This document shows positions 1 through 64,000 of a stretch of DNA of 64,000 bases, piece by piece (the first letter of the stretch is position 1; every line of letters starts with the position of its first letter). The DNA is from Mycobacteriales bacterium. GTDB taxonomy: Bacteria > Actinomycetota > Actinomycetes > Mycobacteriales > SCTD01. The position numbers and the translations under genes were made by a program. The stretch spans positions 1 to 64,000 of the forward strand of contig JAUYQP010000046.1 of assembly GCA_030697205.1 (NCBI GenBank), read 5' to 3'. Below the pieces are notes generated by a model that saw only the letters and a list, made by a program, of their open reading frames with translations, made no database searches and had not been told where the DNA came from.

Positions 1-315
1 GGGCGGCCCACTCCTCGTCGCTCCAGTTGCGGGCGCTCCAGTTGCGGGCGGCCCACTCCTCGTCGCTCCAGTTGCGGGCGTCCCAGGCGTCGGCCCAGTT
101 GCGTGCCGACCAGTTGCGTGCCGACCAGTTGCGTGCGCCCCAACTGCTCGCGGCCCAGCTGCTCGCGGCCCAGTTGCGGGCGGCCCAGTTGCGCGCCGCC
201 CACTCCTCGCCCCAGCCGGCCAGGTCGCTCGTGGCCCAGTTGCGGGCGGCCCACTCGCGGGTGGCGTCGTCGAGACCGGCCCAGTTGCGGGCGGCCCAGT
301 TGCGGGCGGCGGGGG
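1..315 (-). repeat. Coding tandem repeats (ARNW pentapeptides)
   Basis: Imperfect tandem 15-bp units on the minus strand encode ARNW[SA]; seen on the plus strand as recurring CCAGTTGCGGGC-like segments. About eleven ARNW units are interspersed with SSW and EEW units. The units stay in frame and vary mainly at synonymous positions, so they are protein repeats of the S8 protease and not a CRISPR or intergenic array. Confidence 0.85.
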
Positions 316-1696
316 ACAGCGCGCCCCAGGAGCTGGCGGCACCGGCCTGGTCGCCGGAGGCCAGCGCCTGCATGAGCAGGGCCCAGGCGCGGGGGCTGCC
401 GGGGACCGCGCCGAGGTGGTCGTCGGCACCGTTGCGCTTCGCGGCCTTGCCGACCGACGGGGCCTTCTGGCGCAGGGCGGCGGCGACGTCGAGACCGCCC
501 GCGCCGGCGGCGTCGGCGTTGCGCAGACCGGCTGCGTCGTACGCGCTGTCGACCACGACCGCCTTGACCTGGTCGGGGGTGAGGCGGCGCTCGGCGAGCA
601 GCGCGGCGACCGCGCCCGAGGTGACCGCCGTCGCGAACGACGTGCCGGAGCCCTTGAAGTAGCTGGTGCCGACGCGCGCCGAGGCGTTGGCGGCGTCGAC
701 GACCGAGCCGGTGGCGCGCAGTGACACCACGGAGGCGCCGGGAGCGACGAGGTCGGGCTTCGCGACGCCCTGGTCGGTCGGGCCGCGACCGGACCAGCTC
801 GCGACCGCGTCGTCGTCACGGGCGGCCGTGCCGGACTCGTCGAGGCCGCCGACCGTGAGCAGGAGCGGGTCGTTGCCGGGGGCGCTGACCTCGGTGCCGA
901 CGTTGCCGCTCGGGACGACGACGACCACGCCGCGCTCCCACAGCGCCTGCAGCGCCCGGTTGAGCGGGTCGAGCTGGTAGGGCAGCGGGCTGCCCGACGA
1001 CAGCGACAGGTTGAGCACGTCGACGTCGGCGCGCGCTGCGGCCTGCAGACCGCGCAGGACGGTCACGAGGTCGGTGGAGCCGTCCGCGCGGCCGACCTTG
1101 ACGTCGAGGACGTCGGCACCCGGGGCCACACCGGCGTAGGCACCGCCGCTGGACGCGCCGCTGCCGGCGACGAGCCCGGCGATGAAGGTCCCGTGGCCGT
1201 AGCCGTCCCCGGCACCCTCACCCGTGACGTCGACGTGGCTCAGCCGGCCGGCGAGGTCAGGGTGGTCGGCGACGCCGGTGTCGACGACGGCGACGGTGAC
1301 GCCCTCGCCCTCGCCCTCGCTCCCGGTGCCCTCGAGGCCGAGGGTCTGGCGGACGGTGGAGACGGGGTCGGTCGACGCGGTCCCGGCGAGGGTGAGCGCG
1401 CGGTCCGGCACGACGAGGTACGCCGGGGCCAGGACCCCGCCTGCGGGCAGCTCGGCCGAGACACCGCCCACGAGCGGCAGCCGGTCGAGCACCCGGCCGC
1501 CGGCCGCGACGACCGCACGGGCGACCGTGGAGACGCTCTCCGTCGCGCTGGTGACGACGACGCGCGCCAGCGGGGCCGCGTCGGTCGTGCTCCCGGCCAC
1601 GGGTGGCGCCAAGGGCAGGGCCATGGCGCCAGCGAGCGCCACGGCGAGCAGGGCGCTGCGGGGTGAGCGCTCGCTCGTGCGGGTGGTCGGGGTCAT
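1..1696 (-). CDS. Subtilisin-like serine protease (S8) with C-terminal ARNW pentapeptide repeats, 3' end outside window
   Basis: Secreted peptidase of family S8. The start is ATG at 1696, with an AGGAC ribosome site about 5 bases upstream. An N-terminal signal segment (LLAVALAGAMALPLAPP, about residues 15-31) is followed by a pro-region. The catalytic triad is visible: Asp139 in VVDTG, His168 in GHGTFIAG and Ser353 in GTSFAT; SGN of the oxyanion region is also present. From about residue 458 the protein becomes a tail of tryptophan-rich pentapeptides, [AS]RNW[SA], mixed with EEW and SSW variants; about eleven ARNW copies are seen before the window edge, so the true C-terminus is unknown. Such tails are, to my knowledge, found on some actinobacterial S8 proteases, with no defined role that I know. 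No stop codon is in view. Confidence 0.93.
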   Translation of the reverse strand, partial: MTPTTRTSERSPRSALLAVALAGAMALPLAPPVAGSTTDAAPLARVVVTSATESVSTVARAVVAAGGRVLDRLPLVGGVSAELPAGGVLAPAYLVVPDRALTLAGTASTDPVSTVRQTLGLEGTGSEGEGEGVTVAVVDTGVADHPDLAGRLSHVDVTGEGAGDGYGHGTFIAGLVAGSGASSGGAYAGVAPGADVLDVKVGRADGSTDLVTVLRGLQAAARADVDVLNLSLSSGSPLPYQLDPLNRALQALWERGVVVVVPSGNVGTEVSAPGNDPLLLTVGGLDESGTAARDDDAVASWSGRGPTDQGVAKPDLVAPGASVVSLRATGSVVDAANASARVGTSYFKGSGTSFATAVTSGAVAALLAERRLTPDQVKAVVVDSAYDAAGLRNADAAGAGGLDVAAALRQKAPSVGKAAKRNGADDHLGAVPGSPRAWALLMQALASGDQAGAASSWGALSPAARNWAARNWAGLDDATREWAARNWATSDLAGWGEEWAARNWAARNWAASSWAASSWGARNWSARNWSARNWADAWDARNWSDEEWAARNWSARNWSDEEWAA

Positions 1697-2297
1697 GTGA
1701 CGTCCTGTCTGAGAGGTCTGCCCTAGAGGTGTCGGGATCCCGCAGCACCGATGTCGCCACACGAACGGGTGATTCGGTTCCGCGGCCCTCCACGCCCTCC
1801 ACACCGCGCCGACGCGCTACCCGGCCGCCGCGGCCCCGCCCTCGCCGCAGCCCCTGCCGGTGATCATCAGGACATCTGCACGGGACGCGTCGGCGAGTCG
1901 CGTGCAGGCCGCCTGTCGATCATGCAGATCGGGCGTCAGGGCGGCTGCTGCGCCTGTGACAAGGCTCTCAGCATGATCCGCACGCGGGCCGCTGACCTGC
2001 AAGAACGTGGACGGACTGCTTGCAGACCGCTTGCTGCGCGCGTCACAACTGCTAGCCAGAGCAAGCACGGCGACCTAGCGTGGTGATCACGAACGTGCCG
2101 CGGGTAGGCCCCGTGCACGCAGACACCCCGGAGGTGAGGTCCCCCGTCCGTCCGTCGCCCGCGCCGCCCAGCACCTGCGGCCGAGCCGTCGAGAGCCCCC
2201 ACCGGGCACCTCGGCGCCGTACGGACCCTGGCCGGCCCGCGACCCGCGGTGCGGCAGGAGCACTGCCCCAGGGCGGAGCCGGACAGCGACCACTCGC
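1697..2297. other. 601-bp gene-free stretch between divergent protease and rlpA-like gene
   Basis: No convincing coding frame on either strand. It must hold the promoters of the two divergent genes. A TAGCGT hexamer at 2076-2081 could be a -10 box, which would give the downstream RlpA-like gene a leader of about 210 nt. I looked for the conserved blocks of the ydaO (c-di-AMP) riboswitch, common before actinobacterial wall-hydrolase genes, and did not find them. Confidence 0.4.
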
Positions 2298-2954
2298 ATG
2301 ACGAACCGCAGGCCCAGCAGCACGCCCCGTCCCGCCGCCAGCCGTCCTCGCGCCAGCCACCCCGCCGGTCGTGTGGCCCGCCGCCTCGTCGGTCGCCTCC
2401 CGGCCCACACCCTTCCCGTGGTCGCGACGACGGCGGCCACCGCGCTCATCGCGGCTCTGGGGACCTCGCTGGTCCCGAGCGGTGCCGCCAGCGCCGAGCA
2501 GAGCGTCGAGGACGCCAGCGTCAGCGCGTTGTCCGAGCTGCCGCCGCGCGTCGTCGCGGCGCCCGCCGCGACCCCGCAGCGCGCCTCCCGAGGCGCCGCT
2601 CGCACGCCACCGCGCGCCACCAAGCTGGTCTGGCGCAGCGTTGCCGTCGGTCCCGCGTTCCGCGGCGAGGCGAGCTGGTACGGCCCGGGCTTCCAGGGGC
2701 GCACCACCGCCAACGGTGAGCGCTACGACATGTACGCCATGACCGCAGCCCACAAGACGCTGCCCTTCGGCACCCGGCTGAAGGTCTGCCGTGGCGAGCG
2801 CTGCGTCGTCGTGCGCATCAACGACCGTGGCCCGTACGCCGGGGGCCGGGTGCTCGACCTGTCGAAGGCCGCGGCTCAGCAGCTCGGCTACTCCGGCACC
2901 GCGTGGGTCTCGGCGACCCCGGTGCGTCAGAAGCAGGTCCGCGTCCCGGCCTGA
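2298..2954 (+). CDS. RlpA-like double-psi beta-barrel protein (septal lytic transglycosylase-like)
   Basis: 218 aa. The N-terminus is Arg/Pro-rich, followed by a hydrophobic segment ([21 protein letters not shown]) ending near AASAE, a likely signal peptide or anchor. The C-terminal half (about residues 120-205) is a double-psi beta-barrel with the RlpA hallmarks [30 protein letters not shown] and [11 protein letters not shown]. RlpA of Gram-negatives cleaves naked glycan strands at septa; actinobacterial members are secreted wall-associated proteins whose activity is less certain. No SPOR domain is present. The ATG start has only a weak ribosome site. Confidence 0.88.
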
Positions 2955-3017
2955 CCGGCCGGCCCACGGCAGTCCGTCGTACTGCTCGACGCGACTGCTC
3001 GAACGACCCTGCTGCGT

Positions 3018-3089
3018 CACGGAGCCCCCGGGCTCCGAGACTGGTCGCCTTCCCCTTGCGACCGGTCCCGGAGCACCGGGGGCTCCGTG
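3018..3089. terminator. Very long hairpin downstream of the rlpA-like gene
   Basis: Perfect 14-bp arms CACGGAGCCCCCGG (3018-3031) and CCGGGGGCTCCGTG (3076-3089) enclose a second stem, 3032-3048 against 3058-3074, paired at 15 of 17 positions, with a 9-nt loop. There is no T-tract. It most likely terminates transcription from the gene ending at 2954, but it is longer than typical terminators and could be a small repeat element. Confidence 0.6.
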
Positions 3090-3144
3090 CTGCGAGACGC
3101 TAGGCGTGCTGTCGTTCGGTCGTCAACGGCCCCTCACCCCACCC

Positions 3145-3286
3145 TGTGGACAGTGCTGGGGACGGGGTGTGGGTCGGAAGGCGTGTCTCTGTGGACAGTC
3201 CCGGTCCACCCCTGGGGACGGCCATGTGGACAACGCATGCCTGATACCCCTGACCTGCAGGAACGCCGTCCACTGCCTGTGGACAG
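3145..3286. promoter_or_regulatory. Cluster of four DnaA-box-like 9-mers
   Basis: TGTGGACAA at 3225-3233 is the exact complement of the actinobacterial DnaA box TTGTCCACA. TGTGGACAG at 3145-3153, 3190-3198 and 3278-3286 each differ by one base. All four have the same orientation, spaced 45, 35 and 53 bases apart, in the gene-free stretch 2955-3410. No dnaA, dnaN or rpmH is nearby, so this is not oriC; a DnaA titration or regulatory site is possible. Confidence 0.5.
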
Positions 3287-3410
3287 AAGAAAGTTCGACC
3301 CGGTAGCGGCACAGGCCCGTCTCGCTGCCCTCGCTGCCCGGGTGCGACGCGTGTCCACCGTCACGCAACGGTGCTGGACCGGGCGTCGGGCGGCACCTAC
3401 CGTGCGTCTC

Positions 3411-3944
3411 GTGCCCCCCGTGCGCGTCACCCGGCCCGACGGTGTCGAGGTCGTGCGCAGCGCCCGGCGCAGGGCCACGGTGAGCGCCTACCGGCAGGAC
3501 GGGCGGACCGTCGTGCTGCTGCCCGCGCGGATGTCGAAGGCCGACGAGGACCGCTGGGTCACCGAGATGGTCGACCGGCTGGCGCGCCAGGACGCCCGCC
3601 GACGCCCGGACGACGCGGGTCTCGCCGCCCGGGCGGAGCGGCTGTCGCACCGCTACCTCGACGGGCGGGCGCGGCCGGTGAGCGTCACGTGGAGCGAGCG
3701 GCAGGGCGGTCGGTGGGGTTCCTGCACGCCGGCCGACGGCACGATCCGGCTGTCGACCCGGCTGCGCGGGATGCCGGACTGGGTCGTGGACTACGTGCTC
3801 GTCCACGAGCTCGTGCACCTGCTCGAGCCGGGGCACGACGCGCCGTTCTGGGAGCTCGTCGCCCGCTACCCGAGAGCCGAGCGCGCCCGTGGCTACCTCG
3901 AGGGCGTCGCCGCGACCGCCGGGCTGGACCTCTCCGGCACCTGA
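3411..3944 (+). CDS. YgjP/DUF45-type zinc metallopeptidase
   Basis: 177 aa from GTG 3411. A TACCGT hexamer at 3398-3403 lies seven bases before this GTG, with a -35-like TGGACC at 3375-3380, pointing to a leaderless transcript and to this start rather than further upstream. The zinc-binding HELVH motif (VLVHELVHLLEPGHDAPFW) is followed by a downstream histidine and acid, as in the M48-related YgjP/WSS1-like family; WGSC upstream is also typical. No signal peptide or membrane segment, so it is cytoplasmic. The substrate is unknown. It converges with the next gene. Confidence 0.85.
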   Translation: MPPVRVTRPDGVEVVRSARRRATVSAYRQDGRTVVLLPARMSKADEDRWVTEMVDRLARQDARRRPDDAGLAARAERLSHRYLDGRARPVSVTWSERQGGRWGSCTPADGTIRLSTRLRGMPDWVVDYVLVHELVHLLEPGHDAPFWELVARYPRAERARGYLEGVAATAGLDLSGT

Positions 3945-4007
3945 GCCCGGCAGCGCGGCCGCGCCTGCCCGACGACACGTTGACGACCCGTCGCGCTGAC
4001 GCCGGAG

Positions 4008-5393
4008 TCAGGTCCCGTCGGCGTCGGGGTCGCTGTCCGGGTCGGCGGCGTCACTGTCCGGGTCGCCGTCGGCGAGGTCGCGCAGGGCGGCATCCCAGTC
4101 GGTGCCGGACTCGTCGGGAGTGGCGCCCGTGCGGTCGAGGAAGCCGAGCACGTCCTCGAGGTCGGTCGGGCCGGGCAGCAGGTCGGGGTGCTCCCACAGG
4201 GCGTCGCGGCCCTCGATCCCCTTGGCCTGCGCGACAGCGGCCCACAGCGACGCCGCCTCGCGCAGCCGGCGCGGCCGCAGCTGCAGCCCCACCAGGGTGG
4301 CGAACGTCTGCTCGGCGGGTCCGCCGCTGGCACGCCTGCGACGTACGGTCTCGCGCAGGGCCACCGAGGACGGCAGCCGCTCGGCGGCGGCGGCCTCCAC
4401 GACCGCGTCGACCCAGCCCTCGACGAGGGCGAGGGCGGTCTCGAGCCGGTCGAGCGCGGCCTGCTGAGACGGGGTCGGCTTCATCTCGAAGACGCCCTGC
4501 GACAGCGCGCTCTGCAGCGACTCCATGTCGGAGGGGTCGATGGAGGAGATGGCCTGGTCGATCGCGGCCGGGTCGACCTCGATGCCGCGGGCGTAGGCGT
4601 CGACGGCGTCGTAGAGGTGCGCCCGCAGCCACGGCACGTGGGCGAACAGCCGCTGGTGGGCGGCCTCGCGCAGCGCGAGGTAGAGACGCACCTCGCCGGC
4701 GTCGACCTCGAGGCCGTCGGTGAAGGCGGCGACGTTGGCCGGCAGCAGCGCGGCGCCGTCGGACAGGGGGAGCCCGATCTCGGTCGCGCCGAGGACCTCG
4801 CCGGCGAGCGCCCCGAGCGCCTGGCCGACCTGCGCGCCGAAGACCAGGCCGCCGACCTGGTCCATCATCTGCTTCATCTGGCCGCCGCCGAGCATCCCGG
4901 CGATCATCTCGGGGCCGATGCCCTCGGGCAGCCCGGGGATCGCGCCGCCGCCCATGAGGCCCTGCATGCCCTTCTCGAGCGCACCGCCCATCGCGGCCAC
5001 GACGCGGCTGGCGACCGGCTCGACGAGCTGCTTCCACGCGGGCAGCGTCTGCTCGACCCACTGCAACCGGGTCCAGGTGCGGGCGTCGCCCGACGAGGCG
5101 GGCAGCGTCGTGACGGGGTCGAGCCAGTGGTCGGCCAAGCGGACGGCTTCCACGACCGCGGCCCGGTCCGCGTCGGTGACGGCAGGGTCGTCAGTGCCCG
5201 CGGCAGTCGTGGCGACCTGGGTGGCGAGGTCCCAGTTGACCGGTCCGCCCTGCCACGACAGCAACTTCTGCAGCCCGGAGAACAGGTCCGGTCCCAGTGC
5301 GCCGCCGAACATGCCCGAAAGCCCGAACGGATCGCTACCCTCGGGATCTTCGGGGCGGTCGGACGGCCCGAACCCGAACGGGGGACGGGTCAC
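4008..5393 (-). CDS. DUF2342 zinc-dependent metalloprotease-like protein
   Basis: 461 aa, GTG start at 5393. It matches the actinobacterial DUF2342 family (often named zinc-dependent metalloprotease or coenzyme F420 biosynthesis-associated protein): an N-terminal acidic region, the conserved block LVFGAQVGQALGALAGEVLG, then REAAHQRLFAHVPWLR containing the His-rich pseudo-metalloprotease segment, and DPSDMESLQ. The C-terminus is Asp-rich (PDSDPDADGT). The usual HExxH of the family appears here as EAAHQR, so activity is doubtful. No signal peptide. Divergent from the gene starting at 5459. Confidence 0.87.
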   Translation of the reverse strand: MTRPPFGFGPSDRPEDPEGSDPFGLSGMFGGALGPDLFSGLQKLLSWQGGPVNWDLATQVATTAAGTDDPAVTDADRAAVVEAVRLADHWLDPVTTLPASSGDARTWTRLQWVEQTLPAWKQLVEPVASRVVAAMGGALEKGMQGLMGGGAIPGLPEGIGPEMIAGMLGGGQMKQMMDQVGGLVFGAQVGQALGALAGEVLGATEIGLPLSDGAALLPANVAAFTDGLEVDAGEVRLYLALREAAHQRLFAHVPWLRAHLYDAVDAYARGIEVDPAAIDQAISSIDPSDMESLQSALSQGVFEMKPTPSQQAALDRLETALALVEGWVDAVVEAAAAERLPSSVALRETVRRRRASGGPAEQTFATLVGLQLRPRRLREAASLWAAVAQAKGIEGRDALWEHPDLLPGPTDLEDVLGFLDRTGATPDESGTDWDAALRDLADGDPDSDAADPDSDPDADGT

Positions 5394-5458
5394 CGTCGCC
5401 CCGCAGCGCTGGCGGAGGTGCGGTCGCTCATGCGGGTCACGGTAACCCCGCCGCGCGG

Positions 5459-6502
5459 ATGAGGCTCAGGCGGCAGGCTCCACCGGTCGTCGCGGTCACA
5501 GGTGCGGCGTCCGGGCTCGGCCGGTTGCTCGTCGAGCGGCTCGCCGACCGTGACGACGTCGGGGGACTGATCGGCCTCGACACCGCGACCGCGCGCGTCG
5601 ACGGTGTCGTCTGGCGCGCCGCCGAGGTCCGCGACCCGCTGCTCGCGTCGCGACTGACCGGCGTCACGACCGTGGTGCATCTCGCCACGTCGTACGACGT
5701 GACCACCGACCCTGACGCCCGGCGTGCGCAGAACGTGCGCGGGACCGAGCTGCTGCTCGCCGCCGCCCGCACCGCAGGGGTGAAGCGGGTCGTGCTGACG
5801 ACCTCCGCCGCGGTCTACGGCCCGCGGCCCGGCGACCCTGTGCCGCTGCCCGAGGACGCGCCCCTGCTCGCGCTCCCCGACGACTCCCTCGTCGGCGACC
5901 ACGTCGAGGTCGAGCGGCTCGCGGCCGCGCGCGGCGGCCCGGAGGTCACGGTCCTGCGCCCGGCGACGCTCGTCGGGGGACGGCTCGGACCGGTGTACGA
6001 CGGGACGCTCCTGCGCCAGCTGTCCTCGTCGCGGCTGCTCGCGGTGCGGGGCACGGAGCCGCTGTGGCAGCTGTGCCACATCGACGACCTCGTCGCGGCC
6101 CTCGAGCTGGCCGCCTGCGGCGTCGTCACCGGTGGCGTGACCGTGGGCTGCGACGGGTGGCTGGCGCAGTCGGAGGTGGAGTCGATCGCGGGCGTGCGGC
6201 GGCTCGAGCTGCCCGCGTCGGTCGCGATCTCGACGGCCGAGCGGCTGCACCGCCTCGGTGTCTCCGCCGGCTCGCCGCGGGAGCTCGACCACCTGCTCGC
6301 GCCGCTCGTGGTCCCGTCGACGGCACTGAAGGCGGTCGGCTGGGAGCCGCAGTGGACCAACGACGCCGCGCTGCGCGGGCACCTCGCGGGCCGCACGGCT
6401 GACGGGCGCGGCGGGGCTTATACAGCCGCGGGCGCCACGGTGGCGCTGGTCGGCACGGCAGCGCTCGTGCGCGCCGCCCGCCGCCGCCGCCGCGGCCACT
6501 GA
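5459..6502 (+). CDS. NAD-dependent epimerase/dehydratase family protein (extended SDR)
   Basis: 347 aa. A Rossmann nucleotide-binding motif VTGAASGLGRLL lies at the N-terminus, followed by the SDR landmarks DTAT, VVHLAT and LTTSAAVYGP. The usual catalytic Tyr-x3-Lys is not evident: the corresponding segment reads LVGDHVEVERLAA, so this may be a binding or divergent member rather than a standard epimerase. The C-terminus has a hydrophobic segment (GATVALVGTAALVRAA) and an Arg-rich end that may sit at the membrane. The start at ATG 5459 is chosen because the Rossmann motif begins soon after; the substrate is unknown. Confidence 0.8.
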   Translation: MRLRRQAPPVVAVTGAASGLGRLLVERLADRDDVGGLIGLDTATARVDGVVWRAAEVRDPLLASRLTGVTTVVHLATSYDVTTDPDARRAQNVRGTELLLAAARTAGVKRVVLTTSAAVYGPRPGDPVPLPEDAPLLALPDDSLVGDHVEVERLAAARGGPEVTVLRPATLVGGRLGPVYDGTLLRQLSSSRLLAVRGTEPLWQLCHIDDLVAALELAACGVVTGGVTVGCDGWLAQSEVESIAGVRRLELPASVAISTAERLHRLGVSAGSPRELDHLLAPLVVPSTALKAVGWEPQWTNDAALRGHLAGRTADGRGGAYTAAGATVALVGTAALVRAARRRRRGH

Positions 6503-6545
6503 CCCGGGTGCGGCCGGGTCGCGGCTCGTCGGGGACGATCAGGGG

Positions 6546-6974
6546 GTGAGCGCTCCCGTCGTACGCCTGACTGCCGTGCGTGACAGCCCGCTCTCGGTCG
6601 ACGAGGTGCTCGCGGCCGTGGCGGACGACGCCGCGGGCGGGGTCGTGTCGTTCACCGGAGTCGTGCGGTCTTCCGACGGGGGGCGCGAGGTGACCGAGCT
6701 GGAGTACTCCGCGCACCCCGGCGCCGAGGCCGCGCTGCTGGCCGTGGCCGAGACGGTCGCGGCCGACCTGTCGGTGATCGCCCTCGCGGCGGTGCACCGC
6801 ACCGGGCTGCTCGCCGTCGGTGACGTCGCGGTCGTGGTGGCCGCGTCGGCCGCGCACCGCGGACAGGCGTTCGAGGCGGCCCGCCGGCTCATCGACGACC
6901 TCAAGGACCAGGTGCCGATCTGGAAGCGGCAGCTCTTCGCCGACGGTGACGAGGAGTGGGTGGGGTCACCTTGA
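6546..6974 (+). CDS. moaE: Molybdopterin synthase catalytic subunit MoaE
   Basis: 142 aa, GTG start. MoaE transfers sulfur carried by MoaD to precursor Z, forming the dithiolene of molybdopterin. Family motifs are GGVVSFTGVVRSSDGG near the N-terminus, LEYSAHPGAE, AAVHRTGLLAVGDVAVVVAASAAHR, and the C-terminal DDLKDQVPIWKRQLFADG with the lysine pair of the active site. Length and order are standard. No other molybdenum cofactor gene is adjacent, so moaE stands alone here, as is common in actinobacteria. Confidence 0.93.
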   Translation: MSAPVVRLTAVRDSPLSVDEVLAAVADDAAGGVVSFTGVVRSSDGGREVTELEYSAHPGAEAALLAVAETVAADLSVIALAAVHRTGLLAVGDVAVVVAASAAHRGQAFEAARRLIDDLKDQVPIWKRQLFADGDEEWVGSP

Positions 6975-7042
6975 TGCCTACGAGACTCCGGGCGGTTTGC
7001 GCTCTACAGTGAGGGCGCGCCCGACACTCCCGAGGAGCACTG

Positions 7043-7246
7043 ATGGCCCCCTGGCTCGCCTGGCTCCTGCCAGTGCCGCTGGCGACCGTCGGCGCGATCG
7101 TCTACGCGCACTGGACGTCCCGGGCCCGTGGCCCTGAGCAGGCGATCGACTCCGTGAAGGAGTACGACCGGTTCCGCTCGGCGATGTCGTCGCCCGTCCC
7201 GTCGCCCCGCCCGATGCCGAAGGCGACCGAGCGCTCCTCGCACTGA
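7043..7246 (+). CDS. Small single-span membrane protein
   Basis: 67 aa. One N-terminal transmembrane segment (WLAWLLPVPLATVGAIVYAHW) is followed by a short charged cytoplasmic tail (GPEQAIDSVKEYDRFRSAMSS). A good ribosome site (GAGGAG, 5-6 bases from ATG) supports translation. Function unknown. The stop codon overlaps the terminator hairpin that follows. Confidence 0.7.
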   Translation: MAPWLAWLLPVPLATVGAIVYAHWTSRARGPEQAIDSVKEYDRFRSAMSSPVPSPRPMPKATERSSH

Positions 7247-7264
7247 CGCTTCCGCGGAAGCGTC
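7245..7264. terminator. Perfect 20-bp palindrome terminator
   Basis: GACGCTTCCG at 7245-7254 and CGGAAGCGTC at 7255-7264 form a perfect palindrome overlapping the TGA of the preceding gene. No T-tract, as is usual in high-GC actinobacteria. Confidence 0.6.
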
Positions 7265-7386
7265 ACGCTCGCTCGTCGGCAGCTGTCCTGTGCCCGGGGC
7301 CGGACAGCAGTGTCGGCCGAGGCGCGCGCCCGAACCCCCCGGTACGACGCGCGCCCCGACCGACAAGACGGCTGCCTCTGCCGCGA

Positions 7387-7560
7387 CTACTCGCCGAGCG
7401 GGATCCAGACGCACAGCGGCTCGGTCCCCTGGTTCTGCGGGTCGTAGCTCATCGACAGACAGATCCGCTTCTGACTGTCGCTCGTTGCGGACGACTGACC
7501 GGCGAACGCGCCGACAAGGGCGATGCTGGCAACGCTGGCGGTGATGATGGCGCGCTTCAC
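7387..7560 (-). CDS. Small secreted peptide translationally coupled to a sigma factor
   Basis: 57 aa from GTG 7560 with a strong GGAGGAT ribosome site located inside the end of the upstream gene. The start GTG overlaps the sigma-factor stop (GTGA, 7557-7560), so the two are probably co-translated. A signal peptide (IITASVASIALVGAFAGQSSA) leaves a mature part of about 30 residues with two cysteines (RICLSMSYD, EPLCVWIP) that could form a disulfide. Unknown family. Its coupling suggests a role with the extracytoplasmic part of the sigma factor. Confidence 0.65.
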   Translation of the reverse strand: MKRAIITASVASIALVGAFAGQSSATSDSQKRICLSMSYDPQNQGTEPLCVWIPLGE

Positions 7561-8732
7561 TGGGATCCTCCGTCGGGCGTGCTCTCGCACTTGATCACTG
7601 GGTTGGGGGCCTTGCCGAACACGGGGTGGCACTCTTCGTCGCTGGTGATGCCGACCTTGCCGACGAGCGGAAGCGTGAGGTCGACGTAGGTCGTGGATGT
7701 GCGCCCGCCACCGCAGTCACCGCTGCCAATGCCGGCTAGGCCCTTGGGTGTTGACAACAGGACATCGCAACCCACAGTTGCGTTCATTACCGTCCTCACC
7801 ACCTTTGCTCCTGGAGGCTCGCTTCCGGCGGCCAAATCTGTCGCTGTGGGCTTGCGGGTGAGCGCTGGCTGCAGCGGGACGGCTGATCCCTGAGGAACGT
7901 GCAGCATCTCCGGGGTGTCGAGCGACAGCGAGGTCACCACGGTGGTCGTCATGGCTGGCGGGGCTGGGGTGACGCTGTCGAAGCTTGGGAGCGTGAGCAG
8001 GCCACCGGCCAGCAGGCCGGTGGTGACGACGCCGAGAGCGGCGGGGGCGGCGACGCGGCCGACGACGCCGCGCAGGCGCTCCAGCCAGCCCAGGCCGTCG
8101 GCCCAGGGGGCGATGGCGGCCAGCCCACCGGCCGGGAGCGTGCCACCGCGGGCGGCGTACTCCTTGCGCAGGGCCTTGCGGGCGCGGGTGAGGATCGAGC
8201 GGACGGCCGGCTCGGTCATGCCGAAGCGCGCGCCGATCTCGTCGTAGGCGAGACCCTCGACCTCGCGGGCCCACAGGACCGCGGCCTGGCGGGGCGGCAT
8301 CGCGTCGAGCGCGTCGAGCGCGGTGCGGGCCTCGTCGCGGGCGACGACGACGTCGGCGGTGTCGCGACCGACGCGGGTGCCCTCGGGGACCTCGGCGACG
8401 GAGGTGGACCGGCCACGCACCCGCAGCCGGTCGATGACCAGGCGCCCGGTCACGCAGGTCGACCACGCGGCGAGGTCGTCCTCGGCGAGCAGCTCGGCGC
8501 GGTGCTTGTAGGCACGCAGCAGCGCCTCCTGCACGACCTCCTCCGCCTCGTGCACGTCACCGAGGCGCCGGGTCGCGTAGCGGACCAGGCGCGGGGTGAG
8601 CGTGCGCACGGCGTCGTCGAAGTCGAGCGGGACGTCGGGCACGGCACGCAGGCGCGGACGTGCCGGGGCGTCTGCGGGGGGACTGACCGGTGCGAGGGGT
8701 GCGAGCCCTGGCAGGTCCTGCATCGAGGACAT
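7557..8732 (-). CDS. ECF-type sigma factor with C-terminal transmembrane and extracytoplasmic extension
   Basis: 391 aa. Residues about 36-100 are sigma region 2 (DAVRTLTPRLVRYATRRLG, AEEVVQEALLRAYKHR) and about 140-195 sigma region 4 (LDAMPPRQAAVLWAREVEG, YDEIGARFGMTEPAVRSIL). After a linker comes one hydrophobic segment (VAAPAALGVVTTGLLAGGLL, about residues 220-240) and then about 150 residues with several cysteines and no charge bias, likely outside the membrane. ECF sigma factors are usually under 220 residues, so the extension is the odd part; it resembles an anti-sigma or sensor module fused in cis. It overlaps the small secreted peptide gene downstream. Confidence 0.85.
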   Translation of the reverse strand: MSSMQDLPGLAPLAPVSPPADAPARPRLRAVPDVPLDFDDAVRTLTPRLVRYATRRLGDVHEAEEVVQEALLRAYKHRAELLAEDDLAAWSTCVTGRLVIDRLRVRGRSTSVAEVPEGTRVGRDTADVVVARDEARTALDALDAMPPRQAAVLWAREVEGLAYDEIGARFGMTEPAVRSILTRARKALRKEYAARGGTLPAGGLAAIAPWADGLGWLERLRGVVGRVAAPAALGVVTTGLLAGGLLTLPSFDSVTPAPPAMTTTVVTSLSLDTPEMLHVPQGSAVPLQPALTRKPTATDLAAGSEPPGAKVVRTVMNATVGCDVLLSTPKGLAGIGSGDCGGGRTSTTYVDLTLPLVGKVGITSDEECHPVFGKAPNPVIKCESTPDGGSQ

Positions 8733-8945
8733 GGTGCCTCTTCCGTCGGGGGCTGGGATAGCCGACTAACCCAGGTAACGGAGGTGCTGGGAGAACCTCG
8801 CGCGCCAATGTTCGACAACTTCGAAGCGAGTCCTGTCCGACATGCGGGACACATCGGGCAGATCGCTTCTCAGTCTGCACAGGACACCGGCCGGGGTCCA
8901 GGGCAGGTGTCAGGGACAACGAGGGCTCAAGGAAGGGGTGACGGC

Positions 8946-9404
8946 GTGCCGAAGACCAACACGTCGCACCACCCGGATCAGCAGAGGGGCACGCTCGTGG
9001 AGCACGTCGTCTTCTTCCCCGCCCACGACGGAACTCCCGCGTTCCGTCGTGTCGGAAGCCTCGAGGACGCAGTGCGCCTCGTCGAGCACCTGCGCAACGT
9101 CGAGGGCATCAACGAGGTCAGCGTGCACGCCCTCGCCGAGGTCCCGCTGGCGTTCCGCACCGTCATCAAGGTCGAGGTGCCCGGCGCCGTCGACACGGCT
9201 TCGCTCGTCCCCGCGCAGCCCGTCGTGGAGGAGGCCCCGGTGCCTGCTGTCGTCGAGGCGCCTGCTCTGGTCGAGGTCGCGGCGGTCGACGCGCCGGTCG
9301 TCGACGCCCCCGTGCTCGAGGCGGTCCCCGCTCTCGATGAGCCCGAGCTCGCGTCCGCCAACGGCCGCGGCGACGGCGCGAAGAGCCTCGGCTTCTTCTC
9401 CTAG
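8946..9404 (+). CDS. Conserved actinobacterial hypothetical protein
   Basis: 152 aa from GTG 8946 with a GGAAGG ribosome site. The N-terminal 80 residues (RGTLVEHVVFFPAHDG, FRRVGSLEDAVRLVEHLRN, VKVEVPG) look like a compact alpha/beta domain that I recognise only as a conserved hypothetical of actinobacteria. The C-terminal half is a low-complexity Val/Ala/Pro/Glu tail ending in GDGAKSLGFFS. No signal peptide. Function unknown. Transcribed away from the sigma factor and followed by a terminator-like hairpin. Confidence 0.7.
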   Translation: MPKTNTSHHPDQQRGTLVEHVVFFPAHDGTPAFRRVGSLEDAVRLVEHLRNVEGINEVSVHALAEVPLAFRTVIKVEVPGAVDTASLVPAQPVVEEAPVPAVVEAPALVEVAAVDAPVVDAPVLEAVPALDEPELASANGRGDGAKSLGFFS

Positions 9405-9431
9405 CCCGTCCCAGCCCCACAGCACCGCCGA

Positions 9432-9464
9432 CCGGCCGGCCACCCGACGAGGGAGGCCGGCCGG
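9432..9464. terminator. GC-rich hairpin terminator
   Basis: Arms CCGGCCGGCC (9432-9441) and GGCCGGCCGG (9455-9464) with a 13-nt loop, 28 bases after the stop at 9404 and ahead of the promoter of the next gene. Confidence 0.6.
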
Positions 9465-9499
9465 CGGCGTGACCGGGCCTGCTCGCCTACGCTTCGAGG

Positions 9500-10552
9500 G
9501 TGACCCGGCGCGCCCTGACCCTCTCGCTCGGCACCGCCCTGTCGGCGGCGCTCGCGCTCGGCGGGGCGGTGACGCCGGTGCCCTACGTCGCCCTCGAGCC
9601 CGGCCCGACCTTCGACACCCTCGGGGCGGAGGGCACCGCAAGCGGCCAGCCCGTCATCGAGATCACCGGCCGTCCGACCTTCCCGACCACGGGCAAGCTC
9701 GACCTCACGACCGTGAGCGTCTCGCAGCGGCTCACCCTCGGCGCGGCGCTGTGGGGCTGGTTCGACCGCGACAAGGCCGTGCTGCCGCGCGAGATCGTCT
9801 ACCCCCCGGACAAGACCGACGAAGAGGTCGAAGCCGACAACCAGCAGTCCATGCAGCAGTCGCAGGACACCGCGACGGCCGCCGCGCTGCGGGTGCTGAA
9901 GATCCGCTCCGAGGTCGTCACCGTCGACCAGGTCCCCGCCGGTCCTTCGACGGGCAAGCTCCAGCCGGGTGACGTCATCGTCGAGGTCGACGGTGAGCCG
10001 GTCCTCGACGGCCCCGGCCTGCGCGAGCTCATCGGCACCCGCCAGCCGGGTGAGACGGTGCGCATCGGCTTCCGCCGCGACTCCGGTGCGGTGGAGGAGG
10101 TCTCGATCACGACCTCGGCCTCTCCCACGGACCCTGCCAACCCCGACGCGGCGCCCCGCCCCGTCATCGGCATCGTCACGACGCCGACGCCGGTGCGCGA
10201 CATCACCGTCGACATCAACCTCAAGGACGTCGGTGGCCCGAGCGCGGGCCTGATGTTCGCCCTCGGCATCGTCGACAAGCTCGACAAGGTCGACATCACG
10301 GGCGGTCGCCACGTCGCGGGCACCGGCGAGATGTCGGCCGACGGCCAGGTCGGCCCGATCGGCGGCATCAGCCAGAAGCTCGTCGGGGCCCGGCGCAAGG
10401 GCGCGACGGTCTTCCTCGTCCCGGCCGACAACTGCGCCGAGGCCAGGACCAGCCCACCCGACGGCCTCACCCTCATCAAGGCCGCGACCCTGCGCGACGC
10501 GCTCGTCGGCCTGCGAGTCCTGCGCGACGGCGGCGTGCCCGAAGGCTGCTGA
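9500..10552 (+). CDS. YlbL family PDZ and Lon-like serine protease
   Basis: 350 aa. One N-terminal membrane anchor (LTLSLGTALSAALALGGAV) precedes a PDZ domain (about residues 145-205, LQPGDVIVEVDGEPV) and a C-terminal Lon (S16)-type proteolytic domain. The Ser-Lys dyad is intact: Ser248 in GGPSAGLMF and Lys293 in GGISQKLVGARRKGA, 45 residues apart as expected for Lon. A membrane-anchored quality-control protease is the likely role. TACGCT at 9488-9493, six bases before the GTG, suggests a leaderless transcript and supports this start. Confidence 0.92.
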   Translation: MTRRALTLSLGTALSAALALGGAVTPVPYVALEPGPTFDTLGAEGTASGQPVIEITGRPTFPTTGKLDLTTVSVSQRLTLGAALWGWFDRDKAVLPREIVYPPDKTDEEVEADNQQSMQQSQDTATAAALRVLKIRSEVVTVDQVPAGPSTGKLQPGDVIVEVDGEPVLDGPGLRELIGTRQPGETVRIGFRRDSGAVEEVSITTSASPTDPANPDAAPRPVIGIVTTPTPVRDITVDINLKDVGGPSAGLMFALGIVDKLDKVDITGGRHVAGTGEMSADGQVGPIGGISQKLVGARRKGATVFLVPADNCAEARTSPPDGLTLIKAATLRDALVGLRVLRDGGVPEGC

Positions 10553-10592
10553 TTCGCCGGTCGCGGGGGCCTGTGGTCCCTAGACTCCCGGC

Positions 10593-13430
10593 ATGGAGCC
10601 CGGCGTCCCCTTCGCGCTGCTCGGCTCCGTCCAGTTGCTGGCCGTCGCCGCCTGGGCCGGGCTCGCCTGCGCGGCGCTGGCGCTGACCCGCCGCACCCCC
10701 GGCTCCCGCGTCCCCGCCCTGCTCGCCGCCCTCGGTGCGGTCGTCCTCGTCGCTGTCGAGGTCCGCACCGGCCTGAGCTTCGGCTCGGCGGCGTCCGACG
10801 ACCTCGCGCTCGCCCGCTGCGCCGGCGCTCTGCTGCTCGGTGCAGGGCTGTACGCCGGAGCGCTTCCCTCCTCACCGGCTCGTTCAGCGGAGCGTCCCGT
10901 CGCGCCGGTCCTGGGAGCACTCCCGCTGGCCGGAATCGTCGTACCCCTGGGTGCCGCCCCCGGTCCCTCGGTCCTCGCGGCCGGCGCCTCGCTGGCCGCC
11001 GCCCTGGCGGCCGTGCGGGCGGTCGGAGGCAAGGCCGGGGCTGCCCTCGGGGGCGGCCTCGCGCTCGCCGCGGCCGCGGCGGTCGTGGCCCCGATCGCCG
11101 ACGACGGGCCGTCGCAGGCCGTCACCGCCACCGCGCTGCGCGGCGCCGGGGCGGTGCTCGTGCTCACCGCACTGGTCGTGCTGGCCCGCACCTCGCTGCT
11201 CGCGAAGGTCGTCGCCGCGATCCTGGCCGGGGTCCTGGCGATGGCGGCGGCGGCCGTCGGCGTCGTCGGCACCGTCGTCACCTCGCGCTTCGACGAGCAG
11301 GCCGCGTCGCTCGTCGAGCAGGCCGCCCAGGGCCGGCTGCAGGCCCTCACCGCCACCGGCGAGAGCGCCGTCCCCGTCGGGCGGGTCGCCCAGGCTGCCT
11401 ACGCCCGCAGCGCGTCAGCCGCCGACGTCACCGGCATCTTGGCGAGCCTCTCCAACCGCGGCGACACCTTCGCCGGCGTCGTCGACCGCACGCGCAAGGC
11501 CACCGCCGTCGGAGGGTCGAGCCCGCTCACCCCTGCGGAGACCCTCTCACTGGGGCAGGACCGCGCGGTCCGTTTCGCGCTCGAGACCACCGGGCCCGAG
11601 GCGGTCCTGCAACCGCTGACCCTGCTCACCCGGCTGGCGGGCGCGCAGCCGTCCCTCGCGCTCGTGGTGCTGGTGCCCGAGACGCGCGCCAGCGCCGACG
11701 TGCGGCCGGCGTCGGTCTTCGTCTTCGGCCAGCGGCTCGGTGACGCCTACGCCGCCGACGACTTCGATGCTGGCGGCTACGGCCTGTCCCTGCTCGTCGG
11801 CGACGACGTCGTCGCGTCCAACCGGTCCGGGGCCGAGGCCGACCAGCTCGAGGCGATCGCCTCCCGTACCGGGTTGTCGTCCGGCATAGACACCGACGGC
11901 GTGACCGTCCAGGCCGAGGGCAAGAGCCCGACGGTCCGCTTCGTGCCGCTGCAGGGCTTCGACGGGGAGCCGGTCGGCGTGCTGGCGCTGTCGCGTCGCG
12001 CCGACGAGTCGCTGGCAGCGCAGCGGGATGCGCTGCGGGTCCTGATGCTCACCGCCCTCCTGACCACCGCGCTCGTCGGTGTCGTCGCGGTCGTGCTCGG
12101 TCGGCGCACCGTCGACCCGGTCCGCCGCCTCACCGACGCCGCCGAGCGCATCGGCGCCGGAGACCTCGCCGCCACCGCCGGGGTGACCGGCGACGACGAG
12201 GTCGCGGCCCTGTCGCGCACCTTCGACGCGATGACCGGCAACCTCGGTCGGCTCACCGACGACCTGCGCGACTCCGCGGCCCGGCTCGCGACGGTGCTCG
12301 CGTCGATGTCCGACGGGATGGTCGCCACGGACGGGACCGGCACGGTGACGAGCGTCAACCGGGCCGCGGTCGAGATGGCAGGTCTCCCCGACGAGGCGGC
12401 CGCGCTCGGCCGCTCGCTCGTGGATGTCCTCGACGTGCGCGACCCCGCGGGTGAGCAGCTCGCCGACGCGCGCCTGCGGCTGCGCGACGCCCCCGGCGAG
12501 GTCCACCCCGTCGACGGCGGGCCGACCGTGCCCGTCCGCATCGCCATCACCCCGCTGCAGTCCGGCGACGGCGTCGTCGTCGTCCTGCGCGACACGACGC
12601 GCGAGCGCGAGGTCGAGCGGATGAAGACCGAGTTCCTGTCCAACGTCAGTCACGAGCTGCGCACCCCGCTGACCCCGATCCGGGGCTACGCCGACATCCT
12701 CGTCAGCCGGGGGGCGGCTCTGCGCCCCGAGCAGGTCGCGACCTTCTCCGCGACGATCCTCGCCGAGAGCCTCAAGATGAACCGCGTCGTCGACCTCCTC
12801 GTCGACGTCGCGTCCATCGAGGCCGGCCGGGTCCAGGTCTCGCCCCGGCCGGTGGCGGTGCGGGCGCTGCTGGACGAGCGGCTGGTGGCGTGGAGGGGTC
12901 GCGCGCCCGAGCGCGCCGGTGACCTGCGGCGGCGCGTCGCCGGCTCCCTGCCGCACGTGCTGGTGGACCCGACCTGGGTCGCCAAGGCCCTCGACGAGCT
13001 GCTCGACAACGCGGTGAAGTACACCCCCGTCGGGACCCCCATCGCTCTCGTCGGCGCGATGTCACCCGACGGCCGCAGCGTGCGGGTGTCGGTCAAGGAC
13101 AGCGGACCGGGCATCGCCGAGCGCGACCAGGCGCTGCTGTTCACGTCCTTCGAGCAGGTCGACGGCTCGGCGACCCGCCGCGTCGGGGGCCTCGGCCTCG
13201 GGCTGTCGTTCGTCCGCCGGCTGGCCGACGACGCCGGCTTCCCGCTCACTGTCGTGTCGAGCACCGGCAAGGGCGCGGAGTTCGCCCTCGACCTGCCGGT
13301 CACCGACCAGCCGCCGCCTGCGCCCACCCGCCGGGCGGTGCGCAAGCCCGCGCCCCCCGTCGTACCCGCCGCTGCTCCTGCGAAGAAGGCCCCCGCGAAG
13401 AAGGCCCCCGCGAAGAAGCCGCCCCGCTGA
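10593..13430 (+). CDS. Large multi-domain sensor histidine kinase (orphan)
   Basis: 945 aa. The N-terminus has several membrane segments (up to about residue 230), then an extracytoplasmic region of about 240 residues, another span (LMLTALLTTALVGVVAVVLG), a HAMP domain (TVDPVRRLTDAAERIGAGDL), a PAS-like domain, HisKA with His687 in NVSHELRTPLTP, and a HATPase domain (DELLDNAVKYTP, DSGPGIAE, GGLGLGLSF). It autophosphorylates and passes phosphate to a response regulator, but none is adjacent. The last 25 residues are Lys/Ala/Pro repeats (KKAPAKKAPAKK), unusual for a kinase. A TAGACT box at 10581-10586, six bases before ATG, suggests a leaderless message. Confidence 0.9.
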   Translation: MEPGVPFALLGSVQLLAVAAWAGLACAALALTRRTPGSRVPALLAALGAVVLVAVEVRTGLSFGSAASDDLALARCAGALLLGAGLYAGALPSSPARSAERPVAPVLGALPLAGIVVPLGAAPGPSVLAAGASLAAALAAVRAVGGKAGAALGGGLALAAAAAVVAPIADDGPSQAVTATALRGAGAVLVLTALVVLARTSLLAKVVAAILAGVLAMAAAAVGVVGTVVTSRFDEQAASLVEQAAQGRLQALTATGESAVPVGRVAQAAYARSASAADVTGILASLSNRGDTFAGVVDRTRKATAVGGSSPLTPAETLSLGQDRAVRFALETTGPEAVLQPLTLLTRLAGAQPSLALVVLVPETRASADVRPASVFVFGQRLGDAYAADDFDAGGYGLSLLVGDDVVASNRSGAEADQLEAIASRTGLSSGIDTDGVTVQAEGKSPTVRFVPLQGFDGEPVGVLALSRRADESLAAQRDALRVLMLTALLTTALVGVVAVVLGRRTVDPVRRLTDAAERIGAGDLAATAGVTGDDEVAALSRTFDAMTGNLGRLTDDLRDSAARLATVLASMSDGMVATDGTGTVTSVNRAAVEMAGLPDEAAALGRSLVDVLDVRDPAGEQLADARLRLRDAPGEVHPVDGGPTVPVRIAITPLQSGDGVVVVLRDTTREREVERMKTEFLSNVSHELRTPLTPIRGYADILVSRGAALRPEQVATFSATILAESLKMNRVVDLLVDVASIEAGRVQVSPRPVAVRALLDERLVAWRGRAPERAGDLRRRVAGSLPHVLVDPTWVAKALDELLDNAVKYTPVGTPIALVGAMSPDGRSVRVSVKDSGPGIAERDQALLFTSFEQVDGSATRRVGGLGLGLSFVRRLADDAGFPLTVVSSTGKGAEFALDLPVTDQPPPAPTRRAVRKPAPPVVPAAAPAKKAPAKKAPAKKPPR

Positions 13431-13468
13431 CAGCAGGGGAGTACGCCGAGGGCGTGGCGGCCCGGCTG

Positions 13469-13990
13469 TCAGTCCTCGAGCGTGGCGAGCAGCGCGTCGG
13501 CGAGGGCCGGCGCGAGGTCGGCGCCCCCGACCCGCTCGTCGGCGGCACCGTCGTGGCCGCGCAGCCGCAGCACGCAGGCGCGGGTGCCGTCGCGGACGAC
13601 CCCGACGCACATCCGGACCTCGCGGCGGGCCTCGTGGGACGCCGCGACGACGGCCGGGTCGTCGGACTCCGCGAGCGCTGCCTCCGCGGTCGGAGGCAGC
13701 ACGAGGACCTCGTGGGCGAGCACGACCCCGAGCACGTCGGGGCCGAAGACGACGCCTGCGAGCGCCTCGTCGAGCGGGCCGTCGGCGAGCGGGTCCTGCG
13801 CGATCGGGGTCAGGTGGCCGGGGCGGCTCGCGACGAGGCCGAGCGACTGGGCGAGCTGCGGCTCCGCGGCGAGCAGCGCCTCGGTCTCGACGAGGGCGAA
13901 CAGCTGGGGCGGCTGGTCCCAGCCGGCCTCCGCGAGGTGGCCCTCGACCTCTCCGACGACGGCCTGCAGCTGCGTGCTCACGGGCGCCAT
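13469..13990 (-). CDS. PPA1309 family protein
   Basis: 173 aa, ATG at 13990. It matches the actinobacterial PPA1309 family: LQAVVGEVEGHLAEAGWDQPPQLFALVET at the N-terminus, then LTPIAQDPLADGPLDEALAGVVFGPDVLGVVLAHEVLVLPP and a C-terminal VGVVRDGTRACVLRLRGHD. Cytoplasmic, function unknown. It lies divergent from the UPF0182 gene, an arrangement conserved across actinobacteria and consistent with shared regulation. The intergenic 13991-14075 must hold both promoters. Confidence 0.88.
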   Translation of the reverse strand: MAPVSTQLQAVVGEVEGHLAEAGWDQPPQLFALVETEALLAAEPQLAQSLGLVASRPGHLTPIAQDPLADGPLDEALAGVVFGPDVLGVVLAHEVLVLPPTAEAALAESDDPAVVAASHEARREVRMCVGVVRDGTRACVLRLRGHDGAADERVGGADLAPALADALLATLED

Positions 13991-14075
13991 CCAACCGCAC
14001 CGGGGGAACTCCGACCCCCTGTGGTTGAGTTCGACAGGTAGGAGCACCAACCCCTCAGTACCGGAAGTGAGCCGC

Positions 14076-17018
14076 GTGGCCGTCCGCACACCCGGGGCGG
14101 GCCTGCCTGCCCGCCCCCGCCTGCTCGCCCCGTCCCTCGTCGTCGTCGCCCTTGTGCTGCTGCTCGGCGGTGTCGGCATCGCGCTCTACACCGACCTGCT
14201 GTGGTTCCGCGACGTCGGCTTCAGCGAGGTCTTCTCGACCGTCCTGCGCACCAAGCTGCTGCTGTTCGTGGCCTTCGGCCTGCTCATGGCGCTGCTCGTC
14301 GGGGCCAACATCACGCTGGCCTACCGGCTGCGCCCGCCGTTCCGCCCGATGTCGCTCGAGCAGCAGAACCTCGAGCGCTACCGCGTCGCCGTCGAGCCCT
14401 ACCTCACGCCCGTGCTGCTGCTCGCCTCCGGCGTGTTCGGCGTCTTCGCGGGGCTGTCCGCCGCGAGCCGCTGGCAGACCTGGCTGCTGTGGCGCAACGC
14501 CACCGACTTCGGCGTGAAGGACGCGCAGTTCGGCCGCGACATCTCCTACTTCGCCTTCACCTACCCGTTCCAGCGCTTCGTGCTGACCTTCGTGCTCACC
14601 GCCGTCGTGCTGAGCCTGCTCGCCGCCGCGGTCACCCACTACCTGTTCGGCGGAGTGCGCCTGCAGACCGTGGGGGAGAAGGTCAGCCCGGCGGCCCGGG
14701 CCCACCTGTCGGTGCTCATCGGGATCATCGTGCTGCTCAAGGCCGGCGCCTACTACCTCGACCGCTTCGGCCTCGCCTTCAGCGAGCGCGGCAGGGTGCA
14801 GGGAGCGAGCTACACCGACGTCAACGCGGTGCTGCCCGCGAAGAACATCCTCATCGGCGTCGCCATCATCTGCGCGCTGCTGTTCTTCGCCAACATCTAC
14901 GTCCGCAACATCGTGCTGCCCGCCGGCGCCCTCGCGCTGCTCGTCTTGTCGGCCATCGTGCTCGGCGGCGTCTACCCGGCCTACACCCAGCAGTTCCGGG
15001 TGAAGCCCAACGAGATCGAGCGCGAGGCCGAGTTCATCCAGCGCAACATCGAGGCGACCCGCGCGGCGTACTCCATCGACGAGTCCGAGACGACGACGTT
15101 CAACGTCGCGGAGACCGCCACGCAGACCAACCTGCAGACCCTCGCGGCCGACAAGGCGACGGTGCCCAACACCCGCCTGCTCGACCCCAACGTGCTGCCG
15201 CCGACCTTCACGCAGTTCCAGCGCTTCCGCGGCTACTTCGGCTTCAACGAGACCTCCCTCGACATCGACCGCTACGACCTCGGTGACGGCGTGAAGGACT
15301 ACGTCGTGGCGGTCCGCGAGCTGCGCAAGGCCGGCCTCGGCGCCGACCAGCGCAACTGGATCAACGAGCACCTCATCTACACCCACGGCAACGGCTTCGT
15401 CGCCGCGCCCGCCAACCAGACCGACGGCGACGGCCAGCCCGTCTTCGAGGTCGGTGGGCTGCCGGTCAAGGGCCCGCTGAAGATCGACGAGCCGCGCATC
15501 TACTTCGGCGAGGGCACCACCGACTACAGCGTCGTCGACACCGAGCAGGCCGAGACCGACGGCGTGACCGAGGGCGAGGCGCCCAACTACAACTACGACG
15601 GCGACGGTGGTGTCGAGCTCAGCGGCCCGGTCCGCAAGCTCGCCTACGCGCTGAAGTTCCGCGAGAAGAACCTCGTCCTGTCGGGCGCGCTCGGCAGCGA
15701 GAGCAAGCTGCAGTACATCCGCACCCCGCGCGAGCGGGTGCAGAAGGTCGCGCCCTTCCTGCAGCTCGACGAGGACCCCTACCCCGCGGTCGTCGACGGC
15801 AAGATCCTCTGGATCGTCGACGGCTACACCACCAGTGACGGCTACCCCTACTCCGAGCGCACCCTGCTCGGCGAGGCGACCGCCGACAGCCAGACCCGCG
15901 CCGGTCTGCCCCTCGACACCGTCAACTACATCCGCAACTCCGTGAAGGCCACGGTCGACGCCTACACCGGCGAGGTGAAGCTCTACACCTTCGACAGCGA
16001 CGACCCGGTGCTCAAGACCTGGTCGAAGGCCTTCCCCGGGGTGCTCGAGCCGGAGAGCGCGATCAGCGACGACCTGCGCGCGCACTTCCGCTACCCCGAG
16101 GACCTGTTCAAGGTCCAGCGCGAGCTGCTGACCCGCTACCACGTGACCGAGTCCCGCAAGTTCTTCCAGGGCGACGACTACTGGCAGATCCCGGCTGACC
16201 CGGCCAACGTCACGACGACCTCGAGCGGCACCAACGCGGCGTCGGCCAACCCCAACTCCATCTTCCGCGCCGCCGGCGAGGGCGACCAGCCGCCGTACTA
16301 CGTGCTGTCGCAGTTCCCCGGGACGACCCGTCCGTCGTTCAACCTCACGACGTCGTTCATCGCGCGGAGCCAGCCCAACCTCACCGCTCTCGTCTCCGTC
16401 TCGAGCGACCCCGGTGACGACTACGGCAAGATCCGCATCCTGCAGGTCCCCGTCGTCCCGCCGGTCCGCGGTCCGGGTCAGGTCGCCGGCAACTTCCAGT
16501 CCGACTCGGCCGTCCGCGGCGTGCTCTTCCCGCTGGTCCAAGCCGGCAGCTCGCGGATCATCGTCGGCAACCTGCTGACGCTGCCGGTCGGAGGCTCGCT
16601 GTTCTACGTGCAGCCGATCTACGTCCAGTCGCAGCAGGGCGCGAGCTACCCCCGCCTGCAGTACGTCATCGTCAACTATGGCAACCGCACGGTCATCAAG
16701 GAGACCCTCGCCGAGGCCGTCAAGGCGCTGCTCGCGGGCAGTGGTGCGACCCCGACCACCCCGACCCCGGGTCAGCCGCCCGCACCCGGGAGCGGCCCTG
16801 CGGCTCAGGCGATCGCGGACGCGCAGCAGGCCTTCGACGACGCGCAGGCCGCGCTGGCCAAGAGCCCGCCGGACTTCACGGCGTACGGCGAAGCGCAGGC
16901 GCGACTGCGTGACGCCCTCGCCCGGGCGGCCGCCGCCGGCAGCGCGTCGCCGTCCCCGAGCGCCTCGGGCTCGGCATCGGCGTCACCGTCGGCGTCGCCC
17001 TCGCCCAGCCCGAGCTGA
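14076..17018 (+). CDS. UPF0182 family large membrane protein
   Basis: 980 aa from GTG 14076 (GGAAG eight bases upstream; GTG 14067 is an in-frame alternative). The first 330 residues carry about seven transmembrane segments with the family signature YTDLLWFRDVGFSEVF. A large extracytoplasmic part follows, with NWINEHLIYTHGNG, TDYSVVDTEQAE and VVDGKILWIVDGYTTSDGYPYSE, then a coiled Ala/Gln segment and a Ser/Pro tail (SASPSPSASGSAS). UPF0182 proteins are widespread in actinobacteria and of unknown function. Length is as expected for the family. Confidence 0.93.
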   Translation: MAVRTPGAGLPARPRLLAPSLVVVALVLLLGGVGIALYTDLLWFRDVGFSEVFSTVLRTKLLLFVAFGLLMALLVGANITLAYRLRPPFRPMSLEQQNLERYRVAVEPYLTPVLLLASGVFGVFAGLSAASRWQTWLLWRNATDFGVKDAQFGRDISYFAFTYPFQRFVLTFVLTAVVLSLLAAAVTHYLFGGVRLQTVGEKVSPAARAHLSVLIGIIVLLKAGAYYLDRFGLAFSERGRVQGASYTDVNAVLPAKNILIGVAIICALLFFANIYVRNIVLPAGALALLVLSAIVLGGVYPAYTQQFRVKPNEIEREAEFIQRNIEATRAAYSIDESETTTFNVAETATQTNLQTLAADKATVPNTRLLDPNVLPPTFTQFQRFRGYFGFNETSLDIDRYDLGDGVKDYVVAVRELRKAGLGADQRNWINEHLIYTHGNGFVAAPANQTDGDGQPVFEVGGLPVKGPLKIDEPRIYFGEGTTDYSVVDTEQAETDGVTEGEAPNYNYDGDGGVELSGPVRKLAYALKFREKNLVLSGALGSESKLQYIRTPRERVQKVAPFLQLDEDPYPAVVDGKILWIVDGYTTSDGYPYSERTLLGEATADSQTRAGLPLDTVNYIRNSVKATVDAYTGEVKLYTFDSDDPVLKTWSKAFPGVLEPESAISDDLRAHFRYPEDLFKVQRELLTRYHVTESRKFFQGDDYWQIPADPANVTTTSSGTNAASANPNSIFRAAGEGDQPPYYVLSQFPGTTRPSFNLTTSFIARSQPNLTALVSVSSDPGDDYGKIRILQVPVVPPVRGPGQVAGNFQSDSAVRGVLFPLVQAGSSRIIVGNLLTLPVGGSLFYVQPIYVQSQQGASYPRLQYVIVNYGNRTVIKETLAEAVKALLAGSGATPTTPTPGQPPAPGSGPAAQAIADAQQAFDDAQAALAKSPPDFTAYGEAQARLRDALARAAAAGSASPSPSASGSASASPSASPSPSPS

Positions 17019-17041
17019 TCCTCATCGAGCAGCAGCGCCCC

Positions 17042-17467
17042 GTGCCCGGCCGGACCCCCGGCCGGGCACTGGCGTGTCTGCTGCTCGTCCTCGCGGCCCT
17101 CGGCATCGCGGCCCCCACGGCCCGCGCCGAGGTCCGCAGCGGCGGGTCCGCGACGGTGGTCCAGGACCAGGGGCGTACGACGACGACCGCCCGTCAGCGC
17201 TCGGCCACCCGCGTCGTTGAGGTGTCGCCGACGACCGCCGGTGACGTGCGCGGCGCCGAGCGCCAGCTGGGCGGCGTCGTCCTCGGGGCCGGCGCCTCCG
17301 GCGGTACGTCCGGCTCGGCCGGGCCCGTCGGCGTGCTGCCGGCGGCCCACCGCTCGCTCGTTCCGCTGCTGCTCGGCCAGCTGCCGCGCCCGCCGTCCTC
17401 GTCGTACCCCTCGCTCCTCCTCTCCGGCTCCCCGAGCCGTGCACCTCCCGCAGTCGCAGGCACCTGA
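17042..17467 (+). CDS. Putative secreted protein of unknown function
   Basis: 141 aa from GTG 17042. It has a clear signal peptide (GRALACLLLVLAALGIAAPTARA, cleavage after ARA), then a Ser/Thr/Gly/Pro-rich sequence with no recognised domain. It lies 23 bases after the UPF0182 stop, probably in the same transcript, and just before the SecD-SecF gene. The ribosome site is weak and composition is low-complexity, so coding status is moderately sure only. Confidence 0.5.
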   Translation: MPGRTPGRALACLLLVLAALGIAAPTARAEVRSGGSATVVQDQGRTTTTARQRSATRVVEVSPTTAGDVRGAERQLGGVVLGAGASGGTSGSAGPVGVLPAAHRSLVPLLLGQLPRPPSSSYPSLLLSGSPSRAPPAVAGT

Positions 17468-17480
17468 GCGTCCCTGCCCT

Positions 17481-17500
17481 GCCGCCCCGACCTGGGCGGC
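17481..17500. terminator. Small hairpin between secreted protein and secDF
   Basis: GCCGCCC (17481-17487) and GGGCGGC (17494-17500) with a 6-nt loop, 14 bases after the stop at 17467 and 24 before the next ATG. Possible weak terminator or processing site. Confidence 0.35.
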
Positions 17501-17523
17501 CCTCCCTGCTGGAGAACCCCGTC

Positions 17524-19776
17524 ATGTCCCGTGCCCCGCTGTGGCGTGCGCTGCTCGCGCTCGTCGTCCTCGGCCTCTCGTTGGCCGCCGTCCTCACCAC
17601 CTCGCCGCGCCTCGGTCTCGACCTGCGCGGGGGCACTCAGATCGTGCTCGAGACCCGCGACACCGGAGCGGTCGTCGCCGACGCCGACGCGACCGACCGG
17701 ACCCTCGAGGTGCTGCGCCGACGCGTCGACGCCCTCGGCGTCAGCGAGCCGACGCTCGCCCGCTCCGGCGAGAAGCGCATCATCGTCGAGCTGCCCGGGG
17801 TGCAGGACCCGCGGGCCGCGGAGGCGGCCGTCGGCGAGACCGCGCAGCTGACCTTCCACCCGGTCACCGCAGACGTGGGGGAGGAGGTGGACGAGGACGG
17901 CCGGCCGATCGCCTACGGGCCTTCCGCCCTGACCGGCGCGCAGGTGTCGGGGGCGCGCGCCGAGCTCGACCAGTTCGGGTCGTCGTGGTCGGTGGCGGTC
18001 GACTTTGACGGCGCGGGTGACCGCGCCTGGGCGGACCTGACGGGGAAGGCCGCTTGCTCCCCGCCGGGCGACCCGGCGCGTCGGGTCGCGATCGTGCTCG
18101 ACGGCGAGGTGGTGTCCTCGCCGCAGGTCGACCCGTCGGTGTCGTGCGGCACCGGGATCCTCGGCGGCTCGACGCAGATCACCGGCGACTTCACCCGCGA
18201 GTCCGCCCGCGACCTCGCGGTCCTCGTCGAGGGCGGTGCGCTGCCGGTCGACGTCGCCGTGGTCTCGCGCAGCACCGTCGGGCCGACGCTCGGCGCCGAC
18301 GCCATCGAGGCGAGCGGCAAGGCCGGCGTCATCGGGCTCGCCCTCACGGCTGCGTTCCTCGTGCTCGTCTACCGGCTGGCGGGGCTTCTTGCTGCGGTGG
18401 GTCTCGCGTCGTACGGCCTGATCTCCTACGCCGCGCTGGTGACCCTCGGCGCGACCCTGACCCTGCCGGGACTGGCCGGGCTGCTGCTGTCGGCGGGCCT
18501 CGCCATCGACGCCAACGTGCTCGTCTTCGAGCGGGCCCGAGAGGAGGTCGCCCACCCGCGCGGGTTGCGCGGGTCGCTGGCCGTCGGCTTCGCCAAGGCC
18601 TGGTCGGCGATTGCCGACAGCGCCGCGACGACGCTGCTCGCGGCCGGGCTGCTCTTCCTCTTCGCGACCGGGCCGGTCCGCGGCTTCGGTGTCACGCTGT
18701 GCATCGGCGTGCTGGCCTCGCTCGTGTCCGCGCTGCTCGTGTCGCGGGTCCTGACCGAGCAGGCGCTGGCCCGCGGCTGGGTGCTGCGCCGCCCGCGGGT
18801 CACCGGGCTGTCCGGGCTCGGTCGGGTGCGGCTCTGGCTGCAGCGCCGGTCGCCACGGCTGATGGCACGCCGTCGCACCTGGCTCGCGGTGTCGGCCGTC
18901 GCGCTGCTCGTCGCGACCGCGGGGATCGCCCTGCGCGGGCTCGAGCTCGGCGTGGAGTTCACGGGTGGGCGCCTCGTGGAGTACGCCACGACGACGCCGG
19001 TCGACGTCGACGCGGCCCGCCAGGCGGTCGCCGACGCGGGGCAGCCGCGGGCCGTCGTGCAGTCCTCCGACGGCGGCCTGACCATCCGCTCCGCCGCGCT
19101 GTCGGCGGAGGAGGCGGGAGCGGTGCGCGACGCGCTCGCGGCGCTCGGCGGGGACGTCAGCGTGGTGCGTGACGAGTCGGTCGGGCCGACCCTCGGTGAC
19201 GAGCTGCGCACGAAGGCGCTGCTCGCCCTCGGCATCGCGCTGGCGCTGCAGCTGGCCTACCTCTCGGTGCGCTACCGGTGGACGTTCGCGTCCGCAGCGG
19301 TGCTGGCGATGCTGCACGACCTGGCGATCGTCGTCGGGGTCTTCGCGTGGCTCGGGCGACCCGTCGACGGGGTCTTCCTCGCTGCCGCGCTCACCATCAT
19401 CGGCGTCTCGGTCAACGACAGCATCGTGCTGCTCGACCGGATCAGGGAGACCTGGGGCGCACGCCGCACCGCCCCGCTGGCCGATGTGGCCGACGAGGCG
19501 ATCCTCGCGACCGCGCCGCGGACCGTGAACACCGGGATCGGGGCGATGCTCGTGCTGGCCGCGCTGGTCGTCCTGGGTGGGGACTCGCTCACCGACTTCG
19601 CGCTGGCGCTGCTGCTCGGGCTCGTCGTGGGGACCTGGTCGTCGGCCTTCACCGCGACCCCGCTGCTGCTCGTGCTCGAGCGCTGGTCGACCGCCGCCCC
19701 GCCGATGCCCAAGCGCTCGCCGGGCCGGCCGGCGCGGGCTGCGAGACTGCCGAGGGACAGCGGGGCGGTCGTGTGA
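17524..19776 (+). CDS. secDF: Natural SecD-SecF fusion, protein translocase subunit
   Basis: 750 aa. SecDF uses the proton gradient to pull secreted proteins through SecYEG. The N-terminal half is SecD (LGLDLRGGTQIVLE, the long P1 domain, then six spans with SAGLAIDANVLVFERAREE). The C-terminal half is SecF (GVEFTGGRLVEY, GVSVNDSIVLLDRIRE, TVNTGIGAMLVLAAL). Most actinobacteria carry separate secD and secF next to yajC; a single fused chain, without yajC, is therefore likely a second, paralogous copy. GGAGAA ribosome site. The antiporter gene follows 13 bases later, probably co-transcribed. Confidence 0.92.
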   Translation: MSRAPLWRALLALVVLGLSLAAVLTTSPRLGLDLRGGTQIVLETRDTGAVVADADATDRTLEVLRRRVDALGVSEPTLARSGEKRIIVELPGVQDPRAAEAAVGETAQLTFHPVTADVGEEVDEDGRPIAYGPSALTGAQVSGARAELDQFGSSWSVAVDFDGAGDRAWADLTGKAACSPPGDPARRVAIVLDGEVVSSPQVDPSVSCGTGILGGSTQITGDFTRESARDLAVLVEGGALPVDVAVVSRSTVGPTLGADAIEASGKAGVIGLALTAAFLVLVYRLAGLLAAVGLASYGLISYAALVTLGATLTLPGLAGLLLSAGLAIDANVLVFERAREEVAHPRGLRGSLAVGFAKAWSAIADSAATTLLAAGLLFLFATGPVRGFGVTLCIGVLASLVSALLVSRVLTEQALARGWVLRRPRVTGLSGLGRVRLWLQRRSPRLMARRRTWLAVSAVALLVATAGIALRGLELGVEFTGGRLVEYATTTPVDVDAARQAVADAGQPRAVVQSSDGGLTIRSAALSAEEAGAVRDALAALGGDVSVVRDESVGPTLGDELRTKALLALGIALALQLAYLSVRYRWTFASAAVLAMLHDLAIVVGVFAWLGRPVDGVFLAAALTIIGVSVNDSIVLLDRIRETWGARRTAPLADVADEAILATAPRTVNTGIGAMLVLAALVVLGGDSLTDFALALLLGLVVGTWSSAFTATPLLLVLERWSTAAPPMPKRSPGRPARAARLPRDSGAVV

Positions 19777-19789
19777 GGCAGGAGGTGGC

Positions 19790-21367
19790 ATGGACGGGGA
19801 GCTGAACCTCGTACTCCTCGGCTCCTGCCTGCTGCTGCTCGTCGCGGTCCTCGCCGTGCGGGTCTCGGCCCGCACCGGGCTGCCGGTGCTGCTGCTCTAC
19901 CTCGGCATCGGCGTCGCGGTGGGGGAGGCCGGCCTCGGCGTGCAGTTCGAGGACTACCAGCTCACCGCCGACCTCGGGCTGCTCGCGCTCGCCGTCATCC
20001 TTGCCGAGGGCGGCCTCACGACGAAGGTGTCCCACATCCGGCCGGTCTTCGGCTTCGCCGTCGTGCTGTCGACCCTCGGCGTGCTCGCGTCGGTCGCGGT
20101 CATCGCGGGGCTGACCGTCCTGCTGCTCGACGTCGACCTGCGCACCGCGGTCATCCTCGGGGCGGTGGTGTCGTCGACCGACGCCGCGACGGTCTTCTCT
20201 GTCCTACGGAAGCTGCCGGTGAAGGGCCGGCTCCGCGCGACGCTCGAGGCGGAGTCGGGGCTCAACGACGCGCCCGTGATCGTGCTCGTCTCGCTCGCCG
20301 CGTCGGACGAGTGGGGCCGGACCGGTGTCCTCGAGTCGGCCGCGCTCATCGGCTACGAGCTCGCCGCGGGAGCGGCTCTCGGAGTGCTGGTCGGGATTGT
20401 CGGCGCCTGGATCCTCGCCCGGCTCGCGCTGCCGACCGCGGGCCTCTACCCGATCGCGACGCTCGCGCTGACCCTCATCGCCTTCACCTCCGCGCAGGCA
20501 CTGCACGCGAGCGGCTTCCTCGCCGTCTACCTCTGCGGGCTCGTGCTCGGGAGCGCGCACCTGCCGCACCGGCGGGCGGTCATCGGCTTCGTGTCGTCGG
20601 CGGCGCTGCTCGCCGAGCTCGGGCTGTTCACCCTGCTCGGGCTGCTGGCCTCCCCGGCCCGGCTGCCCGAAGCGCTCGTCGACGCGCTCGTCGTGGGTGC
20701 CGCGGCGACCTTCGTCGCGCGACCGCTGGCGGTGTGGCTGTCTGCGCTGGGCTTCCGGCTGCCCTGGCGCGAGCAGGCGTTCCTGTCGTGGGCGGGCCTG
20801 CGCGGGGCGGTCCCGATCGTCATCGCGATCATCCCCGTGACGGAGGGCTTGGCCGGGGCCGAGCGGGTCGTCGACGTCGTCTTCGTGCTCGTCGTCGTCT
20901 ACACCCTCGTGCAGGCCCCGAGCATCCCGCGTGTCGGCCGCCTGCTCGGCGTCATCGACCGCGGTGGCGCCTCCGAGCTCGACGTCGAGCTCACCCCGAT
21001 GGACAACCTGGCCGCCGACCTGTTGCAGGTCACCGTCGAGTCGGATTCCCAGCTGCGCGGCGTCTACGTCCGCGAGCTGCGGCTGCCGGTCGGTGCGCGG
21101 GTCGTGCTGGTCGAGCGAGCCGGGGCGTCCGTGCCTCTCGACGAGCACAGCCAGTTGCTCGCCGGCGACCACGTCCTCGTCGTCACCCCGACGGTGTCGC
21201 GTGAGGCGACCGAGCGTCGCATCCGTGCGGTCAACAAGGGCGGCAAGCTGGCTCGGTGGTACGGCCGCGAGCCGCTGGCCGACGACCGGGCCATCCCGCT
21301 CCGCGTCAGTCGAGCAGCTCGCGGACGCGTTCCGGAGGGCGCGCCACGACAGCTCGGTCCCCGCTGA
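19790..21367 (+). CDS. Potassium/proton (CPA1 type) antiporter
   Basis: 525 aa with a strong AGGAGG ribosome site. About twelve transmembrane helices form the cation:proton antiporter core, with GAVVSSTDAATVFSVLRKL and LEAESGLNDAPVIVLV as ion-pathway signatures. The C-terminal 150 residues are cytoplasmic and resemble a TrkA-C domain (LQVTVESDSQLRGVYVRELRLPVGARVVLV). This layout matches the potassium/proton antiporters of the NhaP2/CvrA group. Its 3' end overlaps the convergent arsC-like gene by 62 bases. Confidence 0.9.
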   Translation: MDGELNLVLLGSCLLLLVAVLAVRVSARTGLPVLLLYLGIGVAVGEAGLGVQFEDYQLTADLGLLALAVILAEGGLTTKVSHIRPVFGFAVVLSTLGVLASVAVIAGLTVLLLDVDLRTAVILGAVVSSTDAATVFSVLRKLPVKGRLRATLEAESGLNDAPVIVLVSLAASDEWGRTGVLESAALIGYELAAGAALGVLVGIVGAWILARLALPTAGLYPIATLALTLIAFTSAQALHASGFLAVYLCGLVLGSAHLPHRRAVIGFVSSAALLAELGLFTLLGLLASPARLPEALVDALVVGAAATFVARPLAVWLSALGFRLPWREQAFLSWAGLRGAVPIVIAIIPVTEGLAGAERVVDVVFVLVVVYTLVQAPSIPRVGRLLGVIDRGGASELDVELTPMDNLAADLLQVTVESDSQLRGVYVRELRLPVGARVVLVERAGASVPLDEHSQLLAGDHVLVVTPTVSREATERRIRAVNKGGKLARWYGREPLADDRAIPLRVSRAARGRVPEGAPRQLGPR

Positions 21368-21614
21368 TCACGACGGGGCGCTCGATCAGCGAGGGGTCCC
21401 TGACGAGGGCGTCGAGGACCGCGTCGCGGTCCTGGCTCCCGCGGTAGTCGGGGCGGGTGAGGGGTACGTCGACGCGTTCCAGCACCCACGCCAGCTCGTC
21501 GCGCGTCGGCGGGTCCTCGAGGTAGAGGCGGATCGTGGGCTCGACCCCGGACCCGCGGAGCAGCTCCAACGCGCCTCGGCTCTTGCTGCAGCGGCCGTGG
21601 TGCCAGACGATCAC
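21306..21614 (-). CDS. ArsC/Spx-like thioredoxin-fold protein (arsenate reductase family)
   Basis: 102 aa from GTG 21614. It shows the glutaredoxin-type arsenate reductase pattern: HGRCSKSRGALELL with the active cysteine, RLYLEDPPTRDEL, and PSLIERPVVISGDRAVVARPPERV. Family members reduce arsenate with glutaredoxin or act as redox regulators (YffB/Spx type); no arsenic transporter is adjacent, so the substrate is not settled. Overlaps the upstream reductase gene by 4 bases, so the two are coupled. Confidence 0.85.
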   Translation of the reverse strand: MIVWHHGRCSKSRGALELLRGSGVEPTIRLYLEDPPTRDELAWVLERVDVPLTRPDYRGSQDRDAVLDALVRDPSLIERPVVISGDRAVVARPPERVRELLD

Positions 21615-22234
21615 GCCTTCTCCAGGTGGAGGTGGAGCACGCCGCTGGGGGCCTGCTCCGACCTGGTCAGGAGGTAGTCGACCGGCCCCTCCCAGAGCCG
21701 CTGGCCCGCCCCGAGCAGCACCGGCACCTGCGCGAGGTGGAGGCTGTCGACCAGGCCGAGCTCCATCGCGGTCCGCACGGTCATGGCGCCACCACCTAGA
21801 CGGACGTCGCGGTCGCCGGCGGCCTCCTTCGCGCGCTCCACGGCCGCGGCCACGCCGTCGGTGACGAAGTGGAACGTCGTCTCGCCCTTGACCAGCGGCT
21901 CGCGCGGCGTGCTCGTCACGACGAAGACCGGGTGGTGGAACGGCGGCTCCTCGCCCCACCAGCCCTGCCAGTCGTCCCGTGACGGGCCCCACATCCGCCG
22001 ACCCATGACGGTGGCGCCGATGCCCTCGACACCCGCGGCCACGAGGGCGTCCTCCAGGGTGCCGGGCTGACCGGCGGCTCCGGTCGCGTGCTGGTCGTGG
22101 AAGGCCTGGGTCGCGAGGGCCCACTGGTGCAGCGCCATGCCGCCGACACCCATCGGGTCCTCCTCGCTCATGTCGCGGCCGGCGGCGTAGCCGTCGAGGC
22201 TGATCGAGAGGTTGTGCACGCGGACTCTGCTCAT
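21611..22234 (-). CDS. Dihydrofolate reductase/RibD C-terminal family protein
   Basis: 207 aa from ATG 22234. Family features are VHNLSISLDGYAAG at the N-terminus, GATVMGRRMWG, FVVTSTPREPLVKG, DVRLGGGAMTVRTAMELGLVDSLHLAQVPVLLGAG. This fold reduces pteridine or deazaflavin-like substrates with NADPH, but actinobacterial members of this clade are mostly uncharacterised. Co-transcribed with the arsC-like gene. Confidence 0.87.
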   Translation of the reverse strand: MSRVRVHNLSISLDGYAAGRDMSEEDPMGVGGMALHQWALATQAFHDQHATGAAGQPGTLEDALVAAGVEGIGATVMGRRMWGPSRDDWQGWWGEEPPFHHPVFVVTSTPREPLVKGETTFHFVTDGVAAAVERAKEAAGDRDVRLGGGAMTVRTAMELGLVDSLHLAQVPVLLGAGQRLWEGPVDYLLTRSEQAPSGVLHLHLEKA

Positions 22235-22279
22235 GGCCCCAGTGTGACAACCTCCCGCCGGGCTCGTCTTGTGGCTCGT

Positions 22280-22309
22280 TTGCAACCCGGCGGGGCGGAC
22301 ACGTACAGT
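22280..22309 (+). promoter_or_regulatory. Promoter of the tRNA-fMet gene
   Basis: TTGCAA (22280-22285) and TACAGT (22304-22309) with an 18-bp spacer; transcription would start a few bases before the tRNA 5' end at 22321. Confidence 0.65.
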
Positions 22310-22320
22310 GGTGTCACCGA

Positions 22321-22394
22321 CGCGGGGTGGAGCAGCTCGGTAGCTCGCTGGGCTCATAACCCAGAGGTCGCAGGTTCAAATCCTGCCCCCGCTA
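22321..22394 (+). tRNA. tRNA-Met (CAT), initiator type
   Basis: A full cloverleaf is readable: acceptor CGCGGGG/CCCCGCT, D-arm GAGC...GCTC, anticodon arm CTGGG-CTCATAA-CCCAG with anticodon CAT, T-arm GCAGG-TTCAAAT-CCTGC, discriminator A. Two hallmarks of initiator tRNA are present: an unpaired first position (C1 against T72) and three consecutive G-C pairs in the anticodon stem. No CCA is encoded. Its 3' end is the likely attachment site of the accessory DNA that follows. Confidence 0.95.
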
Positions 22395-22412
22395 CAACGC
22401 AAAACCGCAGGT

Positions 22413-22451
22413 CAGAGGCCGTTTCCCTGAGTAACAGGGAGGCGGCCTCTG
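22413..22451. terminator. Hairpin directly after tRNA-fMet, near the presumed attachment site
   Basis: CAGAGGCCG (22413-22421) pairs with CGGCCTCTG (22443-22451), and inside it TTCCCTG (22423-22429) pairs with CAGGGAG (22435-22441) around a 5-nt loop. It may end the tRNA transcript. Just after it, GATGTCCGCAA occurs twice in tandem (22457-22478 region), which could be integrase arm sites. Confidence 0.55.
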
Positions 22452-22581
22452 GCGTTGATGTCCGCAAGATGTCCGCAAAGACCATGAGCGACCGGCGCGG
22501 ACTCCAGCAGACGAGCACGGCCCTCAACGGCTCTTGAGCGATCGGCGGGCGGCACCTCGCGCAAGCCGTCCCATCCTGTCT

Positions 22582-22614
22582 GTGCTCGGTGGCAAGGTGT
22601 AGCTGACCGAGCAC
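22582..22614. promoter_or_regulatory. Inverted repeat (candidate operator) before the defence operon
   Basis: GTGCTCGGT (22582-22590) and ACCGAGCAC (22606-22614) are perfect 9-bp inverted arms separated by 15 bases, 17 bases before the GTG start at 22632. The position between promoter and ribosome site (AAGAGGA) is where an autoregulator of a restriction operon would bind. Confidence 0.45.
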
Positions 22615-22631
22615 GAATCGAAGAGGACGAC

Positions 22632-24956
22632 GTGACCCAACCCGCTCCCAGCATCGACCTGCGCCCGCACCCGCGGGTCCTCACCGTCCTCGGGGACATC
22701 CCGTTCGCGCCGTGGCAGTGCATCGCCGAGCTCGTCGACAACAGCTTCGACGAGTTCCTTCGGCACCCCATCGACGGTGAGCGTCCGCGTGTCGCCATCA
22801 CGCTCCCCGGCCGGAACAGCCACCCGACCGAGGCTGAGGTTTGGGTAGTCGACAACGGGCCCGGCCTGACACTCGACCAACTTCAGAACGCGCTCCGAGC
22901 CGGATGGACGAGCAACGACCGTCACGGGCAACTCGGGCTCTTCGGCATGGGCTTCAACATCGCGACCGCACGGATGGGGAACCTCACGCGCGTCCGCACC
23001 GCCCGTGCCGAGGACCCGCACTGGACCGTCGTGACGCTGAACCTGCCCGAGATGCAGCGGGCCGGACACTTCGACGTCCCGGTCCGGACCGAGCCCAAGA
23101 GTCACCCCTCAGAACACGGCACCGAGATCGTCGTGAGCGACCTGAAGCAGGCCCTGCACGACCAGCTCTCGAGAAACTCCCGCAAGCTGCGCGAAACGCT
23201 CGGCGACGTCTACAGCTACCTGCTCACCGAGCATGACTTCGAACTCACCGTCGACTCCACCGCCGTTCAGCCGCGCAGGCCCTGCGTGTGGGCCCCGGAG
23301 CGATTCGTCGTGCGCAACGCGGAACGCATCCCCGCATACATCAAGATCGACGAGCCGCTGGGCGAGCGGCTCGCCTGCCTGGACTGCGGAACGTGGCAGG
23401 ACGACCTGGGTGACGCGGAGTGCCGCAACTGCAAGAGCAGCCGGCTGCAGGCCCGAGAGCGCCGCATCTGGGGCTGGCTCGGGATCCAGCGGTACACAGA
23501 CAAGACCGACTTCGGCATCGACTTCTTGCGCAATGGCCGCAAGATCTTGCTCCGCGACAAGAGCATGTTCGACTGGGTCGACCCGAACGACCCGATCGCC
23601 TCCGGCGAGCGCGAGTACCCCGTCGAGGTCCCCTACGAGGGCCGCATCGTCGGCGAGATCCACGTCGACCACCTCTGGGTTCCCTACCAAAAAAACGGCT
23701 TCGAAACCGCCTCACCCGACTGGGTCAAGGTGCGGCGGACGCTCAGGGGCGAGTCGCCCCTGCGGCCGCAGAAGGCCCGCGAGCTCGGGTACACCGAGAA
23801 CATCAGCCCCCTCGCGCGCCTGTTCACGGGCTACCGCCGCACCAACGGGGGCCTGAAGGACCTCATGCCAGGCGACGGCAAGACGGCGCTCCGCGCGAGG
23901 GCTCGCGAGTGGGCCGAGCAATTCCAGAAGGGCGACCCCGACTACCAGACGGACGAGCGCTGGTACGCGCAGGCCGAGCTGCATGACCGTCCTACGCCTG
24001 AGCCTGACCCTGAGCCGACGCCCGAGCCCGGCGGAGACGCCTTCTCGCGAGCCGGCCTTGGGGACGACCGTGACTTCGACGCACCCGCACCCGGTCCGGG
24101 AGCGCCTCCGCCGCCTCCTGCACCGCCGGAGACCGAGGACGCGCGACGGACGCGGTGGAAGACGGGCGGCGCCGCCGTGCCCGACCTGGAGACGCAGTTC
24201 GGTCTTCGCGGCCGGGGTAGCGCGCTGCAGGTGACGGGCGCGTGGCGCGTGACGGGCAACCGCGGCCAGATCGGGCCTGTGGGCCGCGCCGGTCAGCCGG
24301 TGTACATCGGGACGGGGCGCGGCGCCCAGGTGGAGATCTTCATTGACGATGAGCACCCAATCTTCACCGACTTCGCCGTCGATGTGCGGGATCTCGTTAC
24401 GGTCGCGCTCGCTGACTACCTCCGGACCCGTGAGGGTGCGCAGGACGACATCACGTCGCTTTTCGCGGACCTGAAGGAGCAGTGCCTGAGCGACCAGCGC
24501 GTCACGGGCCCGTTCCTGAAGGACAGCGCTGACAGCCTCCTGGACCGGATCCGGGAGGCGATGGCTCCGATCATCTCCGGCAACAGCACCGGCTACTGGA
24601 CATTGCTGCTCGAGCCTGAGAAGGCCGCGACACAGCAGCGGTTCGTGCGCGAGGGCGGCCGCAACTGGGACGACACGCTCACCGAGGGTCGCTGGCTCAA
24701 CTACGCGCCAGCGAAGGGCCTCGTGCGCCTGCTGACCGGTCGCCCCGACGCTTTCCTCGACGGACGGGTCTTCGCGGCCGCCTACGCGACCCTGACGGAC
24801 GCGGACGCGCAGCGGGCCGGGCTCGAGCGCGTCACGGACCTGCTCTCGGACGTGGCCGCGCTCTCGGACCAGCCGGTCCGGCGTCGCTCCGAGGAGTTGC
24901 AGCGCGGCCGGCTGTCGATCAGCCTGCTGTCGGACGAGCTCATCGAGTCCGTGTGA
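22632..24956 (+). CDS. GHKL (MutL/MORC-like) ATPase with internal zinc ribbon, defence operon gene 1
   Basis: 774 aa. The N-terminal GHKL ATPase motifs are clear: ELVDNSFDE (Asp36, Asn37), VVDNGPGLT (Asp74) and QLGLFGMGFN (about residues 100-108). A four-cysteine zinc ribbon, C249-x2-C252-x11-C264-x2-C267, sits in the middle, followed by an S5/transducer-like region (FGIDFLRNGRKILLRD). Then comes a Pro-rich linker (about residues 455-500, PGPGAPPPPPAPPETE) and a C-terminal domain of about 270 residues that I do not recognise. Such ATPases occur in restriction-modification operons (MORC-type systems) where they probably clamp DNA and couple recognition to cleavage. Its stop overlaps the next start by 4 bases (GTGA). 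Confidence 0.85.
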   Translation: MTQPAPSIDLRPHPRVLTVLGDIPFAPWQCIAELVDNSFDEFLRHPIDGERPRVAITLPGRNSHPTEAEVWVVDNGPGLTLDQLQNALRAGWTSNDRHGQLGLFGMGFNIATARMGNLTRVRTARAEDPHWTVVTLNLPEMQRAGHFDVPVRTEPKSHPSEHGTEIVVSDLKQALHDQLSRNSRKLRETLGDVYSYLLTEHDFELTVDSTAVQPRRPCVWAPERFVVRNAERIPAYIKIDEPLGERLACLDCGTWQDDLGDAECRNCKSSRLQARERRIWGWLGIQRYTDKTDFGIDFLRNGRKILLRDKSMFDWVDPNDPIASGEREYPVEVPYEGRIVGEIHVDHLWVPYQKNGFETASPDWVKVRRTLRGESPLRPQKARELGYTENISPLARLFTGYRRTNGGLKDLMPGDGKTALRARAREWAEQFQKGDPDYQTDERWYAQAELHDRPTPEPDPEPTPEPGGDAFSRAGLGDDRDFDAPAPGPGAPPPPPAPPETEDARRTRWKTGGAAVPDLETQFGLRGRGSALQVTGAWRVTGNRGQIGPVGRAGQPVYIGTGRGAQVEIFIDDEHPIFTDFAVDVRDLVTVALADYLRTREGAQDDITSLFADLKEQCLSDQRVTGPFLKDSADSLLDRIREAMAPIISGNSTGYWTLLLEPEKAATQQRFVREGGRNWDDTLTEGRWLNYAPAKGLVRLLTGRPDAFLDGRVFAAAYATLTDADAQRAGLERVTDLLSDVAALSDQPVRRRSEELQRGRLSISLLSDELIESV

Positions 24957-26611
24957 CGGCTTACGTCGCTCCGAGCCTGCTGACAGAGGGCGGGCCGTAC
25001 CGCTTCACGCGCCAGGTCGAACGGCTCCTGGGACAGCTCGGCTTCACCGATGTCGTGAACATCGACGGCAGCGGTGACCGCGGGGGCGACCTGCTGGCCA
25101 CGCGACAGGGCCAGCTGTGGGCGTTCCAGGCGAAGTGGAAGAAGGGCCAGGCTGTCGCGGCCGACGCCGTCGATGAGGTCGCGTGGGCGCAGGACCACTA
25201 CGGCACAGACCGGGCCGTCGTCGTCACCAACACGCGTCTGTCCCCCGACGCGCTGCGACGCATCGACGAACTCGGCCGGATCGGCAAGGACATCAAGCCA
25301 TGGGACGGCGTGCTCCTCCAGGAGTTGTACGCCGGCGCCCCGGAGCACCCCGCCCTCGTTCTTCGTGACTATCAGGACGATGCGGTCAGCGAGCTCTGGA
25401 GCGACCTGCAAGGCAAACAGCGTGCCTTGCTCATCCTCGCGACCGGCCTCGGCAAGACGGTCGTCGGCGGCGAGATCATCGGCCGCTATCTGCGCGCAAA
25501 CCCCGAGCGCGACGTCCTCGTGGTCGCTCACACGAAGGACCTCGTCAACCAGTTGGAACGAGCCTTGTGGCGTCACCTCCCTAAGGGCGTGAAGACGCAG
25601 GTCCTGACCGGAGACGACAAGCCGCGCGACCTGCATGGCGTCACGTGCGCGACGGTCGCGAGCGCTCTCGACGCCGTCCTCAAGGGCTGGCGCCCTGGGC
25701 TTGTAATGGTGGACGAGACCCATCACGTCGGTGAGGACGGCCAGTTCGACCGGCTCCTCACGGAACTTGCCGACGCGCTCCAGTTCGGTGTCACCGCGAC
25801 GCCGTGGCGCGCGGACCAGTACGACATCGAGCAGAGGTTCGGCCTCGCGAGCTACAAGCTCGGCATCGAAGAAGGCATGAAGCGCGGGTACCTCGCCGCT
25901 GTCGACTACCGCCTGTTCGTCGACAACATCGACTGGGATGTCGTCCGGCAGGCCAGCGAAAATCGGTACTCGCTCAAGGAGCTCAACAGCAAGCTCTTCC
26001 TCGTGCAGCGAGACGACGCCGTCATCGACGCCCTGTCAGACGCGTGGCGCAACGTCGCGGATCCGCGCGGCATCGTCTTCTGCCAGACGATCCAGCACTG
26101 CGAACACATGGAGCAGCTCGTCCGCCGGCGCCCCGAGTGGCGCAACGCGAGCGCGATCCACGCGAACATGCCAAAGCGTGAACGGCAGCAGCGACTGCTC
26201 GACTTCCGGTCAGGCCGGATCCCGCTACTCATCGCGGTGGACATCCTCAATGAGGGCGTCGACGTCCCGGACGTGAACATCCTCGCCTTCGCGCGCGTCA
26301 CGCACAGCCGCCGGATCTTCGTCCAACAGCTCGGGCGCGGCCTGCGGCTCCGAGCCGGCAAGGACAAGGTCGTCGCGCTCGACTTCGTGAGCGACATCCG
26401 CCGCGTCGCGGCCCTCCTCAACATCCGCCGCCAACTCGACCCCGACGGCGACGTCGAAGTGCTGCCCCGCGTCCCGCAAACACGGATCGAGTTCAACGAT
26501 GTCCGCGCCGAGAGCCTGCTCGAGCAGTGGATCCTCGACGCGGCCGACCTGGAAACCGCGAACGACGAAGCGAAGCTGCAGTTCCTCGACCCGGACATCC
26601 TCCCGGCATGA
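24953..26611 (+). CDS. Mrr-type nuclease fused to SF2 helicase, defence operon gene 2
   Basis: 552 aa from GTG 24953. Residues 15-120 form an Mrr-like PD-(D/E)xK nuclease domain: GSGDRGGDLLATR with Asp46 and FQAKWKK with Gln59 and Lys61. Residues about 140-500 form an SF2 helicase: ATGLGKTVV (Lys168), DETH (254-257), VTATPWR, and QLGRGLRLRAGKD as motif VI. It most likely translocates along and cuts foreign DNA as the restriction engine of the operon. Start and stop each overlap a neighbour by 4 bases. Confidence 0.88.
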   Translation: MTAYVAPSLLTEGGPYRFTRQVERLLGQLGFTDVVNIDGSGDRGGDLLATRQGQLWAFQAKWKKGQAVAADAVDEVAWAQDHYGTDRAVVVTNTRLSPDALRRIDELGRIGKDIKPWDGVLLQELYAGAPEHPALVLRDYQDDAVSELWSDLQGKQRALLILATGLGKTVVGGEIIGRYLRANPERDVLVVAHTKDLVNQLERALWRHLPKGVKTQVLTGDDKPRDLHGVTCATVASALDAVLKGWRPGLVMVDETHHVGEDGQFDRLLTELADALQFGVTATPWRADQYDIEQRFGLASYKLGIEEGMKRGYLAAVDYRLFVDNIDWDVVRQASENRYSLKELNSKLFLVQRDDAVIDALSDAWRNVADPRGIVFCQTIQHCEHMEQLVRRRPEWRNASAIHANMPKRERQQRLLDFRSGRIPLLIAVDILNEGVDVPDVNILAFARVTHSRRIFVQQLGRGLRLRAGKDKVVALDFVSDIRRVAALLNIRRQLDPDGDVEVLPRVPQTRIEFNDVRAESLLEQWILDAADLETANDEAKLQFLDPDILPA

Positions 26612-27228
26612 CCCGCGACCTCCTACTCCCCGAGGCGCTGCGCGCCGAAATCGTCCGGGCGCTCTACGCGGACGCGAACCAGCTCGGCTGGGCCAACCTC
26701 GGCCCTCAGGCCAAGACCACCGCCTTCAACAGGTGGATCGATGACCCGCGCGTCGGCGGCCGCCTCACCGGCTACATGAGCCCCGAGCAAGCACGACTGT
26801 GGATCAAAGACGGCCCGATGAAGGAATATGCCCGCGCCATGCGTGGCACCGGCCGGTTCGCCGAGTTCGGACGTCGAGGCGGCACCAGCCCACAGGACAT
26901 TGTGAACCGCGCCCTGGGCGACGGCACGAACATTGACGGCAACATCGGGACGAAGCCGCCGCACTGCCTTGCCACCGCGAGCGACGGAACGCAGGCGTAC
27001 GTCACGTGGGGCGACACGAACAGCCTCAAGCACCTGCTGTGGGCCGCACTCCGCGGATCCATCGACCACGGCGTTCCGGGACACATCGTCGTGCTCGAGC
27101 CGCCCGGCACCGTGACACCGACCGCCACAGCGGACGAGCAACGCGCCATCACAGACCGGTGCGGCCTCACCCTGCATCACCTGCGCGAGGTGCTCGGAAG
27201 CATGACGCCAGTGACAGACGCGCCATGA
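26608..27228 (+). CDS. Unrecognised 206-aa protein, defence operon gene 3
   Basis: 206 aa, ATG at 26608. I do not recognise the family. The N-terminal 70 residues are helical and contain WANLGPQAKTTAFNRWIDDP, MSPEQARLWIKDGPMKEYARA; the C-terminal part is more beta-like (PPHCLATASDGTQAYVTWGD, HIVVLEPPGTVTP). No signal, membrane span or obvious catalytic motif. It is locked between the nuclease-helicase and Vsr genes by 4-nt overlaps on both sides, so it is almost certainly a working part of the system: a specificity, partner or regulatory subunit are all possible. Confidence 0.8.
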   Translation: MTRDLLLPEALRAEIVRALYADANQLGWANLGPQAKTTAFNRWIDDPRVGGRLTGYMSPEQARLWIKDGPMKEYARAMRGTGRFAEFGRRGGTSPQDIVNRALGDGTNIDGNIGTKPPHCLATASDGTQAYVTWGDTNSLKHLLWAALRGSIDHGVPGHIVVLEPPGTVTPTATADEQRAITDRCGLTLHHLREVLGSMTPVTDAP

Positions 27229-27659
27229 CTCGCGCGCCTGAGGTCACAAGCCGCATCATGTCGAGTGTCCGCAACGCCGACACTGGACCCGAGCGCGCGC
27301 TTCGGTCCGCCCTCCACCGTCGAGGACTTCGGTACCGGGTGCACAGGCGCATGCTCGGCAAGCCCGACATCACGTTCGTCGGGCCGCGCGTCGTGGTGTT
27401 CGTCGACGGCGACTACTGGCACGGCAACGCATGGCGGACCCGGGGATACGCCGACTTCGACAGCTACTACTGCCGCGGCGAAAACGGCGCGTTTTGGGCA
27501 GCCAAGATCCGCCGTAACGTCGAACGCGACCAGCACGTCACGGAAGGCCTTCGTGCCGATGGTTGGTGCGTGGTCCGTGTCTGGGAGACCGACCTCGCCT
27601 CCGACCTCAACGCGGTCGCGGACCGCATCAAGACCATCGTCCGGGACCGGGCCGCGTGA
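27225..27659 (+). CDS. vsr: Vsr-type very-short-patch repair endonuclease, defence operon gene 4
   Basis: 144 aa. The Vsr signature is complete: TSRIMSSVRNADTGPERALR, LHRRGLRYRVHRRMLGKPDITF with catalytic Asp48, and VVVFVDGDYWHG with the metal-linked histidine, then RNVERDQ and VVRVWE near the end. Vsr nicks next to T:G mismatches that arise when 5-methylcytosine deaminates, protecting sites of the partner methyltransferase, which is encoded immediately downstream with a 4-nt overlap. In ATPase-containing restriction systems Vsr-fold nucleases can also be the cutting subunit, so both roles are open. Confidence 0.92.
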   Translation: MTRAPEVTSRIMSSVRNADTGPERALRSALHRRGLRYRVHRRMLGKPDITFVGPRVVVFVDGDYWHGNAWRTRGYADFDSYYCRGENGAFWAAKIRRNVERDQHVTEGLRADGWCVVRVWETDLASDLNAVADRIKTIVRDRAA

Positions 27660-28846
27660 CCAGCAACAAGGCCAAGACCAAGAAGACGGATCCTCCGCAG
27701 TCGGTCGAGCTGTTCGCCGGCGGCGGCGGCATGGCCCTAGGCATGCGCGAAGCCGGGTTCAAGCACACCGCACTCGTCGAGTGGTGGGCCCCCGCAGCCA
27801 AGGTGCTGCGCCACAACGCCAATCTGAAGCCCGATCTGTGGAAGCCCGACGACGTCATCGAGGCGGACGTGCGCCTGTCGCTTGACCTGCTCGGTGAGCG
27901 TGGCACCGTCCAGCTCGTCGCCGGAGGCCCTCCCTGCCAGCCGTTTAGCCTCGGCGGTGCTCATGCGGGCGACACGGACGAGCGCAACCAGTTCCCAGCC
28001 GCCCTCGACGTGGTGCGCAGACTCCGCCCCGAACTGGTCATCTTCGAGAACGTTCCCGGTCTGCTGCGACCGTCCTTCGTCGACTACGTCGACTACGTGA
28101 AGGCGCAGCTCCGGCATCCGGACATCACCGCCAAGAGCGACGACGAGCTGTGGAACGAACACCACGCTCGGATCAACAAGAGCAAGGCCCTGCCCATCTA
28201 CCGCGTCTACCAGGAAGAGATCGACGCCGCCGACCTGGGCGTACCTCAGTCCCGCAAGCGCGTCTTCATCATCGGTATCCGCGCGGATGTTCCGGGCGCA
28301 GACACCTGGCAGAAGCTCGACATGAGCCACAGCCGCGACGCTCTCTTGCACGACCAGTACGTCACCGGCACCTACTGGGCGCGGCACAACCTCGCGCCAC
28401 AGGACGCCCCCATACGGCTCGCCAACGCCGTAAAGCGACTCGAGGCCGTGGGCGCGCCCGGCGATCAGGCGTGGCGGACACTTCGGGACGTCCTCACCAC
28501 GATTCCCAAGCCCGGGAAGGGTGAAGAGGTCCCGCTGTGGCCCAACCATCTGTTCATCCCCGGCGCCCGCACCTACGCCAAGCACAGCGGCAGTCCGGTC
28601 GACATGCCCAGCAAGACCATCAAGGCGGGTGTCCACGGCGTCGCCGGTGGCGAGGCGATGCTGCGCGAGCTCGACGGCACCGTCCGGTACCTCACCGTCC
28701 GTGAGGCAGCCACGGTTCAGGGCTTCCCGCAGCACTACGAATTTCCCGGTGCGCGTAGCCGCGTCATGGGGGTCATCGGCAATGCGGTCGCGACCCACGT
28801 CGCCGGCACACTCGGAAAGGCCCTGCGCAAGCACACGGGCCTGTGA
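27656..28846 (+). CDS. DNA (cytosine-5-)-methyltransferase, defence operon gene 5
   Basis: 396 aa from GTG 27656. C5 methyltransferase motifs are in order: I VELFAGGGGMALGM, IV GGPPCQPFSLGG with catalytic Cys94, VI FENVPGLL, VIII QSRKRVFIIG, a target-recognition region of about 130 residues, IX LTVREAATVQGFP and X VMGVIGNAVA. It protects host DNA by methylating cytosine in the system's recognition sequence, which cannot be read from the sequence. Last gene of the five-gene operon; it ends 67 bases from a convergent gene. Confidence 0.93.
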   Translation: MTSNKAKTKKTDPPQSVELFAGGGGMALGMREAGFKHTALVEWWAPAAKVLRHNANLKPDLWKPDDVIEADVRLSLDLLGERGTVQLVAGGPPCQPFSLGGAHAGDTDERNQFPAALDVVRRLRPELVIFENVPGLLRPSFVDYVDYVKAQLRHPDITAKSDDELWNEHHARINKSKALPIYRVYQEEIDAADLGVPQSRKRVFIIGIRADVPGADTWQKLDMSHSRDALLHDQYVTGTYWARHNLAPQDAPIRLANAVKRLEAVGAPGDQAWRTLRDVLTTIPKPGKGEEVPLWPNHLFIPGARTYAKHSGSPVDMPSKTIKAGVHGVAGGEAMLRELDGTVRYLTVREAATVQGFPQHYEFPGARSRVMGVIGNAVATHVAGTLGKALRKHTGL

Positions 28847-28913
28847 TGCCAGGTTCACGCCAGCTAAGACGGCTTGGGACGACCACGCTTCTGCGACGCT
28901 TGCCGCTTGTTGC

Positions 28914-29888
28914 TCAGCCGCCGAAGACGTGCTCCTTGTGCCACCTCAGGTACCGGTGCTGGGGCTGGTCCGAATCCTGGGGAAAGAGCAGCCGCTCCCG
29001 GAGCGGTGGCCTAGCGAAGTAGTACTGCGCGCCATCCCCGGCCACGACTGCTTGTTGGAGGACTGGTGCCAGATGGATACGAAGGTCGTCCGTGATTGCG
29101 AGCAGCCCTTGATCAAACGCGACATCGTGTGTGGGGCAAGCCGCAAGTCCATTTCTATGATCGAGTCGTTCGCGGCTGCTCTGGCAGCTGCTCCACGGCT
29201 TGATGTGCGACGCGACCAGTAGTCGCTGGGTCTTGTCACCTGGAGGTGCGAAGCCGCAAAAGACGCAAGTATGACCGCAATTCTGCAGGACCGTGCGGGC
29301 AAACCGATGCTGTCCCACCCGCATGGCCGCCATGAGAATGCGTTCGGTCTCCGCCAGCCCGTCTTCGATCGTGCTGTCTACGAGTACCTCCCTGATCGAA
29401 GCTGTGAGATCCTGATCGTTGAGCTCCTCCTGACCCAGTAAGAGCAAGTCGCCACCAGACTCGAGACCTAGGAAGTCGGGCAGCTGCTCCGTGGTGAGAC
29501 CCTCTCGTCGTCCGGCGGCTAGGATTAGTCGGTAGACGGACGCCATGCGCGACGGATCCTCGCGGAGTCTGGCGCCAGCCGAGATGTCAAACTTCCCACC
29601 GTTGGACCTGCTGCCGTCCAGGTTGGCCATCTTGGCCAAGACGCTCGACGGAGGGCGGCGCATCAGTCTCGCTAGAGCCGGCACGGGTTCCGGCGCGAGG
29701 TGGGAGGTTGAGCCTCCGAACCTGTTGTGCTGCACCACGAAAGATGCAGCGAGGCAGAGCAGAGTCTCAATGGGAACGAAGTCGACCTGCCGGGAGCCCG
29801 CCCTTACAACGCGCCGTTGAATTAGGTCTCGGAACTGGCGGCCAGCCTCCTCCGGCGTCAGATCCAAGTAGTCGGAGAGGGAGGCCAC
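28914..29888 (-). CDS. HNH endonuclease
   Basis: 324 aa from GTG 29888. The C-terminal third is an HNH domain: CVFCGFAPP, LLVASHIKPWSS, ERLDHRNGLAACPTHDVAFDQGLL. The N-terminal part (about 180 residues) includes LARLMRRPPSSVLAKMANLDGSRSN, seen in HNH proteins linked to restriction systems. TAGCCT lies six bases before the GTG on the minus strand, so it is probably leaderless and separately transcribed from the methyltransferase 281 bases upstream. It is likely an additional restriction nuclease of the second defence module. Base composition is visibly less GC-rich than the flanks. Confidence 0.88.
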   Translation of the reverse strand: MASLSDYLDLTPEEAGRQFRDLIQRRVVRAGSRQVDFVPIETLLCLAASFVVQHNRFGGSTSHLAPEPVPALARLMRRPPSSVLAKMANLDGSRSNGGKFDISAGARLREDPSRMASVYRLILAAGRREGLTTEQLPDFLGLESGGDLLLLGQEELNDQDLTASIREVLVDSTIEDGLAETERILMAAMRVGQHRFARTVLQNCGHTCVFCGFAPPGDKTQRLLVASHIKPWSSCQSSRERLDHRNGLAACPTHDVAFDQGLLAITDDLRIHLAPVLQQAVVAGDGAQYYFARPPLRERLLFPQDSDQPQHRYLRWHKEHVFGG

Positions 29889-30169
29889 AGCGGCAGGCTA
29901 GAGAGTGAAGAGCGGGTCCGCACTCCTCTACATCCTGCTGTACGGAGAGGCTCGGCCGAGCCAACCCAGATGCCTGGCCTCATTCGCGTGCACGGGCCGT
30001 CATCAGCGGTCTGCGGGGCACAGAAGCGAGCAGGGACGCGGCCCTCCTGTCGGCTCGAAGGGCTGGTGTCCATCCGGAGCCGATGTCTGCCGTACGGGAT
30101 GCTCGAGAAGCCTGGTTCCCTCGTCGTTGCTGAGGCGCGTTCGGCCCGGCTTGCGTGCCGAAAGAGCCG

Positions 30170-31231
30170 TCAGGCGCCGATGACAGCGAGGACTGCGCTC
30201 CCAAGCGCGGCCGCCATCTTCACCGGAACTGCGTTGCCGATCTGCCGCTCGATCTCCCCGTACGTACCGCTGAACTGGTAGGTCGAGGGGAAGGTCTGCA
30301 GCGTCGCGGCTTCTCGGAGCGTGATCCCGCGGGGCTCAGTCGGGTGGATGAACGACCCACATGCGGGCGTCGTGCAGCGGGTTGTCATGGTGGGTGCCGC
30401 GTCGTCGAGGCGGAGCCGTCCGTACGAGCCGGTAGCGCTTCGCCACCCTTCATCCAGCTTGTTGTGGCAAGGGAGCCGAAGATGCTCGGGTAGGTCAAAT
30501 CGCGACCCGTTGACCGGTACTGCACGTACGCGATCCAAGACAGTGCCGGACAACTGCCGACCGCGATCAAGCGGATCCCCTTCCTGGATTTCCTGCGCTA
30601 GCTGGTCGAAGGCCGTCCGCACCGTTGCTGGTGCTTCACCCTCCAAACCGACCCCTGAGAGTTCGGTGGGCAGCTCCGTCTTGACCCCCCGCCCAGCCAC
30701 GATAATCAGCCGCTTGCGGCGCTGCGGGACACCGAAGTCCTGCGCGTTCACCCTGTACTGCCTTGAGACGTAGCCGAGGGATGCCAGCACAGTCACCAGT
30801 CGACGCGATCTCGCGTCGCGCCCCAGGCCGGGTACGTTCTCTAACAGAACCATCTTAGGGCGGAAGGCGCGGACGAACCGGCCGAGGTCTAGGACCAAAT
30901 CGTTTTGAACCTCGTCGACCTCGGCGCGGCCTTCTGCGAGAGACGAGAACCCCTGGCAGGGCGGACAGGCCTTGAGCAGGGTCAGCTCGCCGACCTTGAG
31001 GCTCAGTTCACGGAGCATGGTCGTCGCGGGGACCTTCCGCACGTCCTCCGTCCAGAGGCGCACCTGCGGATGGTTGAGGGCGTAGGAAGTCGCTGCCGAC
31101 CGGTCGTTCTCAACCGCGCCTAGCACAGTAAAGCCGGCGTTCCGAAGTCCCTGGGTAGCGCCACCCGCGCCAGCGAACAAGTCGACTGCAGTCAGTCGAC
31201 TTGCCTTGTTCTCGTTCTCCTCCGTCGTCAC
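30170..31231 (-). CDS. DNA (cytosine-5-)-methyltransferase, second defence module
   Basis: 353 aa from GTG 31231, overlapping the upstream ATPase gene by 4 bases. Motifs: I AVDLFAGAGGATQGL, IV KACPPCQGFSSLAEG with catalytic Cys92, VI LLENVPGLG, VIII VPQRRKRLIIV, IX ITLREAATLQTFP, X RQIGNAVPVKMA. The target-recognition region is short and differs from that of the methyltransferase at 27656-28846, so a different site specificity is expected. Modifies host DNA for the restriction proteins encoded around it. Confidence 0.93.
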   Translation of the reverse strand: MTTEENENKASRLTAVDLFAGAGGATQGLRNAGFTVLGAVENDRSAATSYALNHPQVRLWTEDVRKVPATTMLRELSLKVGELTLLKACPPCQGFSSLAEGRAEVDEVQNDLVLDLGRFVRAFRPKMVLLENVPGLGRDARSRRLVTVLASLGYVSRQYRVNAQDFGVPQRRKRLIIVAGRGVKTELPTELSGVGLEGEAPATVRTAFDQLAQEIQEGDPLDRGRQLSGTVLDRVRAVPVNGSRFDLPEHLRLPCHNKLDEGWRSATGSYGRLRLDDAAPTMTTRCTTPACGSFIHPTEPRGITLREAATLQTFPSTYQFSGTYGEIERQIGNAVPVKMAAALGSAVLAVIGA

Positions 31232-33858
31232 GTTGTGCCCGATTCGACGTCAGGCTCTGAGGCGGCCGCGCCCTCGGTCGCGGGCGTGGGCTCGGGGGTT
31301 GTCTCGGCTGCCGCCTCTTCATGTGATTCGTGTCCCGCCAGCGACTTGGCGATGCGGGCGGCGACCAAGTCCGGAGACTGGCGCATGTACACGGTGTCCT
31401 TCGCGGTATCCACGACGATGAGCCCCCCACTCATCGCCTCCAGTGCCACGAGCTTGGTGGTGAACTGCGTGAGATCGATGCTTCGGTCCGTGACCTGCCA
31501 GAGTGAACGGAACGCGACTACGTCCTTGGCCGCGTCCCCGCGTTGGGCGTTCCAGATGCTCTCGAGCAGCGAGCGGAAGTCGAAGCTAGCGAGCGGATCG
31601 GTCAAGTCCGCGACGCGCTTTCGCTTCTCGTCGGGGGACTCGACGACCTGGAGGACCGGCAGGATGACAGAGAGCGGGTAGCTGTACTCCTGCACAGCTT
31701 TGTAGAGGTCGATGAGCACGTCGAGGGTCACGACGGAGACGCCACCCACCGCGGTGCACTCGTCGAGAATCGCCACACCCTCGTCCTTCGGCTGTTTAAA
31801 GCCGGAGAACTCGCGGGCGACCACGATGGCGTGGTCAGCCGTGACCTTGTCCCGATGCGAGGCGGCGCTGGCGATCGCTGCGGTCACGTTGGTCACCGCT
31901 GTCGAGGAACCCTTTGCTTCAACTGCGCAGGTGTAGTGCTCGGGGCCGGTAGGCGCAACGGTGAGCACGTCCTTCTGGCCGGGCGCGCCATCGCGAGAGG
32001 CGTCGAAGCCCATAAGCCGGAAGAGTTTTGCCAAGGCGATTTCGAACGGGGCGTCGCCCTTGAAGCTGGCGTTCGTGACCTCGGCGATGACCTCTTCGCC
32101 GGCCAGGCTGTATCGCGTTGCGAGGGCACGAAGCAGTCGATCGCGCCAACCACTGATGCCTTCGACCTGGTCAGCGGGCAGGCCGATCTCTCGGAGGTGA
32201 CCCTCGAGCAGCCGCTCTCCGACAGCGAAGACGTCGAACACGCGGAAGAACTTTTTCGCAGCAGCGCCACCGCCGGCCTCCGCTCGGACCGCAGCGAACA
32301 GGGGGTGGTCTTGATTGACAAGGAAGTTGCCCTCGACGACGTCCAGGTCCGAGAGGGGGCTTGCTTCGGTGTTGTTGACCCGTCGGACCTCGGGATCCGA
32401 GAAGTCTCCGTCTGCCCCGAGTGCGTCGCGAGCCAGCAAGAGGGCGGTGACGGGTTGCCTATACAGCTCACGGTTGTCCAGCGGCAGCAAGCTGACCGAG
32501 CTCCGCTTGGCGGCGTCCTCGTCGTCCTTGCTTTCGAAAAATGCGCGGGCCGCCCCGTTGAGGACTCGTTGCAGCAAGGCCAGTTCGGTGGCCGCCTTGC
32601 TCGATCGCTTGAGACGCTCGCGGTCCGCGAGAAGGTCGGTGTCAAGTGCGTCGGCGTGGATCACGAACTGCGTCCGGTAAAAGGAAGTGAAGGACGGGTC
32701 GTTCAGGAACAGGAGCTCGTCCTCGCTGTTGACGAGCCTCCCTCGCACCATGACGAAGAAGCCGTGAGTGCGGGGACGGTCCTCGTCCTTCTTCGCAAGA
32801 AGACTGTCTGCGAAGAGCCTGACCTCGACGCGCACGTCTCCGAGGTTCGGGAACCGAACCACTAAGTCGGGGATCTCGTCGCTGGTTTCGACCCAGACCT
32901 GAGCGTCCGCCCCCGCCTTCTTGGGCGCCGCGGGTATGCAGCCAGACATCCCAGGGCCGATCAGCAAGGTGCCGTCGACATCGCCCGCGCGCACGCTGTC
33001 GTACCAGCCGCTGGCGATGGCTTTGGTGAGACTCGGCGTCTCGAGGTTCCATGTCTCTTTGGCGTTCTTGCTGAGCTTGGTGGTGACCGCTTCCCCGTTG
33101 ACGTTGACGGCGAAGTCTGGCCGTAGCGGCATCCCATTGCCGATCACCCAGCTCAGTCGGCCGGGCTTGAGGTCTACGTCTGCTCGGAGACGTCCGATCC
33201 GCGCGAGGGTCCAGGTCGGACGTTCTAGGAGTTCGTCGATGTCAGCGGGAGGATCGGTGAACAGCGAACGGATGGCTGTGTGTGCCTCCTCCTTGGTGAG
33301 ACGTCGGACAGGTGTCGTGTAGGACTTGGTCCCTCGGTTCTCGTCGAGGACTTGGACGTAATCGACGTTCACCAACAGGTAGTCTTCGCCGGATCGGCAG
33401 TAATGGGTGATCTGGTCCCCGACGGCATAGCTCGCCAGTTTTCCGATCCCGAACTTTCCGATCATGTCGCGAGTCACTTGGTGGCCGTCGATCATGCCCA
33501 CGATCTGGCGCTTGGGGACCTTCGCCTTCGGGCTGCGCGCAATCTCCCAGAGTGACTTGAGGCCGCCGATGTCCATTGACTGGCCGTCATCCCAGACGAG
33601 CACGGAGCCGGTGATCTGCTCGCCAGGAACCCAGACATCGACGGTGCTCGCGAGCGCGTCGAAGCCGTTCGCGACGAGTTCCTCGACTGCCTTGTTCGGC
33701 GAGCCGTAGAGGTGCTGTGAGAAGTGGGAGATGATCGCGTAGTCGATGGCGATCTCGACCGTGTCGGCCTCTACCCCTACGTCCGAGGGTTCGACGGGCA
33801 CGGCAGGTTCCTCGGAACCCTGCGTTGCATCCGGTGCGGGGCCTTCTGCGGCGGTCAA
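31228..33858 (-). CDS. GHKL ATPase fused to a PD-(D/E)xK-like nuclease domain
   Basis: 876 aa from a TTG start at 33858 (AAGGA about 11 bases upstream). The N-terminal 60-180 region is a GHKL ATPase: NKAVEELVANGFDA, VWDDGQSMD, GKFGIGKLASY. A long middle follows. At residues about 610-680 there is a restriction-nuclease-like core: KLFRLMGFDASRDG, Asp630 in QKDVLTVAP and Glu647-Ala-Lys649 in AVEAKGSS, the D...ExK pattern of Mrr-like enzymes. An Ala/Glu/Pro-rich tail ends the protein. The overlap with a C5 methyltransferase gene marks this as the restriction partner. It is a single-chain ATPase-nuclease, unlike the split arrangement of the first module. Confidence 0.85.
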   Translation of the reverse strand: MTAAEGPAPDATQGSEEPAVPVEPSDVGVEADTVEIAIDYAIISHFSQHLYGSPNKAVEELVANGFDALASTVDVWVPGEQITGSVLVWDDGQSMDIGGLKSLWEIARSPKAKVPKRQIVGMIDGHQVTRDMIGKFGIGKLASYAVGDQITHYCRSGEDYLLVNVDYVQVLDENRGTKSYTTPVRRLTKEEAHTAIRSLFTDPPADIDELLERPTWTLARIGRLRADVDLKPGRLSWVIGNGMPLRPDFAVNVNGEAVTTKLSKNAKETWNLETPSLTKAIASGWYDSVRAGDVDGTLLIGPGMSGCIPAAPKKAGADAQVWVETSDEIPDLVVRFPNLGDVRVEVRLFADSLLAKKDEDRPRTHGFFVMVRGRLVNSEDELLFLNDPSFTSFYRTQFVIHADALDTDLLADRERLKRSSKAATELALLQRVLNGAARAFFESKDDEDAAKRSSVSLLPLDNRELYRQPVTALLLARDALGADGDFSDPEVRRVNNTEASPLSDLDVVEGNFLVNQDHPLFAAVRAEAGGGAAAKKFFRVFDVFAVGERLLEGHLREIGLPADQVEGISGWRDRLLRALATRYSLAGEEVIAEVTNASFKGDAPFEIALAKLFRLMGFDASRDGAPGQKDVLTVAPTGPEHYTCAVEAKGSSTAVTNVTAAIASAASHRDKVTADHAIVVAREFSGFKQPKDEGVAILDECTAVGGVSVVTLDVLIDLYKAVQEYSYPLSVILPVLQVVESPDEKRKRVADLTDPLASFDFRSLLESIWNAQRGDAAKDVVAFRSLWQVTDRSIDLTQFTTKLVALEAMSGGLIVVDTAKDTVYMRQSPDLVAARIAKSLAGHESHEEAAAETTPEPTPATEGAAASEPDVESGTT

Positions 33859-33914
33859 GGGAGGCGATCCTTCTGAGCGTCGGTCGTGTACTCACGCAGG
33901 ATGCCCTAAGGCGC

Positions 33915-33950
33915 GGTTGCTTGGGGCGTCAACTCCCTCTCTAAGCAACC
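33915..33950. promoter_or_regulatory. Inverted repeat upstream of the second defence module
   Basis: GGTTGCTT (33915-33922) and AAGCAACC (33943-33950), a perfect 8-bp inverted repeat with a 20-bp spacer, 57 bases upstream of the TTG start at 33858. Candidate operator; no regulator is known to bind it. Confidence 0.35.
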
Positions 33951-33977
33951 CTGGGTGAGAGCGATGGCGCGACTGAT

Positions 33978-34000
33978 GTACCGCCCCGCAGGGGCGGTAC
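33978..34000. terminator. Strong hairpin between defence and mobility blocks
   Basis: GTACCGCCCC (33978-33987) and GGGGCGGTAC (33991-34000) form a perfect 10-bp stem with a GCA loop. It lies between genes pointing away from it, so it may insulate the two divergent blocks or serve a non-terminator role. Confidence 0.5.
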
Positions 34001-34098
34001 AAGTGTGTGGTTCGGTGAGGTTGGGCAGTTGATCTTGTCGGCTGTCAGGGGGCTGAGACTGGCCGGCGCGGATCGTGTGGTTCAACGGTGGCTACAGG

Positions 34099-34317
34099 AT
34101 GATGTCGGTCATGGCGATGCTGGCTGCTGGTGAGCTCCTGGTGGTCGAGACCGAGGACGACTGGTTCCTGGGGACGATTGAGGTCGCCGGCGAGACGCTG
34201 ATCGTGCGGAGTGGCTTCGTTGGCCGGCCGGTAGTGCTGGCGGTCGAGGAGGTGCTGCGGATCGTGCCTGCGGCTGAGCACGTCGACGAGGACGATCCGG
34301 AGTCGCTGGGCTCCTAG
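34099..34317 (+). CDS. Small element-associated protein of unknown function
   Basis: 72 aa from ATG 34099 (in-frame ATGs at 34102 and 34111 and GTG at 34075 are alternatives). Mostly beta-strand pattern: GELLVVETEDDWFLGTIEVAGETLIVRSGFVGRPVVL, then an acidic end. I recall similar short proteins beside relaxase genes in actinobacterial mobile elements but know no function. Lies upstream of the DnaB-N-type gene in the same direction. Confidence 0.6.
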   Translation: MMSVMAMLAAGELLVVETEDDWFLGTIEVAGETLIVRSGFVGRPVVLAVEEVLRIVPAAEHVDEDDPESLGS

Positions 34318-34429
34318 CCGAAACAGCTGAGCCTGCACGCTCAGGCTGGCGCCGTCCCGTCGGACGTGAGGCCGATGGCCGCGCCGAGCTTGGCTCGCCA
34401 GCGCTGAGCGCGCCCCCTCGCTCTGGGGG

Positions 34430-34456
34430 TGGAGCGTTTGGAGCGTTTCTGGAGCG
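34430..34456 (+). repeat. Three TGGAGCG repeats upstream of the DnaB-N-type gene
   Basis: TGGAGCG at 34430-34436, 34439-34445 and 34450-34456, 23 to 49 bases before the ATG at 34479. The same core with a GGT extension recurs at 35191, 35246, 35736 and in the 55.6-55.9 kb gap, so this looks like a binding site of the element. Confidence 0.45.
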
Positions 34457-34478
34457 GTGGGCTCGGAGTCTGCCGGGC

Positions 34479-35651
34479 ATGGAGCACTTCCGCGCGGCTG
34501 AACGCGCACTCGTGTCGGCCCTCGTGCTGGGGAATGCGGATCGTCTTGAGCTGTCGGGACGGCTGCGAGAGTCGGACTTCACCGATCCGGCGGCCGCAGT
34601 GCTGTTCCGCGTCGCGATGGACGCGGAGCGCCCGATCGCCGCGGCGGACCTGCCGGCCGCGTTGCAGAGGCAGGGGCTGTTGCGTCGTGACGGCTACCCG
34701 CTGTCGGAGTTGCTCGACTGGCTGCCACGGCTGCCTGTCCCGGTGCATCCGGAGGCGTGGGCGACGCTGATCGTCGCCGGCACCGTGGGGCGGCAGGTCA
34801 ACGCGGCTGGTGTTCGTCTGCTCCAGGCGGTTGACATCGGCCGGGAGGGGACATGGCCGGTCGGGAAGGTGCTGGCAATGGCGTCGGCGCAGCGCGCGAG
34901 CCTCGCGAGTGGCTTTCACCGCTGGGAGGACTTGCCCGCGAAGTGGCGCGACACCATGCCGTGCCTGCCGGTGCCTGACTCCGCGGCGGCCGAGCGGTCT
35001 GTTCCCGAGCATGTCGCGGAGGTGTCCGAGGCGGAGCTCGCAAGGGGGGCGGGGCGGGAGCGGGTCCTGCTCGCGGGCCTCGTGGCGGCGCCTCAGCTGC
35101 TGGGTCGGATCCCGTGGCTTCGTGATGAGGACTTCACCGATCCGGCGTGCGGGAGCGTCTTCGAGGCGGTTCGGCGCGTGCACGAGCGTGGTGGAGCGGT
35201 CGACGTCGTGACGTTGCCGGCCCTGTGCGATGGCTCTCAGCGAGGGTGGAGCGGTCAGAGCCCGTCGGAGGTCGCCAGGGCGCTGCGGCCGGACGCCGCG
35301 GTACCGACCACGGTGCCGTTCCTGTCACGGATGGTGCTTGGTGACGCGCTGCTGCGCGGCGTGGAACGCGCGGGGCGGGAGCTGGTGGCGTTGGCGGAAG
35401 CGCCAGCGAGTGCTGGTGGCGTGGGGTCAGGACTGATGACCGCGGCCCAGACCCGGCTTGAGGTACTGCGCCCGTTCGCCACCCGCTGGGAGGAGGCGAC
35501 CAGGCCCTCGCGGATGATCGACCTGACTCGCCACCCGGGTCTGGAGCGAACGCGAGCGCTGGAGCGCTCCACACCTCTGGAGCGCTCCGCCACGTCGGAC
35601 CGCTTCATGACCGCGGATCTGCGGAGCGGTCTGAACCGGGACGCGGGCTAA
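34479..35651 (+). CDS. Protein with two DnaB-N-type domains and no helicase motor
   Basis: 390 aa. Two copies of a DnaB N-terminal-like helical domain are visible: about residues 4-100 (AAERALVSALVLGNADRL, ESDFTDPAAAVLF) and about 193-300 (ERVLLAGLVAAPQLLGRI, DEDFTDPACGSVFEAVRR). The P-loop ATPase domain of a replicative helicase is absent. In DnaB this domain contacts primase and forms the hexamer collar, so the protein could recruit primase/DnaB or act as a decoy or loader. The C-terminus has repeated LERS/LERT words. The gene precedes the relaxase by 92 bases and is probably part of element replication or transfer. Confidence 0.72.
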   Translation: MEHFRAAERALVSALVLGNADRLELSGRLRESDFTDPAAAVLFRVAMDAERPIAAADLPAALQRQGLLRRDGYPLSELLDWLPRLPVPVHPEAWATLIVAGTVGRQVNAAGVRLLQAVDIGREGTWPVGKVLAMASAQRASLASGFHRWEDLPAKWRDTMPCLPVPDSAAAERSVPEHVAEVSEAELARGAGRERVLLAGLVAAPQLLGRIPWLRDEDFTDPACGSVFEAVRRVHERGGAVDVVTLPALCDGSQRGWSGQSPSEVARALRPDAAVPTTVPFLSRMVLGDALLRGVERAGRELVALAEAPASAGGVGSGLMTAAQTRLEVLRPFATRWEEATRPSRMIDLTRHPGLERTRALERSTPLERSATSDRFMTADLRSGLNRDAG

Positions 35652-35743
35652 CGCATGGGCGACGCTCCAGCGTTGACCTTCCGTGAGTCGATCCGCAGCT
35701 TCCGGTGGTCGCGGGTGGGCGCACCGGTTCGGGTGGTGGAGCG

Positions 35744-38700
35744 GTGCTGAGCATCGGCCGGCTCGCGCCAGGCCGGGCGGCGGCTAACTACTTCCTGGAG
35801 CGGGTGGGCTGCCCGCTGGACTACTTCGTCGGCAGCGGCGAGCTGGCGGGCCGGTGGATCGGTGACGGTGCCCGCGCCATGGGTCTGGACGGTGAGCTGT
35901 CCAGCCCGGACCGGGAGGAGGACCTGCGACGGCTGCTCGAGGGTCGAGCTCCCGATGGGACAGAACTGGTCGGGCAGGTGCTCCGATCCGATCCACGAAG
36001 CCGGGTCCCGACCGCAGTGATCGTTGCTGCGTTGCAGCGCGAGGCGCAGCGGTTGGAGCAAGATGTCGAAGACCTGTGGCGGCCGGTCGCTGGCGGCACG
36101 GAGCCGACAGTGGTTCAGGCATCCGGAAGGTTGGCGGAGCAGGAGCGGCTGGCGAAGCTGTACCGGAGAGCCCAGACCGACCTGGACAGGGCGCGGCGCC
36201 GGCCGCGCTGGCCAGCCCCAACGATGAGCGTCGACGACGCTGAGCGGTTGCTCCGCGCTGCCCGGCTGAACCCGACCCAGGCCCTGGCGGAGCGCACACC
36301 TTGCGGGCGGCTGCGGGACCGGTTCGCCAAGGCGGTACGGCACCGCGACGACCGGGTCGACGTGCGGATCCCCGGTCTCGACCTGACCTTCAGCGCCCCC
36401 AAGAGCGTCTCCGTCCTGTACGCGCTCGCTCCCGATAGCAGCGGTGACGGCGCCGCCGATCTCGACATCGACGCCGCGAGCTCGGGCAGCGGGCAGACTG
36501 GACGCATGGTTCGGGAGGCCCACCGCCTCGCGGTGACCGAGGCCTTGGCCTATCTCGAGCTGCAGTGCGCGACCGCCCTGCGCGGTCACCACCGCGGGGA
36601 TGGCAGCGACACCAGGATCGGGAGCGAGGGGTTCATCGGCGCCGCGTTTGAGCACCGCAGCAGCCGATGCGGCGATCCGCAGCTGCACACCCACGTCGTC
36701 ATTGCGAACCTCCTGCATGGCCGCGACGGGAAGTGGAGCGCCATCGACACTCGCGAGATCTACGCCCACGCCCGCACCGCCGGCTTCGTCTACCAGGCCG
36801 TCTTACGGGGGGAACTCACCCGCACCCTCGGCGTCACCTGGGGGCCGGTCCGCAACGGCCAGGCCGACATCGCCGGCATCCCCCAGCCGCTACTGCGGCT
36901 GTTCAGCAAGCGCCGCACGCAGATCGAGGAGCAGCTTGAACGCGTCGGGCTCGACGGCCCGGCCGCTGCGCAGGCAGCGACCCTCTCCACCCGCCCGGAC
37001 AAGCCAACAGCAGAGGACGCGGTGCGGCTGCAGGACCGCTGGCAGCAGGAGGCGGCCGCCGCCGGCTACGACCGCGACGTCACCCGGGCGGTGCTGCACC
37101 AGGACACGAGCGGACAGCTGCGGCAGCTGACCCGAGATGCCCAGGCAGCTGTCGGTCCGATGACACGGAAGCTCGCCGACGACCTGCTCGAACCCACCGG
37201 CCTCACCCTGAAGCGGGCGAGCTTTGACCGCAAGGAGCTGCTCCGCGGCGTGTGCGAGCACCTGCCGGCCGGTGTCCCGGTCCGACTGGCCGGGCTACGA
37301 GCGTTGGCGACGCGGGTCCTGCACGACGAACGCATCGTGCCGCTGCTCGGCGACGCCCCCGTCAGTGCCCGCCGCTACAGCACCCGCGAGCTCCTCGCGC
37401 TGGAGCACGACGCCCTCGAGATCGCACAGCGCCTCACCCACGCAGGTCCGCCCGTCACAACCGTGCCGGCGTGCCTTCCGGTCCGGGACGCGACGCTCGA
37501 CGCTGCTAAAGCGGCCGCGCAGGCACGTGGCCTGAGCGACCAGCAGCAAGCCATGCTCGAACGTCTCCTGACCGGCGACACCGGACTCGAGGTGATCGTC
37601 GGCGCAGCGGGCAGCGGCAAGACAGCAGCGCTCGCCGTCGCCGCCGAGGCATGGCGGGCCAGCGGCATCCCGGTCCAGGGAGCCGCCCTGGCCGCGATCG
37701 CCGCCCGCGTCCTGCAGGACAGCGCCGGCATCCCCGCCCAGTCCCTGCAACGGCTGCTCAACCAGACCGACCCCACGCCAGTGACCGGCGGAGCGCAGGT
37801 GCGCGGCCGGCTCGAGGAAGTGCTGCCGCCCGGGGGAGTCCTCGTCATCGACGAGGCCGGCATGGTCGGAACCCGCACCCTGCACCGCCTCCTCACCCTC
37901 GCCGAACAGACGGGCACCAAGCTCGTCCTCGTCGGCGACCCGAAGCAGCTACCCGAGATCGACGCCGGCGGGCTGTTCGCATCCCTCGCCCAGCGCCTGC
38001 CCACCGTCGAGCTCACCGGCAACCAGCGACAGCAGGCGAAGTGGGAACAGCGCGCACTCCGGGAGCTCCGCGGCGGCGACGTCCTGCGTGCCCTGTCCGC
38101 CTACAGCCGCCACCAACGCCTCCGCGTCACCGACACCATCGAGAGCCTGACCAGCCGGCTCCTCGACGACTACGAAACCCACCTGCGCTCGCACACCCCC
38201 GACCGGGTCCTGGTCATCGCGAGCAGCCGCGGCGACGCCCGCCGCCTCAACGCCCAGCTGCGGCAGCGGATGCTCGAGCACGGCCGCCTCGGGCCTGAGG
38301 AACTCCGCGTGCCGCTGGCCGCCGGCGGACACCGCGGCTACCGCACCGGCGAGCAGGTCCTCGTCACCGCCAACGACTACCCCCTCGGGCTGCTGAACGG
38401 CACTCGCGCCAGCGTCACGACCCTCCACCCCGACGACAACGCGGTCACCGTTCGGCTTGACGACGGCCGGACCCTGCACCTGGACCAGACCTACCTGCGC
38501 ACCGGCAGGCTCACCCACGGCTACGCCCTCACCGCCCACAAAGCGCAGGGCATCACCGTCGACGTCTCGCTGCTTTGGGGCACCCACGCCCTGACCCGCG
38601 AGACCGGTTACGTCGCGATGAGCCGCGGCCGCGAACGGAACTACCTCTACAGCACCTGGGACTTGCTCAGCCGCGACACAGGACTCACCGACACCGCCGA

Positions 38701-38938
38701 CCTGGACCGGCCCGCCGTCCTGCGTCGGCCCGACGATCAGGCCCGCAAAGCGCTCACGCGCGCCGGCATCGCCGAACGCCTCGCCGCGACAGGCCGGCAG
38801 CGCACCGCTCGCAGCTGGTGGCGGCCCTCACCGACAGCTTCCGTCTGGCGTACGCGCGAGCCCGCGCAAGGAACCGAGCCTCCGGGCGGGGTTGAGCGTG
38901 AGCTGCCGCCGGCTTCAGGCTTCGGCACGGGCCGCTGA
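35744..38938 (+). CDS. traA: MobF-family conjugative relaxase-helicase (TraA/TrwC-like)
   Basis: 1064 aa from GTG 35744, chosen because family members begin LSIGRLAPGRAA. The N-terminal TrwC relaxase domain has tyrosines in NYFLERVGCPLDYF and the metal-binding histidines His304, His315 and His317 (FEH...LHTH). The C-terminal RecD-like helicase has VGAAGSGKTAAL (Lys626), VIDEAGMVGT, LVGDPKQLPEIDAGGLFA, LTAHKAQGITVD and YVAMSRGRERNYLY. It nicks the transfer origin, stays attached to the strand and unwinds DNA for conjugation. It is the clearest evidence that this DNA belongs to a mobile element. A GTGGAGCGGTG repeat overlaps its start. Confidence 0.93.
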   Translation: MLSIGRLAPGRAAANYFLERVGCPLDYFVGSGELAGRWIGDGARAMGLDGELSSPDREEDLRRLLEGRAPDGTELVGQVLRSDPRSRVPTAVIVAALQREAQRLEQDVEDLWRPVAGGTEPTVVQASGRLAEQERLAKLYRRAQTDLDRARRRPRWPAPTMSVDDAERLLRAARLNPTQALAERTPCGRLRDRFAKAVRHRDDRVDVRIPGLDLTFSAPKSVSVLYALAPDSSGDGAADLDIDAASSGSGQTGRMVREAHRLAVTEALAYLELQCATALRGHHRGDGSDTRIGSEGFIGAAFEHRSSRCGDPQLHTHVVIANLLHGRDGKWSAIDTREIYAHARTAGFVYQAVLRGELTRTLGVTWGPVRNGQADIAGIPQPLLRLFSKRRTQIEEQLERVGLDGPAAAQAATLSTRPDKPTAEDAVRLQDRWQQEAAAAGYDRDVTRAVLHQDTSGQLRQLTRDAQAAVGPMTRKLADDLLEPTGLTLKRASFDRKELLRGVCEHLPAGVPVRLAGLRALATRVLHDERIVPLLGDAPVSARRYSTRELLALEHDALEIAQRLTHAGPPVTTVPACLPVRDATLDAAKAAAQARGLSDQQQAMLERLLTGDTGLEVIVGAAGSGKTAALAVAAEAWRASGIPVQGAALAAIAARVLQDSAGIPAQSLQRLLNQTDPTPVTGGAQVRGRLEEVLPPGGVLVIDEAGMVGTRTLHRLLTLAEQTGTKLVLVGDPKQLPEIDAGGLFASLAQRLPTVELTGNQRQQAKWEQRALRELRGGDVLRALSAYSRHQRLRVTDTIESLTSRLLDDYETHLRSHTPDRVLVIASSRGDARRLNAQLRQRMLEHGRLGPEELRVPLAAGGHRGYRTGEQVLVTANDYPLGLLNGTRASVTTLHPDDNAVTVRLDDGRTLHLDQTYLRTGRLTHGYALTAHKAQGITVDVSLLWGTHALTRETGYVAMSRGRERNYLYSTWDLLSRDTGLTDTADLDRPAVLRRPDDQARKALTRAGIAERLAATGRQRTARSWWRPSPTASVWRTREPAQGTEPPGGVERELPPASGFGTGR

Positions 38939-39112
38939 CGCACCGCGCGTCCTGGCGAGCAAGCCTCGGGACGACTTTGGGCATGCGTGCGCTCATGCCG
39001 CTGAGCGGCATGTAGGTCGCCGCCCACCACCTGCGCGTCTGCCAATCGCATCTGCCGTGCGGTGATCGCACCATGGCGGGTGCAAGCATCGTCGGGTGCC
39101 GCTGCGGCGGCG

Positions 39113-39784
39113 TTAGTCGTCGCAGCCCTTGTCGCAGACGAGCTCGCCCTCCCAAGCCTCCATGCCCTCCTTGACGGCGAACGCGGCGATGACGAACCCG
39201 GCGACGGGGTCGAGCCACGCCAGGCCGGTGATCGCGTAGAGCCCGAGGCCGAGCAGGGTGCTGACGGAGAGCAGGACGCAGATCTTGGTCTCGGCGGCGT
39301 CCGCGAGGATGAGCCGGTCCCCGCCGAGCTCGGCGCCGACCTTCTTCTTCTGCACCGCGAGCACGGGCATGACGATCAGGGACAGCGCAAGCAGGACCAG
39401 CCCGATCGTGCTGCTGTCGGGCTCCTCGCCGTCGAGCAGGCTCCGGACCCCCTCGATCACGACGTAGGCGGCGAGGACGAAGAAGGTCACGGCGACGGCC
39501 TTGAGGGCGCGCTTCTCCTTCTTCTCGTCTGCCTCGCCGTGGCGCAGCCGGGCGGACAGGCGCAGCGCGACGAGGAAGGCGGCCATCGACTCGATGCCGC
39601 TGTCCACGCCGAACCCGACGAGCGAGACGAGGCCGGCCATGATGCCGGCGGTGACGGCGACGGCTCCCTCGACGACGTTGTAGCCGACGGTGAACTGCGC
39701 GAGGCGCAGCCCCTTGCGGGTCAGCCGGTCGGTCTCCTTCGGGGAGAGCGCGGCGAGCGTGGCGTGGTCGGTGTGGGCGGCCAT
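39113..39784 (-). CDS. Cation transporter (CDF-like membrane protein)
   Basis: 223 aa with about five to six membrane spans and LVSLVGFGVDSGIESMAAFLVALRL, the Asp-containing metal-site helix of cation diffusion facilitators, plus LADAAETKICVLLSVSTLLGLGL. It ends with VCDKGCDD, a possible metal-binding cysteine pair. It would export divalent metal in exchange for protons. The gene overlaps the ArsR-type gene upstream by one base and is presumably controlled by that metal sensor. Confidence 0.85.
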   Translation of the reverse strand: MAAHTDHATLAALSPKETDRLTRKGLRLAQFTVGYNVVEGAVAVTAGIMAGLVSLVGFGVDSGIESMAAFLVALRLSARLRHGEADEKKEKRALKAVAVTFFVLAAYVVIEGVRSLLDGEEPDSSTIGLVLLALSLIVMPVLAVQKKKVGAELGGDRLILADAAETKICVLLSVSTLLGLGLYAITGLAWLDPVAGFVIAAFAVKEGMEAWEGELVCDKGCDD

Positions 39785-40125
39785 CAGGCGGTGTCCTGTC
39801 CGTAGGTGGGGCAGAGGCTCACGGCGTCGCCGGTCGCGGCCAGGAGCGTCTCGGCGGCGGCGAGGAGGTCGAGCAGCTCGGGCCTGGCGAGGGAGTAGAG
39901 GGAGGCACGGCCCTCGGCGCGGGCGGTGACCAGGCCGCAGTCGCGTAGGCACGACAGGTGTCCGCTGACGGTGGACTGGGCCAGCCCGAGGTGGGCGGTC
40001 AGGTCCACGACGCGGTGCTCGCCGAGGGCGAGGTGCCGGACGATCGCCAGGCGGGCGGGATCGGCAAGAGAGCGGAACAGGCACACCGCCGGGGTCGTGT
40101 CGGCTTCTTGGGCTATCATCGGCAT
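39784..40125 (-). CDS. cmtR: CmtR-like ArsR-family metal sensor
   Basis: 113 aa. Winged-helix ArsR fold (FRSLADPARLAIVRHL, LAQSTVSGHLSCLRDCGLV). Cys59 and Cys63 in the SCLRDC turn and Cys105 in SLCP match the spacing of Cys57, Cys61 and Cys102 of mycobacterial CmtR, which senses cadmium and lead. As a repressor it would be released by metal to express the transporter gene that follows. The ATG at 40125 abuts the ATG of the divergent AraC gene at 40126; a TATCAT box six bases upstream predicts a leaderless message. Confidence 0.85.
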   Translation of the reverse strand: MPMIAQEADTTPAVCLFRSLADPARLAIVRHLALGEHRVVDLTAHLGLAQSTVSGHLSCLRDCGLVTARAEGRASLYSLARPELLDLLAAAETLLAATGDAVSLCPTYGQDTA

Positions 40126-40138
40126 ATGGCGATGATAG
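40113..40138. promoter_or_regulatory. Palindromic back-to-back promoter/operator of divergent leaderless regulators
   Basis: Arms CTATCATC (40113-40120) and GATGATAG (40131-40138) belong to a 26-bp palindrome with only one mismatched pair. Each arm supplies a TATCAT -10 box for the outward-reading gene, and the centre CAT/ATG supplies both start codons (40125 minus, 40126 plus). A sensor bound here would cover both promoters and both translation starts. Confidence 0.7.
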
Positions 40139-40926
40139 GCCCGGGCAGGCCGGAACGGCAAGCGCCGTCCGCCGCCGGCTCCTGGTCCGGATCGGCCGTC
40201 CTCGCGCCGGGCCTGGTCCTGTACGCCGGCCCCGGCGGGACGGCCGCCGACCACGCCCACCACGCCATCCAGATGTTCTGGGCCCTCGACGGCCAGCTTG
40301 AGCTCGACGTCGGCGGCCAGGCCGTCACCACCACGTCGGCGCTCATCCCGGCGGGCCAGCGGCACGGCGTGCGGGCGGTCACGGGCCGCATCGTCCTGGC
40401 CCTCCTCGAGCCCCAAGGCCCCCGCGGACAGGCCCTCGCCCGGCGGGTCGCAGGGGCTGGGCCCGGCGCGGTGGCCTCCGCCGGGCCGGTGCCCCCGCCC
40501 GACGGCGACCTCGGGCCCGAGGCGCTGACGGCGTGGTTCGACGGCGCCCTGGCCCGCCTCGGCTGGCACGAGGAGCCGACGGCCCAGTCGCGTCACGTCC
40601 AGCGAGCGCTGGACTACGTCGACGCCAACCTCGACGGGATGCCGCGGCTGGCCGACGCCGCAGCCGCCGCGCATGTCTCGCCGAGCCGGCTCACCCACTC
40701 GTTCACCGAGGAGACCGGCATCCCGTTCCGCCGGTACGTCCTCTGGGCCCGCCTGCGCCGGGCGGTGCAGGAGGTCGGCGGCGGCGCGAACCTCACCGAG
40801 GCCGCCGTCCGCGCCGGGTTCAGCGACAGCGCGCACCTCAGCCGTACGTTCCGCGCCAACTTCGGGCTCCCGCCGTCGCTGCTCGCAGCGGGCATTGCCT
40901 TCGCCGGCACATTCGACCGGCCCTGA
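40126..40926 (+). CDS. AraC-family transcriptional regulator with cupin domain
   Basis: 266 aa from ATG 40126. The N-terminal part (about residues 20-110) is a cupin-like sensor (HHAIQMFWALDGQLELDVGG, ALIPAGQRHGV). The C-terminal two helix-turn-helix motifs are typical: ADAAAAAHVSPSRLTHSFTEETG and VRAGFSDSAHLSRTFRANFGLPPS. It diverges from the CmtR-like gene with zero intergenic distance. It precedes the transglutaminase-like gene by 54 bases and may activate that operon. Confidence 0.88.
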   Translation: MAMIGPGRPERQAPSAAGSWSGSAVLAPGLVLYAGPGGTAADHAHHAIQMFWALDGQLELDVGGQAVTTTSALIPAGQRHGVRAVTGRIVLALLEPQGPRGQALARRVAGAGPGAVASAGPVPPPDGDLGPEALTAWFDGALARLGWHEEPTAQSRHVQRALDYVDANLDGMPRLADAAAAAHVSPSRLTHSFTEETGIPFRRYVLWARLRRAVQEVGGGANLTEAAVRAGFSDSAHLSRTFRANFGLPPSLLAAGIAFAGTFDRP

Positions 40927-40980
40927 GGTCAGCCGCAACGTTCAAGCCCTGAGCGGCCCACGCTTCCTACCGTCGAACGC

Positions 40981-41730
40981 ATGGACCGCTACCTGCGCCC
41001 GACCCGCCTGCTCGACCACCAGCACCCCGCGCTGCGCGCCCTCGCCGAGCGGCGCGGCTGGGCCCGCCTCGACCCCGCCGAGCGCGTCGGCGCGATCTAC
41101 GGGTTCGTGCGGGACGACATCGCGTTCGGATACAACGCCTCCGACGACATCCCCGCCTCGCAGGTCCTGGCCGACGGCCTCGGGCAGTGCAACACCAAGA
41201 CGACGCTGCTCATGGCGCTGCTGCGCGGCGCCGGCGTCCCGGTCCGGTTTCACGGAGCGACGATCCACAAGCGGCTGCAGAAGGGCGTCGTCACCGGCCT
41301 GATGTACCGCCTCGCACCGCGCGACATCATCCACAGCTGGGCCGAGGTGCAGGTCGACGGGCGGTGGGTCGGGCTGGAGGGAGTCATCCTCGACGACCGC
41401 TACCTCGACGGCGTCCGCGCCTCGAACCCCACTGCGGCTGGCGAGTTCCTCGGCTACGCCGTCGGCACCGACAACCTCGCCTCGCCCCCGGTGGAGTGGA
41501 CCGGCGCCGACACCTACATCCAGGCGACCGGGATCAACAACGACTTCGGCGCCTACGACGATCCCGACGCGTTCTACGCCGAGCACGGCACGAACCTCCG
41601 CGGCCTGCGCGGCTGGGTGTTCCGGCACCGCGTCCGCCCGGCGATGAACCGCAAGGTCGCCGCCGTCCGCGCTTGCGCGCTCACCGCCGCGGACGCCGCC
41701 GGCTGCGCCACGTCGCCCGCCGCCCGCTGA
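40981..41730 (+). CDS. Transglutaminase-like (papain-fold) domain protein
   Basis: 249 aa. The papain-type pattern is readable: GLGQCNTKTTLLMALLRGAGVP with the nucleophile cysteine and DIIHSWAEVQVDGRWV with the histidine, followed by an acidic residue. No signal peptide, so probably cytoplasmic. Such enzymes hydrolyse or exchange amide bonds; the substrate is unknown. TACCGT at 40968-40973, seven bases before ATG, suggests a leaderless start and a new promoter. First gene of the run leading to the lipoprotein at 44896. Confidence 0.82.
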   Translation: MDRYLRPTRLLDHQHPALRALAERRGWARLDPAERVGAIYGFVRDDIAFGYNASDDIPASQVLADGLGQCNTKTTLLMALLRGAGVPVRFHGATIHKRLQKGVVTGLMYRLAPRDIIHSWAEVQVDGRWVGLEGVILDDRYLDGVRASNPTAAGEFLGYAVGTDNLASPPVEWTGADTYIQATGINNDFGAYDDPDAFYAEHGTNLRGLRGWVFRHRVRPAMNRKVAAVRACALTAADAAGCATSPAAR

Positions 41731-41757
41731 GCCGACGACGAAGCCAGGAGGGACATC

Positions 41758-43251
41758 GTGCTGAACGCGCTACGGACGGGCCGGGATGCGACGACGGTGC
41801 CGGTCGGGCTCGGGCTGCTCGCTGGGGCCGGTTCGGCGGCAGCGCTGCTCGCGACGTACTGGGACGACAGTTGGCACACCGACAAGGGCCGGGACGACTT
41901 CGCGATCCCGCCGCACTTGCTCCTGTACGGCGGCGTCCTGGTCGCCTCCCTGGCCGTCGCCGCGTGGGGGCTGATGGCGTGGCGCCGCGCCGGCTGGGGC
42001 GTCGGCGGCGTCCGCTCCGTCCTCGGGGACCCGGCGCTGCTGCTCGCCGGGATCGGCGGCGCGACGACCCTCGCGAGCGGCCCGGTCGACGCGGCCTGGC
42101 ACGAGATCTACGGCAGGGACGCCGTCATTTGGTCGCCGCCGCACCTCACCGCCGTCCTGGGCACCCTCGCCCTGTCCGTCGGCCTGCTCGCCGGGCTTCG
42201 CCTGGCGCAGGGCCGCGCCGGCGCCCTGGCGCGGCTGCTCGCCGCCGCCGGAGTCATCGGGACGCTGCAGGTCCCCGTGCTGGAGTACGACAGCGACGTC
42301 CCGCAGTTCTCGGTCCTGTGGTTCCTGCCCGTCGCCGCCCTCGGGGTCTGCGCCGCCGTCGCGCTGCTCAACGACCTCCTGCCCGGCCCCCGAGAGGCAG
42401 TCGGCGCCGCAGTCGTCTATACGCTCCTGCGCGCCGGGACCGTCGCGTTCCTCGCCGCGGCCGGGTTCTCCCTCACCCTCGTCCCGCCGGTCGTCGTTGC
42501 CTTCGCGCTCGCCGCGCTGCTCCGCGACAAGGGGCCGGTCCTGCGGCTCATCCTGCTCGGCGCCGCTGTGCCGCTGGTGTGGTGGCCGTTCCTGCGGCTC
42601 CAGGCCGACGTCACCACCCTCGTCCCGCTGGCGTTGCTCCCAGGGTCGGTCGCGCTCGGGGCCCTCGCGGGGCTGCTGGTCGCCCTGGCGCACGGCGACC
42701 TGCGCCTCTCCCGCGCGGCGGCGGCGCGGACGGCGGTCGTCGTCGCAGCGCTCGCGCTGGCGGTCGGCGCGGTCCCCGGCCAGGACGCGGCATGGGCGCA
42801 CGACCCCGGCCAGGGCGAGCAGCTCCGCGAGGGCGAGCTGACCGTTGCGCGCGAGGGCGGGACCGCCCGGATCACGATGGAGCTCCCCGGCGCGTGCGAC
42901 GGGCTGACCGCCGGCGGGGCTGTCGCCCGACGGGCCGGCCAGGCGCTGCACGGTCCGCTGCGCGTCGAGGACGCGCCCGGCGGCTGTCGCCTTGACGGCA
43001 CGGTCGACGGGCTCGGCGAGGGCCGGTGGTTCGTCTACGCCGAGGCCCGCGACGACGACGGCACCGCCCTGGAGGCGTGGCTGCCCGCCGCACCGGGCGA
43101 GACCGACACCGAGGTCCGCCCGCTCTACGCGCCGCCGGTCGCGGCGGACGCCGGCACCCGCAACGCCGCCGGCGCCGCGCTCCTGGCCGTCTGCGCGGCC
43201 CTGCTAGTGGCGTGCCTGCGGCTGGCCCGCCGCTCTCGCGCCTTCGCGTGA
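41758..43251 (+). CDS. Polytopic membrane protein with extracytoplasmic C-terminal domain, metal cargo
   Basis: 497 aa from GTG 41758. About nine to ten membrane helices fill the first 350 residues, then an extracytoplasmic part begins around AAWAHDPGQGEQLREGEL with a beta-rich domain (ARITMELPGACDGL, RWFVYAEARDDDG), and a last helix near the C-terminus. WHTDKGRDDF and AAWHEIYGRDAV hold histidines in loops. I do not recognise the family; the placement between metal-resistance genes suggests membrane handling of metal. Overlaps the next gene by 4 bases. Confidence 0.72.
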   Translation: MLNALRTGRDATTVPVGLGLLAGAGSAAALLATYWDDSWHTDKGRDDFAIPPHLLLYGGVLVASLAVAAWGLMAWRRAGWGVGGVRSVLGDPALLLAGIGGATTLASGPVDAAWHEIYGRDAVIWSPPHLTAVLGTLALSVGLLAGLRLAQGRAGALARLLAAAGVIGTLQVPVLEYDSDVPQFSVLWFLPVAALGVCAAVALLNDLLPGPREAVGAAVVYTLLRAGTVAFLAAAGFSLTLVPPVVVAFALAALLRDKGPVLRLILLGAAVPLVWWPFLRLQADVTTLVPLALLPGSVALGALAGLLVALAHGDLRLSRAAAARTAVVVAALALAVGAVPGQDAAWAHDPGQGEQLREGELTVAREGGTARITMELPGACDGLTAGGAVARRAGQALHGPLRVEDAPGGCRLDGTVDGLGEGRWFVYAEARDDDGTALEAWLPAAPGETDTEVRPLYAPPVAADAGTRNAAGAALLAVCAALLVACLRLARRSRAFA

Positions 43252-43955
43252 CCGCGGCGACGACGTGGGCCGAGCGAGCCGATGATGGCGAGGTGACCGA
43301 CCACGCAGGACGGCGACGGCGTGCTTGGCGGTGCGTCGCGTTCGTGGACCTGGCCGGGTTCACCGCGATGACGCAGGCGCACGGCGACGACTACGCCGCC
43401 GACGTCCACGACGCGTTCGTCGGCGCACTCGACGCCGCCTGCACGGCCACCCTCGACGTCGAGTGCGTGAAGCACCTCGGCGATGGCGCCCTGCTGGTCT
43501 CGCCGTCCGCCGCTGGGATGCTCGCGGCGCTGCGCGCAGGCGTAGAGCAGCAGGGCGACGCCGAGCTCTGCCTCCGCGTGAGGGCGGGGGTGCACTGCGG
43601 GCCGGTGCTGCTGGTCCGAACCGCGCACGGCGACGACGTGCTCGGCCACACGGTCAACGTCGCCGCCAGGCTCGCCGGGATCGCCGCGCCCGGAGAGCTG
43701 CTCATGACCGCCGCCGCCGTCGCCGAGGCGGGCACGACCGCTTGCGACGCTGTGCCGCTCGGCGCCCGTCCGCTGCGGCACATCGCGGGCCCGATCGAGG
43801 CTTGGTCGCTCCCGCTCGGGACGCAGGACGGCCTCATCGACCCGGTCTGCCACATGACGGTCGGGCCCGGCTCGATCGCCGCCGCGGCCGCGGGCCGCGA
43901 GTGGCTGTTCTGCTCGGAGGGATGCCGCGACGCGTTCCTCGCAGGGCACCGCTGA
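43248..43955 (+). CDS. Class III nucleotide cyclase domain fused to a YHS metal-binding domain
   Basis: 235 aa. Residues about 25-185 are a class III cyclase homology domain: AFVDLAGFTAMTQAHGD with the metal aspartate, VKHLGDGALLV, RVRAGVHCGPVLLV, GHTVNVAARLAG. Residues about 195-232 are a YHS domain: DPVCHMTV and FCSEGCRDAFLAGH, which usually binds metal through its cysteines. The product may be a cyclic-nucleotide signal tuned by metal, or the cyclase may be regulatory only. GTG start overlapping the previous stop; a later GTG at 43293 is possible. Confidence 0.82.
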   Translation: MTAATTWAERADDGEVTDHAGRRRRAWRCVAFVDLAGFTAMTQAHGDDYAADVHDAFVGALDAACTATLDVECVKHLGDGALLVSPSAAGMLAALRAGVEQQGDAELCLRVRAGVHCGPVLLVRTAHGDDVLGHTVNVAARLAGIAAPGELLMTAAAVAEAGTTACDAVPLGARPLRHIAGPIEAWSLPLGTQDGLIDPVCHMTVGPGSIAAAAAGREWLFCSEGCRDAFLAGHR

Positions 43956-44005
43956 CAGTGCCCAGCCGCCAGGACGCGCGGCCCGGGCCCGCCTACGCTC
44001 GGGAA

Positions 44006-44896
44006 GTGCGCACCCGAGCCCGCCGCGCCGCCGCGGCCCTGCTGCCCCTGCTGCTCGCCGGCTGCTCCGCCGGGACCGACCGGGCCGCCGTCGGGGCAGG
44101 GCCGCTCCCGCCGCTCGACGTCGAGACCGGCGTCGTGCACGTCCACGGCCTCGGGGTCGATCCGGGCGACGGGACGCTGTACGCAGCGACGCACTCCGGC
44201 CTCTTCAAGATCCCCGAGCAGGGCGACGCCGAGCGGGTCGCGAACCGGGCGCAGGACACGATGGGTTTCTCCGTCGTCGGCCCCGGTCGGTTCATCGGCT
44301 CGGGCCACCCCGACTTCCGCGAGGACGACGTCCGCCCGCCGCTGCTCGGGCTGATCGAGAGCGACGACGCCGGCGTGACGTGGGACCGGATCAGCCTGCA
44401 CGGCGCGGCCGACTTCCACGCCCTGGCTGCCGCGCACGGCCAGGTCTACGGCTACGACTCCACGTCCGGCACCTTCATGGTCACCGAGGACAAGAAGGAG
44501 TGGGACCGCCGGTCACGTCTCCAGCTGCTCGCTTTCGCGGTCGACCCCGCCGACCCCGAGAAGGTCGTCGCGACGACGCCGCAGGGGCCGCAGCTCAGCG
44601 TCGACGGCGGCAGGACGTGGACGTCGCTCGCCGGCGCGCCGTCGCTCGCGGTGGTGGCGTGGCAGCAGGGCGCAGGTTTGTTCGGCGTCGCCGGGGACGG
44701 GACGGTCCACCGGTCGGGCGACGGCGGGGCGTCTTGGCAGCGGAGCGGGTCTGCGGGCGGCGAGCCGGAGGCCCTGGCGGTCGACGCGGTCGCCGGGAAG
44801 CCGCGGCTGCACGTCGCGGTCGCCGGCAGGGGGATCGTCGTCAGCGGGGACGGCGGCAGGACGTTCACGACGCGGTACGCCGAGGCCGGCGGCTAG
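44006..44896 (+). CDS. F510_1955-type lipoprotein, beta-propeller with Asp-boxes
   Basis: 296 aa from GTG 44006. It carries a lipobox, LLPLLLAGCSAG, so it is anchored outside the membrane. The mature part is a beta-propeller with Asp-box repeats (SVDGGRTW, SGDGGASW, SGDGGRTF) and the family opening VHVHGLGVDPGDGTLYAATHSGLF. Proteins of this type are often found in copper-resistance clusters; a hydrolase label is commonly given but activity is not shown. TACGCT at 43994-43999, six bases before the GTG, suggests a leaderless start. Convergent with the next gene, overlapping by 4 bases. Confidence 0.82.
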   Translation: MRTRARRAAAALLPLLLAGCSAGTDRAAVGAGPLPPLDVETGVVHVHGLGVDPGDGTLYAATHSGLFKIPEQGDAERVANRAQDTMGFSVVGPGRFIGSGHPDFREDDVRPPLLGLIESDDAGVTWDRISLHGAADFHALAAAHGQVYGYDSTSGTFMVTEDKKEWDRRSRLQLLAFAVDPADPEKVVATTPQGPQLSVDGGRTWTSLAGAPSLAVVAWQQGAGLFGVAGDGTVHRSGDGGASWQRSGSAGGEPEALAVDAVAGKPRLHVAVAGRGIVVSGDGGRTFTTRYAEAGG

Positions 44897-45615
44897 AGCC
44901 GAGCGGCGTCGTCGGCCATCGCGTGCCAGAACGCGTCGGCCCAGACCCGGTGGCCGCGGTCGTTCGGGTGGAACCAGTCCGCGGCGAACTGCGTGAGCAT
45001 CGCCTTCCAGCCCTGGGCCTTGAGAGCGGCGTGCAGCCCCACGGGCCGCAGCCCCTCCTCCGCGGCGGCCTGTCGGAGCAGGGCGGCGGCCTGGTCGGCG
45101 TCGCGCTCCCATCGTCCGTGCATGAAGTACGGCGCGTCGGCGACGTAGGTCCCGTCGGGGAGCGCTGAGGCGAGGCGGTCGGCCTCGCGGGCGAACGTGG
45201 CTCGGTCGTAGGCGCGGACGTCGTTCCCGCCGATCGCAACGGTGATCACGTCCGGCGTCCTGCCCAGCGCGGCGAGGGCAGGTAGCTGGGTGTCGAGGAC
45301 GTCCTTGATGCGGGCGCCGCTCTTGCTGAGGTTTACGACTTCGACGGGCTTGCCGGTGCTGTCGCGGAGCCGATCGGCGAGCAGGCTGACGTAGCCGTGC
45401 TGCGGGTCGCTTGCACCGACCGCCTGCGCGGCGCTGTCGCCGAGCGCGACGTACAGCAGCCCGCCGGTCTCCCCTTGAGGCTGGGACCAGTAGTCAGCGT
45501 TCGAGCGGGCCCCGAGCGCGACCTGGCCGAGCTTGACGGCCCAGACGGCACCGAGGACGAGGACGGCGGCGAGCAGGGCGGCTGCGACGGGGTGCCTCCT
45601 GATCCGTGCGGTCAT
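44893..45615 (-). CDS. SGNH/GDSL hydrolase, membrane-anchored or secreted
   Basis: 240 aa. A hydrophobic N-terminus (VAAALLAAVLVLGAVWAVKLG) serves as signal or anchor. The SGNH blocks are present: block I VALGDSAAQ with the nucleophile serine, block III VAIGGNDVR, block V DWFHPNDRGH with the Asp-His pair. An esterase or acetyl-hydrolase acting outside the cell is likely. Last gene of the minus-strand metal run. Confidence 0.88.
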   Translation of the reverse strand: MTARIRRHPVAAALLAAVLVLGAVWAVKLGQVALGARSNADYWSQPQGETGGLLYVALGDSAAQAVGASDPQHGYVSLLADRLRDSTGKPVEVVNLSKSGARIKDVLDTQLPALAALGRTPDVITVAIGGNDVRAYDRATFAREADRLASALPDGTYVADAPYFMHGRWERDADQAAALLRQAAAEEGLRPVGLHAALKAQGWKAMLTQFAADWFHPNDRGHRVWADAFWHAMADDAARL

Positions 45616-45718
45616 CGGGGCCCTCCTGCCTCACCGTCCCCCGCCCCGGCCCGAGAAGCCAGGGCCGCAGATCCCGCCGCTCGGGCGCCGACCAGCGGTC
45701 CGCGCCCGAGCCGCAGGG

Positions 45719-46324
45719 CTACAGGTCCTTGAGCAGGGCCTGCATCTCGGCGATCTCCGCCTGCTGGGCGGTCTTGATCCTCTTCGCGAGCTCGATCGCG
45801 GGCTCGTACTGGCCGTCGGCGATCTCGGTGTCGCTCGCCTCGATGGCGCCCTGGTGGTGCTTGACCATGCCTTCGAGGTAGAGCCGGGCCGCGTCGGTGC
45901 CCGTCGCGTCCATGAGCGCGGCCATCTCGTCCTCGCTCATCATCCCGCCGTGCCCGGCCATCCCGGCGCTGTGCCCGCCGCTGTGGCCGCCCTCGGCGGG
46001 CTCCTCGCCGAGGTCTTCAAGCATCGTCTTCATCTGCTCGATCTCGGGCGACTGCGCGTCCTTGATCTGGTTCGCGATGGCGGCGACCTCGGCGGGCGGG
46101 TCCGCCGCGAGGACCATCTCGCTCATCTCGACGGCCTGCTCGTGGTGCGGCGTCATGCCGACCAGGAACGCGACGTCGGCGTCGTTGCCCTTCGCGGTCT
46201 CGGCGCTGGTGCCGCCGCCGTTGTTGCCGGTGCTGCCGGCGGTGTCGTTGCCGCCGTTGCCGCAGGCGGTGAGGACGAGCGCGGACGCGAGGATCGCGGA
46301 CGCGGTGAGGTGGCGCTTGTTCAT
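45719..46324 (-). CDS. DUF305 lipoprotein
   Basis: 201 aa with lipobox VLTACGN. Two DUF305 halves share His-rich helices: VGMTPHHEQAVEMSEMVL and EGMVKHHQGAIEASDTEI. A Gly/His/Met-rich linker (GGHSGGHSAGMAGHGGMM) joins them. DUF305 proteins have a ferritin-like four-helix fold and frequently accompany copper-resistance genes, where the His/Met residues may bind copper outside the membrane. Start ATG has a GGAG site. Confidence 0.92.
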   Translation of the reverse strand: MNKRHLTASAILASALVLTACGNGGNDTAGSTGNNGGGTSAETAKGNDADVAFLVGMTPHHEQAVEMSEMVLAADPPAEVAAIANQIKDAQSPEIEQMKTMLEDLGEEPAEGGHSGGHSAGMAGHGGMMSEDEMAALMDATGTDAARLYLEGMVKHHQGAIEASDTEIADGQYEPAIELAKRIKTAQQAEIAEMQALLKDL

Positions 46325-46414
46325 GGTGGTGCTCCGTTCAGGGTGTCTGAGGTCAGGGGGGACGTGCCGGTCGTGCCGTCGGCGCCCGACGGCGGGGGCG
46401 CGGGGGCGGTCGGC

Positions 46415-46870
46415 CTACGTCCTGCTGACGCAGAGCTCCTTCACGGGGTCGGGCGGTCGGGGGACGGTCTCGGGCGGCGCCCTCTCGACGAGGCGGTGCC
46501 GGGGCGGTGTCGCGAGGAGCGGCGCGCGGCGGTCGGCGAGCAGCACCGCGAGCAGCGCAGCGCCGGTCAGCACCGCTAGGCAGAGCACCGCCAGGTCCGG
46601 GCAGTCGTCGTCGCAGCCGGAGCCCGCGGGCGCGGCCACCGCGGCGGCTTCGGGCACGACGGCCGGGACGGCTGCGTGCTGGTGCTGCTCGGGAGCGGTC
46701 GTCGCGGCCTGGTGCTGCGCGGCGTCGCGTGGGGTGGCGGTCGTGGCGGCTGAGGCGTGGTGGGTGCTGGCGAGGCCGTGCATCGCGAGGAGCCCGAGCA
46801 GGACGGCGAGCACCGCGAGGGCGCGCGTCGCAGCGCGAGCCCCGGGTGCCGTCATGCCCATGCTTGTCAC
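46415..46870 (-). CDS. DUF6153-like small membrane protein
   Basis: 151 aa from GTG 46870 with AGGAGA upstream. One N-terminal span ending in LLAMHGLASTHH, a His/Ala-rich outer loop (HQHAAVPAVVPE, GCDDDCPDL) and a second span (LAVLCLAVLTGAALLAVLL) near a Pro/Arg-rich cytoplasmic end. The pattern fits DUF6153, found near copper genes in actinobacteria. Function unknown; histidines and the CDDDC motif suggest metal binding on the outer face. Confidence 0.72.
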   Translation of the reverse strand: MTSMGMTAPGARAATRALAVLAVLLGLLAMHGLASTHHASAATTATPRDAAQHQAATTAPEQHQHAAVPAVVPEAAAVAAPAGSGCDDDCPDLAVLCLAVLTGAALLAVLLADRRAPLLATPPRHRLVERAPPETVPRPPDPVKELCVSRT

Positions 46871-46906
46871 GGTAGGTCTCCTGCCCAGGTGTCGCCGGTC
46901 GAGGCG

Positions 46907-47275
46907 CTAGTGCTGCGCGGCGCTGCCGTGCGGTCCGCGTCCGCCGCCGGCCATCTGCTCCTCCAGCGACGTCAGCGGCACAGACCCGTCGTCGGGCAGC
47001 CCCGCGCGGGTCGCCTTGAGCAGCGCCCCGATACGCCCGCGCACGTCCGGCCCGTCCGGCAGGGCCAGCCGCAGCACGACCTCGCCGTCCGGCGTGGTCG
47101 CCGTGAGCGTCAGGCCATCGTCGTCGGCGCCGGTCAGCTCGGCGGCGGCCGCGTCGGGCCTGCCGCCCGGGGCGTGCCGGGCCAGGAGCAGGACCGTCGT
47201 CGGGTGCTGGCCGTTGAGATGCCGGGCCAGGTTCGCGGACTGCCGCACCGCCCGGTCCCCGTCGCCGTCAGCCAT
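46907..47275 (-). CDS. Stand-alone DUF2470-like protein
   Basis: 122 aa. RQSANLARHLNGQHPTTVLLLARH and LTGADDDGLTLTATTPDGEVVLRLALP resemble DUF2470, the small domain found at the C-terminus of HugZ/pyridoxamine-oxidase-like haem proteins. The start codon overlaps the P-type ATPase stop (TGATG), so the two are coupled. Role in metal handling is only inferred from context. Confidence 0.6.
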   Translation of the reverse strand: MADGDGDRAVRQSANLARHLNGQHPTTVLLLARHAPGGRPDAAAAELTGADDDGLTLTATTPDGEVVLRLALPDGPDVRGRIGALLKATRAGLPDDGSVPLTSLEEQMAGGGRGPHGSAAQH

Positions 47276-50094
47276 CAGCCGCGAGTCCGGGCGGTCTGGC
47301 GGGCCGTCGTCGCGGTCCCGGCGGTCGGTGGGACGTCGGCGGCGACGACGGGCGGCGTGAAGGCGTTGAGGCGCGCGGCGTTCAGGACGACGCTGATGCT
47401 CGACAGGGCCATCGCCCCGGCGGCGATCATCGGCGACAGCAGCGCGCCGGTGAACGGGTAGAGCAGCCCGGCGGCGATCGGGATGGCGGCGGCGTTGTAG
47501 CCGAACGCCAGGACGAGGTTCTGCCGGATGTTGCGCATCGTCGCGCGGGACAGCGCGACGGCGGTGACCAAGCCCTTGAGCTCGCCGGACATGAGGGTCA
47601 CGTCAGCGGCCTCGATCGCGACGTCGGTGCCGGTGCCGATGGCGACGCCGACGTCGGCCTGGGCGAGCGCGGGGCTGTCGTTGATGCCGTCGCCGACCAT
47701 CGCGACGACCTTGCCCTCGTCCTGCAGCGCGCGGACCTCTGCGGCCTTCTGGTCCGGCAGGACCTCCGCGAGGACGCGGGTGATGCCGACCTGCCGGGCG
47801 ACGGCGTTCGCGGTCCGCGGGTTGTCCCCGGTGATCATCACGACTTCCAGGCCCATGTCCTGCAGTCTGCGGATAGCGGCCTTGCTGTCCGGCCGGACGG
47901 TGTCGGCGACGGCGACGAGCCCGGCGGCCTTGCCGTCGACGGCGACGTACATCGGGGTCTTGCCCTCGTCGGCGAGCCGGTCGGCGTGCGCGTCGAGCCC
48001 TGCCGTGTCGATGCTCGCGTCGCGCAGGAGCCGGGCGTTGCCGATGAGCAGCTCGCGCCCGTCGACGGTGGCGCGGACGCCCTTGCCGGTGACCGAGTCG
48101 AACGTCGTGACCGCCGGCAGGTCCAGGCCCTGGTCGCGGGCGCCCGTGACGATCGCCGACGCGAGGGGGTGCTCGCTGTCGACCTCGGCGGCGGCGACCA
48201 GGCGGAGCAGCTCGTCCTCGTCCTGCCCGTCGACGGTGACGACGTCTGTGAGCGAGGGCTTGCCGCGGGTGATGGTGCCGGTCTTGTCGAGCACGATCGT
48301 GTGGAGCTTGTGCGCGGTTTCTAGCGCCTCGGCGCTCTTGACCAGGACACCGGACTGCGCGCCCTTCCCGGTAGCGACCATGATCGACAGCGGTGTCGCG
48401 AGGCCGAGCGCGCACGGGCACGCGATGATCAGGACGCTGACGGTCGCGACGACCGCGAGCGGGAGCTCCGGCCCGAGGACGAACCACAGGACGAACGTCG
48501 CGACGGCCAGGAACAGCACCGCCGGGACGAAGTAGCTCGACACCTTGTCCACGACCCGCTGGATCGGGGCCTTGGACGTCTGGGCCTCCTGGACGAGCCT
48601 GATGATCTGCGCCAGCGCCGTGTCGCTGCCGACGCGGGTGGCGCGCATCGTGAACGCGCCGGTCTGGTTGACCGTCGCGCCGATCAGCTCGTCGCCGGCG
48701 GCCTTGGCGACCGGGACGCTCTCGCCGGTCACCATCGACTCGTCCACGTTCGAGGTGCCCGTGACGAGCTCGCCGTCGACGGGGATCTTCTCGCCCGGCT
48801 TCACCTTGAGCTGGTCGCCGACCTTCACGTCCGCGACCGGGATCTCGACCTCCAGGCCGTCGCGGACGACCCGTGCGGTGGCCGGGACGAGCCCGACGAG
48901 GGCGCGGATCGCGTCGCCGGTGCCGGCGCGGGCCCGGGCCTCGACGAGGCGCCCGAGCAGGATGACCGTGACGATGAACGAGACGACCTCGTAGTAGACC
49001 TCCCGCGTGTCTTCGGGCAATACGTCAGGGACGACGGTCGCGACGACGCTGTAGCCGAACGCGGCGAGGGTGCCGAGCGCGATGAGGCTGTTCATCTCGG
49101 CGCTGCGGTTGCGCAGGGCCCGCCAGCCGGTGGCGTGGATGGGCCAGCCGATCCAGAGGAACACCGGCAGCGTCAGGGCGAGCTGGACCCACCGGTTCAT
49201 CAGGACATCCGGCACGTACTGCTCTCCGAACAGGCCCATCACCATCGCCGCGTACAGCACCGGGGCCGTGAGCAGCGCGCCCAGGCCGACGCGGATCTTG
49301 AGGTCCTTGACCTCGGCCTTGCGGTCGGCGGCCTCGGCGTCCTCGGTGCTCTCGCTGCCCGGCTCGGCGCGGAGCCGTGCCTTAAAGCCGGTGGCCTTCG
49401 CGACGGCGTCGGTGAGCGAGTCGGCGGTCGTGATGTCGGGGTCGTACATGACGACGGCTCGTTCCATGCCGAAGTTCACCTGGGCGCTCTCGACGCCGGG
49501 AAGGGCCTGCAGGCTGGCCTCGGCGCGGGCGACGTCGGTCGGCAGGCTCCGGAGAGCGCCGGGCAGCGCGAACTCCGCGCGCTCGCGGGCCGGGCCGGCG
49601 TCCAGCCGCGGTCCTACGCCGACCGCGCGGGCGGTCTCATGCCCGGCGCCGTGCTGGTGCGCGTCGGCGGCCGGCGTCGTGCTGCGCTCGGGGGCGCCGC
49701 CGCCGTCGGCGCTGCTGCTTGGGGCCTCGGCGATGAGGGTGCCGTGGAGCATGTTCATGCCGCAGGCCCAGGAGTACTCGCCCGGCTCGGTGATGTCGAG
49801 GTCGAGCACGGTGGTGCCGAACGCGGCCAGCGACGCGCTCTTGCGCAGATCCGGGAACACGACCCGGGCGGAGCAGTCGCTGTTCTCCTGCCGGTCGAAG
49901 CGCAACCGGACAGGCTTGCCGGCCTCGACGGTGACGCGGTTCGGGGAGTAGCCGCCCCGGACCGTGATGTCGACGACCTGCCGGCCCCCTTCGAGCTGGG
50001 CGCCGACGGCCTTGCGCGGTGCGAAGAAGTACCAGGCGAGCGCGGCGATGACGGCGATGCCGCCGATGACGACGGCGATCTCAGTGGCGTTCAT
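47275..50094 (-). CDS. copA: Copper-type P1B ATPase fused to a cupredoxin-like domain
   Basis: 939 aa. An N-terminal membrane anchor ([17 protein letters not shown]) is followed by a cupredoxin-like domain (about residues 35-125, [36 protein letters not shown] with Cys/Met/His ligands), a His-containing linker ([10 protein letters not shown]), an HMA-like domain whose CxxC is missing ([17 protein letters not shown]), then a full copper ATPase: CPC (Cys559, Cys561), DKTGT with phosphorylated Asp603, MVTGES, TGDN and [10 protein letters not shown]. It exports copper using ATP. The domain fusion is uncommon. The gene begins 14 bases after an ArsR regulator gene. Confidence 0.92.
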
Positions 50095-50108
50095 GAACGC
50101 TCCTCTTG

Positions 50109-50486
50109 TTAGTCGTCGGTGTCGGCGACGGTGCGGGACAGGTCGACCAGGGCGCGCAGGCAGTGGTCGCGAAGCGGCTCGGGGAAGCCGTGGGAGAGGC
50201 GGTAGTAGACGACCCGACCGTCCTTGCGGGTGCTGACCAGCCCGGCGGTCCGCAGGACGCGCAGGGCGTAACCGACGGAGTCCTCGGTCGCCTCCAGCGC
50301 CAGCGACAGGTCGCCGACGCAGAGCTCGTCGACCAGGTCCAGGGCGTAGAGGATCCGGGCGCGGGTCGGGTCCGCGAGCAGCCCCAGGAGCCCGGCGAGG
50401 CGCCCGGCCTCCTCGGTGTCGATGAGCCGGGCCTTCGCGGCGGCGACCCGTTTCGGGTCCACGGGGTGGGCGTGGTCTGTCGCCAT
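50109..50486 (-). CDS. ArsR/SmtB-family metal-responsive repressor
   Basis: 125 aa with a strong GGAAGGAGG ribosome site. Winged-helix core: [51 protein letters not shown], and [10 protein letters not shown] of the wing. Candidate ligands are the cysteine in ELCVGDL and Asp/His/Cys in the last helix ([15 protein letters not shown]). It lies directly upstream of the P-type ATPase gene and a 16-bp palindrome sits in its promoter, so it probably represses the operon until metal binds. Confidence 0.88.
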
Positions 50487-50515
50487 GCGGACCTCCTTCC
50501 TCTCCATCCGTACAA

Positions 50516-50531
50516 CCGTGCGACCGCACGG
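50516..50531. promoter_or_regulatory. Candidate operator of the arsR-copA operon
   Basis: CCGTGCG (50516-50522) and CGCACGG (50525-50531) are perfect inverted 7-bp arms with a 2-bp spacer, 30 bases upstream of the ArsR ATG; the outer ATCCGT and ACGGAT extend the symmetry. Confidence 0.5.
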
Positions 50532-50542
50532 ATGTTCCAGCG

Positions 50543-51973
50543 CTAGCTGGACCGTTCCGCCGGCAAAGCGCCCTGCGTCGCGGCGGCGGCGACGGTGCAG
50601 CACTTCCCGAGCAGCACCACGGTGGCCGCCCCGGAGCCGAACGAGCTCCGTCGCGACGTGGCGCAGTCGTGGAACGGCGTCTGCTCATCGCGTAGGAAGT
50701 GACCGGCGAACAGCGCGTGCACGACCGCCCGCGTCGGGCCGGTGCGCCACCGGTCCCGGCGTCGGACCGGCCTTGAGCAGAACGAGTACGCGACGAGGCC
50801 GCCGGGCCGCAGCACGCGGAGCATCTCGGTGACGGCGGCTGCGGGGTCGTCGACGGTCTCGATGACCCAGGCGGACATGACGACGTCGAACGTGCCGTCG
50901 GGGAACGGCAACGCCTGCACCGACGCGACGGCGCGTGGGTCGTGCAGGTCGGCGGCGCGGGCGAGCATCCCCGGCGAGACGTCGACCAGCACGGGGTGCA
51001 CGTCCGGGAGGGCCCGCGCAAGCCGTCGGGACAGGGCCCCGGTGCCGGCGCCGGCGTCGAGCACCAGCGGGCGCCCGGCGTCGGTGCTGCCGGCGGCGGC
51101 GCGGATGACCGCTTGGAGCATCGCCTGCTCGGCGGCGCGGCCCGCGACGAGGAGCCAGAGCCGCCTCCAGTACCGGTCGTACCGCCCGGCGACCCGCTCG
51201 TACGTCGACAGCACCTGCGCCGACCGGTCCGTGTCGCCGCCGGACCCGGCCTTCGGGGCGAGCCGTCCGCGGGCGGCGTCGAGGAGGTCCTGCGCGCGCC
51301 ACAGGACGGTCCGGGGCGGGTAGAGGAACGGGCAGCCGCTGCCTCGGCTCGGCAGGTCCTGGAGCGTTTCGGTCAGTCCGCCGGCGGCGAGCAGGCCGTC
51401 TTGGAACGTCCGGCAGGTGTCGTGCACGCTGCGCCGGGTCCACGCCCACCGCCACTCGCCGCGGTAGCCGTCGGCGTACGCCTGGAGCCGCGCCACGACC
51501 TCGGCGTCGGTGATCGGCTCGACGAGGACGGGGTGGAACGAGTGCGCCGCGTGCCGCCCGTGCTGCGGGTCGCGCTGCCAGGTCCCCTTGCGTCCGACGA
51601 GGCCGGTGCCGTTGAGGACGCCGTCGGTGCCGTGCGCGAGCTGGCGCACGCCGACGGGGATCTCGCGCGGCCACCAGCCCCAGCTCCGCTCGCCCGCCTC
51701 GACCCACCAGTGGCCGTAAAGGTCGAGCCACTGCGGGTTGTCGCGCTTCACGGTCACCGTCAGCAGCGTCCGGGGCGCGCCGTACGTCGTCTCCACGCCC
51801 TCGGGCTCCGGGACGGTTGGACCGAGTGCTGGGGCCTCGGCACGGCGGCGCAGGGTGGCCCCGGTGCCGCGCAGGTTCGCCGCCCGCAGGCGGGACCTGG
51901 CGCGGAGCCTGCGGGCCCGGCGGCGCAGCGCCCGCGGCACCAGCGGGCGCCGGGCCGTGGCCGGGCGCGTCAC
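50543..51973 (-). CDS. SAM-dependent methyltransferase with unknown N-terminal half
   Basis: 476 aa from GTG 51973. The C-terminal half is a class I methyltransferase: [68 protein letters not shown]. The N-terminal 230 residues begin Arg-rich and then contain [22 protein letters not shown] and a His/Cys-bearing stretch ([16 protein letters not shown]) that I do not recognise. It is coupled by 4 bases to the small basic gene upstream. The acceptor is unknown; metal or metalloid methylation is only one possibility. Confidence 0.75.
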
Positions 51974-52149
51974 GGTTTCGGGTCTCCCTTGCCCTTGCGG
52001 CCCTTCTTGTCGCGCATGCCCTTGCGGTCCTTCTTGCTGCCGCCCCCCTCGGGCTTGCTGTCCTTCTGGACGCCGTGGGCGTGCCGGCGGGCGTCCCGGA
52101 GCTGCTTGCCCGTCGGGTCGGGCGACTGGTCGGGGTGGGTCTCGCTCAT
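51970..52149 (-). CDS. Small highly basic protein
   Basis: 59 aa. After a short acidic/polar start (MSETHPDQSPDPTGKQLRDA) most of the chain is Lys/Arg/Gly (SKKDRKGMRDKKGRKGKG), so it probably binds nucleic acid or is disordered. A clear AGGA ribosome site precedes the ATG, and its stop overlaps the methyltransferase GTG by 4 bases, which supports that it is translated. No family recognised. Confidence 0.65.
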   Translation of the reverse strand: MSETHPDQSPDPTGKQLRDARRHAHGVQKDSKPEGGGSKKDRKGMRDKKGRKGKGDPKP

Positions 52150-52185
52150 GCGGTCCTCCTGGGTCGAGCCGGGTGGCGTGCTCGA

Positions 52186-52413
52186 TCAGTGGTGCATGCA
52201 GTGCATGGCGCTCATGTCGTGCGTGGCGGCCGGGCCGCGGTGGTGGCTCGGGTTGTGCGCTCCGGTGAAGCCGGCGTGCTGCGCGCAGGACGAGACGTGC
52301 GAGCCGAACGGCTTGGCGGGCGGCTCTGCGGTGGCAGGTCCGGCGCCGACGACGAGCGCGAGCGGGACGACCAGTACCGAGCTGATGAGGAGCGAGAGAC
52401 GGGGGGTGTTCAT
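52186..52413 (-). CDS. Small secreted His/Cys/Met-rich protein
   Basis: 75 aa with a GGAGG ribosome site. A signal peptide (LLISSVLVVPLALVVGAGPATA) is followed by a mature part of about 45 residues with clustered candidate metal ligands (HVSSCAQHAGF, HNPSHHRG, THDMSAMHCMHH). A periplasm-equivalent copper chaperone or scavenger is likely from composition and context. Confidence 0.72.
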   Translation of the reverse strand: MNTPRLSLLISSVLVVPLALVVGAGPATAEPPAKPFGSHVSSCAQHAGFTGAHNPSHHRGPAATHDMSAMHCMHH

Positions 52414-52482
52414 GGCGACCTCCGGGGTCTGCCTGGGACGTGCCGGGCGGCCCTGCGGGAAGCCCCCGCGGGCCGGCGTCCG

Positions 52483-52707
52483 CTACCTGTGCGCGTGCGT
52501 CAGGCCGTCGTCGTGCGTGTGCTCCGGCGGGACGGGTGCGGGCGCGGCGGCCATGCCGCGCATGCCCCACATCATCCAGACCATCATCGCGACGCAGGCC
52601 GCGGGCCAGAGCAGGAACAGCCAGCCGCCGACGTTGCCGGTCAGGACCAGCACGGCTCCCACCGCGACGATGCCGAGCAGCCAGTACGGGTGCTTGTCGT
52701 GGTTCAT
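52483..52707 (-). CDS. Small two-span membrane protein (DUF2933-like)
   Basis: 74 aa. Starts MNHDKHPYW; two adjacent hydrophobic segments (LLGIVAVGAVLVLTGNVGG, LFLLWPAACVAMMVWMMWGM) rich in Met and Trp, then a His-bearing tail (EHTHDDGLTHAHR). It resembles DUF2933-type proteins of metal-resistance clusters, but the match is by eye and short. First gene of the minus-strand run. Confidence 0.62.
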   Translation of the reverse strand: MNHDKHPYWLLGIVAVGAVLVLTGNVGGWLFLLWPAACVAMMVWMMWGMRGMAAAPAPVPPEHTHDDGLTHAHR

Positions 52708-52864
52708 GGAGACCAACCCCTTCGGGGTTCGTCGTTCGGGCCCGGTGCCGGCGGGACGGGCCTGCCGGTCGTTCGGGCTCGCCCTCATCGTGCACCCGTA
52801 CGGCTGCGCGGGCATGGGCCGAAGGTCCCGACCGCGACGTCCCGTAGTTGCGTACCGTCGGGGC

Positions 52865-53170
52865 GTGAAGGTCGAGCTGCTGTGGTTCTCCGGCTGCCCC
52901 AACTGGCAGGAGACCGACGCCCGGCTCCGCCAGGCGCTGCCGCTGGCCGGCGTCGACGCCGACGTCGCGCTCGTCGAGGTGACGACGCCCGAAGACGCCG
53001 AGCGGCTCAGGTTCCGCGGTTTGCCGACGGTTCTGCTCGACGGCACGGACCCCTTCGCCGAGGAGGACGACCCGGTCGGGCTGTCCTGCCGGGTCTTCCG
53101 GACCCCCGACGGACTGCGCGGCGCGCCGACCGTCCAGCAGCTCGTCGAAGCGCTCGACGGCGCCCGGTGA
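52865..53170 (+). CDS. Thioredoxin-fold protein of metal-resistance clusters
   Basis: 101 aa from GTG 52865. Starts with a beta strand then GCPNWQETDARLRQAL, and later FRGLPTVLLDGTDPF with a cis-proline turn, the thioredoxin-fold pattern. The active site has one cysteine in CPNW; a second appears in GLSCRVF. Similar proteins sit beside mercury and other metal-resistance genes. TACCGT at 52853-52858, six bases before the GTG, supports a leaderless start. Confidence 0.75.
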   Translation: MKVELLWFSGCPNWQETDARLRQALPLAGVDADVALVEVTTPEDAERLRFRGLPTVLLDGTDPFAEEDDPVGLSCRVFRTPDGLRGAPTVQQLVEALDGAR

Positions 53171-53316
53171 CCGCGCCGACGAGGGCGACCGTGCCGTGCG
53201 GCTGCTGCGCGAGGCCGATGCCGCGGTCGAAGGTGGCCGAGCTCGGGAGCACGCCCGGGGTGTTCCTGTGCCGCAGGTGCGCGGTCTGGGCGCTGTTCCG
53301 GTCGTTCCGCCGGTAG
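53167..53316 (+). CDS. Tiny zinc-ribbon protein
   Basis: 49 aa, GTG overlapping the previous stop by 4 bases. PCGCCARPMP and FLCRRCAVWALF form a four-cysteine ribbon, likely binding one zinc ion. No family name. Translational coupling to the thioredoxin-fold gene supports expression. Confidence 0.6.
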   Translation: MTAPTRATVPCGCCARPMPRSKVAELGSTPGVFLCRRCAVWALFRSFRR

Positions 53317-53828
53317 ATCAGTCGGTCACCCGGCGGGCGGGTCCGCTAGCACCTCGTGGACACGCTCGCCCGCCGGCGGCAGCAGGTGGATAGTGGCCGG
53401 GTCGCCCCGCACGTCTTGCCCGATGGCGTGGTCCGGGTTCCGCCTCCACGTGATTGCACCCGCCCCGGTGTAATCGCGTCCGTCGCGCACCGATCCGACC
53501 TGTCCAGGAGCGCCGGTTACGGCCGTTGGGGCCGGAGGTCCCGGCCGCCCGCAGCGATCTGCTCGTGCAGGCCTTCAGGTAGCAACAACGTCATGACCTA
53601 CTACATCAAGTCGGGTGGACGTCCGGCGCCGATCTGCACGATCCAGCACCCGCGGCAAGGCCTCCTCCACACATGCAGCCGAGCGCTTCGCGGGTCCTTC
53701 AGGTGCGGCCATGACGCCGGACGTCCACGCGTCAGGAAGTTAGACCGGATCCGAGAGCCTCGGGGAGGGCCTGTGGACAACCTGGCATCGGGATCCGAGA
53801 GCGCCCCGGGGGCGAGGGCGCAGAGACG
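53317..53828. other. Gene-free stretch with repeats and a DnaA box
   Basis: No convincing coding frame. It contains the terminator-like hairpin above, an inverted repeat GATTGCACC/GGTGTAATC (53452-53460, 53467-53475, 8 of 9 paired), a direct repeat GGATCCGAGAGC at 53747-53758 and 53791-53802, and between those copies TGTGGACAA (53772-53780), an exact DnaA box complement. It may be part of an element maintenance or partition region. Confidence 0.45.
53330..53376. terminator. Hairpin after the zinc-ribbon gene
   Basis: CCGGCGGGCG (53330-53339) and CGCCCGCCGG (53367-53376), a perfect 10-bp stem with a 27-nt loop, 13 bases after the stop at 53316. Confidence 0.45.
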
Positions 53829-54185
53829 TCACTGCCGGTGCCGCGCTCTACGGTCGCCGTCGTAGTGCCGCTGGCACAGCCCCATGGTCACGACGTCGGC
53901 GGTGCAGTCGGCGGCTGCGCACGAGCCGGTCGCCGGCACCCGCGCCGGTCGGAAGATGGCGGGTCCGGGTTCGCCGGTTCGGCGGACTCGGTCGTAGTGA
54001 CCGCGGCACAGCCCGTGCTGGCTGTGTGGCCGGCCGCAGCCGTTGACGCCGCACACGCCGCGCCCAGGTCGACCCGGGTGGGTCGCGTCGCCGTACTTCT
54101 CCCAACGGTCGTAGTGGGACCGGCACCACCCCCGCGCCACGACCGGCTGCCCGCACCTCGGGATGGAGCAGGCGCGGTCGCTCAC
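53829..54185 (-). CDS. Small protein with three zinc-finger-like CxxHYD repeats
   Basis: 118 aa from GTG 54185. Three units of the form C-x4-C-x8/9-C-x2-HY(D): CSIPRCGQPVVARGWCRSHYD, CGVNGCGRPHSQHGLCRGHYD and CAAADCTADVVTMGLCQRHYD, given here only as landmarks of about 20 residues each. This type of repeat is seen in small actinobacterial and phage proteins, sometimes beside HNH nucleases; no nuclease domain is present here. Function unknown, nucleic-acid binding is plausible. Confidence 0.65.
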   Translation of the reverse strand: MSDRACSIPRCGQPVVARGWCRSHYDRWEKYGDATHPGRPGRGVCGVNGCGRPHSQHGLCRGHYDRVRRTGEPGPAIFRPARVPATGSCAAADCTADVVTMGLCQRHYDGDRRARHRQ

Positions 54186-54207
54186 GCGCTCATCCTGCCG
54201 CGCAGAG

Positions 54208-54465
54208 CTACATGTCGGCGACGGCCTTGAACATCGCGTCGACCGCGTCCACGACGTCCTGCGCCGGACTGAGCATCGCCCGGCCCGCAGCAGTGAGCTC
54301 GAGACCGCGCGGTCGGCGCCGGAACAGAGGGACGCCGAGTATCTCCTCGAGCGCGGCGAGTTCACGGCTGACCGCGGACTGGGATCTGCCGAGCCGCGTG
54401 GCGGCGCCCGTAGCGGTTCCCTCCTCTGCGGCGACGAGGAACGTGCGGAACTGCTCGGTGTTCAT
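54208..54465 (-). CDS. LysR-type DNA-binding domain only
   Basis: 85 aa. It is the LysR N-terminal helix-turn-helix: MNTEQFRTFLVAAEEG, RLGRSQSAVSRELAALEEILGVPLFRR, LELTAAGRAML. The ligand-binding domain of about 200 residues that normally follows is absent; a stop comes after AMFKAVADM. Either a natural short regulator or a truncated remnant. Confidence 0.7.
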   Translation of the reverse strand: MNTEQFRTFLVAAEEGTATGAATRLGRSQSAVSRELAALEEILGVPLFRRRPRGLELTAAGRAMLSPAQDVVDAVDAMFKAVADM

Positions 54466-54530
54466 GCGCGCAGTGTTGCGACGGGTGCTCGCCAGGTCTA
54501 CGACCGATGCAGCATCCGCATAAGGCACGG

Positions 54531-54884
54531 TCAGTACGTCAGGCTGTGTGCGTTGAGCAGCCAGTGGCGCAGCGCCGGCTCGTTGTGCGGGCTCGGCACC
54601 TTGTCGTCGCCCGGGTCGGCGCCAACCTCGCTGACGTAGCTGTGCAGCGTCGCGGGGCCGTCGACACCGGGGCCGACGATGAGGTGCTGTGAGTTGATCA
54701 GCCAGCCGTCGTTGAGGGCGAGCTGTTCGAGGACGTCTTCGATCCGAGCTCGTACCGCGGTCTCGAGGTCCTCGTGGTGGCCGAGATGCCGCCATGCGAC
54801 CGGGCGTCCACCGCCTCGGACGGTGGTCAGGGCGAGCAGGTGGTACGGCCCACGAGGAGGTGCGCCGCTTGTTGGTGTGGTCAT
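54531..54884 (-). CDS. Hypothetical protein of the mobile element
   Basis: 117 aa with a good GGGAGGAAC ribosome site. Mixed alpha/beta pattern (YHLLALTTVRGGGRPVAWRH, LETAVRARIEDVLEQLALNDG, SQHLIVGPG) without a recognised family. Lies in a run of minus-strand small genes between the metal cargo and the pilus operon. Confidence 0.6.
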   Translation of the reverse strand: MTTPTSGAPPRGPYHLLALTTVRGGGRPVAWRHLGHHEDLETAVRARIEDVLEQLALNDGWLINSQHLIVGPGVDGPATLHSYVSEVGADPGDDKVPSPHNEPALRHWLLNAHSLTY

Positions 54885-54972
54885 CGTTCCTCCCGGAGCG
54901 CCGTCTTGGTCGGGCGACGGTGGGGGGCTGAGATCGGCAGTGGTGCCGCGGCGAGGCAGGTTGTGGATGTCG

Positions 54973-55596
54973 TCATCTGGCCGGCCCAGTGCCTGGCAGG
55001 CCCGGCGCGGGGGGCTCGAGGCCCTTCCCGTCCGGCTGGGGGAGGCCTGGCTGACGGCCGTCGAGTCGGCGGTATCGGCGGTTGATGGGTTCGTCGACGG
55101 CGCGCAGCCGCGCCTGTCGCTCTTGCTCGAGGACCCGGGCGAACGGCACGGCGCGACCGGGGAACACTCGGGTTGCAACCGCCGCAGCCTGGGTCCAGGC
55201 GCGGATGTGGGTCTCCAGCGCGGTCATGTCGTAGGCCCGTACCTGCAGCGGCCCGACCGTGATGGCCAGGGCATGACCGACGCGGTCGACGTGCCAGGGC
55301 TGCCGGCCTTCGAAGATTATCGACCCGGCGGGATAGGCCGCCCCGGATCCGACTGGTGGCGCCGGTCGCCGGATGTCGCGCAACGTGGGCTGCCACTCGG
55401 CGGCCGACAGCTGGGCGGCGGCCCAGGCGCGGGCGGCGCTCATGGCGCTCGCCCCATCGATGCAGTGCACGACCACCGTGCCGGCACGGACCTTCAGATG
55501 CGGGCGCCCTGAGCCGCCGGCAGGCGCGACCGTCACCGCGGTGTCGTCGTGGCCGTGCGCGTCGATGCTGAGGCTGAGATCCCATGAGTCGCTCAT
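54973..55596 (-). CDS. Hypothetical protein of the mobile element
   Basis: 207 aa from ATG 55596 (ATG 55614 is an alternative). Beta-rich start (WDLSLSIDAHGHDDTAVTVAP, HLKVRAGTVVVHCIDG), a helical segment (SAARAWAAAQLSAAEW), and a basic, Pro-rich C-terminus (LEQERQARLRAVDEPINRRYRRLDG). No family recognised. Its upstream gap, shared with the divergent lipoprotein gene, is full of repeats. Confidence 0.6.
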   Translation of the reverse strand: MSDSWDLSLSIDAHGHDDTAVTVAPAGGSGRPHLKVRAGTVVVHCIDGASAMSAARAWAAAQLSAAEWQPTLRDIRRPAPPVGSGAAYPAGSIIFEGRQPWHVDRVGHALAITVGPLQVRAYDMTALETHIRAWTQAAAVATRVFPGRAVPFARVLEQERQARLRAVDEPINRRYRRLDGRQPGLPQPDGKGLEPPAPGLPGTGPAR

Positions 55597-55974
55597 GGTC
55601 GGCACGGTCGACATCGACCGCTCCACGATCGTGACCAACCGCTCCACGGCCACGCCGCTGCCTTCAGCGGCCGGTCCAGCGGGGCGCCGCACATGAGGTG
55701 GAGCGGTCGGGTCTGGCGGACGGCTCCCGACCCTTCGCGGCCGCAACGGACCAGCACGATCCGCGCCTGGGAGTTATCCACAGATCCGTCAGCGCCGTGC
55801 TGAAGGTGGGATCCCGACGCTTTGCTTGGAGCGTTTGGTCACGTTTTTGGAGCGGTTGAAGCCCAGCCTCGTGGTCGTGCGCACGTGGAGCGGAGGGAGG
55901 GCGAGTTGACACGAACCCGACATGTACGGAAAGACTGCGATCTTCCTCGCTCCGACGGACCGGCGGGAGGCGTG
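55597..55974. other. 378-bp divergent gap with DnaA box and GTGGAGCGG repeats, candidate origin or control region
   Basis: Holds TTATCCACA (55774-55782), a perfect DnaA box; GACCGCTCCAC (55616-55626) and AACCGCTCCAC (55637-55647) in inverse orientation; GTGGAGCGGTC (55698-55708); TGGAGCGTTT (55827-55836) and TGGAGCGGTT (55848-55857) flanking a locally AT-richer segment; and GTGGAGCGGAG (55885-55895). Must also contain promoters of the two divergent genes. Confidence 0.5.
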
Positions 55975-56577
55975 ATGAGCGCTTCTTCCCAGACGCCGCT
56001 GGCGAGGCGCCTTCAGGCGCCGACGCCGTGCGGCCATCCGTCCCGCTCACGGCGCACAAGCGTTCTTGTCGGATCCGCTCTGGCAGTGCTGCTGTCGGGT
56101 TGTGCCGGTGAGGCGACGAGTGCCCCGACGCCGAGCTCGACCGCCGCTCCATCGGCAACCTCAACGCCAACTCCAGCCGACGAGACGGCGGAGCTGCTCG
56201 TTCAGTACCGCGAGTTCTGGGCGAGCCTGACCCCAGTCAGCAAGATGCCGGCCGCGGATCGGCGATCAGTTCTGGCCGAACTCGCGGTCGATCCGGCGCT
56301 GAAGTCGATCTTGTTCGGGATGACCCAGGCCGACGGCAAGGGTCAGGTGTTCTATGGCGCCGCCATCCCGCGGCCGCTTGCACGAGTGAACCCGGACGGA
56401 ACGACGGCCCTAGTTCGAGACTGTCAGGACGGTCGTCAAGCCGGTCTAGCCAAACGCGATACGGGAGAGCGGCTTACCAAAGGTGTCGCGCGCAACCACG
56501 TGAGCGTCACGATGAAGAAGCAGCCGGGAGGCCTGTGGAAGGTCTTCTTCATCGACTACGCGAAGTCGCCATGCTGA
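55975..56577 (+). CDS. Lipoprotein, first gene of the pilus operon
   Basis: 200 aa from ATG 55975 with GGGAGG upstream. Lipobox LAVLLSGCAGE, then a Thr/Ser/Pro/Ala linker and a domain with QYREFWASLTPVSKMPAADR, FYGAAIPRPLARVNPDG and WKVFFIDYAKSPC. No named family. It overlaps the next gene by 7 bases and leads the Tad-type operon, so it may act in pilus assembly or anchoring. Confidence 0.7.
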   Translation: MSASSQTPLARRLQAPTPCGHPSRSRRTSVLVGSALAVLLSGCAGEATSAPTPSSTAAPSATSTPTPADETAELLVQYREFWASLTPVSKMPAADRRSVLAELAVDPALKSILFGMTQADGKGQVFYGAAIPRPLARVNPDGTTALVRDCQDGRQAGLAKRDTGERLTKGVARNHVSVTMKKQPGGLWKVFFIDYAKSPC

Positions 56578-57449
56578 CCGGGCGCGTGGCGGTCGCCTGT
56601 CTGATCTGCCTCGCGCCCCTCGCCGTGCCTCGGGTTGCTTGGGCTGATGATCCCGTCACAGTCGAGGGAGACATGTTCGGCGGCTACATCGACACCTCGG
56701 TGACCGCCCCGGGATCGGCCGGCGGACCGCCGTCGCCAGGCAACGGCGCGGCCGCGTCGGACAACGACGGTCCGAGGTGCACGTGGACCGAGGAGTCTCC
56801 GTACGCCCAGTCGCTCTGGGAGTGGCTCGGGGCCGGCGAACCCGGCGGCACCTGGTACGACGTGAGGTGCTCCGACGGCTCGACCTTCATCGGGGTCTAC
56901 GTCCCGCCCGCCAGCGACGCCGTTCCCCCGGACGCGCGCCTCGCAGGCTCTCTCGCAAGGAACGCGATCAGCCGTCTACAGCTGCCGGCACCGGCCGTGG
57001 GCCAAAGCCCCGCCGGCCAAGCGCTGGTGAACCTGCCGACGTGGTGGTGGGTGGAGACCGGCTCGTGGCGGGTGCTGCGGCAGCGGACGCAGGCTGGGCC
57101 GGTGTGGGCGGAGGTGACGGCGACGCCGGTGTCGACGTCGTGGGATCCGGGGGACGGCTCGGCTCCACTGGTGTGCGCAGGGCCAGGCACGCCGTATGAC
57201 CGGTCGCGTCCGGAGGGAGTGCAGTCGACGGACTGCTCCTACACCTACCGGCGCAGCAGCGCCGGGCAGCCGCAGACGGGGCCGGACGTCAACGACCGGT
57301 TCTTCACCGTCACGGTCACCACCGTGTGGGAGGTCACCTGGCGCGGCAGCGGCGGGTCGGGCGGCACCCTGCCGCGGCTGTCCCGCACGAGCTCGTTCCC
57401 CCTGGCGGTGGCGCAGCGGCAGACGGTCGTGACCGGCGGCAGCGGCTGA
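56571..57449 (+). CDS. Secreted Trp-rich hypothetical of the pilus operon
   Basis: 292 aa from ATG 56571. Signal peptide (VAVACLICLAPLAVPRVAWA) and a mature part with CTWTEESPYAQSLWEWLG, LVNLPTWWWVETGSWRVL, EVTATPVSTSWDPGDGSAPLVCAGPGT and VTVTTVWEVTW. Four cysteines could form disulfides. I recall similar proteins next to SAF-domain and TadA genes in actinobacterial elements; role unknown. Confidence 0.7.
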   Translation: MLTGRVAVACLICLAPLAVPRVAWADDPVTVEGDMFGGYIDTSVTAPGSAGGPPSPGNGAAASDNDGPRCTWTEESPYAQSLWEWLGAGEPGGTWYDVRCSDGSTFIGVYVPPASDAVPPDARLAGSLARNAISRLQLPAPAVGQSPAGQALVNLPTWWWVETGSWRVLRQRTQAGPVWAEVTATPVSTSWDPGDGSAPLVCAGPGTPYDRSRPEGVQSTDCSYTYRRSSAGQPQTGPDVNDRFFTVTVTTVWEVTWRGSGGSGGTLPRLSRTSSFPLAVAQRQTVVTGGSG

Positions 57450-57507
57450 CCCGCAGAACACAGAAGCAAGGCGTTGCCCAGTACGCGACCAGAGCGGAGC
57501 CCGCGAG

Positions 57508-58218
57508 ATGACGACCACCCAGATCCCCACCCCCGCCTCGGGCGGCTGGGTACCGCAAGGCCTCGCGGGGCCGCTGCCACCACCGACCGCTGCATCCCTG
57601 GATGGTGGCCGGCTGCCGCGGGTGCGGCGGCAGCGCCGACCAGCTCTGGCTGCCGGCGGTGTGCTGCTGGTGCTGGTGTGCGCGACGGCCAGTGCAGGCG
57701 TCGTCCTCGCCGGTCAGGACACCACCCGGGTGATCGCGCTGGCTCGTGACGTGCAGGCCGGGCAGGTCCTCACACTCGAGGACCTGCGGGTCGCTGAGCT
57801 CGACGGCAGCGGGCTGACCGCACTGTCGGCTGACGGGCTCAGTGCCCTGGTCGGGCAGACCGCGACCGCGAGTCTGCCGGCGGGCACGCTGCTGAACAGC
57901 CGCATGCTGAGCGCCGCGCCGCTGCCCGCCGCGGGACTGCAGCTCGTCGCGGTCGCGGTCAAACCGGGAGGCGTACCGGCGGAGGCGGTCCCTGGGCGCG
58001 ACGTGATGCTGCTGCGCGTCGTCACCACCGCCGACCCGACGCGTACCGCCGAGCCCGCTGTCCTGGTCGCGAAGGCCAGAGTGGTGTCGGTGGCTACCGA
58101 GAGCGCCAATGGGCTGGTGGTCCTGTCCGTGCAGGTCCCGCAGGCCGCAGCGCCGCCGGTGGCGCAGGCCAGTGCGGCGGGCGCGGTCGCTGTGACCCTG
58201 CTGCCGGTGACCCCGTGA
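57508..58218 (+). CDS. SAF-domain protein (CpaB/RcpC-like pilus assembly)
   Basis: 236 aa. One membrane span (ALAAGGVLLVLVCATASAGVVL) follows a Pro-rich cytoplasmic start. The outer part is a SAF domain: VIALARDVQAGQVLTLEDLRVAEL, then LPAGTLLNSRML and VKPGGVPAEAVPGRDVMLL. CpaB/RcpC proteins help build the outer parts of Flp pili. The stop overlaps the next GTG by 4 bases. Confidence 0.85.
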   Translation: MTTTQIPTPASGGWVPQGLAGPLPPPTAASLDGGRLPRVRRQRRPALAAGGVLLVLVCATASAGVVLAGQDTTRVIALARDVQAGQVLTLEDLRVAELDGSGLTALSADGLSALVGQTATASLPAGTLLNSRMLSAAPLPAAGLQLVAVAVKPGGVPAEAVPGRDVMLLRVVTTADPTRTAEPAVLVAKARVVSVATESANGLVVLSVQVPQAAAPPVAQASAAGAVAVTLLPVTP

Positions 58219-59090
58219 ACCTCGGCGACGGCGCATCCTCTGTGGGTACCCCGGTGGCGCTGGTCAGTGCGAAGGGCGCACCGGGCGTCACGGCGAGCGC
58301 TCTGCTGCTGACCGTTTTGCTGCCCGGCACGGTTCTGGTCGAGGCGGACCCTGCCGGCGGGGACCTGCGCTGCGCCCTGACCGACCCGGTCACTGCGCCG
58401 CTCAGGGCGGACCTGGGTCTGGTGTCGTTGCTCGCCGCGCACCGCACCGCGAGTGGACCGGCCGACCGCGGCCTGCTTGCGCACGCCCAGGCGCTGCCCG
58501 GCGGACTTCCGCTGCTGGTGGGCCCCGGATCGCCGGCGCAGGCCGACGCGCTGACACCGTCCTGGCCGCAGCTCGCCGCGACGGTCCGTGCCCACCCGGG
58601 CCTGGTGCTGCTCGATCTCGGGCGGTTGCCGCATTCCGCGTCGTGGCAGCTCGTCGACGCGTCCGTCATGACGATCGTCGTCACCCGTCCCGACGTCCCC
58701 GCGGTCGCGCACACACGGGACTTGCTCGCAGGGCTGCGTACCCGGCGGGCACGGGTGGGTCTGCTGGTGATCGGATCCGAACGCGAGCAGCACGAGGTGA
58801 CAGCCGCGGTCACTGGTCCGGGCGTAAGCGTGGGCAGCGGGGTCGGTGCTGGCTCCGCTCCGTTGTGGGTCGGGAGGCTGCCGCACGACCCCGAGGCCGC
58901 CGGGCAGCTGCTGGCCGGGCACTGGGGCCGACGGCTGGACCGAAGCCCGCTGCTCGCGGCCGGCCGTCGGGTCGCCCGGGACCTGCACGACACCCTGCTC
59001 GCGGCCCGGACCGTCACCCCCGGCAGCATCGCCACCCTGCCGTATCCGGCGGAGCCGGCCGAGGCGTGGGGCGCGGAGGTCCGGTCATGA
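58215..59090 (+). CDS. CpaE-like ParA-fold protein with degenerate P-loop
   Basis: 291 aa. The order of strands is that of ParA/MinD ATPases (ALVSAKGAPGVTASAL, TVLVEADPAGGDLRCAL, LVLLDLGRLPHS, IVVTRPDVPAVAHTRDLL). The deviant Walker A lacks the usual GK[ST] ending: KGAPGVT instead of KGGxGKT, so ATP hydrolysis is doubtful. CpaE localises pilus assembly in Caulobacter; here it lies directly upstream of the TadA ATPase gene with a 4-nt overlap. Confidence 0.78.
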   Translation: MNLGDGASSVGTPVALVSAKGAPGVTASALLLTVLLPGTVLVEADPAGGDLRCALTDPVTAPLRADLGLVSLLAAHRTASGPADRGLLAHAQALPGGLPLLVGPGSPAQADALTPSWPQLAATVRAHPGLVLLDLGRLPHSASWQLVDASVMTIVVTRPDVPAVAHTRDLLAGLRTRRARVGLLVIGSEREQHEVTAAVTGPGVSVGSGVGAGSAPLWVGRLPHDPEAAGQLLAGHWGRRLDRSPLLAAGRRVARDLHDTLLAARTVTPGSIATLPYPAEPAEAWGAEVRS

Positions 59091-60547
59091 CCGTGCTCGA
59101 CCCGCACCCGACCGTCGCGCCCGCCGATCCGAGCGCGTCGACCTCGGCAGCCACCACCACAACTCTTCCCGCAGCGGACCTGGGGACGGCGGCGCCCGAC
59201 TACGTGCTGGTGCAGCAGCTCCGCGCCACCGTCGCGACGGGACTGCGAGACGCCCGCCGCGCGCACGCCGAAGCCGGCCGGCCGGACCTCGACAGCGACG
59301 ACGAGCGGCAGCTCGCGCGCAGCCTGATCAGCCGGGCCGTGCAGGAACACCGCCGCGCCCAGCTGCTCCACGGCCACGCCGCGGTTTCCTCGAGCGAGGA
59401 TGACGCGCTGCTCACCGGCGCGGTTGAGGCGGCTCTGTTCGGGCTCGGGCGTCTCGAGCCGATCCTAGCCGACCCGAGCTGCGTGCACGTCGAGATCAAC
59501 GGTTGCGACCGGGTCTGGCTCTACCGCGACGATGGCCGCATCGACGCGGGACCGGCCGTGGCGGACTCCGACGCCGAACTCGTCGAGTGGGTCCGCACCG
59601 CCGCGACCTACTCCGGTCTGGCCAGCCGCCCGTTCGACACCGCGAACCCGTGGCTCGAGCTGCGGCTGCCCGACGGCAGCCGGCTGTGCGCACTGATGAG
59701 CGTCGTCGAGCGACCGGTGGTGAGCATCCGGCTGTTCCGCTCGCAGCGCGTCACCCTCGACACCCTCGCCGCCCGCGGCAGCTTCGACGCGCGGCTGCAC
59801 GCGTTCCTGCACGCGGCCGTGCGGGCTCGGCTCAACATCGTGGTGTCGGGGGAGACCTTCAGCGGCAAGACGACCCTGCTCCGTGCGCTGGGTAACGCGA
59901 TCAGCTACGAGGAGCGGATCGTGACCTGCGAGCACTTCCTCGAGCTCGGCTTCGACCGTCACCCCGACCTGCACCGCGACGTCGTGGCGATGGAGGAACG
60001 CCTCCCCAACGCCGAGGGAATCGGCGCGATCACGCTGCACGAGCTCGTCGAGCACTCCCGCCGCCTCAATCCCGACCGGCTCATCGTCGGGGAGGTCATC
60101 GGCGGCGAGATCGTCGCGATGCTCGACGCGATGACCCAGGGCGAGGACGGGTCGCTCAGCACCATCCACGCCCGGGACAGCCGCGGCGTCTTCGACCGCA
60201 TCAGCACCTACGCCCTGACCTCAGCCCATCGGATGCCGGTCGAGGCCAGCGGCATGCTGTTGGCCGGCGCGCTGGACCTCGTCGTGCACATGAGCAAGAC
60301 CCGCCTGCCTGACGGGCGGGTGTTCCGGCACGTCAGCAGCGTCCGGGAGGTCCTCGGCTTCGACGGCCGGCAGGTGCTCAGCAGCGAGGTCTTCGCCACC
60401 CCATCTGGCGCGCACGCCGCGGTCCCCGCCGCACCGTTGAGCCCACCTCGCAGCGCCCGGCTCCGCGACGCCGGTTACGACGAACCTGCCTGGGCGGGCG
60501 ACAGCCAACCCGCAGCGCAACCGACTGCGGTGTGGGGGCGGTCATGA
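59087..60547 (+). CDS. tadA: TadA/CpaF-type secretion ATPase
   Basis: 486 aa. It powers Flp pilus assembly at the inner face of the membrane. The N-terminal domain (about residues 90-230) leads to VVSGETFSGKTTLLRAL (Walker A, Lys261), the Asp/Glu-box CEHFLELGF, the Walker B-like RLIVGEVIGGE and a His-box (GSLSTIHARDS). A Pro/Ala-rich tail follows the core. Coupled to both neighbours by 4-nt overlaps. Confidence 0.92.
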   Translation: MTVLDPHPTVAPADPSASTSAATTTTLPAADLGTAAPDYVLVQQLRATVATGLRDARRAHAEAGRPDLDSDDERQLARSLISRAVQEHRRAQLLHGHAAVSSSEDDALLTGAVEAALFGLGRLEPILADPSCVHVEINGCDRVWLYRDDGRIDAGPAVADSDAELVEWVRTAATYSGLASRPFDTANPWLELRLPDGSRLCALMSVVERPVVSIRLFRSQRVTLDTLAARGSFDARLHAFLHAAVRARLNIVVSGETFSGKTTLLRALGNAISYEERIVTCEHFLELGFDRHPDLHRDVVAMEERLPNAEGIGAITLHELVEHSRRLNPDRLIVGEVIGGEIVAMLDAMTQGEDGSLSTIHARDSRGVFDRISTYALTSAHRMPVEASGMLLAGALDLVVHMSKTRLPDGRVFRHVSSVREVLGFDGRQVLSSEVFATPSGAHAAVPAAPLSPPRSARLRDAGYDEPAWAGDSQPAAQPTAVWGRS

Positions 60548-61410
60548 GCGACCCGAACGTGCTGCTGGCCTGGCTGCTCGGCGCCGGCGCAGGCCTGGGC
60601 CTGCTCATGCTGACCATCGGCCTTCGCGGTACCGACCCCGCGGCGCCTGCCGCCACCCGCCGGTTCCGCGTGACCCGGACGCAGCTGCGGCGGCTCGCGA
60701 CCGCAGCCGGCACCGCGGTGCTGGTCCTGCTGGTGACCCGGTGGATCGCCGCCGCCGCCGGCACCGCGGTGCTTGTCCTGTACTGGGACACCGTCTTCGG
60801 CGGGACCCGCCGCGCCCGCCTGGCGACGGCCCGGCTGGAGGCGCTCGCGACCTGGACGGAAAGCCTGCGCGACCTCGTCGCCACCGGCATCGCGTTGCCC
60901 GAGGCGCTGCCCGCGAGCGTCAGCAGCAGCAGCCCCCTGCTGCGACCCCAACTGCTGCGGCTGCAGGAACGGATTAACGCCCGGGAACCCCTCGAAGGTG
61001 CCCTGCGAGCACTTGGGGACGACCTCGCCGACGGCGGCGCGGACCTCGTCGTCGCCGCGCTGCTGCTCAACACCCGCGCCCAGGGCCGCGCGCTCGAGGC
61101 AGTGTTGAGCGCCCTCGCCTCCAGCCTGCGGGAGGAACTCCGCGTCCGCCGCACCATCGAGGCCGAGCGGCGCAGCACCCGACGCGCCGTTCAGATCGTC
61201 GTAGCCGTGACGCTGCTGACCGCCCTCGGGCTGTGCCTGGGCAACCCCGTCTACGTTGAGCCTTACCGGACCGCCGCCGGGCAGCTGATGCTCGCGCTGG
61301 TCACCGCCGTCTTTGGAGTCGGTTTCGCCTGGCTCGCCCGGCTGTCCGCCCTGCCTGCCACGCCCCGCCTGCTACCCGCCGGCAGTGACCGAGCGGGGGT
61401 TCGACGATGA
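60544..61410 (+). CDS. tadB: TadB-like type II secretion F-domain protein
   Basis: 288 aa. Membrane spans at the N-terminus (LLAWLLGAGAGLGLLMLTIGL, ATAAGTAVLVLLVTRWIAAA) and C-terminus, with a cytoplasmic T2SF-type helical domain between: ESLRDLVATGIALPEALPAS, DLVVAALLLNTRAQGRALEAVLSALA. Inner-membrane platform of the pilus, working with TadA and TadC. ATG overlaps the tadA stop. Confidence 0.88.
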   Translation: MSDPNVLLAWLLGAGAGLGLLMLTIGLRGTDPAAPAATRRFRVTRTQLRRLATAAGTAVLVLLVTRWIAAAAGTAVLVLYWDTVFGGTRRARLATARLEALATWTESLRDLVATGIALPEALPASVSSSSPLLRPQLLRLQERINAREPLEGALRALGDDLADGGADLVVAALLLNTRAQGRALEAVLSALASSLREELRVRRTIEAERRSTRRAVQIVVAVTLLTALGLCLGNPVYVEPYRTAAGQLMLALVTAVFGVGFAWLARLSALPATPRLLPAGSDRAGVRR

Positions 61411-62348
61411 CGCTCGCGCTGCTGCTGGGCGCCGGGTTCGGCCTGGGCCTGTGCCTGCTTGTCGCCGGTCTGCGGCCCGCACCGGTGACGCTGGCAAGTG
61501 CACTGCAGCGTCTTGACCAGCCGCCCGCCCCGTCGCTTCGGTCGATCGGAGCAACAGCGCCGGACGACCAGGATCTGACGGGCCGCCTGCGTTGGTGGCT
61601 CGGGCGGCGCACCGCCGCTCACCTCGGCGACCGTTCGGGCTCCCGTGGCGACGGGCGGCTCGCGGGGCTGTCCGGTGACGTCTCCGCTGACCTCGCCGTC
61701 ACCGGCATGCCCGCTGAACTGCACTCCGGCGCCAAGGCACTGTCCGGCCTGACCGGCCTGCTCTTGCCGGTGATGGCCTGGACGCTGCTGCGGCTCGCCG
61801 GGCTCGGGCTGCCACTGCTCGTGCCGCTGTGGCTGGCCATGACCGGCGCGGTCGTCGGCTACCTCCTGCCCGACCTGCGCCTGCGCCGGCAGGCCAGCGA
61901 GGCACGCCGCGCGTTCCGCGCCAGCGTCGGCGCGTACCTCGACCTCGTGGCGATGCGGATGGCCTCAGGCAGCGGCCTCGCCGAGGCGCTGCACGACGCC
62001 GCGAGCATCGGTACCGGCCCCGCCTTCGCCCGTATCCGCGGAGCGCTCGCCGATGCCCGCACGGACGGCCTCACCCCCGCCCAAGCCCTCGGGCGCCTCG
62101 GGCAGCAGCTGCAGCTACCCGACCTCGTCGACGTCAGCACCCGCCTTCGCCTCGTCGACACCAGCGGCGCGCAAGCCCAAGCCTCGCTACGGGCACAGGC
62201 AGCGAGCCTGCGCGATCGCGAACTCGCCGACGCACAAGGCCGCGCCAACGAACAGAGCCAGTCAATGCTCGTCGCCCAAGTCGTCCTCGGCTTCGGCTTC
62301 GTGCTGTTCCTGGGCTACCCCGCCGTTGCCCGCGTTCTCGCTACCTGA
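61407..62348 (+). CDS. tadC: TadC-like type II secretion F-domain protein
   Basis: 313 aa. Span at the N-terminus (LALLLGAGFGLGLCLLVAGL), a central pair (LTGLLLPVMAWTLL, LVPLWLAMTGAVVGYLLP), the T2SF domain (YLDLVAMRMASGSGLAEAL, LVDTSGAQAQASLRAQAASL) and a last span. Second platform protein of the pilus. ATG overlaps the tadB stop by 4 bases. Confidence 0.88.
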   Translation: MTLALLLGAGFGLGLCLLVAGLRPAPVTLASALQRLDQPPAPSLRSIGATAPDDQDLTGRLRWWLGRRTAAHLGDRSGSRGDGRLAGLSGDVSADLAVTGMPAELHSGAKALSGLTGLLLPVMAWTLLRLAGLGLPLLVPLWLAMTGAVVGYLLPDLRLRRQASEARRAFRASVGAYLDLVAMRMASGSGLAEALHDAASIGTGPAFARIRGALADARTDGLTPAQALGRLGQQLQLPDLVDVSTRLRLVDTSGAQAQASLRAQAASLRDRELADAQGRANEQSQSMLVAQVVLGFGFVLFLGYPAVARVLAT

Positions 62349-62424
62349 CCGCCACGCCCGCACAGCACCGCACCGCACCGCACCGATAGGCCAGCCCGGG
62401 AGTCACCCAGACAAGGAGCACACG

Positions 62425-62709
62425 ATGAGCCAGATCATGACCCGTAGCACCGCCGCGGCACACACCGCAGGAGCAGGGCTGCTGCGCATGTTCCCCGAGA
62501 TCGCCGTCGGGCTACTGCTCTTCGACGCCGTCCGCGCCAGTCACACCCGACGGCTCGCCGGCGACGACCCGGAGCGCGGCGACGCCATCCAATGGGTCAT
62601 CGTCACCGCGCTGGGCGCCGCCATCGCGGTCACCGTCGGCGCGATCATCTTCAACAAGCTCGAAGGCAAGGCCAACGACATCGACGTCACCACCCCCAGC
62701 GCCCGCTGA
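62425..62709 (+). CDS. Pilin-like small membrane protein
   Basis: 94 aa with an AAGGAG ribosome site. The segment GDAIQWVIVTALGAAIAVTVGAIIFNKL near the C-terminus is a single hydrophobic helix preceded by ERG-D, reminiscent of a class III (Flp) prepilin cleavage region, although the typical Glu-Tyr is not present. Placed after tadC where the major pilin or a minor pilin is usually found. The likely pilus subunit of the operon, inferred from position. Confidence 0.65.
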   Translation: MSQIMTRSTAAAHTAGAGLLRMFPEIAVGLLLFDAVRASHTRRLAGDDPERGDAIQWVIVTALGAAIAVTVGAIIFNKLEGKANDIDVTTPSAR

Positions 62710-62723
62710 CCCGACACCACGTC

Positions 62724-63173
62724 ATGACCAGCCACCGGACGCGGCCCCTGAGCCGACACGTGCGCGGGGATGAGGGGAGCAGCGCCCTCGAGCTCGTGCT
62801 GCTCACCCCCGCGCTCATCGCGCTGGTCTTCACCCTCGTCCAGACCGCGCTGGTCTGGAACGCCCAGCACACGGTGGGAGCTGCCGCCCAGCAAGGCGCG
62901 CGCCTGGCCCGCACCGCCACCGCCAGCCTCCCGTTCATCCCCACCACGGCCGCAGCCGCGTCGCCCGAGACCGACGAGCAGATCCGCATCGCGACCATCC
63001 GCTACCTGCAGCAGACCGGCGGACAGGCACTGCACGACCCCACGGTCACGATCCACCGCGACGGCCAGTACGTCACCGTGACCGTCACCGGCACCACCAT
63101 CGGTGTCCTGCCGGGCACCACCGCCCGGGTCAGCGGCAGCAGCCGCACCCCCGTTGAAGGCTTCCGGCCTTGA
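62724..63173 (+). CDS. tadE: TadE-like pseudopilin
   Basis: 149 aa. The TadE signature lies near the N-terminus: GDEGSSALELVLLTPALIALVFTLVQ, a prepilin-like helix with Glu after the cleavage region, then TVGAAAQQGARLARTA. The rest is a small extracytoplasmic domain. Minor pilin of Tad pili. Its stop overlaps the next TTG start. Confidence 0.86.
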   Translation: MTSHRTRPLSRHVRGDEGSSALELVLLTPALIALVFTLVQTALVWNAQHTVGAAAQQGARLARTATASLPFIPTTAAAASPETDEQIRIATIRYLQQTGGQALHDPTVTIHRDGQYVTVTVTGTTIGVLPGTTARVSGSSRTPVEGFRP

Positions 63174-63661
63174 CTCGCACGCAGCGTCCAGCGCAGCGTC
63201 ACCCGCGGCCGGCGCGGCGTCCAACGCGCGGGCGGGTGCGCGACGACCGCGGGACCCTCACCGTCGAGCTCGTCCTGATCACGCCGCTGCTGTTCGCGCT
63301 GCTGGCGTTCCTGGTCGGGCTCGGTCGGACCGCCGACGCCCGCGGTCGTCTCGTCGGTGCGGTCCGCGACGCCGCCCGCGCCGCCAGCCTCGCCCCGACC
63401 CCCACCGCCGCAAGCCGAGCCGCGCAGGACACCGCCCTGGCGAACCTGCAGGGCGCCGAGCTGGAGTGCCGCGACCCGCAGGTCACCACCGACACCAGCA
63501 CCTTCCAGCCAGGCGGCACCGTGCACGTCACGATCCGCTGCGCCCTGGACCTGTCCCAGCTCGTCGTATCCGGCCTGCCCGGCCGCACCACGCTCACCGC
63601 CGACGCCACCGCACCCCTGGACACCTACAGCAGCCAGATCAGCCCACAGGCCGCGCCGTGA
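63170..63661 (+). CDS. Second TadE/TadF-like pseudopilin
   Basis: 163 aa from TTG 63170, overlapping the previous stop (TTGA). RDDRGTLTVELVLITPLLFALLAFLVGLGR is the prepilin-type helix, followed by AVRDAARAASLA and a small domain with two cysteines (ELECRDPQ, TIRCALDL). A minor pilin paired with the TadE-like protein; coupled to the next gene too. Confidence 0.83.
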   Translation: MTRTQRPAQRHPRPARRPTRGRVRDDRGTLTVELVLITPLLFALLAFLVGLGRTADARGRLVGAVRDAARAASLAPTPTAASRAAQDTALANLQGAELECRDPQVTTDTSTFQPGGTVHVTIRCALDLSQLVVSGLPGRTTLTADATAPLDTYSSQISPQAAP

Positions 63662-64000
63662 GACCAACCGGCCCGGCCCCCAGCGCCCGCTCGCTGACCG
63701 CGAGCGGAGATGACGGTGCGGCCGCAGTGATCGTGCTCCTTCTGACTCCCGCGCTGTTCGCGCTCGGCGGCCTCGTCCTCGACGGCGGCACCCACCTCGC
63801 CGCCCGGCAGCACGCCGCCGGTCTCGCGGAGCAGGCCGCCCGCGCCGGCGCCGACACCCTCGACACCTCCACCCTGCGCGGTAGCGGCAGCAGCAGCCTC
63901 GACCCGACCCGGGCCACCACCGCGGCCTGCCGCTACGTCCAGACCGTCGAACCCGACGCCACCTGCACCGCCACCATCCGCGACACCCCCACCGGACAGG
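63658..64000 (+). CDS. TadG-like pilus protein, 3' end outside window
   Basis: At least 114 aa from GTG 63658. An N-terminal helix (AAAVIVLLLTPALFALGGLVLDGG) is followed by THLAARQHAAGLAEQAARAGA, the start of a Tad G-like (von Willebrand-type or helical) pilus protein. The frame runs off the window, so the domain beyond residue 114 is not seen. Coupled by 4 bases to the gene before. Confidence 0.75.
   Translation, partial: MRPTGPAPSARSLTASGDDGAAAVIVLLLTPALFALGGLVLDGGTHLAARQHAAGLAEQAARAGADTLDTSTLRGSGSSSLDPTRATTAACRYVQTVEPDATCTATIRDTPTGQ

What the first reader, a model, noticed from the sequence alone, without database searches (positions are those of the whole stretch)
22632..28846. Five-gene, fully coupled defence operon: GHKL ATPase with zinc ribbon, Mrr-helicase, unknown protein, Vsr, C5 methyltransferase
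All four junctions are 4-nt stop/start overlaps (24953, 26608, 27225, 27656), so the five proteins form one unit. Directly visible: GHKL motifs and a four-Cys ribbon in gene 1, nuclease residues Asp46/Gln59/Lys61 and a DETH helicase in gene 2, Vsr motifs in gene 4, C5 MTase motifs in gene 5. Known background: restriction-modification systems with MutL/MORC-like ATPases were described by comparative genomics (Iyer, Abhiman and Aravind 2008). Inference: this is such a system with two potential nucleases, a mismatch nickase and an extra subunit, and its mechanism may be new.
Basis: partly seen in the sequence, partly recalled or inferred. Interest (0 to 1): 0.78.

Follow-up and report, generated by a model that had tools for sequence, protein, structure and literature searches.

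The report
MORC-ATPase restriction-modification operon
A bacterial operon joins a relative of the eukaryotic chromatin ATPase MORC, a DNA motor-nuclease and a nuclease-shaped but apparently inactive partner to a DNA methylase; it is widely conserved, probably destroys DNA lacking the host's CCGCGG-type methyl mark, and I found no report that it has been tested.

Summary
In detail: five ORFs at 22632-28846 on the + strand, with four 4-nt overlaps. Gene by gene: (G) a MORC-type GHKL+S5 ATPase with a zinc ribbon; (H) an Mrr nuclease fused to an SF2 helicase; (U) an unknown protein; (V) Vsr; (M) a C5 methyltransferase. Relatives show two modules rather than one unit. G-H-U stay together in fixed order in 92 of 102 loci, and most exceptions are contig ends; they occur in Actinomycetota, Alphaproteobacteria, Deinococcus and others. 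M-V form a second module that changes side and strand, so Vsr goes with the methylase as its repair partner and is probably not a restriction nuclease. U is predicted to have a PD-(D/E)XK-fold domain with no conserved catalytic residues, so it is probably a pseudo-nuclease. The methylase belongs to the M.Eco29kI/M.DrdVII type (CCGCGG/YCGCGR), and 41 of 92 loci also carry an Eco29kI-like nuclease; this one does not. Best reading: an ATP-dependent restriction system in which G-H-U destroys DNA lacking the CCGCGG-type mark. MORC-containing R-M operons were described by comparative genomics in 2008; PADLOC has no model for G or U. The class is known. The pseudo-nuclease subunit, the two-module split and the predicted site are new here.

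The parts
22632..24956 (+). Gene 1 (G): MORC-type GHKL + S5 ATPase, 774 aa
   Evidence: Pfam HATPase_c_3; AF2 model pLDDT 88.6, best PDB fold match MORC3 Z 22.0 over 297 residues at 20% identity; profile match to MORC3 E=1e-9
23367..23441 (+). Zinc ribbon C249/C252/C264/C267 inserted in the S5 domain of gene 1
   Evidence: Cys249 and Cys252 in 87 of 92 loci, Cys264 and Cys267 in at least 90%; absent in the Deinococcus homologue
24129..24953 (+). C-terminal region of gene 1 (aa 500-774), fast-evolving, confident model, fold not identified
   Evidence: Mean pairwise distance 0.70 against 0.49 for the N-terminal part; pLDDT mostly 80-97
24953..26611 (+). Gene 2 (H): Mrr nuclease domain fused to an SF2 (ResIII/RadD-like) helicase, 552 aa
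   Evidence: D46/Q59/K61, Walker A and DE.H invariant in 92 loci
24995..25327 (+). Mrr-type PD-(D/Q)xK nuclease domain of gene 2
   Evidence: Mrr_cat aa 15-125, E=3e-15
26608..27228 (+). Gene 3 (U): N-terminal helical domain plus PD-(D/E)XK-fold domain without conserved catalytic residues, 206 aa
   Evidence: AF2 pLDDT 92.3; VIA-align: EndoMS/NucS Z 8.6, XisH 6.2, PaqCI 6.2, Shedu 5.7 over residues about 88-199; no conserved acid in 80-206; K67 invariant in 92 of 92
27225..27659 (+). Gene 4 (V): Vsr-type very-short-patch repair endonuclease, 144 aa
   Evidence: NCBIfam vsr 111 bits against cut-off 97.85; D48, W65 and H66 kept in at least 78 of 81
27656..28846 (+). Gene 5 (M): C5-cytosine methyltransferase, M.Eco29kI/M.DrdVII type, 396 aa
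   Evidence: Pfam DNA_methylase; 39.8% identical to M.Eco29kI and 38.5% to the pDrdI enzyme taken to be M.DrdVII
28607..28654 (+). Target-recognition-region motif PSKTIKAGVHGVAGGE of gene 5
   Evidence: K[TA]xKAGxHGxxGGE found in 88 of 17,939 ORFs, 86 of them methylases of G-H-U loci; also present in M.Eco29kI and M.DrdVII

Best explanation
It is a methylation-guided, ATP-dependent restriction-modification system built of two modules. Modification module (M-V): M methylates cytosine in a CCGCGG-type (YCGCGR-like) palindrome, and Vsr repairs the T:G mismatches that deamination of that 5-methylcytosine produces. Restriction module (G-H-U): the three proteins work together. The H helicase moves along incoming DNA, G acts as an ATP-gated dimeric MORC clamp holding or looping the DNA, U (a dead restriction-enzyme fold) binds the C-terminal part of G and helps read or position the target, and the Mrr domain of H cuts DNA whose sites are unmethylated. 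Shown by computation: the domains, invariant catalytic residues, module conservation and methylase family. Inferred: the exact site, complex formation, the role of U, the cutting by Mrr, and restriction itself.
For: G-H-U in fixed order in 92 of 102 loci; G-H and H-U junctions are 4-nt overlaps in 58 and 48 of 92. Distances of G, H and U correlate at 0.86-0.96, those of M and V at 0.79-0.93, across modules only 0.50-0.62; U has its highest partial correlation with the G C-terminus, 0.51. Mrr D46/Q59/K61, Walker A and the GHKL residues invariant. A methylase is present in 90 of the 92 loci, and 86 carry the same target-region motif as M.Eco29kI (CCGCGG) and M.DrdVII (YCGCGR). M.DrdVII: the methylase beside G-H-U is the only C5 methylase found on pDrdI, where the methylome paper places M.DrdVII, YCGCGR (the motif also in PMC8112702). 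38 of 92 loci have an Eco29kI-like nuclease within 500 bp of M; the window and 50 others have none, leaving Mrr as the only apparent restriction nuclease there. Precedent: VcSduA, a GHKL ATPase fused to a PD-(D/E)xK nuclease, needs both activities against phage (PMC12137116).
Against: No experiment. Four G-H-U loci (L093, L096, L097, L103) carry a methylase of another type, so G-H-U is not tied to one site. Weak co-variation between modules does not show which subunit reads the site. The site of this particular methylase is inferred from about 40% identity plus one motif. Mrr domains often cut modified rather than unmodified DNA (general knowledge).
Confidence: 0.68

Rival explanations
1. G-H-U is an independent anti-phage module (sensing DNA ends, structure or replication, as proposed for Shedu-like systems) that only travels with a CCGCGG-type methylase-Vsr or Eco29kI R-M cassette; methylation is irrelevant to it.
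For: The modules have different histories (cross-correlation 0.5-0.6 against 0.86-0.96 within G-H-U); M-V lies on either side and either strand; 41 loci already have an Eco29kI-like nuclease; VcSduA works as a single gene.
Against: A C5 methylase is present in 90 of 92 G-H-U loci, and 86 have the same rare target-region motif; a chance travelling partner would not be so uniform. The only methylase-free G-H-U loci are L027 and L087, both cut short by a contig end.
Confidence: 0.17
2. It is an accessory to a classical type II enzyme: an Eco29kI-like nuclease cuts, and G-H-U degrades or processes the cut DNA.
For: Eco29kI-like nuclease in 41 of 92 loci, usually next to M.
Against: 51 loci including the window have no such gene nearby, and the plain G-H-U-V-M order alone accounts for 17 loci; none was found in the 64 kb window.
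Confidence: 0.08
3. Type IV restriction: the Mrr domain cuts modified phage DNA, and M-V is unrelated.
For: Mrr_cat domain; Mrr-family enzymes are classically modification-dependent (general knowledge).
Against: A 5mC methylase is present at nearly every locus, which would make 5mC-dependent cutting suicidal unless the target modification differs.
Confidence: 0.05
4. A DNA-repair operon: MutL-like ATPase, helicase and Vsr doing very-short-patch or mismatch repair of deaminated 5mC.
For: MutL, helicase and Vsr cooperate in E. coli VSP repair (general knowledge); EndoMS, a mismatch endonuclease, is the best fold match of gene 3.
Against: G matches MORC, not MutL, by profile and fold; V belongs to the methylase module, not to G-H-U; gene 3 lacks a conserved active site; the distribution is patchy and includes plasmids and viral contigs.
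Confidence: 0.04

Closest known systems
Prokaryotic MORC/paraMORC R-M operons of Iyer, Abhiman and Aravind 2008 (PMC2292703), set 1: MORC with Rad25-like helicase fused to a restriction-fold nuclease
   Same: MORC GHKL+S5 ATPase, SF2 helicase with a fused restriction-fold nuclease, cytosine methylase and Vsr in one neighbourhood; patchy, laterally mobile
   Different: The main text I read does not describe gene 3, its fold, the split into G-H-U and M-V, or the CCGCGG-type methylase; the figure with gene maps could not be viewed, so this exact gene set may be drawn there
Eco29kI-type R-M systems (CCGCGG), some with V and H elements in REBASE (PMC10855626)
   Same: Same methylase type (39.8% identity to M.Eco29kI) and Vsr; 41 of 92 relatives also carry an Eco29kI-like nuclease; 'Type II Helicase Domain Protein' elements are noted in that survey
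   Different: The window has no GIY-YIG nuclease; restriction would have to come from an ATP-dependent complex
CglI/NgoAVII ATP-dependent type II systems (PMC4267653)
   Same: Methylase plus helicase/ATPase protein plus separate nuclease protein; cleavage needs nucleotide hydrolysis (title and abstract)
   Different: No GHKL protein among the three genes listed there; here the nuclease is fused to the helicase, and a MORC ATPase and a dead restriction fold are added
VcSduA (GHKL-type Shedu, PMC12137116)
   Same: GHKL ATPase controlling a PD-(D/E)xK nuclease; both needed for defence
   Different: Single protein, no helicase, no methylase in the system
MORC-Z1 type R-M operons (e.g. Rathayibacter L007, Hymenobacter L008) and Mza
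   Same: GHKL ATPase beside a C5 methylase and a Z1 protein; weak PADLOC MzaB match in 15 of 49 G relatives
   Different: Z1 protein in place of the Mrr-helicase; about 24% identity in G only

Membership tests
Prokaryotic MORC (Iyer et al. 2008) | GHKL ATP-binding motifs plus S5 domain | tested here: met
   E33/N37/D74/G105/G107 invariant; GHKL+S5 fold match to MORC3, Z 22.0, 297 residues
Prokaryotic MORC (Iyer et al. 2008) | MORC-specific motif GhXhhpXXRhl in the S5 domain | tested here: inconclusive
   A relaxed form (any residue at the p position and the tenth position) is in 92 of 92; the strict form in 4 of 92; in the sequences shown K or T takes the tenth (h) position
Prokaryotic MORC (Iyer et al. 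2008) | Closer to eukaryotic MORC than to other GHKL families | tested here: met
   Profile E=1e-9 for MORC3 against 0.003 for Hsp75; by fold alone MORC and Hsp90 are tied
MORC R-M operon, set 1 | SF2 helicase fused to a restriction-fold nuclease, with methylase and often Vsr | tested here: met
Eco29kI-type CCGCGG R-M | C5 methylase of the M.Eco29kI type | tested here: met
   39.8% identity over 382 aa and shared target-region motif
Eco29kI-type CCGCGG R-M | GIY-YIG Eco29kI endonuclease | tested here: not met
   No hit in any ORF of the window, so not filed as an Eco29kI system
Eco29kI-type CCGCGG R-M | Methylation of CCGCGG | not testable with these tools
   Needs methylome data
Vsr endonuclease | Score above the curated NCBIfam vsr cut-off | tested here: met
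   111 against 97.85 bits
Active PD-(D/E)XK nuclease (gene 3) | Conserved D...(D/E)xK residues | tested here: not met
   No column of 80-206 has an acid in 45 or more of 77 sequences; the only conserved lysine is K116
PD-(D/E)XK fold (gene 3) | Restriction-endonuclease-like core fold | tested here: inconclusive
   Predicted model only: secondary-structure order H-EEE-H-E-H fits; EndoMS Z 8.6 and several other restriction-fold proteins at Z 5-8 head the list, but this is at the edge of the noise level quoted by the tool
Named defence system in PADLOC 2.0 | Model match for genes 1 and 3 | tested here: not met
   No family for G or U

The most novel reading that the evidence does not exclude
A restriction complex in which a MORC ATPase clamp and a catalytically dead restriction-enzyme fold (U) together read the unmethylated site and license a helicase-borne Mrr nuclease: a bacterial MORC acting as a DNA-methylation-dependent switch, which would be a tractable model for how eukaryotic MORCs respond to epigenetic marks.
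Probability: 0.3. Interest if true: 0.8.

Novelty: new variant of a known kind. Interest (0 to 1): 0.6.

Why it matters
I found no experimental test of a prokaryotic MORC operon in the literature searched. This one is compact, conserved across phyla and has a predicted recognition site (CCGCGG-type), a predicted nuclease site (Lys61 of gene 2) and a predicted ATPase site, so the 2008 proposal that MORC ATPases serve DNA restriction becomes directly testable. It also adds a widespread, unannotated pseudo-nuclease family (gene 3).

Tried and rejected
Gene 3: Pfam scans of 77 members, PDB sequence searches, PHROGs and PADLOC gave nothing; profile comparison with the Mrr-helicase alignment gave no match. 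Foldseek alone gave no hit at E<=0.001; the fold assignment rests on VIA-align and secondary structure. HNH neighbour (28914-29888): considered as a sixth gene, rejected because it has a homologue in only one other of the 92 loci (L011). Direct repeats flanking tRNA-Met to mark an island: none found. Literature searches for a tested bacterial MORC defence system found none beyond VcSduA and the 2008 and 2021 comparative papers. Co-variation analysis did not single out a target-reading subunit. The fold of the C-terminal part of gene 1 was not resolved (the fold search mostly covered residues 11-438).

Full report
OBSERVATION. The five ORFs and their four 4-nt overlaps are exactly as described. 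Below, G, H, U, V and M stand for genes 1 to 5.

RELATIVES. Plasmid searches gave homologues in Rhodococcus, Streptomyces, two roseobacters and Deinococcus, and more distant MORC-Z1 operons in Rathayibacter and Hymenobacter. A profile scan of one genome per species found 213 relatives of G (80 kept), mostly Actinomycetota but also a delta-proteobacterial, a myxococcal and a spirochaete contig; viral contigs gave 16. HMMs built from these sequences and run over all loci gave the neighbourhoods. G-H-U occur in that order in 92 of 102 loci that hold G. Six of the ten exceptions are contig ends (L012, L040, L056, L075, L092, L102), one is broken by transposase remains (L003), and three are divergent (L104-L106). 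In a sample of 296 genomes of the phylum only the own genome and one weak match had G, so the distribution is patchy.

TWO MODULES. M is found in 90 of the 92 G-H-U loci, but before or after G-H-U and on either strand. V lies beside M on the same strand in 76 of 84 loci with both. Pairwise distances form two blocks: M and V correlate at 0.79-0.93, G, H and U at 0.86-0.96, across blocks 0.50-0.62; the pairs are not independent, so these are descriptive. So the five genes are not one co-inherited unit, and Vsr is best read as the repair partner of the methylase.

PROTEINS. G: model pLDDT 88.6; closest solved fold is MORC3 (Z 22.0, 297 residues, 20% identity), with Hsp90 tied by fold but clearly weaker by sequence profile. 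The zinc ribbon is inserted in the S5 domain. H: nuclease and helicase residues are invariant in 92 of 92. U: model pLDDT 92.3. Residues 88-199 match PD-(D/E)XK proteins best (EndoMS 8.6, XisH, PaqCI, Shedu), at scores close to the tool's noise level, but the catalytic acids and the paired lysine are not conserved. Conserved residues are instead K67, D68, K72, R76, K116 and P117, so U is probably a DNA- or partner-binding pseudo-nuclease (inference).

TARGET SITE. M is 39.8% identical to M.Eco29kI and 38.5% to the methylase beside G-H-U on plasmid pDrdI. R.Eco29kI recognises CCGCGG (PMC1952068). The D. wulumuqiensis 479 methylome paper assigns a 5mC enzyme M.DrdVII, YCGCGR, to pDrdI (PMC6430315), and the only C5 methylase found on that plasmid is the one in this operon. 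The motif was also seen by MspJI sequencing of a strain called D. radiodurans (PMC8112702). The target-region motif K[TA]xKAGxHGxxGGE is in 88 of 17,939 ORFs, 86 of them in G-H-U loci, and in both characterised enzymes. Of 92 loci, 41 also hold an Eco29kI-like GIY-YIG nuclease, 38 within 500 bp of M. The window has none. Four G-H-U loci use another methylase type.

MECHANISM. Shown: catalytic residues conserved, G-H-U inseparable, methylase nearly always present and of one type. Inferred: G clamps or loops DNA under ATP control, H translocates and its Mrr domain cuts, U contacts the G C-terminus (partial correlation 0.51) and helps read the site, M protects the host and V preserves methylated sites. 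Precedent for GHKL control of a restriction-fold nuclease is VcSduA. Iyer et al. proposed DNA looping by MORC in R-M operons.

NOVELTY. The class is known since 2008 by comparative genomics; a survey of CCGCGG R-M systems notes V and H elements. PADLOC has no model for G or U. New here, as far as I could check: the fixed G-H-U core, the pseudo-nuclease fold of U, the module split and the site prediction. I could not see Iyer's gene maps or REBASE, so part of this may be drawn there.

Noticed in passing
window 30170-33858, - strand: A second GHKL-based R-M pair next door: an 876-aa HATPase_c_3 protein (31228-33858) with a D...EAK sequence suggesting a fused restriction-fold nuclease, overlapping a second C5 methylase (30170-31231) by 4 nt. 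BLAST finds no significant similarity between the two GHKL proteins.
   Followed up: partly
window 28914-29888, - strand: HNH endonuclease resembling phosphorothioate-DNA restriction enzymes (NCBIfam PT-DNA_restrict 62 bits, below cut-off; PADLOC HNH 5e-27); a 51% homologue lies beside the same operon in Blastococcus L011.
   Followed up: partly
L050:13322-14701 and 23 other loci, mostly downstream of gene 3: A protein of about 400 aa with a Sigma70 region 4 helix-turn-helix follows G-H-U in 24 loci, mostly Streptomyces and relatives; possibly a regulator.
   Followed up: partly
L004:14751-15830, L005:10473-11552: PIN_8-domain protein directly after gene 3 in the roseobacter plasmids; relatives near G-H-U in 6 loci.
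   Followed up: no
window 22321-22395: tRNA-Met lies 236 bp upstream of gene 1, with ordinary chromosomal genes (SecDF, Na/H exchanger, UPF0182) before it; a possible island boundary, but no flanking direct repeat was found.
   Followed up: partly
L003:8443-10851: In the Streptomyces cathayae plasmid the ATPase is fused behind a helix-turn-helix domain, appears truncated, and is followed by what looks like transposase remains instead of the helicase.
   Followed up: no
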